A stretch of 40,416 nucleotides of DNA from Candidatus Hermodarchaeota archaeon (lineage in GTDB: Archaea > Asgardarchaeota > Hermodarchaeia > Hermodarchaeales > Hermodarchaeaceae). The stretch is taken from NCBI GenBank assembly GCA_016839995.1, contig JAEOTD010000064.1, forward strand, positions 1-40,416, written 5' to 3'. Below are positions 1-40,416 of this stretch, piece by piece. Under the pieces are notes generated by a model. That model did not search any database, was not told the origin of the DNA, and saw nothing but the letters and a program-made list of their open reading frames with translations. The translations under genes were made by a program, and so were the position numbers. Position 1 is the first letter of the stretch, and every line of letters starts with the position of its first letter.

Positions 1-1218
1 ATGAGCAACTTTCGATTTCGATGCTTTAGGAATGTGAACAACCTTTTTCGCCTCATCGATTGCAAACAACTCATTCGTCATTGTTCCAAAGCCAACTCCT
101 TCACGTCCAACATCATTTGCCACAATCAAATCGGCTTTTGCCTTAACCAGACGTTTGTGCGCTCTCGCAACCAATTCATCATCAGAGACATCATGTTCGG
201 CTTTAAAAATGACAAGATATACAGACTCCTGAATTCCTTTGACAGTATCAACAATCTTCACAGTTGGTTGAAGGGCTACAGAAAGCGTTCGAGTTTTTGC
301 TGTCGGGACTTTCTCTTTTCGCTGCGTTTTTGGTGTCCAATCTGCCACTGCCGCTGCTGCTATGACAATATCGTATTCACGTGCTGATAACTCGCTTTTG
401 ACTGCCTCATACATTGCTTGAGTCGTCTCAGCATTAATGACCGTCACCTTCTCAGGAGGAGTAACTGTTCCATGACCATAAACCAAAGTGACATTTGCTC
501 CTCTTTCATATGCTGCTCTTGCAATTTCGACACCCATCCGACCCGAGCTCTTGCTAGTAATAATTCGAATTGGGTCAATATACTCAAGGGTTGGTCCTGC
601 GGTGATAAGAATTCGTTTTTTGGCAAAATCATGGTGCGTTCCCAACTTGGTTAGAACCGTAGCTACTACTTCCCTTGGGGTGGCAATCTTAGCTTTCCCC
701 TCCTCTAATCGAGGTCCTATGAACTCAACACCCCGGTCTTTAAGCTTCGCAATATTCTCGTTGAGAATGGGGTGTTTATACATCGAAGCATGCATGGCTG
801 GAACTATAACGAGGGGAATACCTGATCCAAACGCTGTAGTCACTGTGGATGTGACTGGGGTATCGTCAATACCCATAGCAATTTTTGATATGGTGTTTGC
901 AGTTGCAGGAGCTATTAGAATCAAATCTGCTTTTTCTTTATGTTCTCCAGCAAGGGAAACATGCTCAATTTTTCCGGTTAGTTTGGTGATGACGGGATTT
1001 CCTGTTGCCCATTCCAGCAAATATGGGTGAATTATCTCCTGAGCGGCATCTGAAAAAACAGCCACAACTTCTGCACCATGGCGCATTAATAACCGGGCTA
1101 TCTCCGAGCTCTGGACTGCGGCAACACTTCCAGTAACGCAGAGAACAATGAACTTACCTCGCAGTTCAGTTCCTAAGGTCTCGAGAATATCTTTTGATGG
1201 GTGTGTTTCCATTGGCAT
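1..1218 (-). CDS. coaBC: Bifunctional phosphopantothenoylcysteine decarboxylase / phosphopantothenate-cysteine ligase (partial, C-terminus runs off left edge)
   Basis: Manual minus-strand translation from ATG at 1218: MPMETHPSKDILETLGTELRGKFIVLCVTGSVAAVQSSEIARLLMRHGAEVVAVFSDAAQ...LILIAPATANTISKIAMGIDDTPVTS; near left edge ...SVYLVIFKAEHDVSDDELVARAHKRLVKAKADLIVANDVGREGVGFGT. In-frame TAG upstream of the ATG. Not in the ORF track because it has no stop in the window. Confidence 0.93.
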   Translation of the reverse strand, partial: MPMETHPSKDILETLGTELRGKFIVLCVTGSVAAVQSSEIARLLMRHGAEVVAVFSDAAQEIIHPYLLEWATGNPVITKLTGKIEHVSLAGEHKEKADLILIAPATANTISKIAMGIDDTPVTSTVTTAFGSGIPLVIVPAMHASMYKHPILNENIAKLKDRGVEFIGPRLEEGKAKIATPREVVATVLTKLGTHHDFAKKRILITAGPTLEYIDPIRIITSKSSGRMGVEIARAAYERGANVTLVYGHGTVTPPEKVTVINAETTQAMYEAVKSELSAREYDIVIAAAAVADWTPKTQRKEKVPTAKTRTLSVALQPTVKIVDTVKGIQESVYLVIFKAEHDVSDDELVARAHKRLVKAKADLIVANDVGREGVGFGTMTNELFAIDEAKKVVHIPKASKSKVAH

Positions 1219-1256
1219 CAGAATCGTATCCTTGGTTCTCTTCTATTTGTTCACCC

Positions 1257-2027
1257 TTAATGGTAAGTATGTTTCTTCGTGGGATATTTGCCCTCCCTAA
1301 CCTCTTCCATAAATTCCGTAACTGCTTCACCAATAATTATGTTCAAGCTAGAATACTGTTTAACGAACTTCGGGAGATGGTCATTACTTGTCATACCAAG
1401 AAGTTCGGTGATTACCAATACTTGACCATCACAGTACTTTCCCGCCCCAATTCCTATAGTTGGGCTCTTCACATCATGTGTAATCTTCCGCGCTAGCCAT
1501 TCTGGTATACACTCTAACACCATGGCAAATACGCCCAGTTTATCCATTGCTAATGCATCACGCCAGATTTGATCAGCTTGTTCAGGGGTCTTACCTTGAA
1601 CACGGAATTTCTCTGCGTACTGGGGAAGGAGACCCACGTGCCCCATGACAGGAATATCCTCTTTTAGTAGAATTTTAATGACTTCAGGTTGATGCCCTTC
1701 GATTTTCACTGCATGGGCTCCAGCTTCACATAGCTGCTTTGCATTGGCTAGCGCTTGGTCTGGTGTGTCATAACTGTGGATTGGCATATCGGCAACGATA
1801 ATCGTATTCTTTGCCCCCCGTGCGACTGCATGGGTATGGTATACCATTGCATCCATAGTGACTTGTTTCGTGTCAGGATTTCCTTGAAAAACCATGCCCA
1901 GACTGTCTCCAACCAAAATCATGTCAATATTAACGCGATCAAGAATTCTGGCAATCTGATAATCATATGCAGTTAGCATAACGATTCTTTGTTTTCCTTT
2001 CAACGCTTGGATTTCGGTAGTATTCAT
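1257..2027 (-). CDS. panB: 3-methyl-2-oxobutanoate hydroxymethyltransferase
   Basis: ORF 256 aa; MLTAYDYQIARILDRVNIDMILVGDSLGMVFQG, PVMGHVGLLPQ, GIGAGKYCDGQVLVITELLG typical of PanB. Confidence 0.97.
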   Translation of the reverse strand: MNTTEIQALKGKQRIVMLTAYDYQIARILDRVNIDMILVGDSLGMVFQGNPDTKQVTMDAMVYHTHAVARGAKNTIIVADMPIHSYDTPDQALANAKQLCEAGAHAVKIEGHQPEVIKILLKEDIPVMGHVGLLPQYAEKFRVQGKTPEQADQIWRDALAMDKLGVFAMVLECIPEWLARKITHDVKSPTIGIGAGKYCDGQVLVITELLGMTSNDHLPKFVKQYSSLNIIIGEAVTEFMEEVREGKYPTKKHTYH

Positions 2028-2917
2028 TGATTTTCATCCTCTATGAACCTAATCAACTGGGTAAGCACTTCATTAACCGGGGTCGGAATCTTGTGGCGCT
2101 TTCCTAGTTCAACAATCCTTCCATTAAGAAATTTGATTTCCGTTTTCCGTCCTCTCAAGATATCCTGAAACATTGAAGTTCGGTTTTCAAAATTCGGAAA
2201 TTGCGTTTCCATTATCTGGAGAAGACTCAAATCTAGCTTAATTCCCTCAGCTTGGCCCACAGCTATACATTCCTCTACAACGCCACGACGAATATTCTCC
2301 AGCTCTGGAGACACGAGTTTCTTCGTAGGTATTTGTAAAATTGCGCTTAATGGGTTAGCTACACAATTGATAGCTACTTTTCGCCACACATCTGTACTAA
2401 ATTCCTCTGAGTTAACAACATCAAGTCCTGACGATTGAAATAATTCAGTAACTTTCAACGATGCAGTATCTGAATCCAAGAACGTGAAACCCAATCGAGC
2501 ATGAATTTGCCCGGGCTCAAGGAATTCTGCTCCAAATGCAACGATCCCACGAATAATATTAGAGTCGGATCCTAATGCAGAATGACCGGTTTCCTTAATT
2601 CCCAATCCGTTTTGTAACAGTAAAATCATGGTGTCCTTTCGAAGTAATTGACGGATTGATGTGAGAACCTCGTGTAACTGATGGGCCTTCACAGTCACCA
2701 TTAGAAGCGTTTGGGGAAGAATGTCCTCCACTTTGGTTGCTGTTTTCATTTTGTAGGTTCCAGCTGCGTCACCGGTAACGGATAAACCTCTTTCACGGAT
2801 TGCTTTCATATGAGCAGGGCGTCCTATCAGAGTAACATCGTGTTTTTGGGAAAGAAGCGCGCCATAGGTGGATCCTATAGCACCAGCTCCCAACACAACG
2901 ATGTGGTTGAAAGTCAT
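2024..2917 (-). CDS. panE: 2-dehydropantoate 2-reductase (ketopantoate reductase)
   Basis: ORF 297 aa; N-terminal VVLGAGAIGSTYGALLSQKHDVTLIGR Rossmann motif, WRKVAINCVANPLSAIL; 4-nt overlap with panB. Confidence 0.95.
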   Translation of the reverse strand: MTFNHIVVLGAGAIGSTYGALLSQKHDVTLIGRPAHMKAIRERGLSVTGDAAGTYKMKTATKVEDILPQTLLMVTVKAHQLHEVLTSIRQLLRKDTMILLLQNGLGIKETGHSALGSDSNIIRGIVAFGAEFLEPGQIHARLGFTFLDSDTASLKVTELFQSSGLDVVNSEEFSTDVWRKVAINCVANPLSAILQIPTKKLVSPELENIRRGVVEECIAVGQAEGIKLDLSLLQIMETQFPNFENRTSMFQDILRGRKTEIKFLNGRIVELGKRHKIPTPVNEVLTQLIRFIEDENQ

Positions 2918-3714
2918 TCTGGGTTACCTCCTGCACTCTGAGCCCCTTGGGCTTTAGCCAACCCATTTAGACGACGATTGATGTGTTGAATTGCTTGAGA
3001 GAGATTCTGTTGATTATCGAATTTATCAACAATGTTTTGAAGAGATTCTACGGATTCCTTTCGAAGTTTTCTGACTGTTGCATTCAGCAGAGGTAAGGCA
3101 CGAACAACGTTATCCACGATTGTTATACCAGCCATTTGCGCAGTACGTGATAACGGATTCAAATCCACTGTGATCACCCTTTTTCCTAATCGAACAAGCC
3201 CTTCCGTTCGATCTCCATCCTCCAATGGTACAAAAACCACGTCTGCGATGAACAATCCACGATGATCAACTATCCGGCGCTCGCTATGAATTTCTGGAAT
3301 TGTCTCATGGTATTTGGAGTCAAGACCATAAACTTCCTTGGCTCCCACATCCTGTAAAACCTTCCAAATGGCCTCTTCTCGTTCTTTTGATCTATGGTAC
3401 AAATTAATTTCCAGCTTCGCTTTCGAAGTTTTTGCCAGCTTCACGAGTTCCTCTGGCACTAAGGCTGCTACGTTACCATTCACAGATAACACGGAATTTT
3501 GACCAAGTAACAGACTTGCCGCAGCAGCTTTGATGGCTTGCTTTGCATTATCAGTAGTGTTTTCACCAATTAGGTAGTCAAACGCCTCCCCTCGTCCGTG
3601 AGCAAACAGTCCAAAGGCAGAAGTTACTCCAATCTCAAACCCATGCACAAGTTTCGCTCGAATACGCAAAGACGTGGCTCGAGGGTGTTTTAGTGAAACC
3701 TTATTTTCATGCAT
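2914..3714 (-). CDS. 4-phosphopantoate--beta-alanine ligase (archaeal phosphopantothenate synthetase, DUF137 type)
   Basis: ORF 266 aa; HPRATSLRIRAKLVHGFEIGVTSAFGLFAHGRGEAFDYLIGE, ADVVFVPLEDGDRTEGLVRLGKRVITVDLNPLSRTAQMAGITIVDN; lies in CoA operon. Confidence 0.92.
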   Translation of the reverse strand: MHENKVSLKHPRATSLRIRAKLVHGFEIGVTSAFGLFAHGRGEAFDYLIGENTTDNAKQAIKAAAASLLLGQNSVLSVNGNVAALVPEELVKLAKTSKAKLEINLYHRSKEREEAIWKVLQDVGAKEVYGLDSKYHETIPEIHSERRIVDHRGLFIADVVFVPLEDGDRTEGLVRLGKRVITVDLNPLSRTAQMAGITIVDNVVRALPLLNATVRKLRKESVESLQNIVDKFDNQQNLSQAIQHINRRLNGLAKAQGAQSAGGNPE

Positions 3715-4624
3715 CTAGCACTCTCGCTCCTTCACAATCGATATCCATAACAAGTACTTCATTTTCTGGAATCTGATGAAGCTCAAAAATCGTCACCAAT
3801 TCATGAACGTCATCAGGTAAAACAAGAGAAAAGACATTTTCTCCAAATATTGCCGAACTACAAGTGAAACCTGCCTTATCGGCATCCTTTAGCACGGCAT
3901 TCACTCGTTTAGTGATAATTCCGATATGTTCCGCAAAATGACGGGAATACTCTAGGAAATTTGCAACTGTTGGATTCCCTCGAAGGGCGTCTGTTAACAG
4001 TCCACCCCGCTCATTAATTCGTCTTCGGGATGTAGGGTTGTTCAGGTGTTTGGGTGTTGGAATTGGTCCAAATGGTAAACAAACTACTTTGTATTCAGCA
4101 CTGGAAGGGAGGATTTCGACTTTTCCAAATCCTGGTCCACCAGCTGCGCTTCGAATTTCAATTCCTCCAAAAAACTCCGCTATCACCGTACCCAATCCTG
4201 TACGATGTTCAACCTCAACGATATGCGCAATCTGTGCTGTCTTTTCCTTCGAGAAACCTAGTTCGAGAGCCTTATTCAAAGCTAGTGCTAAACTAAGTGC
4301 TCCAGCTCCACTGGTGCCAAACCCTGAACCAATTGGTAAATCCGCTTCATGATTAATACGAATATCAAAGCATTGTTCGGCTTCATGTTCTAGAAAACGA
4401 GATATGATGCTTTCAGATACAGGAGCCTCATAATTCGGATCCCCGTTAATTTCTATCCGAATCCTTGTAGCGGCCGCAGGATTGACCTCAACACTGGTAT
4501 TGACGCCTTTACTCACAGAAACTCCTGCTCCACGGGATCCCCGTTCTAAAAGATTCACAGCTTCATCACAAATTTGGAAGAAACCTGTGATATGGCCTGG
4601 CGAAAACGCGCGAATCTTATTCAT
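3707..4624 (-). CDS. Pantoate kinase (archaeal GHMP kinase)
   Basis: ORF runs to 4747 but likely start is ATG at 4624 (MNKIRAFSPGHITGFFQICDEAVNLLERGSRGAGVSVSKGV); GHMP motif LPIGSGFGTSGAGALSLALALN; C-terminus overlaps PPS gene. Confidence 0.92.
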   Translation of the reverse strand: MNKIRAFSPGHITGFFQICDEAVNLLERGSRGAGVSVSKGVNTSVEVNPAAATRIRIEINGDPNYEAPVSESIISRFLEHEAEQCFDIRINHEADLPIGSGFGTSGAGALSLALALNKALELGFSKEKTAQIAHIVEVEHRTGLGTVIAEFFGGIEIRSAAGGPGFGKVEILPSSAEYKVVCLPFGPIPTPKHLNNPTSRRRINERGGLLTDALRGNPTVANFLEYSRHFAEHIGIITKRVNAVLKDADKAGFTCSSAIFGENVFSLVLPDDVHELVTIFELHQIPENEVLVMDIDCEGARVLDA

Positions 4625-4705
4625 CTTGAAGTCCTGCCTGTGGGGGCCTTGAGTTTTGTTATTATGACGCGTGGTACTTATTAAGAAAATAAATATTCTG
4701 CTACA

Positions 4706-4728
4706 GAAATTTAAATTATTTAAATTTC
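4706..4728. promoter_or_regulatory. 23-nt AT-rich inverted repeat (GAAATTTAAA-TTA-TTTAAATTTC) upstream of the CoA operon
   Basis: Perfect 10-bp arms with 3-nt spacer, about 82 nt upstream of the pantoate kinase ATG, in the divergent intergenic region with the ECF S-component gene. Contains TATA-like TTTAAA. Confidence 0.45.
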
Positions 4729-4913
4729 CTAACAGCTTCGGAGTCAAAACAAATCTGTTTGGTTCGCGCCCTATTGGCTAGAGTCTACTGGTACTGGCAT
4801 GATAGTCATCCAAGAAGGTGAAAAGTTCTTTCTTCTATCACAGAACCTATTCCAATCAATCTATTGCTCAACCATGACATACATAAATGGCGAAAATCCT
4901 ATAACAAATTGAA

Positions 4914-5696
4914 GTGAGGAATATGAAGACGGCACAATCATCAACATTTCTTCCACTAATGCCAAAATCGTTACTCATTTCAATAGCAGCCTTGATGACT
5001 GCATTAGTGGCGGTATTAACTGCCGCGTTTCAAATTTATGTCCCTTTCACTCAAGGTTATTTCAATTTAGGCGAAGTGGCGGTTTTCATCACAGCGATTC
5101 TTTTTGGACCAATTATCGGCGCTGTGGCAGGAGGAGTGGGGTCTATGATGGCTGACATTGCCACAGGATATGTTCACTATGCACTAGCCACACTAATTAT
5201 CAAGGGTGCTGAGGGATTTCTCGTTGGGTATTTGAGTTGGATATTTCGTGGACGCTTCTCTTCAAACCAGCTCAGATATTTGGGAATCGGACTGGGATTT
5301 GGTCTGGCTGCTTGTCTTATAATCATCGGTGTTCTTCGTTTCAGCGGTGAACTGGAATGGAGTGGAGGCGGTTCAACTCTTCCTTGGTGGCTTATTCCCT
5401 TCTTTCTGCCCTCATGGGCCTGGATAATCTTTGGATTGATTTTCGGATCGATTACTATGTATATCACTCTCAGATATGATGCACAAGCCGCTTGGAGCGC
5501 AACCGCCATGCTGGTCGGAGGTGCAGTAATGATAAGTGGTTACTTCCTATTCCAGTTGGTTATCTTCCAATATGCAGCCTTTGCGGAATTACCTTTCAAC
5601 TTCATGCAAGTCATTATTGGAATCATGGTAGCGCTACCAATTTCTGAACGATTATTCCCGACTGTGAAGAATTTAGGGTGGAAAGGGGAATCCTAA
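4914..5696 (+). CDS. ECF transporter substrate-binding (S) component-like membrane protein
   Basis: ORF 260 aa, multiple TM segments; LTAAFQIYVPFTQGYFNLGEVAVFITAILFGPIIGAVAGGVGSMMADIATGYVHYALATLIIKGAEGFLVGY typical of ECF S components. Confidence 0.85.
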   Translation: MRNMKTAQSSTFLPLMPKSLLISIAALMTALVAVLTAAFQIYVPFTQGYFNLGEVAVFITAILFGPIIGAVAGGVGSMMADIATGYVHYALATLIIKGAEGFLVGYLSWIFRGRFSSNQLRYLGIGLGFGLAACLIIIGVLRFSGELEWSGGGSTLPWWLIPFFLPSWAWIIFGLIFGSITMYITLRYDAQAAWSATAMLVGGAVMISGYFLFQLVIFQYAAFAELPFNFMQVIIGIMVALPISERLFPTVKNLGWKGES

Positions 5697-5758
5697 AGTC
5701 TAGCGCAGATTTTTAGGGAGTCGAATCAAGTGTTATCTCCAATATCAATTGACATTTA

Positions 5759-6163
5759 GTGGTACGAATGACCGAGCCCCCGGACATTGAGGATCCAATG
5801 GAAGCTATAATGCAAATACTTCGGGAGGCTGAACAAAGTGTGGACGGCATTCAAGGCGTTGCGGTTGTATCAACTGACGGTCTCCCGATGGCCAGTGCAG
5901 TTGATGCTAAAATTGAGGAGGCTGAACTCGCGGCACTTGCATCATCTATGCTCTCCATCGGGTCAACGGCTATGGACAATCTCAAGAAGGGCGAACTGGA
6001 CAATATCTATGTCAAATGTGACCGAGGCTATATTCTCCTCAGGTATAGTGGACCTTTAGCCGTTGTTTTGTTTATTACAAAGAAGAACGCACGCTTGGGG
6101 CCACTAATGCTTGAACTCAAACGAACTGCTGCGCGTCTTGAAAAGATGCTGGGTTTTGGTTAA
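5759..6163 (+). CDS. Roadblock/LC7 domain protein
   Basis: ORF 134 aa (GTG 5759 or ATG 5768); GIQGVAVVSTDGLPMASAVDAKIEEAELAALASSMLSIG...ILLRYSGPLAVVLFITKKNARLGPLMLELKRTAARLEKML. Confidence 0.92.
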   Translation: MVRMTEPPDIEDPMEAIMQILREAEQSVDGIQGVAVVSTDGLPMASAVDAKIEEAELAALASSMLSIGSTAMDNLKKGELDNIYVKCDRGYILLRYSGPLAVVLFITKKNARLGPLMLELKRTAARLEKMLGFG

Positions 6164-6180
6164 TGAAGCCGGTCTGGGAT

Positions 6181-6939
6181 TTAAAACTCTAAATACCGAA
6201 TTATCTCATCTATCCCAATATCATTACGAACACTAGTTCGGAATACTTTGAGGTTTGGATTAATCTGTGTGGCATCTTGTTCTAATTGATTAACGTCAAC
6301 CTCCATTACCTCTGCCAAATCGATTTTGTTTATCACCAAAATATCTGCTTCGTGAAACATGACGGGGTGTTTTTGAATCATCCAAGGTCCTTCAGTCACA
6401 CTGACGACGACCAATCGCAAATGGCTGCCCAAGGGAAAATCAGCAGGGCAGATTAGGTTGCCAACATTCTCGATAATGATGATTTTTGTTGAGCTCAGAT
6501 CGACCACGTCAAGGGCTTTTTTGATTAGCTTCGCATCAAGGTGGCATTCAACGCCAGTGTTTACTTGAATTGTTTTCACACCATGTTTGGCTATACGATC
6601 CGCATCAATTGTAGTCGTAACATCACCTGCGATTACTAGAATCTCATCTCGACGACTAGCGAGTTTCTGTGAGATGGCTTCAATTAACGAAGTCTTTCCT
6701 GAGCCTACACTGCCCAAGATGTTAATGGTTCGAATACCCTGACTATCGAAATATTCCAGATTCTCACGGGCAAGTGATTTATTTCGGTCCATGAAATTTT
6801 CTTCTAACGTAATATCAATGGTCTCAGAACTATGTGGGTGCGAATGCCTGTGGCTATGTCCGTGTGAGTGCCCATGATGGTGTTCACCTTCATCCGGGGT
6901 AATGATAGTGCGTTTCTTCTCTTCATCTTTTCGTCCCAT
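6181..6939 (-). CDS. hypB: Hydrogenase/urease nickel incorporation GTPase HypB with His-rich N-terminus
   Basis: ORF 252 aa; HHHGHSHGHSHRHSHPHS, INILGSVGSGKTSLIEAI P-loop, NTGVECHLDAKLIKKAL, IIIIENVGNLICPADFPLG. Confidence 0.96.
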   Translation of the reverse strand: MGRKDEEKKRTIITPDEGEHHHGHSHGHSHRHSHPHSSETIDITLEENFMDRNKSLARENLEYFDSQGIRTINILGSVGSGKTSLIEAISQKLASRRDEILVIAGDVTTTIDADRIAKHGVKTIQVNTGVECHLDAKLIKKALDVVDLSSTKIIIIENVGNLICPADFPLGSHLRLVVVSVTEGPWMIQKHPVMFHEADILVINKIDLAEVMEVDVNQLEQDATQINPNLKVFRTSVRNDIGIDEIIRYLEF

Positions 6940-7090
6940 TAAGAGACCTCCTAATACATTGGCATATCCCGCTCCTGTACTTTTTGAATCATTCCTTCAT
7001 TCTAGAAGACGAGTAAAAAAGCGACAAAAATCTGGGCTTTTTTAAATAAATAGAAGTTGCACTATATACGGGGCGGTTGGAGGAATTTCG

Positions 7091-7876
7091 GTGCAGGCTT
7101 TTCACATTACTGAAACCCGAGCCATTGTCCCAGTTACTCGGAAGTTAACTCAACTTCGATTTACTGTAGATGATTTATCTGCTCCATTAGTTTCTGGCGA
7201 TGAGGAAGGAGCAAAGCGTGGTCGTATGAGTACTCGACGGATTGGGCAGCTGTTGCCTAAAGCCGTTTTACAATGTCAGAAAGCATCATCGAAGTTCATT
7301 GAATTAAATCTCACCTACGATCGGATTCTTAGGATCCCAGAACCCAGAGGACGCGATAAACGGTATCGCCAAGTCTCGTATTCAGTAACTTCACAGATTC
7401 TCTGGCGTCCTGAAACAGGGTTTTGTTTTATAATGGATGTTCCTCGTCGAGCTGTCGGTGCTGCTACATGGATTTTATCATCCGCGGTCCTTGGTTACCC
7501 GGGTCGGTTATCTGCCTTTGATATCGATAACAGAAAAATGCGAAAAGTAATCCGATATCTAACTGGCACATCAAATGGAGGCCCAGGAGAGTTGGTTCGT
7601 GCGGTATTTCGTGACATCGAGCTCGATGGGAGTTCCCTTGATGAGGTCAATATCCGTGCGCGTGAATTAGAGAAATTAGCCATTTACAAGGATGTTCAAA
7701 AGAGCGCTGGTTCAATTCATGCCATTAGCTTCCTTACTCCAATTATTGGTGACATTGGTCGTCCGTTAGCTTGTCGAATGGATGCCACAGGCGCTGTTCA
7801 GATTTATTCACAACGGCTTTCCAATGAAGCCCTTCGCGCCCTTGTTCTTTGGTTTGAGGACATGCTTGCGAAGTAA
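7091..7876 (+). CDS. Hypothetical protein (261 aa)
   Basis: Long ORF with no recognised motif; preceded by TATA-like ttttttaaataaata and a GGAGG-like site. Confidence 0.8.
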   Translation: MQAFHITETRAIVPVTRKLTQLRFTVDDLSAPLVSGDEEGAKRGRMSTRRIGQLLPKAVLQCQKASSKFIELNLTYDRILRIPEPRGRDKRYRQVSYSVTSQILWRPETGFCFIMDVPRRAVGAATWILSSAVLGYPGRLSAFDIDNRKMRKVIRYLTGTSNGGPGELVRAVFRDIELDGSSLDEVNIRARELEKLAIYKDVQKSAGSIHAISFLTPIIGDIGRPLACRMDATGAVQIYSQRLSNEALRALVLWFEDMLAK

Positions 7877-7967
7877 TCTAACTTCATAGATTCTGCCAAA
7901 TCGCATCCACTAAGCTTATTTGCATTGGGTCAAAGGTAAGGGACACCGCCACGTGAGGATACCGTCC

Positions 7968-8858
7968 ATGGTGTTAGTTACAAGTGGAAGCGCATCCAAA
8001 TTCTTAGCCTGGAATGTTGCGCAGCAGCTCAAAGCCCAGTACTTGAATACCGAGGTTAAGCACTTCCCTGATGGTGAAACATACATTCGCTTTCTCGGTG
8101 AAGTAACAAAAGAAGAGGTTATTGTTGTTCAATCCTTGGCACTAAAACCCAATGATTACCTCATTGAACTCTTCCTCATGCTTGACGCCCTCAAAGATCT
8201 CAAAGCAAAACGCGTTATTACCGTTCTACCCTATTTTGCTTATGCAAGACAAGATGAGCGATTCAAATCAGGTGAAGCCATTAGCCTAAAAACGGTAAGT
8301 CGACTCATCGAGGCGGCTGGTTCCGAGTATATCTTCACCATCGATTCCCATCGCCACCGTGTCGTTGATCAGGATGATCTCACTACAATTCCCTTACATG
8401 ACCTAACAGCAATGACTGAATTAGCTAAACACATGAATAACAAACACCCGCTACACAATCCCGCCGTCATTGGGCCAGACGCCGAAGCAGGAGCATGGGC
8501 TAAAACAGCAGCTGATACCCTCTCTGTTGATTATGATGCTCTTGAAAAAACACGGCACGACGCAGAAACTGTGGAAATTAAACCACGCAAATTGGACCTC
8601 AAAGGACGAGATGTCCTAATTGTTGACGATATCATTAGTACAGGTAATACCATTATCAAAGCCATTGATGTTTTGAAGAAAAACGGAGCTAAGAACATCT
8701 ATGTGGCTTGCACACATCCCCTTCTTGTCCTCAATGCACTTGTTCGGATATACGACGCAGGTGCCCTCGATGTCGTAGGAACAGATACAGTCCCATCTGC
8801 AATCAGCCATGTTTCAGTAGCACCTGTCATTGCTGACGCCATAAAGAAACTGAAGTAA
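7968..8858 (+). CDS. prs: Ribose-phosphate pyrophosphokinase (PRPP synthetase)
   Basis: ORF 7920..8858; likely start ATG 7968 (MVLVTSGSASKFLAWNVAQQL); HFPDGETYIRF, PYFAYARQDERFKSGEAIS, DVLIVDDIISTGNTIIKAIDVL PRPP-binding motif. Confidence 0.96.
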   Translation: MVLVTSGSASKFLAWNVAQQLKAQYLNTEVKHFPDGETYIRFLGEVTKEEVIVVQSLALKPNDYLIELFLMLDALKDLKAKRVITVLPYFAYARQDERFKSGEAISLKTVSRLIEAAGSEYIFTIDSHRHRVVDQDDLTTIPLHDLTAMTELAKHMNNKHPLHNPAVIGPDAEAGAWAKTAADTLSVDYDALEKTRHDAETVEIKPRKLDLKGRDVLIVDDIISTGNTIIKAIDVLKKNGAKNIYVACTHPLLVLNALVRIYDAGALDVVGTDTVPSAISHVSVAPVIADAIKKLK

Positions 8859-8873
8859 CCGGTGAAATATTGA

Positions 8874-9122
8874 ATGCCTGCTCCTCGAAAATTCTGGAAA
8901 GCACTCAAGTGTCCTATCTGTGGTGAACGTGCCGTATTCTATGTAACCATGGATGCAGTGAAAGATGCCAAACAATATCCGGTTCCTTTTGAAGTCATCC
9001 ATGAAGATCATAAATTCACAATTTTCCTTGACTCAGGGCTGCTCATTAGTCGAATAGAAGAACCAAAAGAAGTCCCTCCACCAGCACCAAAGAAGAAAAC
9101 CAAAAGCAAAAAGACTAAATAA
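8874..9122 (+). CDS. Small zinc-binding-like protein with Lys-rich C-terminal tail
   Basis: ORF 82 aa; KCPICGERAVFYVT (CxxC) and KKKTKSKKTK tail; follows prs by 15 nt. Confidence 0.7.
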   Translation: MPAPRKFWKALKCPICGERAVFYVTMDAVKDAKQYPVPFEVIHEDHKFTIFLDSGLLISRIEEPKEVPPPAPKKKTKSKKTK

Positions 9123-9146
9123 GGCAGTCTCAACTTTTTGCGCTGG

Positions 9147-9272
9147 AGCCCGTTAGTGTAGAATACTCAGTGTTGAGTATACACTTTGGTCAATCATCCG
9201 AGGCTCTGGGTTCACCTCAGATTGTGAAGGAGACACCTTGGGACCGCGGTTCGAATCCGCGACGGGCTACCA
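9147..9272 (+). tRNA. tRNA-Gln (anticodon CTG at 9206-9208) with two introns (9162-9186 and 9210-9234); CCA encoded
   Basis: Acceptor AGCCCGT/ACGGGCT, D-stem GTGT/TCAT, anticodon stem CGAGG/CCTTG with mature loop CTCTGGA, T-arm CGCGG-TTCGAAT-CCGCG, discriminator A, CCA at 9270-9272. Removing both 25-nt introns gives AGCCCGTTAGTGTAGTGGTCAATCATCCGAGGCTCTGGACCTTGGGACCGCGGTTCGAATCCGCGACGGGCTACCA. Confidence 0.9.
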
Positions 9273-9290
9273 CTTTTACTTCAAGACTAG

Positions 9291-9839
9291 TTATCGGTCA
9301 AAGAATATACTCTTGCCCGTTACCGAAAGAGGAATCCCAATAACAATTGTGGAGTCGGGCATGAGTTTAAGCCGATAGGCGGCAACTCCTGCACGGAAGA
9401 AAATCCGATTATCAACATTATGGATTTGAGCCGTTTTCACCGCACTTCCTATGGCTATGCCCATATCTAAGGCTTTGATAATACAAGTTGGTCCAGCAAA
9501 GAACTGCCCTTCTTTCCGCCCAACCTTGAGCATTTCACCACAATTAGCATAGCCACAGGCACCACATTGAGTACCCAAAGCCTTAGGACCCTTGAGACCA
9601 ATGAGAACAAGGGCTTCACACGCTTCAACATTCTTTGCATCTCGGGCCCAATGGTCGTCTGGATCCTTAGATATCTTATACATTTCTTTGGTTACAGCGT
9701 CTTTCTCTTTCCCAGTTAGAATCATTGATTCAAGATCATCAATTCCTCGACCCTTTGGAGCAGTCCGTGCTGCCAAAAGCATGAGCCGCGCAACATCAAT
9801 CACAGTCTTATTTTCTTCTTCTGACCCTGCAATTCTCAT
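9291..9839 (-). CDS. DUF2148 ferredoxin-domain protein
   Basis: ORF 182 aa; LMLLAARTAPKGRGIDDLESMILTG, GTQCGACGYANCGEMLK Cys cluster, GPTCIIKALDMGIAIGSAVKTAQIHNVDNRIFF. Confidence 0.82.
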   Translation of the reverse strand: MRIAGSEEENKTVIDVARLMLLAARTAPKGRGIDDLESMILTGKEKDAVTKEMYKISKDPDDHWARDAKNVEACEALVLIGLKGPKALGTQCGACGYANCGEMLKVGRKEGQFFAGPTCIIKALDMGIAIGSAVKTAQIHNVDNRIFFRAGVAAYRLKLMPDSTIVIGIPLSVTGKSIFFDR

Positions 9840-9932
9840 AAGAACACCAAGTTCTTGTGAGGCACTTTACAATTTTAGGCTTTACCTTCAACTGCAAGGA
9901 TTATATGCAACTCCCTCCCTCCATCCTCTCCA

Positions 9933-11144
9933 ATGGCTGATTCAGCTTTTGACGTTCTCATCGTGGGTGCCGGTCCTGCTGGGCTTCTAGCAGCAGAATC
10001 CCTAGCTGTGCAAGGAGTAAGCGTTGCTGTTATCGAAAAAGATCGTGTTCCAGGTAAGGATAAACCCTGTGGAGGGTTTCTCACCCATATGGGAGCATTA
10101 CAAGGCAAGATACCGCAAAATCTAGCTGAGAGGCAAACATTTGGGATTTCCATATCAATGCCAGGATTACCCATACATCATGTAGACTATCCAAATCCGG
10201 TTGGAATCCAAATAACTCGCGAAGCACTTGGTCGGCACCTATGTCAACGGGCAAGTGCTGCTGGAGCAAAAATCCTTCTTCAACATCAAGCCATAGGATG
10301 TAAGCGAAGCGATATCAAATGGAGAGTAACTCTCAAAGGAAATTCCAAGGAATTACACGCGTCTCTTCTTATTGGTGCAGATGGCGTTAATTCTCTCGTT
10401 GCGCGAGAAACAGGACTTCGGACTCGATTCCTCAGTGATCAGTTAGGAGTCACTATACAAGCTCAGGTTACCCTACCGGAGGACGAAATTACCAAACGCT
10501 TTGGGAGCCGCATGGAACTCTACTATGGTAGAGAGATATGTCCTTATGGCTATCTGTGGATCTTTCCCAAACGCGAGAGAGTCTATGTAGGCGTTGGTTC
10601 CCTGCTGAGTGTTGTAACGGATCGTTTACAACGCTATTTGACAAATTTCATTGAAGCCCACCCTCGTGGAAAAGAACAACTAGCTGGCGGAAATATACAA
10701 TTGATGGAACGGGCGCTAGTTCCGTTAACCTATGAACGCCAATCTGTAGCTGATGGGGTTCTTTTAGTCGGAGATGCTGCAGGACATTGTAGTGCCATTA
10801 CAGGTGAAGGAATCCACTATGCAATATTTGCCGGTATAATCGCAGGTGCCGTTGCAGGAAATGCAATACGAAAAGGCGATGTAAGTGCACGGTTCCTTCG
10901 ACGGTATGAAACTCAATGGAATAAAGCATTCGGAAGCGATCTCAAGTGGGGGCTGCGTCTCCGAAACTTCTTCTTTCAAGGAATGGCGTCACAGAATGTA
11001 AGCTCTGGAATGGCGTCAAATCAACGGTTCTTACAACTTGCTGCTGACCTCATAGTAGGGATACGTCCTTATAGAAGCACTATCATACGTGCGATTCCGC
11101 ATTATCTTTGGCAACGAGTTAAGTCTAGTTTTTCCCGAAGTTGA
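9933..11144 (+). CDS. Geranylgeranyl reductase family FAD-dependent oxidoreductase
   Basis: ORF 403 aa; DVLIVGAGPAGLLAAESLAVQGVSVAVIEKD, KPCGGFLTHMG, LLIGADGVNSLVARETGL, YGYLWIFPKRERVYVGVG, LLVGDAAGHCSAITGEGIHYAI. Confidence 0.9.
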   Translation: MADSAFDVLIVGAGPAGLLAAESLAVQGVSVAVIEKDRVPGKDKPCGGFLTHMGALQGKIPQNLAERQTFGISISMPGLPIHHVDYPNPVGIQITREALGRHLCQRASAAGAKILLQHQAIGCKRSDIKWRVTLKGNSKELHASLLIGADGVNSLVARETGLRTRFLSDQLGVTIQAQVTLPEDEITKRFGSRMELYYGREICPYGYLWIFPKRERVYVGVGSLLSVVTDRLQRYLTNFIEAHPRGKEQLAGGNIQLMERALVPLTYERQSVADGVLLVGDAAGHCSAITGEGIHYAIFAGIIAGAVAGNAIRKGDVSARFLRRYETQWNKAFGSDLKWGLRLRNFFFQGMASQNVSSGMASNQRFLQLAADLIVGIRPYRSTIIRAIPHYLWQRVKSSFSRS

Positions 11145-11248
11145 AATCACGTGTCAGAAAGGCATAAACCCGAAAGGCTAATTTTTCTACTATACCCTGC
11201 ATTCTATGGAAAAATCCGTGTTGAATACTCTCCTATGAGGATAGGCTT

Positions 11249-12244
11249 TTGACGAAAACAATCCGACTCTCAATTGGCACTGCAGCACTTCTCGGGCTAG
11301 TTCAATGCAAATTAGATGCTGCACCCACCACCGCCTACACAATGACATATACCCAATCACGTTGTCACGCAAATTGCGCATTTTGCACACAAGCACGTAA
11401 TAGCAGCACAAATGCCAATAAACTCTCTAGGGTAACTTGGCCAGTCTTCTCACTGGATCAGGTTCTTACTACTCTTACTGAAAATAATTTTCAGGTCCCC
11501 TTTAATCGCATCTGTATCCAAACACTATCTTACCCATCTCTTATCAATGACTTAAGCTACCTTGTAACCCACTTCAAGAAGCGTTTACCACAGATTCCCA
11601 TCTCCATTGCATTACCTCCTTTAGCCACAAATCAGCTCCAGCGCCTCTATAATCAGGGAGTTGATCGTGTGGCCATTTCACTAGATGCAGTCACCCCTGA
11701 TATTTTCGAGCAAATAAAGGGTGATGGCGTTGAAGGACCTTTTACTTGGGACCAACATTACCAAGCGTTAGAATCAGCACAGAGAATCTTTGGACCAGGT
11801 CGAACAACCACTCATCTCATTATTGGATTAGGTGAAACCGAATACCAAACAGTGCATCTTATCCAAGACTTGGTCAACAAAGGGATCACTATTGGATTGT
11901 TCCCATTTACACCTGTGAAAGGAACTCCGTTGGCCGAAATGGAACGACCCACACTTGGAAAGTATCGCCGTATCCAGCTAGCACATTATCTTCTTCAAAA
12001 TCAACTTGTTAATGCGAACCAAATACACTTTGATTCATCCAATCAGCTGGCGGGCTTCGAGTTACAAAAAGAACTCCTCACCGATATAATCGCACGAGGG
12101 AAGGCTTTTCAAACAGCTGGATGTCCTTCTTGTAATCGTCCGTTCTTCACTGAACCGCCTGGAGGTCCAATCTATAACTATCCAGAACCACCAACTGCCG
12201 AGGCTCTCCACGAAATCGAAAACCAATTAACAGGAGTTCTTTAG
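11249..12244 (+). CDS. Radical SAM protein, LipS1/LipS2-type lipoyl synthase subunit-like
   Basis: ORF 331 aa (TTG start); radical SAM CHANCAFC motif, C-terminal GCPSCNRPFFTEPPGGPIYNYPEPP; clustered with LplA-like ligase and a second radical SAM gene. Confidence 0.75.
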   Translation: MTKTIRLSIGTAALLGLVQCKLDAAPTTAYTMTYTQSRCHANCAFCTQARNSSTNANKLSRVTWPVFSLDQVLTTLTENNFQVPFNRICIQTLSYPSLINDLSYLVTHFKKRLPQIPISIALPPLATNQLQRLYNQGVDRVAISLDAVTPDIFEQIKGDGVEGPFTWDQHYQALESAQRIFGPGRTTTHLIIGLGETEYQTVHLIQDLVNKGITIGLFPFTPVKGTPLAEMERPTLGKYRRIQLAHYLLQNQLVNANQIHFDSSNQLAGFELQKELLTDIIARGKAFQTAGCPSCNRPFFTEPPGGPIYNYPEPPTAEALHEIENQLTGVL

Positions 12245-12247
12245 AAC

Positions 12248-13045
12248 ATGGCAAAGCTATGGCGACTAATCCGAACCGGCATTTTCAATGCATATGAAAA
12301 TATGGCAATTGATCATGTTCTACTCGATGGATGCCACAAGGATACAGCTGCCAACACCATTCGCTTTTATCGCTGGAATCCCTCTGCCGTATCAATTGGA
12401 CGATTTCAACATCTCGATGATGAAGTAGATGTCGAAGCTTGTAAGAAACTAAATGTCGATATCGTACGTAGACTCTCCAGTGGAGGAGCAGTCTATCATG
12501 ATTTTGAAGGAGAGCTTACCTACAGTATCATCTGTCGAACGGATGATACACAACTTCCCACTGATGTAATTGAAACCTACCAACACCTTTGCAGTGGTCT
12601 TCTTGCAGGGCTTAATCGATTAGGCGTCAGCGCCAAGTTCTCTCCAGGATCTGAAAATTTCTGTCCAAATCTTTACGTGAAAAAACGAAAAATCTCCGGA
12701 AATGCCCAGTCTCGCCGAGGGAATACGCTCCTTCAACATGGCACCATCCTGCGTACCCTCGACCTCTACAAGATGTTTGCTTTTTTGAAAGTCAATAAAC
12801 AGAAAGCAGATTCTAATCTGATAAAAACGGCTGCGAAGAGCTTAACCTCACTTACACAAGAGCTCGGGAGTATTCCCTCATTCGGACAAATTGAAGAAGC
12901 GCTTATTGAAGGGCTTTCAGGCACGTTACCTGCGCGATTCTATGAAGAAGGCTTAACCGATGCGGAACTGCAATCTGCCCGGCAAATTGCAGACACATGG
13001 TATGCGAAATCAGACTGGACGTTTCGACGGGGGCTCGAGAAATGA
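12248..13045 (+). CDS. Lipoate--protein ligase A family protein (LplA-like, N-domain only)
   Basis: ORF 265 aa; ENMAIDHVLLDG, RFYRWNPSAVSIGRFQ, VRRLSSGGAVYHDFEGELTYSI, KKRKISGNAQSRRGNTLLQHGTIL. Confidence 0.9.
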   Translation: MAKLWRLIRTGIFNAYENMAIDHVLLDGCHKDTAANTIRFYRWNPSAVSIGRFQHLDDEVDVEACKKLNVDIVRRLSSGGAVYHDFEGELTYSIICRTDDTQLPTDVIETYQHLCSGLLAGLNRLGVSAKFSPGSENFCPNLYVKKRKISGNAQSRRGNTLLQHGTILRTLDLYKMFAFLKVNKQKADSNLIKTAAKSLTSLTQELGSIPSFGQIEEALIEGLSGTLPARFYEEGLTDAELQSARQIADTWYAKSDWTFRRGLEK

Positions 13046-14001
13046 CCTCCCCAAATATGGGAGCTAAAACCTTACTAGATTGGTTTAATGCACCTGAATC
13101 TCACCTTGACAGTTTGTTTTCTCAAGCCCGTATTCTAACTGATGAAGCTTTTAACCGACAAATTTCTGTCTTTCGTCCTGGTAGTCATTTTCCTTCCGTC
13201 TCAATCACAGGAACCCGCTGTCAACTATACTGCCAACACTGTGCAGGACGATTTCTTCACCAAATGCATGCAATTAACAATCCTCCTGAACTCACTTCAT
13301 TCTGTCACAATCTAGTCCAGCAAAATGGAGTAGGCTGTCTCATAAGTGGTGGCTGCGATGACACAGGCGTGGTTCCACTTGAGCCATTTTTACCTGCAAT
13401 AACTGAAATCAAACAGTCGACCAGTCTTTATCTCAATGTACATACCGGGTTTCTCACCGAAACTCAAGCAAACAATCTTAATCAGACCGGTATTGATTGT
13501 GCCTCAGTGGATGTTGTTGGTGATGACTCAACAATCCACACTGTCTATGGATTACAACACCGAACGACAGCTGATTATCTTTCGACATTACAGGCGCTTG
13601 ATACTAGTGGTCTACCAACTGCCCCTCATATCTGTGTTGGACTCTTGAATGGAAAACTAGCGGGTGAGCTTAAAGCCTTACAGCTCATCAAGTCAACTAT
13701 TAAACCAAAACTCCTTGTCATCATCGCATTTATGCCAACAAAAGGAACCCCCATGGTTGATAGTCCACCGGCACAACCCTTTGACGTGGCCCGAATATGT
13801 GCACTCGCCCGGCTTCTTTTTCCACAAACCGAAATTGCACTCGGTTGTATGCGACCCCGTGGTGGCATTCGTCACCAAATGGAAAAACTAGCAATCGAAG
13901 CTGGGATCACGCGCCTTGTGCAACCTACAAATGCTACACTGCAGTACTTAGAGAAGAATGAATATACCGTCAACACACAACAGGCCTGTTGTGTGTATTA
14001 G
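13042..14001 (+). CDS. Radical SAM protein, second LipS1/LipS2-type lipoyl synthase subunit-like
   Basis: ORF 12997..14001; likely start ATG 13042 overlapping the preceding stop (ATGA). SITGTRCQLYCQHC (CxxxCxxC), CMRPRGGIRHQME, C-terminal QQACCVY. Confidence 0.75.
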   Translation: MTSPNMGAKTLLDWFNAPESHLDSLFSQARILTDEAFNRQISVFRPGSHFPSVSITGTRCQLYCQHCAGRFLHQMHAINNPPELTSFCHNLVQQNGVGCLISGGCDDTGVVPLEPFLPAITEIKQSTSLYLNVHTGFLTETQANNLNQTGIDCASVDVVGDDSTIHTVYGLQHRTTADYLSTLQALDTSGLPTAPHICVGLLNGKLAGELKALQLIKSTIKPKLLVIIAFMPTKGTPMVDSPPAQPFDVARICALARLLFPQTEIALGCMRPRGGIRHQMEKLAIEAGITRLVQPTNATLQYLEKNEYTVNTQQACCVY

Positions 14002-14023
14002 GACCTTATGATTCTCGAAGGGT

Positions 14024-14647
14024 TCAACTCGAGAGTTGCTCACGGGAGATGTTAACGCCTTCAGTATTGATTATAGCCATCTGGATTGCGCCACCAGAAG
14101 CAATATCACGTTTTCGAGCGGCATTGACAGCACGTGTGACCAAATCCTTACCTTCCTCAATGGTCATGTTATCTCGATACTCGTCCTCGAGCACACCATA
14201 AGCTACAACTGATCCGCTTCCTGTAGCCGTAAATTTCTCTTCCTCCAACATACTGCCTAACGGATCAAGCATGTAGATGTGACCTCCCTTTTTGTCAACT
14301 CCACCGACGATAAGCATCGTAATCAGAGGAAACATACGGTTACGGAAAAGAATGGAAGAAGTTAATCGAGAAATTGCCTTCACAGTCAGCTCACGACCAG
14401 TTTCTAACGCCTCTAATTGCGCGATTGCACGAACATTGTTAGTGAGCTGTTGTGCATCAGCAACAGATCCTGAAATTGTCATCGCAGTGTGATCTGTAAT
14501 TCGTAGGATTTTGGGGGCTGTATCACTTGCTACTAGGTAACCCATTGATGCCTGTGATTCAGTACCCAGAATTACGCCGCCATTTACCTTCACAGCAACA
14601 GTGGTTGTGTGAGACATTAATCGATGATTATCTTCTTGTCCCATCAT
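14024..14647 (-). CDS. psmB: Proteasome beta subunit
   Basis: ORF 207 aa; TTTVAVKVNGGVILGTESQASMGYLVASDTAPKILRITDHTAMTISGSVADAQQL, GSGSVVAYGVLEDEY. Confidence 0.96.
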   Translation of the reverse strand: MMGQEDNHRLMSHTTTVAVKVNGGVILGTESQASMGYLVASDTAPKILRITDHTAMTISGSVADAQQLTNNVRAIAQLEALETGRELTVKAISRLTSSILFRNRMFPLITMLIVGGVDKKGGHIYMLDPLGSMLEEEKFTATGSGSVVAYGVLEDEYRDNMTIEEGKDLVTRAVNAARKRDIASGGAIQMAIINTEGVNISREQLSS

Positions 14648-14828
14648 AGCTTGCTAACCTCTATCTCGGTGACTCAATGCCCACGACTATAACCTACAAT
14701 TTAAGTTTTCTTCTCTTTTCGGTTTCTCGGACTACTTACCCAAATCCTCATATCAGGTCTGATAAGTCAAAACATTTTTAGCTGACACTCTTCTCATCTC
14801 CTGCACTCAACCTTCAGGTGAACTAACC

Positions 14829-15527
14829 TTGGCATTCCGACCCGAAATCCACGCTCCCCAAACCGGTGAAACACGCCGGGGTCGGGGATTTAGTCTCCAA
14901 GAACTCAAAAAGGCAGGAATAGGATTAGCCGACGCTCGATGGATGGCAATTCCCATTGATAACCGTCGAAAAACCCAATACACTGAGAACGTGAAGCTGC
15001 TTCAAGATTTTGTTAAACGAATTAAGAAACTTGAAAAAACCAAAAAAGCAGCAAAACCTGAACCCAAAGCTAAGAAAACAAAACCTGCCAAGGTCAAACC
15101 AAAACCTGAACCGATAGAAACCGACTTAGCTAACCTTACTGGAGTCACTAAGAAACTTGCTGAAACCCTCGTGGAAGCAGGAGTTAAAAACATTCATGAT
15201 TTAGCCACGGTTTCTCCTCGACGCCTTGCACGAATCACTGATTTGAAACGAAACCGCGCTGAGAAGTTGATTGATACTGCTAAACGTTATGAACGAGGAA
15301 AAGCCAAAGCTGCTCGGGAAGAAAAAGCCAAAGAGCCAACCATTAAGGAATTGAAAGACCTCCCTGATATCACACGGTCTGAAACCAAACAACTCAAGGA
15401 ATTAGGCGTGGAATCACTAAATAACCTCAAAACAGAAAATCCACGGGACCTTGCCCTCTTAACTGGAATTTCTGAATCTCGAATTAAAGAGTGGCGAAAA
15501 ATAATCCGGGATCTTGGGAAAGAATAG
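14829..15527 (+). CDS. Ribosomal protein eL13-like N-terminal domain fused to C-terminal helix-hairpin-helix-like repeats
   Basis: ORF 232 aa (TTG start, GGTGA upstream). GRGFSLQELKKAGIGLADARWMAIPIDNRRKTQYTENVKLLQDFVKRI resembles eL13; two repeats LTGVTKKLAETLVEAGVKNIHDLATVSPRRLARITDLKRNRAEKLI and LPDITRSETKQLKELGVESLNNLKTENPRDLALLTGISESRIKEW. Confidence 0.8.
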   Translation: MAFRPEIHAPQTGETRRGRGFSLQELKKAGIGLADARWMAIPIDNRRKTQYTENVKLLQDFVKRIKKLEKTKKAAKPEPKAKKTKPAKVKPKPEPIETDLANLTGVTKKLAETLVEAGVKNIHDLATVSPRRLARITDLKRNRAEKLIDTAKRYERGKAKAAREEKAKEPTIKELKDLPDITRSETKQLKELGVESLNNLKTENPRDLALLTGISESRIKEWRKIIRDLGKE

Positions 15528-15534
15528 CCAACAG

Positions 15535-16545
15535 TTATTCTCCTTTCCCTTTCAAATATGACTCCCAGGGTAACGCTTGTTCAGTTGAGTACCATCCAAA
15601 TTCTCGAAAGAGGATGGCAATTGCTCCTTGAGGGGGAATAACACCTTGTTCTGTGATAATTGCATCAATATACTCAGGGGGAGTTACATCAAACGCTGGA
15701 TTACGAACACTGACGTTTTTCCAGCTCGCTAGTTTCTCCTTTGAAACAACCTCGGTTACATCACGTTCTTCAATCTCAACTAATTCACCGGCCATTGTAG
15801 CAGGACTAAACTTGTAACTTTCTGCTGCAACAAAAAAATCAAGCCGGGCTTCATCTGCTGCAAGGGCTACCAAGCTTGTACCAATCTTGTTAACTACTGC
15901 ACCATTTGCTGTAATTGCGTCTGCTCCAACAAAAACCTTATCTGATCGAGCAATGAGAAACCGAATAGAATTGTCCGTAATCAAAGAGCAAGAAATACCT
16001 GCCTTATCCAGCCATGTTGCAGTAATATGCCCTTGATATCTTGGTCGAGTTTCTGGAACATAAACTGTGAACTCTTTTCCCATTTTGTAGGCGGTTTCTA
16101 GAACTCCAAAGGCAGTGGCACTATTGCAATAGGTGAAAATTATATCCCCATTTTGAATCAACCGTGAACCAATCTGCCCAATCGTTTTGACAGCATTATT
16201 GGACATTTCAATGAATCCTTGCCCAATTTTCAATCCCACTTCTTTCAGTTCACGGATGCCTTTGGTCCGATTAACCTGGGTAAGTAATCGGGTGTAATAA
16301 TATCGAAGGGCATTTGGCAATGATACCGCCGAAGGACGAGTTTCATACAATAATTGAGCGGCAACAGCAACATCTCTTAGAAGTGAGGGAACCCGTTTTG
16401 CCTTAGACTCTGATGTTGCGATGACTAGGCCTTTTGCAGCCGCACGAGCAATACGGCCTGCACCCCGCGTACGCATTGAACGGATATCTTCTGCGATTTT
16501 TTGAGTTTCTTGGGGAATTAACACCATTGCCATTCGCCGAGCCAT
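15535..16545 (-). CDS. IF-2B alpha/beta/delta family protein, ribose-1,5-bisphosphate isomerase-like
   Basis: ORF 336 aa; GDIIFTYCNSATAFGVLE, TVYVPETRPRYQGHITATWLDKAGISCSLITDNSIRF, VFVGADAITANGAVVNKIGTSLVALAA, AAESYKFSPATM. Confidence 0.88.
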   Translation of the reverse strand: MARRMAMVLIPQETQKIAEDIRSMRTRGAGRIARAAAKGLVIATSESKAKRVPSLLRDVAVAAQLLYETRPSAVSLPNALRYYYTRLLTQVNRTKGIRELKEVGLKIGQGFIEMSNNAVKTIGQIGSRLIQNGDIIFTYCNSATAFGVLETAYKMGKEFTVYVPETRPRYQGHITATWLDKAGISCSLITDNSIRFLIARSDKVFVGADAITANGAVVNKIGTSLVALAADEARLDFFVAAESYKFSPATMAGELVEIEERDVTEVVSKEKLASWKNVSVRNPAFDVTPPEYIDAIITEQGVIPPQGAIAILFREFGWYSTEQALPWESYLKGKGE

Positions 16546-16575
16546 TTAATACACAATCAGGGTATTAATGCTGTC

Positions 16576-17514
16576 ATGGAGGCTTCCAAGTTGAACGTTG
16601 ACTGGCTCATAAAGAAGTTACACACCTATGAGATTGCGAGCGCCGATGGAACCGCCATCGCCGCTGCTTCAGCTCTTAAAGACTTAGCACTGAAAACCAA
16701 AGTAGCTTCATCAAAGAATCTATTTGACCAAATCAAGATCGCATCGTATGGTCTCCGGGAAGCGCGTCAATCTTCAGCTGCATTACATAACTGCCTTGAT
16801 TACATAGAAGATGCTGCACAAAACGCATTTCATAAAAAAATGGCCCTCAAGAAAATGCGCGAAACCATTAGTAATGCCTGTGACGAATTTGTTTCACGAA
16901 TTGCGGATGCCAAAGAACGAATCGGCGAAATCGGGTCAAAGCGCATACGATCTGGGGATCGAATTTTAACCCTCTGCCGTAGCTCAACCGTTTTAACGAT
17001 ACTTAAGAAAGTAGTTGAGCAAGGCAAGAAAATCGAAGTTATTGTTGCAGAAAGCCGTCCTGATCTTGAAGGGCGCCTTCTAGCAAATGAAGTTGCAGAA
17101 TTAGGTATACCTGTTACTCTCGTTACAGATTTTGCTACAAGGGTTTTTCTACCTGATATTGACCTCCTTCTTGCTGGAGGAGAAGCAATAGCCGCCAATG
17201 GGGCTATTGTCTCCAAAGTGGGAACTGCAACACTTGCCGAATTATGTCATGATGCACGTGTACGTGTTCTCATAGCTCTTGGGAGTTACAAGTTTTCTCA
17301 TGAAACACTATTGGGTCGTCTCATCACTCTCGAAGAAGGAGACCCTAAACAGGTTGTATCCCCTGGGGATATCAATCCACAAGTTACGGTAAGAAATCCA
17401 CTTTTCGATGTTACTGGTCATGAGCACATCGACGCTTTTATCACAGAACAGGGAATAATCCCACCTCAAGGAGCCTATTTGATTTTCACAACCAAGGAGC
17501 AAAATAGACAGTAG
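16576..17514 (+). CDS. IF-2B alpha/beta/delta family protein (paralog with GGEAI in place of GADAI)
   Basis: ORF 312 aa; RILTLCRSSTVLTILKK, VIVAESRPDLEGRLLANEVAELGIPVTLVTDFATRVF, LLAGGEAIAANGAIVSKVGTATLAELC, ALGSYKFSHETLLG. Confidence 0.88.
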   Translation: MEASKLNVDWLIKKLHTYEIASADGTAIAAASALKDLALKTKVASSKNLFDQIKIASYGLREARQSSAALHNCLDYIEDAAQNAFHKKMALKKMRETISNACDEFVSRIADAKERIGEIGSKRIRSGDRILTLCRSSTVLTILKKVVEQGKKIEVIVAESRPDLEGRLLANEVAELGIPVTLVTDFATRVFLPDIDLLLAGGEAIAANGAIVSKVGTATLAELCHDARVRVLIALGSYKFSHETLLGRLITLEEGDPKQVVSPGDINPQVTVRNPLFDVTGHEHIDAFITEQGIIPPQGAYLIFTTKEQNRQ

Positions 17515-17574
17515 AAAGGCTCAAAAACCCTAACTGACCGTGTTCTTCGTAAATACACCGAGGAAGTCAAGACT

Positions 17575-17793
17575 ATGTCTCCTACATCAACTGCAAGTAA
17601 GAAACGTGAAAAGAAATTAGCAGATGTTGATGGTGAGCTATGTGGAATCTGTCAGGCTTGTGCAACCGTCTGTCCTGTTAACGCTATTGAAGTTACAGAA
17701 GGTTACATCTTAGTACTGCCTGAGAAATGCACGGGCTGCGGAACTTGTGTCAAAGTGTGTCCTGTAGGAGCAATCACTCTAATTGACCGGTAA
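17575..17793 (+). CDS. 2x[4Fe-4S] ferredoxin
   Basis: ORF 72 aa; CGICQACATVCPVNAI and CTGCGTCVKVCPVGAI. Confidence 0.94.
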   Translation: MSPTSTASKKREKKLADVDGELCGICQACATVCPVNAIEVTEGYILVLPEKCTGCGTCVKVCPVGAITLIDR

Positions 17794-17823
17794 AGAAGAT
17801 TACTCAAGGAGGAAACAGAATCA

Positions 17824-19032
17824 ATGAAACATGTAATTGTGGTTGGTGCTGGCCCAGCCGGCTCATCAACTGCCGTGGGTGCGCTCCGGGCAGGTGCCGA
17901 TGTCACAATCATTGACAGGAAAACAAACGTCGGAATTCCCGTTCAGTGTGGTGAAGCGATTGGAAAAACTGGTCCTGGAGTTGCTGAAATAGATATCCCC
18001 GAGGAATCAATTCGGGCACCTCTTCGTGGATTTCGCCTTTTTAGTCCAGGACAGATATCAGTTGACTATGCTACCAAAGAACCCAGTGGATTTACAATTG
18101 ATCGACGGATATTCGACAAAGAACTTTTTGCGCGCGCTACAGAAGCGGGAGCCGATAGTCTACTTGGTGCTCGAGTACTTGACATAACCCAGGAGAATGG
18201 AACAGTTACTGGTGTAGTTGTGCGACATGATGGCAAACGGAAAACGTTGAAAGCTGAGGTTGTAATAGGCGCAGATGGAGTTAACAGTCAGATCGCTCGG
18301 CTAACGGGACTTCGAAAATCCTACAAACCCGATGACATTGATTCTTGCTTTGGGTACGAAATGGCGAACTGTGACCTAGAAGTTACAGACTTGATGGAAT
18401 TTCTACTTGGTAGTGAAATATCACCACGGGGATACATCTGGATTTTTCCAAAGGGTGAAGGTCGCGCAAACGTAGGTATCGGAATTGGTGGCGGCGTTGA
18501 AACAAAAACCGCCAAGGAATACTTAGATCATTTCCTTAAACATCATGATGTGGCTAAGCGACAACTCAGTAATGCCAAAGTCATCGAAACCAGGGTTGGC
18601 GCTCTTCCAGTTTGTGGACCAAATAAAACTAATGTCGTCGATGGCGCACTTTTGGTTGGTGATGCTGCTGGGCAGGTTCACCCCATTACTGGTGGCGGAA
18701 TGGGTTATGCTATGGTGTGCGGTAGTATCGCAGGCCGTGTTGCCGCCAAGTGTGCTCAAAACGAATCTGTGAAGACATCTGATTTACAGCAATATGAAAA
18801 AGAATGGCGGAAACTCTACGGAGCAGAGTTTGATCAGTCCCTTAAACTTCGAGAGCTGATTTTACAAACCGAAGATAAAACGCTGGACAAACTCGCGAAT
18901 ATTGTAACAGGTGAATCAATTGTCCAAATGACTGCGGGCAAAAAGGTCAAAATCTTCATGAGGGCGATGGCAACAAAAGATGGGAAGCTAATCGCTCTGA
19001 TGAGAGAATTAAGAAAACTTCGTATGGTCTAA
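17824..19032 (+). CDS. Geranylgeranyl reductase / digeranylgeranylglycerophospholipid reductase family
   Basis: ORF 402 aa; HVIVVGAGPAGSSTAVGALRAGADVTIIDR, GIPVQCGEAIGK, VIGADGVNSQIARLTGL, RGYIWIFPKGEGRANVGIGIGG, LLVGDAAGQVHPITGGGMGYAM. Confidence 0.93.
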   Translation: MKHVIVVGAGPAGSSTAVGALRAGADVTIIDRKTNVGIPVQCGEAIGKTGPGVAEIDIPEESIRAPLRGFRLFSPGQISVDYATKEPSGFTIDRRIFDKELFARATEAGADSLLGARVLDITQENGTVTGVVVRHDGKRKTLKAEVVIGADGVNSQIARLTGLRKSYKPDDIDSCFGYEMANCDLEVTDLMEFLLGSEISPRGYIWIFPKGEGRANVGIGIGGGVETKTAKEYLDHFLKHHDVAKRQLSNAKVIETRVGALPVCGPNKTNVVDGALLVGDAAGQVHPITGGGMGYAMVCGSIAGRVAAKCAQNESVKTSDLQQYEKEWRKLYGAEFDQSLKLRELILQTEDKTLDKLANIVTGESIVQMTAGKKVKIFMRAMATKDGKLIALMRELRKLRMV

Positions 19033-19105
19033 TATCGAACCAATTGTTGTAAACAACTTTAAATCATCATTCTCCTCTCATAATCAAGGAACCGAGGTAA
19101 GCTTT

Positions 19106-19591
19106 ATGGCATCTTCAAACACTGGTTTAATCGTCGGAATAGTTGTTGGCTTCCTTGCGACATTAGGCTTTGCTTTTGGAATTATCTATGCAGCTTCTAT
19201 AGGTCTTTTAGCTGCGCTCATCGGACCCGGTTTGGTTCCAGCTTCAATTGCTTCAACCTTTCCTGGGGCTACAACACTGATGCAACTTTTCATGGTTTAC
19301 AATGATACGCTTCTTAATATTCTCGTGATCTATATTCTGGCTCCTGTTATTTGGCTCATTGGTGGTCTTATTTCAGGATTAATTGTCCGAGATATGATGA
19401 GGGGTGCCGCAGCGGGACTCATTATGGCTATGATTGCCCCCTTTGTTTGTGCTGTGCTCGCATTTCTTGTTGGTTTACCCTACACGGAACCTCTTCTTGT
19501 ATGGGTCCTAAACGGTTTACTAGCAGGATTAATCGCAGCTGTTGGGGGCGTCATTGGCGGAACCCTCACTTCGCAAATTGAAACGCACTAG
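19106..19591 (+). CDS. Polytopic membrane protein of unknown function
   Basis: ORF 161 aa, about four hydrophobic segments, Gly/Ala rich. Confidence 0.75.
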   Translation: MASSNTGLIVGIVVGFLATLGFAFGIIYAASIGLLAALIGPGLVPASIASTFPGATTLMQLFMVYNDTLLNILVIYILAPVIWLIGGLISGLIVRDMMRGAAAGLIMAMIAPFVCAVLAFLVGLPYTEPLLVWVLNGLLAGLIAAVGGVIGGTLTSQIETH

Positions 19592-19629
19592 AACCATATT
19601 AATAAGCCAAAACTCCAAGGCTCCCTACT

Positions 19630-20238
19630 ATGCCTAACTATAGGAGTTCCAGAGTTGCACCCTTAGGACTCTTCATAGGTTTTGGGCTTGCCCTCATCGT
19701 CTACCTAACTCAACCATCCATCATTCAATCAATGGTCTACACCACATACAATCCACTCATTAATCCCCTACAATTATACGAATTGGCTTGGATATTGGCA
19801 ACCGTTGAATTACTGCTTAACTTCTCTTTTCCATTCTCGCTGATTTTTTGGCTAATAGTCGCTATCGTCGTAGCACTCCTTGTCAGAGATCTCAACGTCA
19901 CGATTTCAACTTTAATAGCAGCTATTCTGCTTCCCGCAGGCACCTGGTTGCTGTTCATCATCAAGTATCTTTACTTGCCAGGATTCTCAATCAACTTTGT
20001 GCTCACATTCCTCATTTGGCAGACTCTTCTTCCCCTTGGAATCACATTAGGTCTTGCTGTGTTAATCACTCTTCCTTTCTCTCTCTACCGAAGGCAAAAA
20101 CCTCTCACCAAGCAAGCTCCTACCAAGATACAATCTACGTGTTCCAAATGTGGCACCACTTACCGCTCTCAGCCCCTAATATGTGTCCAATGCGGTGAGG
20201 AAAATACTATTATCGAAAACCAAACGCTTAAATCTTAA
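19630..20238 (+). CDS. Polytopic membrane protein with C-terminal zinc ribbon
   Basis: ORF 202 aa; hydrophobic segments then CSKCGTTYRSQPLICVQCGEENTII (two CxxC pairs). Confidence 0.78.
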   Translation: MPNYRSSRVAPLGLFIGFGLALIVYLTQPSIIQSMVYTTYNPLINPLQLYELAWILATVELLLNFSFPFSLIFWLIVAIVVALLVRDLNVTISTLIAAILLPAGTWLLFIIKYLYLPGFSINFVLTFLIWQTLLPLGITLGLAVLITLPFSLYRRQKPLTKQAPTKIQSTCSKCGTTYRSQPLICVQCGEENTIIENQTLKS

Positions 20239-20502
20239 GTATTCAGCAAACTTTCTTGAAATTATCGCAATCCTCTTTGTTCTTCTTTGAGAAAAAATAA
20301 ACATTTTTAATTTAGGAACGCCCTTATTCATAAGCCGGCTAGGGCAGCGACGCGATTTTAAATCCAACACTCCTCATAAGCAGAATCCTCCCAGAGGCCT
20401 AATGCCCGAATCGTCCTCGCCCTCAAACAACATCCCTCCCTCGACTGCCCTCCCGGCATCATTTTTTCTCATAATGTTAATGTGCTCTAAAAAGAAAAAT
20501 CC

Positions 20503-21363
20503 CTAAGCAGCCACGGGGCTGGCTAGGATGCGATTGGTGATGGCAAACTCCAGGACCTCAACAATTGCATATTCGGGAAGCCCTAAGAGGAATGCTATGG
20601 TTTTTACATCACGTTTTCCATCTACAAGGAAAAGTACGTCCCGGGCATAGGGACCAAATTTATCGTATAATGAACTACCAACAGAGGATCCTGTATCAAG
20701 AGCTGCAAGTAAGTCCTCACCACCTTGGGGGATAAAAGCTAGATTAATTCGTCCATCGTCTGGTTTTGGTGGTGGAATTGGAGGTGGTTCCGCTTCGGTT
20801 GGTTCTGGAGGTGGCGGCTCCATGGGTGGCGGCATCGATTCTGGTTCTTGCGGGGTGGGTTGAGATTCAGGCGGTGGAATTGGTTCGGGTGATGGTGGCG
20901 CTGGTTCAGCAGTAGTGGGTTTTGGTTCTGGGGATTCAGCTGGGGTAGGAGTGGGTTGAGGTGGAGGAACAGGGGGAGGAGTAACTGGTTGTGGTGCTGC
21001 AGGTTTGGGTTCAGCGGGTGCTTCGGGAATGGTTTCGATAATGTTCAAGTCAAGTTCACGAAGTGCTAAGAGAGTCGCTTTTGTTTTCACGACTGCAATA
21101 CCTAATGAAAGGTTAGGTGGAAAAAGCACAGCAAGAAGCCAATTATCAGCAATTTTTGAAATTACAACAAGCCCTGCATCAGTATTCACGGTAAGTTGAC
21201 TAATCTGCCCTTTGTATAAGCTAACGGTCTGTTTTACCATCGCTTCTGTATCTGGGTCAAGTGTACTCTGGTAGATCTTATTGTCAGGAGATATAATACA
21301 GAATGCTTTGACCATTCGGTCGAAACGAAGGTTGTCCAATGCCCGCTGTACTTCCTCGGCCAT
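20503..21363 (-). CDS. Roadblock-like N-terminal domain + ~110-aa Pro-rich linker + C-terminal winged-helix-like domain
   Basis: ORF 286 aa; N-terminal ALDNLRFDRMVKAFCIISPDNKIYQ...NWLLAVLFPPNLSLGIAVVKTKATLLALREL; Pro/Glu/Pro-Pro-rich middle; C-terminal DVLFLVDGKRDVKTIAFLLGLPEYAIVEVLEFAITNRIL. Confidence 0.75.
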   Translation of the reverse strand: MAEEVQRALDNLRFDRMVKAFCIISPDNKIYQSTLDPDTEAMVKQTVSLYKGQISQLTVNTDAGLVVISKIADNWLLAVLFPPNLSLGIAVVKTKATLLALRELDLNIIETIPEAPAEPKPAAPQPVTPPPVPPPQPTPTPAESPEPKPTTAEPAPPSPEPIPPPESQPTPQEPESMPPPMEPPPPEPTEAEPPPIPPPKPDDGRINLAFIPQGGEDLLAALDTGSSVGSSLYDKFGPYARDVLFLVDGKRDVKTIAFLLGLPEYAIVEVLEFAITNRILASPVAA

Positions 21364-21443
21364 CGCTAAGCCTATACCCCCGATCGCGCAATTCTAGCTA
21401 TACGGTACTGGGAATCAGCGCTCTAAAATCTTTGTGCCCCACT

Positions 21444-23222
21444 TCATTCAGTCATATTTATGTTGACTTTCTCCCCATTTTTCTCGACGAATCCAAATCC
21501 CTTTCGTTCCAATTGTATTATTGTTTCAGATTTCACATCTTGGAGTGCGCATTCTCCTAAACCCTCAATGATTTGAAGACTCTTTTGATTAACCTCCCCC
21601 TTTATGAACAATACATCAGGGATGAATAACCTCAAGGGAATGGAATCCGGAGTTACCCACTGAATCTTTAATTTTGCTTTGTCTAATTCGTCACCAGCAT
21701 AACTACATTGTAGGGTGTCTTTGGTTTTTTTCTCAACTTGAAGATTGAAAGCGTGCTTCAGTCGAAAGATGTCACCCTTTCGGAGTTGTTTGGCATCCAT
21801 CCCGTCAATGAATACACGCTTCTCTACTGGGATCTTTCGGCTTCCTCGATCCTTGAAATCCGGATGATATGGTATCTTTGCGGTAAACGGTTTTGTGTTG
21901 ATGAGTTCAACTTGCTTTGGTTGTGTCACACAATAATATCTACTAGCTAAAGGATCAACAAGCCGGCGATTAATACCCAGTAAAAGAGACCAATCCAGAA
22001 TGGGCTGAGCAACACTGAGACCAACTTCTCGGGTCATTTCTCGAATCGCTTCTGGCAATATGCCACGGCGACGAAGGGCAAGTAAGGTTGTTAGGCGAAT
22101 GTCGTCCCATCCGCTAATGACCTCTGATTCAATCAGTGGTCGTATCTTTCGCTTACTTACTGGGCTTCCTTCAATGGCAAATCGAGACCATTCCTGAATA
22201 ATTGGTTGAGCGTAAGAAAAGAGGTTCCGAATATAGGCTTGGAGTTCTCCACGGCTCGCAAATTCGTTGCTTCGTAAAACGTGGCTAATGCCGTTTCGAT
22301 GATCTTCTAAGGCATTTGCAAAGTCATAGGTGGGCCAAAGGCGATATTTAGCGCCTTGAATCGGGTGGGGAAAGTCAATTATACGGAAGATGTTTGGATC
22401 TCGCATCACAGCGTTCGAATGGGTCATATCAATTCGTAGTCGACACACGATTTCCCCTTCAGTGTGTTGACCTTCAAGAATTTCATTCCAGATTTTCTGG
22501 TTTTCTTCATTACTTGTTTGTCGATGTTCGCAGGCGGCTCCCGTTCGTCGGTTCTCACTAATGACATCCGCAGAGCATGAGCAGAAATATACTTCACCAC
22601 GGTCAAGTAGTTTTTCGGCATGATCATAGAAGTAGGGGATGTCATCTGAAACATTGAGTTCTTCGTCCCAATCGATGCCCATCCATTGGTACCCTTCTTT
22701 GAACGCTTCATAATATTCTTGGTTGACATTTCGGGGATTTGTATCCTCGAACCGGAGAATCAATCGGCCTTCATATTGACGTGCATAATACCAGTTAATG
22801 TATCCAGCATACGCATGCCCGATATGCGGATACCCACTCGGTTCTGGTGGTAACCGGGTGGTTACTTCTCCTATTTTGGCCTCTTTAAGCGGGGGGAGTT
22901 CTTTACTTCGTCTCTCCTTGGTCGTTTCAAGTAATTCGGGTGCGATTTTTTCAAGTTCAGAAATTTGATCAGTGATAGAAATCCGATTGATTTCTTTTAC
23001 TGTCTTGTTGACTTGGGTAATGATATCGCGTGCACGGGAACGTAATTCAGGACGTTCAGCCAGTAGTTTTCCAATGACTGCTTTAGCATTTGCTTTCCCG
23101 TCAAATTTGATAGCGTTAGCTAGACTGTATTTACGAATTAGCTCCTGTACAGATGAGTCAATACCATTTTTCACGTGATGCAACCCGCTTTTCTCTCTTG
23201 TCTTCAAGTAATGGGGAGACAC
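21444..23222 (-). CDS. gltX: Glutamyl-tRNA synthetase (archaeal type)
   Basis: ORF 592 aa; PPEPSGYPHIGHAYAGYINWYYARQYEGRLILRFEDTNPRN (HIGH motif), SPVSKRKIRPLIES (KMSKS region), C-terminal beta-barrel anticodon-binding region. Confidence 0.95.
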   Translation of the reverse strand: MSPHYLKTREKSGLHHVKNGIDSSVQELIRKYSLANAIKFDGKANAKAVIGKLLAERPELRSRARDIITQVNKTVKEINRISITDQISELEKIAPELLETTKERRSKELPPLKEAKIGEVTTRLPPEPSGYPHIGHAYAGYINWYYARQYEGRLILRFEDTNPRNVNQEYYEAFKEGYQWMGIDWDEELNVSDDIPYFYDHAEKLLDRGEVYFCSCSADVISENRRTGAACEHRQTSNEENQKIWNEILEGQHTEGEIVCRLRIDMTHSNAVMRDPNIFRIIDFPHPIQGAKYRLWPTYDFANALEDHRNGISHVLRSNEFASRGELQAYIRNLFSYAQPIIQEWSRFAIEGSPVSKRKIRPLIESEVISGWDDIRLTTLLALRRRGILPEAIREMTREVGLSVAQPILDWSLLLGINRRLVDPLASRYYCVTQPKQVELINTKPFTAKIPYHPDFKDRGSRKIPVEKRVFIDGMDAKQLRKGDIFRLKHAFNLQVEKKTKDTLQCSYAGDELDKAKLKIQWVTPDSIPLRLFIPDVLFIKGEVNQKSLQIIEGLGECALQDVKSETIIQLERKGFGFVEKNGEKVNINMTE

Positions 23223-23831
23223 TTATGCTTTTTGTGATGAGGAGGGTAGTTTCTTCTCCTCCATAATCTCATGGATAAGCTGTGGGTCTAGAATACTAAG
23301 CCAGGAAATCTTGCCAACCGTAAACTGATCTCCTTCTCCCGATAGTATCTTCTGAAAACAAGCAACTACTTCCTCAATCGTGGAGTCAGTAGTATCGATT
23401 TCAAAAATTCGATTATAATCATGGTTCACTAAACTTTGGGATGTACATTCGCCAAGAATCTCTGCTTGAATATTCTCCACTATCTTCTTCGAAGACCATT
23501 GACGATTAGATAATCTCTGTGTAAGGGTAACTGGATGACAGCGTAGGACCACTAAAACTTTCAAGAACTCTTTTGGCACTAAATCTGCGAAATGACCTAT
23601 GACGATTAGTAGTTCCTCGGTTTGTTGAATTCGTTTTGATAAGTAGTCTTGGAGGTTCTCAATATTCGCAATGAGAGTTCCACGCTCAACATCCTTTCCA
23701 TAATGGAATTGTTGCTCCTTGACCACTTGGCCCAATTCAATAACTTCGGTGTGAAGCTGTTGGGCTAATAGTGTGCCAACGGCAGTTTTGCCTGTTCCGG
23801 GCGTTCCGGAGATGGCAATGACCTGTTCCAC
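23223..23831 (-). CDS. AK6/Fap7-type adenylate kinase-like protein
   Basis: ORF 202 aa; VIAISGTPGTGKTAVGTLLAQQL P-loop, LLIVIGHFADLVP, VLVVLRCHPVTLTQRLSNRQWSSKKIVENIQAEILG. Confidence 0.9.
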   Translation of the reverse strand: MEQVIAISGTPGTGKTAVGTLLAQQLHTEVIELGQVVKEQQFHYGKDVERGTLIANIENLQDYLSKRIQQTEELLIVIGHFADLVPKEFLKVLVVLRCHPVTLTQRLSNRQWSSKKIVENIQAEILGECTSQSLVNHDYNRIFEIDTTDSTIEEVVACFQKILSGEGDQFTVGKISWLSILDPQLIHEIMEEKKLPSSSQKA

Positions 23832-23941
23832 AGCGGTTCACCAATGATTCAACAGGAACTCGATGAATCTAGCTGACATTAAGCTGATCTCTATTAAGAA
23901 TACTCCCACTGAAAAAGAAGGGTGGCACTCTTGCGTTGGAG

Positions 23942-24157
23942 CTAAGCATTACCGGCTGGTTTAAGGAGCTTTTGACGCTTTTCTCTTTCGTAATCCTCAA
24001 GGGCTGCCAATTCACGTTGAAGGCGTATTCGATGGGATCCACTGGAAGCTGCTATCGCTCGGCGAAGTAATCGCTTTTCACGGCGGATATCCCATTGAGG
24101 ATCTTCGTCCAGAGGTTTCTGAATTCGACGAAGGGGTTCCATGCAATCAGTACTCAC
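23942..24157 (-). CDS. Small hypothetical protein, Arg/Lys-rich helical (71 aa)
   Basis: ORF with ATG start between larger same-strand genes; charged helical composition. Confidence 0.5.
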   Translation of the reverse strand: MSTDCMEPLRRIQKPLDEDPQWDIRREKRLLRRAIAASSGSHRIRLQRELAALEDYEREKRQKLLKPAGNA

Positions 24158-24234
24158 TTGGTTGACACCAAATCAGCATTCCCAAAATAAGTATTTAAAA
24201 TAATAGAGGGTTATGTATAAGTGAAACAAGGTGC

Positions 24235-24885
24235 TTATGGGTCATTTGATACTTGGTACCGAGTTCCTCGGGTGAAGCTGGTTTTCCGTACAACCATATT
24301 CTTGGAAATCAATGACTCTAAGGCAATCTGAACCCGCGCTTGGGTCCATCCTGTTGAAAGCATTATTTGTTCCAGAGAAGCTTTTCCATCTTTTCGAGCT
24401 GCAACATCGAGAATGGTGGCTTCATCTTCACTGAGAAACTCATCACGTAGCTTAACAACCAGGGTTCCTTGGATTTCTTTAAGTTGGATCGTGTCTGCCT
24501 TCTCTAATTGTTTGAGGATTTTTTGAAATTCTTTTTGTGAGATTTTTCGGAATTGTTCGACTTCGTGAGTCTTAGAAAATAGGTCTGCCATTGTGACAGT
24601 GGTAGTTTGTGGGCCACTCACTTGCCCATGGGCTAATAGATATACTACATAGTCTGGTAGTGTTTGAGGGATATGGACCTCGATTTGAAATTCTTCTTTG
24701 AGTTGTTCAAGGCGAGTGCTTGATTCGGTGAATAATTCGGTTTTTTTGGGGGATTGTCTGTCCACTTGCTCTAGCCGGGTACGGAGTTCTTCATCCTTCG
24801 TTGGATCTTTAGCTGTTACTTTGGACTTGAGTCGTTTTCCATATCGTGAATAGGCTTCGTCGAGGTCATTTTCTTCAGAAGGCAT
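24235..24885 (-). CDS. Winged-helix-like hypothetical protein
   Basis: ORF 216 aa; ATILDVAARKDGKASLEQIMLSTGWTQARVQIALESLISKNMVVRKTSFTRGTRYQV resembles wHTH. Confidence 0.7.
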   Translation of the reverse strand: MPSEENDLDEAYSRYGKRLKSKVTAKDPTKDEELRTRLEQVDRQSPKKTELFTESSTRLEQLKEEFQIEVHIPQTLPDYVVYLLAHGQVSGPQTTTVTMADLFSKTHEVEQFRKISQKEFQKILKQLEKADTIQLKEIQGTLVVKLRDEFLSEDEATILDVAARKDGKASLEQIMLSTGWTQARVQIALESLISKNMVVRKTSFTRGTRYQVSNDP

Positions 24886-25053
24886 TGGTGTGGCACCTAG
24901 GAGTTAGTTCATTATCTCTAAGAAGTGTCGCACTTTTAAAGCCTCGGAGCTGCTCACACCCAATAAGGGAGGTTACCGGTTTGGTTGAGGATTGCCCAAT
25001 GCGCCTTTCGACCCATGTATAGGCTAAAAACTGCAGTGAGAACAGCGTGACAG

Positions 25054-26448
25054 CTATATAAGATTCAGAGCTTGCTTGATGAGGTATAATCGCCGGGGAT
25101 TGGAGAGTAATGTGAGTGTCTGAAGGTCAAGGTTACTAGAATCCGTAGTGCCTTCTTCGATTACATGAGGTGCTGTTGACATACTTGGTCCTGAGGGCTC
25201 AAGAATTGAGGGGATGAATGGTTCAAACAAGTCTGGTTGGGATTGATAGAATATCGTTCCGTTATTTAGGCAAACGTCCGGAAAGCGAATTATGATATCT
25301 GTGAAGTTTTTCTTTATGCGGTCTACAAAGGGAGTTTGAATATCGATTTCGGCCTTTGGGAAGTGCATTGGTTGCTCTAAGACCGCTCCTGTATATCCAG
25401 ATTGTAGGAAAAACTCATTCTCCGGTGTGCTGAGATCTAGTAATGAGAAGGAGGCATTTGTAAATGAGGTGACGTTCAAATCGAACGTGTATCCCCAAGA
25501 TTGATTTTGGGACATAGATGTGGTTATTGGATTTGCTATGAATCCGATATGTGTCTCATTGTCAATGGAGTTTGATGAGGTAAGTGTTGGATCTAAAATG
25601 CTTCCGATTCGGTGGACGTCCTGAAGCGTAATGTTTGCTAACAGTGTGGTGTCATTAAACACCTGTTTATGGAAAAGGAGGTATGATTCGCCCCAGTTGT
25701 ATACGTTGGTCTCCCCAGGTTTCAGAGTGTTGAATGTAATGTTGCAGTAAACTGTCGTGGGGGTATTGTATGGGATTGTGTCATTTTCTGCTTGAATATC
25801 GAAGGTGAAAGTGTACATATCATCCATTGTATCGGTTTCAAGCCAGGTGTTTTCACTACTATTGAGCATATAGTTCCAAAAGAGTGAATAGTACCCTCGC
25901 ATTGTAGCACCCCCTCGAAAGTGACTTTCTTCATAATCGTAGATCATATTCGGATGGATATCACCAACGAAGTATTCGAAGGTATCAGCCCCCAAATCGG
26001 GTGGGACATAGTAAGCATTTCCGTAATAGTCGTAGAACACATAAGGGTCAAGAAACGTGAAATTCATCTGTCCAATGTCGAAATCACGGGTAATTGAAAT
26101 ATTAAGTGGTTGATCGCCACCAAAAGTACCTCCTGCATAGCGGCCCACCATGAAATCAACTCGAACCTGACCGGTGTCATTAATGTAGACGTAGAACGTG
26201 TCTTGTTGGAGAACATAAACTGCACCTGGGTTAGGTTCCGGAGGGATGGGGTCGGTTCTTGGCACGAGCCAAATGGCCCCCCCGATAATTACTGCAATTA
26301 AAATAACGACAAGCCCAGTTCGAACCCATCCAGGCATTCGTCGAGTTCGTTGTCTTTCTTTACGATCTCGTTTCCGCTGGAGCTTCTCTGGAACACGTTC
26401 GAGACGCTTCTGCTTTCGTTTCTTATCCTTCCGTTGTCGACGTGACAC
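25054..26448 (-). CDS. Predicted single-pass surface glycoprotein with basic N-terminal tail
   Basis: ORF extends to 26598, but GTG at 26448 (MSRRQRKDKKRKQKRLERV) with an AAGGTAGG-like site upstream is a likelier start. Basic tail, TM WVRTGLVVILIAVIIGGAIWLV, then extracellular-like region with about 14 N-X-S/T sequons. Confidence 0.75.
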   Translation of the reverse strand: MSRRQRKDKKRKQKRLERVPEKLQRKRDRKERQRTRRMPGWVRTGLVVILIAVIIGGAIWLVPRTDPIPPEPNPGAVYVLQQDTFYVYINDTGQVRVDFMVGRYAGGTFGGDQPLNISITRDFDIGQMNFTFLDPYVFYDYYGNAYYVPPDLGADTFEYFVGDIHPNMIYDYEESHFRGGATMRGYYSLFWNYMLNSSENTWLETDTMDDMYTFTFDIQAENDTIPYNTPTTVYCNITFNTLKPGETNVYNWGESYLLFHKQVFNDTTLLANITLQDVHRIGSILDPTLTSSNSIDNETHIGFIANPITTSMSQNQSWGYTFDLNVTSFTNASFSLLDLSTPENEFFLQSGYTGAVLEQPMHFPKAEIDIQTPFVDRIKKNFTDIIIRFPDVCLNNGTIFYQSQPDLFEPFIPSILEPSGPSMSTAPHVIEEGTTDSSNLDLQTLTLLSNPRRLYLIKQALNLI

Positions 26449-26623
26449 CACGAACAACCTACCTTTCAGGCGAGACCGTCGATTATGCTTCACGTATTTC
26501 AACCTTACGGCTACGGCTACACATAAGACTTCGAGACACATAACCGAGTTATCAGAAACTTTAAATGAACCACTGTGAACAAAGGTCGCGCCCTCCAATC
26601 ACTTTCCCTCGGGCAAAGAACAC

Positions 26624-27013
26624 GTGGCGATAACAGTGTCGAAGAAAGGAACCTCATCTGAAGAAACTCCCAAAGACTCAAAACCTGAAGAATCTGAAAA
26701 AGAAGCGCCCCCCATTGACGTTCCCGAAGAGGAGATCGAAGCGATCAAAGAGGAAATCAAAGAAGAACCTGTTGAAAAAGAGAAGCCCAAGGGAAAGAAA
26801 GAGTCGAAAAAACGGGCAAAACTCTCTGTTTTACAGGCGGCTGTTCTTGAAACCATTCGAGAACAACCCCAACGCCCTCGAGCTATTCAAACAATCATCC
26901 GCGGAACTGGTGGAATCGACATACCACGCAACGAAATTATTCGATCACTGAATGAATTGCGGCAAAAGGGGCTCGTTGATAAGGTCACAACGAAGGCTTG
27001 GCAGGCGAAATAG
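26624..27013 (+). CDS. Charged N-terminal tail + winged-helix-like hypothetical protein
   Basis: ORF 129 aa (GTG start); Glu/Lys-rich N-terminus, then AVLETIREQPQRPRAIQTIIRGTGGIDIPRNEIIRSLNELRQKGLVDKVTTKAW. Confidence 0.7.
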   Translation: MAITVSKKGTSSEETPKDSKPEESEKEAPPIDVPEEEIEAIKEEIKEEPVEKEKPKGKKESKKRAKLSVLQAAVLETIREQPQRPRAIQTIIRGTGGIDIPRNEIIRSLNELRQKGLVDKVTTKAWQAK

Positions 27014-27036
27014 TTCGACCTATTAGAAATAATGTA

Positions 27037-28566
27037 TCATCGGCCTTTTAGTTCGGCTAATGCACGCTCAGCAATATTCATAGCCTTTTGATATTTTTTC
27101 TCAGCTTTCTTGAGTTTTGCTTCGAGTTGATGAATCTTTGTGGCAAGCTTGGTATTCTCTTCTCGGAGATCATGAAGTTTCTGTTCAGCTGCTTTAAGCT
27201 CAGACCTTAGGGCGTGAACCTGTTGTGGCATCTGACCTCCATCCGCATTCGCGGTCAGTTGCTGGAACCGTTCAACTGCTGCCTTAATTCTACCAGAAAA
27301 ATCCGTACGCAAACGAATTCTACGTTTTTCCAATTCTTCTAAGGTTTGTTTTTCTGCGAAATCTAAGGGGTTAAACCCAGTTGCTCCGTGTGTAGTTTCT
27401 CGGCTTCGAACATCAAGAAACACTGGTACTTCAACAGCATCTCCAGCAATGATAGCTTGGCCGGTGTCGAGTCGTTGAATATCTTCAGCCCAATCTTTTG
27501 ACAAACCCTCTGTACTAGAGACGGTGATATCTACATCTCGGATATCGGTTAATTGGTGAATAATCCATGTCCCGACTTGACTCCGAACCGTGGTATCAAG
27601 AAGCTGTGGCTTCTGTGTAATTACTACGAGATTGGCTGCGAATTTACGTCCTTCTTGGGCAAATAAGCGCATCATACCCGTTGTAGCAGCTTTTCCCCGA
27701 TTTGGGGCTAAGGTATGGGCTTCATCAACAAAACAATAAAATGGTGGAATTTCTCGATTCACGGCTGCGTGATAAAGATCACTTAGGATTTCTTGAGAGA
27801 GCGCTTCTTGAACACCTAAATCAAGACCTCGAAAATTGATTATGGTTCCCTGCCCGGAGACAACCAAATCTTTGGGATGTGTTCCAAGTAGGGCTTCAAT
27901 GGGTAGGTCCGCACCAGGGTTAGCATGTAAATCTGCAAATTCAATGACGCTCATCTCGTAGCTACGGGGTTCAACTTTAAATCGATCATTACCTGACTCC
28001 GCCGGAATTTTTAGGCTTGAATATTCGCCATGACGATCTAAGACCACAATTGGAATACCCCTCTTTAGAAATTCTTCCATGATTACAGCGGTTGTGTAGC
28101 TTTTCCCACTTCCCGTTTTTCCTACTACAAACAAACGGCCCAATCGTTTTACCGGTAAGCGAACCGGCACTGTATTTCCAGAGATTTGACCGACATAAGT
28201 TCCCTCATCCACAGGAACATCTATTCCTAAAGCGGTACTAATGGTTCGCGGCGTTGCCTTATAGATCATCATCTCGGGATTAAAGGGGGTTCGAGGCATA
28301 GGACCAACAACACTACATTGCCCCAATGTTTTACCCCGTTCACGCCAAAGCTCCTTGCACAGAAGCAAGTACTCCTCACCCCGATGATTTATTGAAAGAA
28401 AATCATTTCGTCCCACTTCACCCTGCTTCGTTACCCGAATTTTCAATGTGTGAGTTGTTGTTTTCCCAACCACTTCGGCAACCGGATCAATTTGTGCAGG
28501 AGCCACTGATTCCGGAGAACCTTCAACAGATTTCTCTGGGTTTTCATCAGGTGGGTTCGAAGACAT
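27037..28566 (-). CDS. HerA-like (DUF87) ATPase with C-terminal coiled coil
   Basis: ORF to 28581, ATG 28566 preferred (MSSNPPDENPEK); LFVVGKTGSGKSYTTAVIMEEFLKRGIPIVVLDRHGEYSS (Walker A), FYCFVDEAHTLAPNRG (Walker B), NLVVITQKPQLLDTTVRSQ; C-terminal heptad-like region. Confidence 0.9.
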   Translation of the reverse strand: MSSNPPDENPEKSVEGSPESVAPAQIDPVAEVVGKTTTHTLKIRVTKQGEVGRNDFLSINHRGEEYLLLCKELWRERGKTLGQCSVVGPMPRTPFNPEMMIYKATPRTISTALGIDVPVDEGTYVGQISGNTVPVRLPVKRLGRLFVVGKTGSGKSYTTAVIMEEFLKRGIPIVVLDRHGEYSSLKIPAESGNDRFKVEPRSYEMSVIEFADLHANPGADLPIEALLGTHPKDLVVSGQGTIINFRGLDLGVQEALSQEILSDLYHAAVNREIPPFYCFVDEAHTLAPNRGKAATTGMMRLFAQEGRKFAANLVVITQKPQLLDTTVRSQVGTWIIHQLTDIRDVDITVSSTEGLSKDWAEDIQRLDTGQAIIAGDAVEVPVFLDVRSRETTHGATGFNPLDFAEKQTLEELEKRRIRLRTDFSGRIKAAVERFQQLTANADGGQMPQQVHALRSELKAAEQKLHDLREENTKLATKIHQLEAKLKKAEKKYQKAMNIAERALAELKGR

Positions 28567-28689
28567 CGTAATAAACCTCAAACGTGTAAAGCCCTTGAAA
28601 GCACGCCCTTATCATTTTATCCAAGATGCTTTCTCGACTGATTATAAATTGAGTTGTGGTGTTTATATTCCAAAAGAAGAAACTCATAG

Positions 28690-28970
28690 TAAGGTCCTGG
28701 GTTGGAACCGAGAACCAAGGTTATATCCAACCAGGCAACATCGCTGGAACGGCGAGTAGAGCCTTTGGAGCGATCTCAATGGAGACGCAATGAATTAGGA
28801 AATCTACCCAATCGGGTAGGTAGTTCACAGACTTCGTGTGTTTCCCCCACTGCACTACTAAATGTAATGCAGTGGGGAAGACATAACGGTTCCAAGGTCT
28901 CTCTTACATGTTGATTCAAGTCTAACAGAACACTTTTTTCCTCTTTTACCACAGTTGGTAAGAGGGTCCT
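28690..28970 (+). ncRNA. Candidate structured RNA / leader region with multiple hairpins (strand uncertain)
   Basis: Hairpins by eye: 28696-28735 (CCTGGgTTGGA..TCCAACCAGG), 28740-28774 (ATCGCT..AGCGAT), 28804-28819 (CTACCC-AATC-GGGTAG), 28845-28877 (CCCCACTGCA..TGCAGTGGGG), 28940-28965 (CCTCTTttACCA-CAGT-TGGTAAGAGG). Confidence 0.35.
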
Positions 28971-28973
28971 ATC

Positions 28974-29612
28974 GTGTCAACAGAGATTCCAATCGGGGAA
29001 CTATCACCTAGCCTGGCCTTTGGAGCCGCTTATTTTTGCATTTCATCCATCGGCACGCGTCTAACCAATATTGCAGAAACATATACCGAAGAAGGGTTCT
29101 TCGGTACCGCCACCGTTTCTTTCCGCATGCCCAGCACTGAAGTTCGACTTGAAGTAACACTCTTGGTTGACTCCAAAACTCCAACCATTCAACTTGATAT
29201 CTCAGGCGGAGATGAAGAAAAACGCCCTGACTATCTGAATGAAATCTCCCAACGAATCACTCAAACCCTTGAGCAATTCAGTAGCGTACCCGGAGTCAAA
29301 CTCTCCCATGCCTCCAAAGCCGTTGTTGTTGAACGAAAAATCGATGAAGCGCTTAACCAACTGCTCACAGATCCCGACCATCGAAAAGTCTATGTCCAAG
29401 TAGCTGACGCCCGCGAACGCCTAATTCGAATAGGCGGTGAATTTCAACCTGCCACCCTTGAAATGGGTGCCATCCTCGAACCGCTTGCCGACAAAACCGG
29501 ACCAATCCCTGAAGAAAATCGTGAAGAACTGGCACTTAATTTGCTCCGCTGGAAAAAACAAATCAAAAAAGTGGTTAACCAACTGACCACCGAAACCGAC
29601 GACGAAGACTAA
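28974..29612 (+). CDS. Hypothetical protein (212 aa)
   Basis: ORF with GTG start; C-ending codon bias; no recognised motif. Confidence 0.75.
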   Translation: MSTEIPIGELSPSLAFGAAYFCISSIGTRLTNIAETYTEEGFFGTATVSFRMPSTEVRLEVTLLVDSKTPTIQLDISGGDEEKRPDYLNEISQRITQTLEQFSSVPGVKLSHASKAVVVERKIDEALNQLLTDPDHRKVYVQVADARERLIRIGGEFQPATLEMGAILEPLADKTGPIPEENREELALNLLRWKKQIKKVVNQLTTETDDED

Positions 29613-29623
29613 TCGTCTATAAG

Positions 29624-29872
29624 CTAGGCGCCATACCGCCACTTTTCCACTTTCTTATCCTTTTTAGTCTGCTTCTTGTAAACCTTGTAGTGCTTCTGAC
29701 AGAGGTAGATTCGGCGCGCACGATCCTCTTCAAAGGATGCCCCTGCACCCTGTAATGCTTCACGTGCCTTATCCGCAGAAACGGATCGGGTAGCCTTCTC
29801 ATCACACCCTCTTACACTACATATCGTGCCTTGCTTCACCTTTCCCATACTAACACGCTCCACTCTACCCAT
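29624..29872 (-). CDS. Small putative zinc-binding basic protein
   Basis: ORF 82 aa; likely start MGKVKQGTICSVRGCDEKATRSVSADKAREAL...IYLCQKHYKVYKKQTKKDKKVEKWRYGA; Cx4C and CxxH pairs. Confidence 0.7.
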   Translation of the reverse strand: MGRVERVSMGKVKQGTICSVRGCDEKATRSVSADKAREALQGAGASFEEDRARRIYLCQKHYKVYKKQTKKDKKVEKWRYGA

Positions 29873-30980
29873 ATTCTACCTTCACGGAATCATGACCACA
29901 CTTTGCGACGCAATCAAGGCAGAGGATGCATTCGATGTCGTGGATAGGTCCAAAAGGTTTAGCCATGACATCAATGCCCACAGGACAGGCGGATTTACAT
30001 CGAGGAGAGTCGCAGGTGGGACCTAGACAGTCAGTGGCGCTGCGGCTGACAGTGAGGAAGCTGAATTGGCTTACGAGTCCCATCATAGCACCTGTGGGGC
30101 AGAACCAGCGACAAAAGGGTCGAGTGACGAAGAGGGCTAGGAGAAGAACTACGACAAGGAATCCTAGGCGGAGATACATTGGCCAGCCCCAAGCAATAAA
30201 GGGTGGGTTCCATTCTGTCAGGATGGGAGAAACGATGCCCCTAAGATACAAGTAGGGGAGAATAACGAAGAAGGTGCTTGCAGGATTAATCGTTGCCCAA
30301 AATGCTGTGGCAAAGGGAAGGGTCACAGCCCCTCTAAACCCTTCGTCAATTCCAAGAAAGGTCCAGATACCAAGCCAAGCAACAAGAAAGAGTATGACAA
30401 AGAGGATAACAAATTTTATACTCTTCAATCGGGTGTCCCATTGTTTAGAGGGTAATCTTTTTCGGATAGGCGTTAAAGCGAAGAGGTCTTGGACAAAGCC
30501 GAAGGGGCAGATCCATCCACAAAAACTGCGACCAACAAGGATTGGTACAATGAGGAGAACGCCAATTGCAATATAGGGAAAGATTCCCTGTTGTCCAAGA
30601 AACTGAATTATATCAAAGAAACCGATACTTGTTCCCTGAGCAATCCCCTGAGGCATCTCAAAGGGCATGGGGATGTATCCAAAGATGGGGATGAGCCAGG
30701 CAACACCTGAGAAAATAGTGCCCATAAGGGGGTCGTAGCCCAACACATACACGATGCCTGCATAGAATAAGACAAGGAATGCAACAAGCCCTACGATAAA
30801 TCGGATGACACGAATGGTAAGGAGTTCTTCAAAGGTTTTCTTTACCCAGTAGTGAAGGGTTTTGTGTGGACGTGATTTTTCTAAGAGTGTTTTCTTCCAC
30901 TGCGAAAGTCGGTGACCTATTCGGTCCCAGATGCGGTCATTTTCTCCTGCTGGTTCAATTTCCTTTTCGGTTTCACTCAC
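29865..30980 (-). CDS. NapH/MauN-like polytopic membrane 4Fe-4S ferredoxin-type protein
   Basis: ORF listed to 31091 but GTG 30980 preceded by GAGGAG is the likely start (MSETEKEIEPAGENDRIWDRI). FCGWICPFGFVQDLF, FCRWFCPTGAMMG, CKSACPVGIDVMAKP, CILCLDCVAKCGHDSVKV and several TM segments. Confidence 0.88.
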   Translation of the reverse strand: MSETEKEIEPAGENDRIWDRIGHRLSQWKKTLLEKSRPHKTLHYWVKKTFEELLTIRVIRFIVGLVAFLVLFYAGIVYVLGYDPLMGTIFSGVAWLIPIFGYIPMPFEMPQGIAQGTSIGFFDIIQFLGQQGIFPYIAIGVLLIVPILVGRSFCGWICPFGFVQDLFALTPIRKRLPSKQWDTRLKSIKFVILFVILFLVAWLGIWTFLGIDEGFRGAVTLPFATAFWATINPASTFFVILPYLYLRGIVSPILTEWNPPFIAWGWPMYLRLGFLVVVLLLALFVTRPFCRWFCPTGAMMGLVSQFSFLTVSRSATDCLGPTCDSPRCKSACPVGIDVMAKPFGPIHDIECILCLDCVAKCGHDSVKVEYG

Positions 30981-30993
30981 AGTAGTTATCTCC

Positions 30994-31149
30994 TCAAGGT
31001 GGTATCGGTTGTGGGAAGAAAGGCGCATACGCATCAGAAAAGACCTGTACCCATGAACGTACAAGCTCATGCTGACCAAGTGATATTCCAAAGGCTAGAG
31101 CAGCTAACCCCACACATAAGATAGCAATGGCAATGACTCGTCGGTTCAT
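30994..31149 (-). CDS. Small single-TM protein (51 aa), not in the supplied ORF track
   Basis: Manual translation: MNRRVIAIAILCVGLAALAFGISLGQHELVRSWVQVFSDAYAPFFPQPIPP*, ends 13 nt before the NapH-like GTG start, so operonic. Confidence 0.7.
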   Translation of the reverse strand: MNRRVIAIAILCVGLAALAFGISLGQHELVRSWVQVFSDAYAPFFPQPIPP

Positions 31150-31243
31150 CCGTAATGACCTCCGGTGAGAGGTTCAGAATTACACTAGCGTATAAAATGT
31201 TTTGTGTTCGGGTGATTCTTCTGTGGAGATGAAATCAAACGGA

Positions 31244-31999
31244 CTAGAAATCTCGGAGTACGGCTTCAAAGATTTCAACTTGGTGACCAAGTATTTTTGC
31301 TCGTTTTTCCAAATTTTCTTTGCGTGATTTGTAATCAGTCTCTTTGACTTCTCCTACAGAGTGACGAGCATCTAACAGGGATAATTCATCTCGCACTGCT
31401 TTGTATTGGGCTTTAAGTAACGCAAGCCATTCACGGGCTAATACAACTTTTTCTTGGTATTGGGCATCACTCTCTGCCATACCTTGCTCATATTCATCTT
31501 GAAGCCGAATATAGACGCTTTCTCGAACCTTGCCACTTTCTTTGAGTTCTTCCAGCTTCTCGCTTCTTTCTTTCAGTCGTTGCCGTTCTTTACCTGCTTT
31601 TTCAAAGTCAAATTCCTTAACCTTAGACTTGAGCTTCCTTTCCTTTGTCTTCAAGGCTTTGATTTTCTTTTGCAGAGGTTTGATTTCTTTCTCTAATTCT
31701 GCAATGGATCGGTCACCTTGCTCAAGCTCTTTTTCAAGCCGGTCTAACTCTTCCAGAAACTCAGATTCCTCGTCTTCAATTCCCATCAACTGAGCCCGAA
31801 TTTTCAGTTGCGCTAATACTTCTGCAGGAACCTCGGTCACCGGCTCTCGATCTGATACAACTGTTGGGGCAGCACGCCCAGTCGTTACAGGACGTGATAC
31901 TGGTGTTGACACAGGTGCACCGAGTTTCGACCCACAATACTTACAGAATTTGGCCGAATCCTTAACTGATTGCCCACAATTTGGACAGATACGTGACAT
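31244..31999 (-). CDS. N-terminal zinc ribbon + long coiled-coil protein
   Basis: Likely start ATG 31999 (MSRICPNCGQSVKDSAKFCKYCGSKLG) inside ORF to 32050; followed by Glu/Lys-rich coiled coil. Confidence 0.82.
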   Translation of the reverse strand: MSRICPNCGQSVKDSAKFCKYCGSKLGAPVSTPVSRPVTTGRAAPTVVSDREPVTEVPAEVLAQLKIRAQLMGIEDEESEFLEELDRLEKELEQGDRSIAELEKEIKPLQKKIKALKTKERKLKSKVKEFDFEKAGKERQRLKERSEKLEELKESGKVRESVYIRLQDEYEQGMAESDAQYQEKVVLAREWLALLKAQYKAVRDELSLLDARHSVGEVKETDYKSRKENLEKRAKILGHQVEIFEAVLRDF

Positions 32000-32135
32000 A
32001 CACTCACCTGCCGAATTCCATGTAATTTCACGCCTAAAATCCTTCGCCACACCACGATTTTCCTGAGCAAACCCAAAAATGTCCGTAAAGTATATTCCTC
32101 TGAATTAAGCACCAATACATGAAGGGATAGGAAAT

Positions 32136-33026
32136 ATGCAATTCGATCTATTCTACTTCTTCCAAACCTATTGGTGGCTCATAGTAATTCTCATCTTTGT
32201 CATCATCCTTCTCCTCATCATTCCCTTCATTCGCATTCTCAAAGAATACGAGCGCGCCGTCATCTTCCGCCTTGGTCGCGCCGTCCCTGGCGTCAAAGGC
32301 CCCGGTGTAATCTTCCTCCTGCCGATTCTAGACAAAATGGTCAGAGCTGATTTACGGGAACAATATTTCGAAATCGAACACCAACGCTGCATCACCAGCG
32401 ACAATGCACCTGTCGACATCGACCTCCTCATCTATCATCGAGTTATCAACGCACGGGACAGCGTCTTACGCATCCGAGATTTTAGTGGTGCTGCTCTAGG
32501 AATTAGTCAAACCACACTCCGTGCCGTCGTTGGAGATATCACCTTAGACGATGTCCTTGCCAAACGTGAATACATCAACAGCATTCTCCGAGAAAAACTC
32601 GATGAAAACACCGAACCTTGGGGCGTGAAGGTTACCAAAGTGGAGATTCGAGAGATTCTCCCCCCAACAAAGGTGAATGAGGCAATGATCATGCAAATGG
32701 AAGCCGAAAGGCGCCGAAGAGCTATGGTTACAGAAGCCGCAGGAAAACGCGAATCAACCATCGCAATTGCTGAAGGTGATAAACAATCAGCGATTCTTCG
32801 GGCTGAGGGTGAACGGCAGTCAGCAGTGTTGCGGGCTGAAGGTGAAGCCTTGGCACTCCAGAAGGTCTTTGATATTGCGAAGGGAATTGACGAAAAGACA
32901 ATGGTGCTTCAATACTTAGATGCGATTCAAAAATTAGGTGTGAGTCCGAGTACCAAGTATGTGATTCCCATTGAATTTACCCAACTAGTAAATCCGATTC
33001 AAAAATTCTTGAAGACCATCAAATAG
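32136..33026 (+). CDS. SPFH/Band 7 (stomatin/prohibitin-like) membrane protein
   Basis: ORF 296 aa; N-terminal TM, LKEYERAVIFRLGRAVPGVKGPGVIFLLPILDKMVRADLREQ, GVKVTKVEIREILPPTKVNEAMIMQMEAERRRRAMVTEAAGKRESTIAIAEGDKQSAILRAEGERQSAVLRAEGEALA. Confidence 0.95.
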   Translation: MQFDLFYFFQTYWWLIVILIFVIILLLIIPFIRILKEYERAVIFRLGRAVPGVKGPGVIFLLPILDKMVRADLREQYFEIEHQRCITSDNAPVDIDLLIYHRVINARDSVLRIRDFSGAALGISQTTLRAVVGDITLDDVLAKREYINSILREKLDENTEPWGVKVTKVEIREILPPTKVNEAMIMQMEAERRRRAMVTEAAGKRESTIAIAEGDKQSAILRAEGERQSAVLRAEGEALALQKVFDIAKGIDEKTMVLQYLDAIQKLGVSPSTKYVIPIEFTQLVNPIQKFLKTIK

Positions 33027-33122
33027 GGATTGGTAACAAATCATTGGAACCCGGTAGGCATCCTCCTTCGGTTACCTCATCTATATGTCGTGCTACTCGG
33101 ATAATTAAACAGTGATGATTGG

Positions 33123-33443
33123 CTACTTTGCAGCAGCTTGGACTTTCTCTTTCACTGTTTCACGGGTGTCATTATCGAGGACAGTGGTATAAGATTCATA
33201 ACCAGGTAGACCAGTTCTGATCTCCTCGATGAGAAGCATGAGCGCTTTTTCAGAATCTAGGTCGCGAACTTCTAAACTGGCATCATCAAAGATGAAACTG
33301 GCTTCCTTCCATTTCCCTTCTCCGACCTGATACATCATATAGAGATAATCGTCGGTCATAAGGATAGCTGAATTGACTTTCCAAGCCTCTTCTAGCAGTT
33401 CAAGGGTTTTCTTAGCATTCTCCTCTTTGCTCATGGACATCAC
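33123..33443 (-). CDS. Hypothetical protein (106 aa)
   Basis: ORF with ATG start, acidic; no recognised motif. Confidence 0.65.
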   Translation of the reverse strand: MMSMSKEENAKKTLELLEEAWKVNSAILMTDDYLYMMYQVGEGKWKEASFIFDDASLEVRDLDSEKALMLLIEEIRTGLPGYESYTTVLDNDTRETVKEKVQAAAK

Positions 33444-33514
33444 GTCAGTGTAAGTGAACTCTACAATACCTCATAAAAATCCAGTGGTCAAAATCTGGAG
33501 GGTGGTACAATACC

Positions 33515-34075
33515 CTAAGGTTTGATCCATGAGAAGACGAAATATCGTACTTTTCCTGATTCACTCGAGGTGGCTAAGACAAACCGTTTGCGAACGGAGG
33601 TGGCAAGACGTCCGGCTCTAACAACTTCAATTGCGGAGACTTCATCGGATTTGGCGATTACTTCGACAATGAAAAGGGAGTGGTCAATTCCCGGTCCGTG
33701 ACGATACACAGCAAAATCTGCACCGAATTTCAAACCGGGTCGTACGACAAATCCCCGTTTCCGTAAATCCTCATAGACTTGGAATTTTCTGCTAAAGTCC
33801 TTGTGTTGTTTTTCAGCGACCACAACAAGGTCCTTCTCTTTTAGTGGAGAAGTCACCTCATCGGTATAGACTTCGATTTTACCCTTACGGAGAAGGTGGA
33901 GGGCTTCGAAAAAGGAGAGCTGGGATGGGCGGTCAAATTCAGTGGTTTTTGGTTTTCTAATGCCTAAGGGTTTACCAAAAAAGCCGTCACCATAGAGTCT
34001 TGATCCATCTTCCGGATTCCAGATGACGACCTTGTTTTCAACAATTTGAGCGGGAATTCTTTTAGCAGGTGGCAT
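33515..34075 (-). CDS. endA: tRNA splicing endonuclease
   Basis: ORF 186 aa; LSFFEALHLLRKGKIEVY, YEDLRKRGFVVRPGLKFGADFAVYRHGPGIDHSLFIVEVI, VRAGRLATSVRKRFVLAT: catalytic Tyr/His/Lys context of EndA. Confidence 0.93.
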   Translation of the reverse strand: MPPAKRIPAQIVENKVVIWNPEDGSRLYGDGFFGKPLGIRKPKTTEFDRPSQLSFFEALHLLRKGKIEVYTDEVTSPLKEKDLVVVAEKQHKDFSRKFQVYEDLRKRGFVVRPGLKFGADFAVYRHGPGIDHSLFIVEVIAKSDEVSAIEVVRAGRLATSVRKRFVLATSSESGKVRYFVFSWIKP

Positions 34076-34133
34076 CTCAGCTCACATGATCTTTTCTCTG
34101 ACTAACCTTTGATAACGAGGTTTAAAAGCGGTA

Positions 34134-34820
34134 CTATGGAACCCGCGCAATGGCGATTATTCGAACTGCATCCGCCGCATCTTCTGCTGCATCAGCAATT
34201 TCTTCTAAATGTTGACCTAAATCCTTCAACCGCAATAAAACGGTGACTTCGAGATTCGATCTATACAAAAACTGAGTGAAGCCACGATGTGCCGAATCTG
34301 CATCCCGTTCAGCTAAGTCAACCTGCATAGCAAATTCAACAGCTTTGTCTGAATTCTGTTCAAGGAACATGATCGATTGGCGCATTTTAAACACTGCATC
34401 GTTTAGAGCGTCGAGGAGCGCAGTGAAATGCTTACGAGTTTTTGCATCCGGTTTAAATTCCTCTAATCCTGAAAGATCCCATGCTGAAGCTTCACAAAGA
34501 TCAGCAATGTCATCAGTTCGCATTACTAGGCGGAAATAATCACTCCGGCGTAGCATGGTTTCAGAAACTGATAACTCGTCTAGGAGCGTACGTTTGATAC
34601 TATCTGCCTTCCTTTCAAGCTTAGCTAGCTTGTTGAAGTGGTCTTTATGGCGTTCTTTGTGGCCATCCATCCAGTCCTCAATCATTACTCGAAGAGCTTT
34701 TGCAGCCTGTAAGACCACACTTGAATGATCCTGAGCAATAGCTATTGCCTTGTATTCCGCGCGATTTCCTGATGATTCTAGTGTCACTTTTACTGACCTC
34801 TGAGCGAGGGTCATCGACAC
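34134..34820 (-). CDS. DUF47/PhoU-like phosphate transport regulator family protein
   Basis: ORF 228 aa; all-helical; KLERKADSIKRTLLDELSVSETMLRRSDYFRLVMRTDDIADLCEASAWDLSG, LAERDADSAHRGFTQFLYRS, HLEEIADAAEDAADAVRIIA. Confidence 0.85.
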   Translation of the reverse strand: MSMTLAQRSVKVTLESSGNRAEYKAIAIAQDHSSVVLQAAKALRVMIEDWMDGHKERHKDHFNKLAKLERKADSIKRTLLDELSVSETMLRRSDYFRLVMRTDDIADLCEASAWDLSGLEEFKPDAKTRKHFTALLDALNDAVFKMRQSIMFLEQNSDKAVEFAMQVDLAERDADSAHRGFTQFLYRSNLEVTVLLRLKDLGQHLEEIADAAEDAADAVRIIAIARVP

Positions 34821-34846
34821 CTCTATTAAAGCCTATCGCCTCTACT

Positions 34847-35701
34847 TCAAGGAATTGTGAAGGCAATTGTCGGAATCGTAAGTCCGACAACGATGATGCC
34901 TAAAATAAGGCAGAAAATCCACCAGGGCACACGAATGGCGTAATAACGAAGAAGAGTGAGGGTCACCAATCCGGTGAGAAAGGCTACTAAGATTATTGCC
35001 AAGAGGATAAATGGTGGTAAAATTAGAACAGCGCCTTCGATTAGGAAGTCCAAAGTGACAACCCCGATGGTCGCAGGAACACTTAGAAGAAAGCTCAATC
35101 GAAGTGCATCTTCTCGGTTTACACCCCGCACAAGGAGCCAAGTAAGCGTCATCGCTGAACGGCTAATCCCAGGAAGAACAGCGATTCCCTGAAGCAAACC
35201 AATTACAAAGGCTTCACGAAATGGTATATCCCCCAATGTTAGATCTCCTTTTGCTCCACGCTGAAAATACAGCACGAAACCTGTAGCAATCAGCAGAATC
35301 CCCACCAGAAGCGTAACAACACTCCCCATGAGATACGTTACCCAGTTCTTCAGAAAGAAATACAGGGGCAAGGCAATCAGAACCGTCCCAATTGTACCTG
35401 CTATAACAAAAACAAAGAGAGGGCCAAACAGCTTTGTCTGTTCTGAGTCAGACGCCTCTTCCGATGAAGAACGAATTCGAGCATATAATGGAGTGAAAAT
35501 ATCTCGGTGATAAAAAACAATGACGGTGAAGGCGGTACCAAGGTGTAACCAAAAAATGAGTGATAACACGAAAGCAGAATCAAAAAAGAATACATTCACT
35601 CCAGCCAGTAATATCTGCCCCTCACTACTCACTGGCAGATACTCGAGTAATCCTTGCATCAATGCTAAAATCAAAAGTTCAATAATCATAAGAAATATCA
35701 C
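34847..35701 (-). CDS. uppP: Undecaprenyl-diphosphatase (UppP/BacA) family protein
   Basis: ORF 284 aa (start may be ATG 35689); LMQGLLEYLPVSSEGQILLA, LLQGIAVLPGISRSAMTLTWLLVRGVNREDALRLSFLLSVPATIGVV. Confidence 0.92.
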   Translation of the reverse strand: MIFLMIIELLILALMQGLLEYLPVSSEGQILLAGVNVFFFDSAFVLSLIFWLHLGTAFTVIVFYHRDIFTPLYARIRSSSEEASDSEQTKLFGPLFVFVIAGTIGTVLIALPLYFFLKNWVTYLMGSVVTLLVGILLIATGFVLYFQRGAKGDLTLGDIPFREAFVIGLLQGIAVLPGISRSAMTLTWLLVRGVNREDALRLSFLLSVPATIGVVTLDFLIEGAVLILPPFILLAIILVAFLTGLVTLTLLRYYAIRVPWWIFCLILGIIVVGLTIPTIAFTIP

Positions 35702-35873
35702 TCGGGCTAGTCTTCGTTGATATCATCGCATCCCTAAAAGATTGTCTGATAAGGCGCCAATCAAGTAAACAGGTTACAGAAGCCATGAAACTGAAAATGT
35801 TTCCTCGAGACGTTTCATGCATTGGCGAATCGCTTAAAACCTGCCGTTGATTAAAAACTCAGGAGGATTTGCC

Positions 35874-36221
35874 GTGGAACCTGAAAAACAGCCATCATCA
35901 GCGGAGAGTCAAAAACTAACAATCCTCCGGACATTGGTTGATGAAGATCCCGTTAAACGAGAGTTAGTCCGCTGTTTAAGCGATGGATTATGGCATACTA
36001 CTTCTGAACTTGCCCGCTTCGCAAAGAAGGCAAACCCGGTGGTTGGATTAGTTACTGTGGGGACAATTTTAACTAGATTACAAGAACAGTTGAGTGAACA
36101 GTTCCTTGAACAAATGATCCAGCAAGCCGATGAAGGGGTTTCATCATGGCGTATTGGGGTAGAATGGTTGGATGTTGTCAAAACAATCCTGAAGGCCCCT
36201 AGTCCCGCTTCTTCTGGTTGA
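35874..36221 (+). CDS. Hypothetical protein, possible winged helix
   Basis: ORF listed from 35847; GTG 35874 with GGAGG upstream is the likely start; LVRCLSDGLWHTTSELARFAKKANPVVGLVTVGTILTRLQEQL. Confidence 0.65.
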   Translation: MEPEKQPSSAESQKLTILRTLVDEDPVKRELVRCLSDGLWHTTSELARFAKKANPVVGLVTVGTILTRLQEQLSEQFLEQMIQQADEGVSSWRIGVEWLDVVKTILKAPSPASSG

Positions 36222-36235
36222 GAATTCCAATTCTC
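36220..36235. repeat. Short inverted repeat GAGAATT-CC-AATTCTC
   Basis: Perfect 7-bp arms, 2-nt spacer, overlapping the stop of the upstream ORF. Confidence 0.5.
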
Positions 36236-36260
36236 AATTGATAGTCGCCGTAGAGCCGTT

Positions 36261-36281
36261 TTTCCCTAGAATAAAGGGAAA
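36261..36281. repeat. Short inverted repeat TTTCCCT-AGAATAA-AGGGAAA
   Basis: Perfect 7-bp arms, 7-nt loop, in the intergenic region upstream of the histone gene. Confidence 0.5.
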
Positions 36282-36376
36282 TAATACTGCGTTTATAAGG
36301 AATGGGCTTTTAATCGGTGTAAAACTTAAGTAGGGGCAGTAAGAACGGTTATTTTAGGAAAAAACCGGTGTTAATC

Positions 36377-36616
36377 ATGCCCCGAGAAAAAACAACTCGA
36401 ATTATTCCCTTGGCCCCAATTGACCGATTAATTCGCAAAGCCGGAGCCGAACGTGTTAGCGAACATGCCGCCACTGAACTGGGCGAAGTGCTCGAAGAAT
36501 TAGGAATCGAAATCGCCACAATCGCTAAGGAACTCTCGGAGTTTGCGGGACGAAAAACCGTTACGCGTAAAGATGTCAAACTGGCTTATAAACAGTGGAA
36601 GAAGACTCGGCGATAG
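36377..36616 (+). CDS. Archaeal histone
   Basis: ATG 36377 inside ORF 36368..36616: MPREKTTRIIPLAPIDRLIRKAGAERVSEHAATELGEVLEELGIEIATIAKELSEFAGRKTVTRKDVKLAYKQWKKTRR, histone fold. Confidence 0.94.
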   Translation: MPREKTTRIIPLAPIDRLIRKAGAERVSEHAATELGEVLEELGIEIATIAKELSEFAGRKTVTRKDVKLAYKQWKKTRR

Positions 36617-36707
36617 TTTATCCGGCCAACAACGAACAATCTTAAGGCTTAAAATGGGTTCCAGCCCACAATCCTAGCTGGTGCCCTCTTTTTCGTAGGT
36701 GACATTA

Positions 36708-37925
36708 ATGCCCATCAAACCTCTGCATAGTGACCTTATCACGAACCGAACAAAAACAATTCAATATGCTATCCGGGATGTTGTCGTAACCGCGAAACGG
36801 CTTGAAGCCTCCGGACAACAAATCACCTATCTCAATATTGGTGATCCGATAGTCTACGATTTTGAAACTCCTTCCTTTTTAGTGGACGCGTTTTGTGCTG
36901 CAGCTAAAGAGGGACATAACGGGTACTCGGCATCTGCAGGAATTCCTACATTTCGTAAAGCCGTTGTTAAGAAAGAGAAACGCATCAATCAAGTAACTAT
37001 CCACGAATCAGATGTTATAGCAACAGCTGGCATATCGGAAGGCATCCAAATGGTAATGGCTGCACTGGTTCACCCAGGGTCTGAAGTTCTGGTACCCGGA
37101 CCAACGTATCCACCATACCTAGCCTTTGTCCGATTTTTCGATGGAACAGCGCTTACTTATCGTTGCATTGAGGAGGAAGGCTGGCGTCCTGATCCTGATG
37201 ATATTCGTGCTCAAATCACTGACAAGACTGCTGCAATAGTCCTCATTAATCCGAATAATCCCACAGGATCCGTATATTCGGAAAAAACTATCAAAACCTT
37301 CGTCAATATTGCAGGTGAATATGGGCTCCCACTCATTTCCGACGAAGTCTATGATCGCTTAATCTATGATCAGACACCAAAAAGCACCGCGGCTCTAGCC
37401 AAAGATGTGCCTGTTATAGGTTTCAACGGGTTATCCAAAGTCTACCTTGTCCCCGGCTGGCGCATCGGATACATGTACTTCCATCATCAAAACCACGAAT
37501 TCGCAGAGTTAAAAGAACACATCCTCAAGCAGGCACGCATCCGAATATGCACCAACGCACCTGCTCAATATGCAAGTGCCGTTGCGCTCCAAGAAAGTGA
37601 TGCATATCTCAAACCGGTCCTTGCCCGTCTCCGCGAACGACGAGACCTAGTCTCCAAACGTCTTAACGAAATCCAAGGCATCTCAACATCTAAACCAGAA
37701 GGTGCATTTTACATCTTTCCAAAAATCAACCTCAACAATCGGTGGACAAATGATGAAACTTTTGTCATGGAACTGCTTCACAAGACTGGAGTATTAGTTG
37801 TTCATGGTTCCGGTTTTGACCCAAACCATGGTGCAAATCATTTCCGCCTTGTTTTCTTGGCTCCACCACCCATTCTCAACTCAGCATTGGATGCTCTACA
37901 ACATTTCATGGAAAAAGGGTCCTAA
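36708..37925 (+). CDS. PLP-dependent class I/II aminotransferase (alanine/aspartate aminotransferase-like)
   Basis: ORF from 36699; TYLNIGDPIVYDFETP, VLINPNNPTGSVYS, LPLISDEVYDRLIYD, FNGLSKVYLVPGWRIGYMYF (PLP lysine). Confidence 0.93.
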   Translation: MPIKPLHSDLITNRTKTIQYAIRDVVVTAKRLEASGQQITYLNIGDPIVYDFETPSFLVDAFCAAAKEGHNGYSASAGIPTFRKAVVKKEKRINQVTIHESDVIATAGISEGIQMVMAALVHPGSEVLVPGPTYPPYLAFVRFFDGTALTYRCIEEEGWRPDPDDIRAQITDKTAAIVLINPNNPTGSVYSEKTIKTFVNIAGEYGLPLISDEVYDRLIYDQTPKSTAALAKDVPVIGFNGLSKVYLVPGWRIGYMYFHHQNHEFAELKEHILKQARIRICTNAPAQYASAVALQESDAYLKPVLARLRERRDLVSKRLNEIQGISTSKPEGAFYIFPKINLNNRWTNDETFVMELLHKTGVLVVHGSGFDPNHGANHFRLVFLAPPPILNSALDALQHFMEKGS

Positions 37926-38260
37926 TCAAAACCTGATGTATCCGGTGGCTCTTGAGAATCCATACCTGATTCAGTTTGTGTCTCAGCTGAGCGTGATGTA
38001 TTAATTCGCGCCTCCTGAACCATGCGGCCAATGGTTCCAAACATGCGCTCAGGGCTAAACATAGGCATCGAGACGTTGTTTTGAATAGCATTGAAAATCT
38101 CGTTATGATTGAGATCGGTTGTCAAGGGTGTGGTGCTGACTTCGGTGGGTCCACGAAAAACCTTCACCGCCCATCGGTCACCCATACGTCCAAGCTCAAC
38201 GAGGTACGAGGTCATTGGAAGGATGTATTTTTGCGTGATAGCCTGGTATTCTTGCGACAT
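37922..38260 (-). CDS. Hypothetical protein (112 aa)
   Basis: ORF with ATG start; overlaps the convergent aminotransferase stop by 4 nt. Confidence 0.65.
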   Translation of the reverse strand: MSQEYQAITQKYILPMTSYLVELGRMGDRWAVKVFRGPTEVSTTPLTTDLNHNEIFNAIQNNVSMPMFSPERMFGTIGRMVQEARINTSRSAETQTESGMDSQEPPDTSGFD

Positions 38261-38324
38261 ACTCCATCGCCTCTATTTATCGTATCCACGGATGTGGGCT
38301 AAAAAGGCTTTGTGACTGCTGAGT

Positions 38325-39575
38325 TCAAGATTTCTCAGTTAAATCTTCACCAATAATCGCCATTACATCGTCAGGAAACTCGATTTCAATGTCACCCCGA
38401 AGGATGCTGGACAAAGATTTTTCCAAGCGTTGTTGCAGGAGTTTTAAGCGCGCAGATACCTTACCGATTTGTTCCTTATGGTGGCTAATTTCTGCGGCAA
38501 CATCCCGTTTCTCCCATTCAGCTCGTTCTAAAGATTTTTCCAGTTCACGCCGCTCATCAATGGAAACTGAAGACTCTATCTCGGATTTCCGGGAATCGAG
38601 AGTTGAAAAACGCAAACGATAGTCATCTAACGCCCCTCTCTCAACAATCTGGTCCCGGCGGTCGATTACTTTACGGTTAAGACTGGCTTTGAACTTGATT
38701 TTCTTTTCCTGAATTGCATCGCTGAGGGCATTCAGTCCTGCTTTCAAACGTGTGAGAATATCAGTGTCTCTTTGAAATGCTTGCCAAGGATCTGCGGAGT
38801 AGGCATCCGCGCCTTCTCCCGCCGTTGAAGAAATCATGATGGATTGTCCTGCAGCCTGACTAAGCTTTTTGAAAGGTTTTTTCAGAAAATTCAATTGGTT
38901 CGTCACAATCATCCGTATACTGTCAATTTCTCGACGAATTTCATCAATCTCCTCTAAACCTGAATCCTTGCGAAACTGTTCAATGCCGGTTTGCTGCTTC
39001 TCAATCCGTCCTTCTGCTTTCTCCTGCTGTTGTTGCAGCTCAACTAAGTCCTTCGACAGTTTCACGACCTGATGAGACCGGTCTTCGATTTCTTCAACCT
39101 CATCACGAATTTGATCCAGCTGCTTCGGAAGCTTATCCTTCTCCCATATCTTCTTGATTTTCTGATACCCCTGATTAATCGCCCGAAACTGATAATCTAA
39201 TTCTTTGACGACACGCTTATGCACTTGTGGTAACCGGCGAATATATCGGTGGCCAGCCATCGTCACGTCACGAATATACCTTTCCAAATCCTGTAACAGC
39301 TCTTCTACCGATGCATACGTAATCTCTTCAGGAAATTCAACAGAATCAAAGAGCGTTTTCAACCGATTCGCCAGTTTCGCAGCAGCACCGGGAACGGTCA
39401 TTTCACCATCTATGACCACTTCTTCAAGTAACAAATCCGCAGTTTCTGTGGTTTTCACCAACGCCTCTTCAATCCGGTCCAAGTGCTTCTGAATATCGGC
39501 CCGGTAATTAAAGAGCAAATCCTCGGTCTGCTTTGAAAACCAATCAGGTAACTCATATACGTCAATCAATGACAC
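38325..39575 (-). CDS. Long coiled-coil protein (416 aa)
   Basis: ORF with extended Glu/Lys/Arg/Gln heptad-like segments, no TM or Cys motif. Confidence 0.8.
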   Translation of the reverse strand: MSLIDVYELPDWFSKQTEDLLFNYRADIQKHLDRIEEALVKTTETADLLLEEVVIDGEMTVPGAAAKLANRLKTLFDSVEFPEEITYASVEELLQDLERYIRDVTMAGHRYIRRLPQVHKRVVKELDYQFRAINQGYQKIKKIWEKDKLPKQLDQIRDEVEEIEDRSHQVVKLSKDLVELQQQQEKAEGRIEKQQTGIEQFRKDSGLEEIDEIRREIDSIRMIVTNQLNFLKKPFKKLSQAAGQSIMISSTAGEGADAYSADPWQAFQRDTDILTRLKAGLNALSDAIQEKKIKFKASLNRKVIDRRDQIVERGALDDYRLRFSTLDSRKSEIESSVSIDERRELEKSLERAEWEKRDVAAEISHHKEQIGKVSARLKLLQQRLEKSLSSILRGDIEIEFPDDVMAIIGEDLTEKS

Positions 39576-39701
39576 ACTGTCGTCCTCGCCTCATTTGAAA
39601 ACCTCCATGCATTAAAAAATTAACTCAAGAAGAACCTAAACCAGACCCCTCACCTACCCTGCTTGCCAAAAAGCTTATCAGCGCCACTCCGATAAACAAG
39701 A

Positions 39702-40416
39702 ATGACGAAGCAAACCACCTGGGATGTGCGGGTCATAATCCATAACGCAATACTCTTCAGCATCAGCCCCCGCAAAGACGAAGTGGGTCTCCAAGCCAGT
39801 GTCATTTTTCGCAAACAATACTGGCGGGTCGTCCTCGGTGACGAACAAATCAGTGAATTTCTGCGTGCCTACAAAGAATTCATGAGCCACGTGCAATCCA
39901 CTGACATCCCCGCCCTCCCCATACACATCCATGGCGCCAAATACATCTTCTCCAATATCGACGACCTCCTCCTTGTATTTATCAGCCACACGCAAGACGA
40001 AGACAACCGTGTTGGTGAAAAAGTCAAAACCGCCCTCCGCATGCTCGTGGGCAAATACGGCACCGAACAAACCAAAGAAATCGGCACCAGCGACGATCCT
40101 CAACCCATCGAAGACCTCATCGACAACTACATCATGAGCAAACTCAAAGTCAGCCTCGTCGGAGAAGGCGGCGTCGGCAAAACCACCCTCCTCCGACTCC
40201 TCAAAGGCAGCGCCCCACCCACCGAATACGTCCCCACCATCGCCTTAAGCATCGAACAGATCGAGGCCACACGCTACGGCACCTACTCCATCATCCTCTG
40301 GGACTTCGCCGGCCAAGAACGCTTCCGCCGCCTCTGGACCATCTACTTCCGCGGCTCCGACATCGTCTTCATCATCACCGACTCCACCCTCAACAACGTC
40401 ATCGCCACCAAAGAAA
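39702..40416 (+). CDS. Longin/Roadblock-like N-terminal domain fused to Ras-like small GTPase (partial, runs off right edge)
   Basis: Manual translation from ATG 39702 (in-frame TAA upstream): MTKQTTWDVRVIIHNAILFSISPRKDEVGLQASVIFRKQYWRVVLGDEQISEFLRAYKEFMSHVQSTDIPALPIHIHGAKYIFSNIDDLLLVFISHTQDEDNRVGEKVKTALRMLVGKYG...MSKLKVSLVGEGGVGKTTLLRLLKGSAPPTEYVPTIALSIEQIEATRYGTYSIILWDFAGQERFRRLWTIYFRGSDIVFIITDSTLNNVIATKE. P-loop GEGGVGKTT, switch I T, WDFAGQERF. Confidence 0.9.
   Translation, partial: MTKQTTWDVRVIIHNAILFSISPRKDEVGLQASVIFRKQYWRVVLGDEQISEFLRAYKEFMSHVQSTDIPALPIHIHGAKYIFSNIDDLLLVFISHTQDEDNRVGEKVKTALRMLVGKYGTEQTKEIGTSDDPQPIEDLIDNYIMSKLKVSLVGEGGVGKTTLLRLLKGSAPPTEYVPTIALSIEQIEATRYGTYSIILWDFAGQERFRRLWTIYFRGSDIVFIITDSTLNNVIATKE

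Follow-up and report, generated by a model that had tools for sequence, protein, structure and literature searches.

A Hermodarchaeial member of the Asgard longin–Arf-like GTPase fusion family

The last gene of the window, which is the whole stretch of DNA analysed here (40,416 bp), almost certainly encodes a longin domain fused to an Arf-like GTPase. Taken as a whole, the gene product is probably best explained as a two-domain longin–Arf-like protein, a nucleotide-driven switch carrying its own platform. The window is the entire contig G000:C36 of a Hermodarchaeia (Asgard) MAG of 148 contigs and 1.66 Mb with 20 Ras-family matches, and its nearest relatives are Hermodarchaeota / Candidatus Hermodarchaeum. 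The final ORF (39702–40415, forward strand) stays open up to the contig end, and the window contains only the 5' part of the gene for this two-domain Asgard protein. The following features were assigned in the window:

39735–40139, forward strand: longin domain (AF2, Foldseek against PDB, profile against PDB, Pfam of family members)
39735–39737, forward strand: likely true start codon ATA, near-cognate (position compared across Hermodarchaeia orthologs)
40140–40416, forward strand: N-terminal half only of an Arf-like G domain, cut by the contig end (Pfam, PDB phmmer, Foldseek)
40161–40184, forward strand: P-loop GEGGVGKT, G1 (sequence reading, conservation in 56 full-length relatives)
40299–40325, forward strand: switch II / G3 WDFAGQERF including the Gln at the catalytic position (sequence reading, 56 of 56 relatives)
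38325–39575, reverse strand: divergent gene of a coiled-coil protein, context outside the fusion, a kept neighbour in Hermodarchaeia
37922–38260, reverse strand: small protein gene near paralog A (the fusion gene of the window), conserved in Hermodarchaeia and without a Pfam family

The full protein was read from the complete orthologs L058 and L059, which lie on longer contigs, and comprises about 296 aa from the conserved start. Complete Hermodarchaeia orthologs are 90–92% identical to the window protein and end with …DAVDRYIGTE (stop) directly after the G domain; they contain the longin domain, the Arf-like G domain and nothing further. Four of the eight Hermodarchaeia genomes have a contig break within the fusion gene (at the ends of G000:C36 and G001:C43 and at the starts of G004:C241 and G006:C152); strong conservation of the G domain among co-occurring strains may be the reason. 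The motifs quoted in the initial annotation (IHGAKYIFSNIDDLLLVFISH, GEGGVGKTT and WDFAGQERF) were all found in the window sequence. The N-terminal domain described there is present, but its length of about 147 residues had to be corrected to about 135, as homology starts at codon 12 (39735). The divergent coiled-coil neighbour of paralog A recurs in L051, L052, L054 and L056, and a Pfam search with its product yielded no family above the cut-off.

The start of the gene was assigned by comparison with the family. At the conserved start position all seven Hermodarchaeia orthologs (the window and L058 to L063) carry ATA, ATT or ACG, while ATG, GTG or TTG is present in 67 of the 69 other family members tallied; in the two exceptions ATG or GTG lies one to three codons further 5'. 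L058 and L063 lack any in-frame ATG, GTG or TTG between the upstream stop and the conserved start, and the canonical alternative in the window copy is GTG at 39726. Several Hermodarchaeia orthologs have a GGTG-type Shine–Dalgarno motif a few bases 5' of the conserved start, and if translation of L058 began only at the next Met (MIREF…), two longin strands would be lost. ATA at 39735 is thus the likely real start of the window gene, judged from sequence comparison. Given near-cognate starts in the Hermodarchaeia orthologs, gene callers would cut the longin domain short.

The AF2 model of the N-terminal domain was obtained with a pLDDT of 89 and a pTM of 0.86. It consists of strands at residues 2–12 and 19–28, a helix at 36–52, strands at 63–65, 68–75 and 78–85, and helices at 90–108, 110–117 and 123–134. 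This is the longin order beta1-beta2-alpha1-beta3-beta4-beta5-alpha2-alpha3, and the N-terminal helix of roadblock domains is absent. All 50 of the 50 Foldseek matches listed against the PDB were longin proteins or complexes (E 2e-6 downward), among them AP sigma/mu, COPI zeta/delta, VAMP7, TRAPP Bet5/Trs23, Sec22b and Mon1–Ccz1 as well as GATOR1 and KICSTOR subunits. A longin profile of 58 sequences gave weak and consistent best matches in the PDB to AP-4 sigma (E 0.009) and AP-3 sigma/mu (E 0.02–0.34), and the N-terminal domains of relatives matched Fuz_longin_1 (5.7e-7), Clat_adaptor_s (6.9e-5) and Longin in Pfam. The longin-like identity originally suggested is upheld by profile, topology and Foldseek; a roadblock identity was ruled out by the wrong topology and by the Pfam search of the N-terminal domain, in which no roadblock family was found.

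The cut-off G domain of the window matched Roc (3e-15), Arf (1.6e-12) and Ras (2.7e-12) in Pfam, far beyond chance, which confirms the Ras/Rab/Arf-like domain seen in the initial annotation. The complete ortholog L058 matched Arf best (1.7e-18), followed by Roc (1.9e-17), Ras (6.6e-15), SRPRB (5e-5) and Gtr1_RagA (6e-4). Compared with Ras, Rab, Rag and SRbeta, similarity was best to Arf in Pfam, PDB phmmer and Foldseek: phmmer gave Arf1/Arf2 first, then Arl8 and ArfR, and the top Foldseek match was the Asgard GerdArfR1 (8oum). In 56 full-length relatives the G, GG and GK of the P-loop GxGGxGK were invariant, as were W, D, F, G and Q of WDFxGQ (56/56) and the switch-I Thr and NKQD (56/56). Because all catalytic motifs are invariant, an active GTP/GDP switch is expected, and the fusion protein is predicted from its sequence to be an active GTPase. 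The domain is called Arf-like and not Arf because it differs in three respects. In the Arf signature WDxGGQxxxRxLW the RxLW is near-invariant, but the first Gly is replaced by Ala or Pro (WDFAGQ, WDFPGQ) in all 56 relatives; the interswitch exceeds that of Arf1 by 3 residues; and the N-terminal amphipathic (myristoylated) helix of the Arf type is absent, with the longin domain in its place. Of 77 relatives, 76 lack Cys at the final 8 positions, which gives no indication of a prenyl anchor.

The longin domain is joined to the G domain without a flexible linker. In the AF2 model of the full-length protein the final helix of the longin domain (123–133) and the first G-domain strand (135–142) are one residue apart. 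This model is of moderate confidence (pTM 0.63), with a pLDDT of about 58–62 in switch I. Across the junction, a block of 27 alignment columns was free of insertions and deletions in all 56 proteins compared, which cover five Asgard classes (Hermod-, Thor-, Loki-, Odin- and Helarchaeia). Distances between longin domains correlated with those between G domains (Mantel r 0.85; permuted maximum 0.26), and this together with the gap-free junction indicates that the two domains have long been inherited as one unit. In the only tree built, from the joined longin and G alignment of the fusion family, window A grouped with Hermodarchaeial A orthologs (98% SH-aLRT); this group next joined the Thorarchaeial group, and several deep branches were long. 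The proposal of a single polypeptide was borne out, as the same architecture is present on dozens of independent contigs, by which an assembly or frameshift artefact was ruled out.

A reading of the N-terminal region as roadblock or an unrelated fold, or of the fusion as such an artefact, is thus very improbable. It could draw on the result that the isolated N-terminal domain of the window alone had no significant match in Pfam, but AF2, Foldseek, the profile and Pfam of the family members all agree on longin. The AF2 model also answers the possibility, raised at the outset, of a disordered or unrelated N-terminal region with a confident longin order.

Hermodarchaeia contain a second longin–Arf-like gene, paralog B. 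In the window's genus (g1) both genes favour C-ending codons to an extreme degree, and among the regions and longer genes checked there they alone did so:

39735–40415 of the window, and 6785–7564 and 11871–12740 of L051: C-ending-biased longin–Arf-like genes A and B

In the window copy of A, C-ending codons make up 88% of the C/T-ending codons examined, compared with a window mean of 39% (SD 12). The share is 48–58% in the genes for EF-1A, thermosome and EF-2 of this genome, and high expression as a simple cause is weakened because these genes lack the bias. In the sister genus A is without it (GC3 0.41–0.43). Genus-wide GC drift was ruled out as the cause, since the enrichment is confined to A and B among the regions checked. 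In genus g2, A and B share a strand and are separated by about 1 kb (L054, L055, L056), while their distance in g1 is 5–24 kb, so linkage is not strict. A gene for a protein of about 305 aa lies directly upstream of B (L055 1002–1937, L051 10932–11849, L137 429–1343), and one ortholog of this protein had weak similarity to Cyclin_C (E 0.006).

Separate longin genes, coding for about 273 aa, are also present in the same genomes. They share exactly 4 nt with the Rab-like GTPase gene that follows, and eight Hermodarchaeia genomes yielded 14 such pairs:

L001, 617–1438 and 1435–1989: longin gene and Rab-like GTPase gene
L009, 629–1447 and 1444–1863: longin gene and Rab-like GTPase gene
L144–L151 and L174–L178: further longin and Rab-like gene pairs

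The single exception is L181 with a divergent arrangement, and the overlap was found in none of 22 Thorarchaeial homologs. The separate longin protein matched the FUZ/MON1/HPS1 longin family of Pfam weakly (5e-5, below the curated cut-off). These overlapping pairs are independent support for a link of longin domains and GTPases in the same genomes, and it is possible that they are trans regulator–GTPase pairs. In MK-D1, GTPases are generally outside operons with longins (PMC10933270), which in comparison with the Hermodarchaeia overlaps points to a lineage difference.

How the longin domain acts was considered from the models and from known systems. The longin domain is placed exactly at the position of the Arf N-terminal helix, and its last helix would lead directly into the first G-domain strand. 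Movement of the switch and interswitch driven by the nucleotide would then displace the longin domain, so that its surface for binding partners and forming dimers becomes exposed or hidden, and the protein would be a membrane- or complex-recruiting switch with its own platform. We infer this shift because the longin helix runs straight into strand 1 across the gap-free junction. As a particular mechanism, a GTP switch that moves a rigidly attached partner and dimer platform is tentative and has a little less than an even chance. An Arf-type toggle is uncertain because of the longer interswitch and WDFAGQ instead of WDxGGQ, the modest pTM and switch-I pLDDT of the full-length model speak against relying on it, and the longin domain may simply dimerise or tether. 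Alternatively, the longin domain could be a putative built-in GEF or GAP that docks in cis on its own switch regions or on those of a dimer partner, by analogy to Bet5/Trs23–Ypt1, Mon1–Ccz1–Ypt7 and MglB–MglA. The longins of TRAPP Bet5/Trs23 and Mon1–Ccz1 among the fold matches listed and the trans longin genes overlapping Rab-like genes (with their FUZ/MON1/HPS1 match) favour such a regulator, but the gap-free junction restricts docking on the protein's own switches, so that those of a partner would be required, and this alternative appears rather unlikely.

Equally doubtful is that the longin domain serves chiefly as a platform for dimerisation, on which A and B would pair into a GTPase heterodimer much as Rag GTPases do through roadblock domains. 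The close spacing of A and B in g2 and their common codon bias in g1 fit this, as does the operonic Rag-like pair of MK-D1, which was modelled as a heterodimer (PMC10933270), whereas the distance of 5–24 kb in g1 does not. A further extension, for which we see only a slim chance, is that A and B would be a specialised heterodimeric GTPase module, expressed under a control of its own (the near-cognate start in A, the exceptional C-ending codons in both) beside the trans longin–Rab pairs, giving a trafficking-like switchboard in cis and trans. The nucleotide-driven switch with its own platform is kept as the preferred reading.

When 85,462 species genomes were scanned, the best 79 loci all proved to be Asgard, by name or kinship. 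The longin domain occurs in 204 of the 232 Asgard genomes (E ≤ 1e-5), a number that counts the domain and not strictly the fusion; the fusion itself was seen in Hermod-, Thor-, Loki-, Odin- and Helarchaeia. Relatives of the same domain order from Loki-, Thor-, Odin- and Helarchaeia align with the window family over both domains. The longin–Arf-like fusion is already published, and the window gene adds a Hermodarchaeia example. According to PMC4917890, 2016 work is reported to have found five such fusions in Lokiarchaeum, and 26 of 74 GTPases of MK-D1 are fused to roadblock or longin domains (2024, PMC10933270). The longin–Arf-like/Rag-like fusions of Lokiarchaeum and MK-D1 likewise combine a longin domain and a small GTPase in one polypeptide. 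The Hermodarchaeia fusion differs from the Asgard fusions by lacking a C-terminal roadblock or acidic tail, and its near-cognate start and strong codon bias are absent from the descriptions in PMC4917890 and PMC10933270. Roadblock-fused Rag-like GTPases carry the roadblock at the N- or C-terminus, while the Hermodarchaeial fusion has a longin N-terminal domain and ends at the G domain. The Asgard ArfRs (GerdArfR1 8oum, HodArfR1 8ouk) are the best structural match of its G domain, but have an N-terminal amphipathic helix (PMC12554972) where the fusion has the longin domain; WDFAGQ and the interswitch longer than that of Arf1 set the fusion apart from both Arf and ArfR.

Eukaryotic TRAPP, Mon1–Ccz1, adaptor coats and the SRP receptor rest on contacts between longins and GTPases. 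The AP-1, AP-3 and COPI complexes bind Arf1, and the sigma, mu, zeta and delta subunits of AP/COPI have the longin domains closest to that of the fusion by fold and profile. In these complexes the longin belongs to a coat subunit separate from the GTPase, whereas in Hermodarchaeia it is fused to the GTPase, with no adaptin partner identified. TRAPP Bet5/Trs23 and Mon1–Ccz1, longin GEFs that regulate Rab GTPases, have the longin fold in common with the fusion, but are trans heterodimers acting on Rab, while the fused Asgard protein is Arf-like. The wide Asgard spread of the fusion alone carries no information on ancestry to eukaryotic trafficking, and the finding alone leaves the picture of trafficking origin unchanged. 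New here are the Hermodarchaeia member, its complete-length reading from relatives and the trans longin–Rab pairs for comparison, and the difference in these pairs between Hermodarchaeia and MK-D1 is worth following. With both domains in one chain and no linker, the longin–Arf-like protein conserved throughout the Asgard archaea offers a tractable model in which to study the first effect of longin domains on GTPases.
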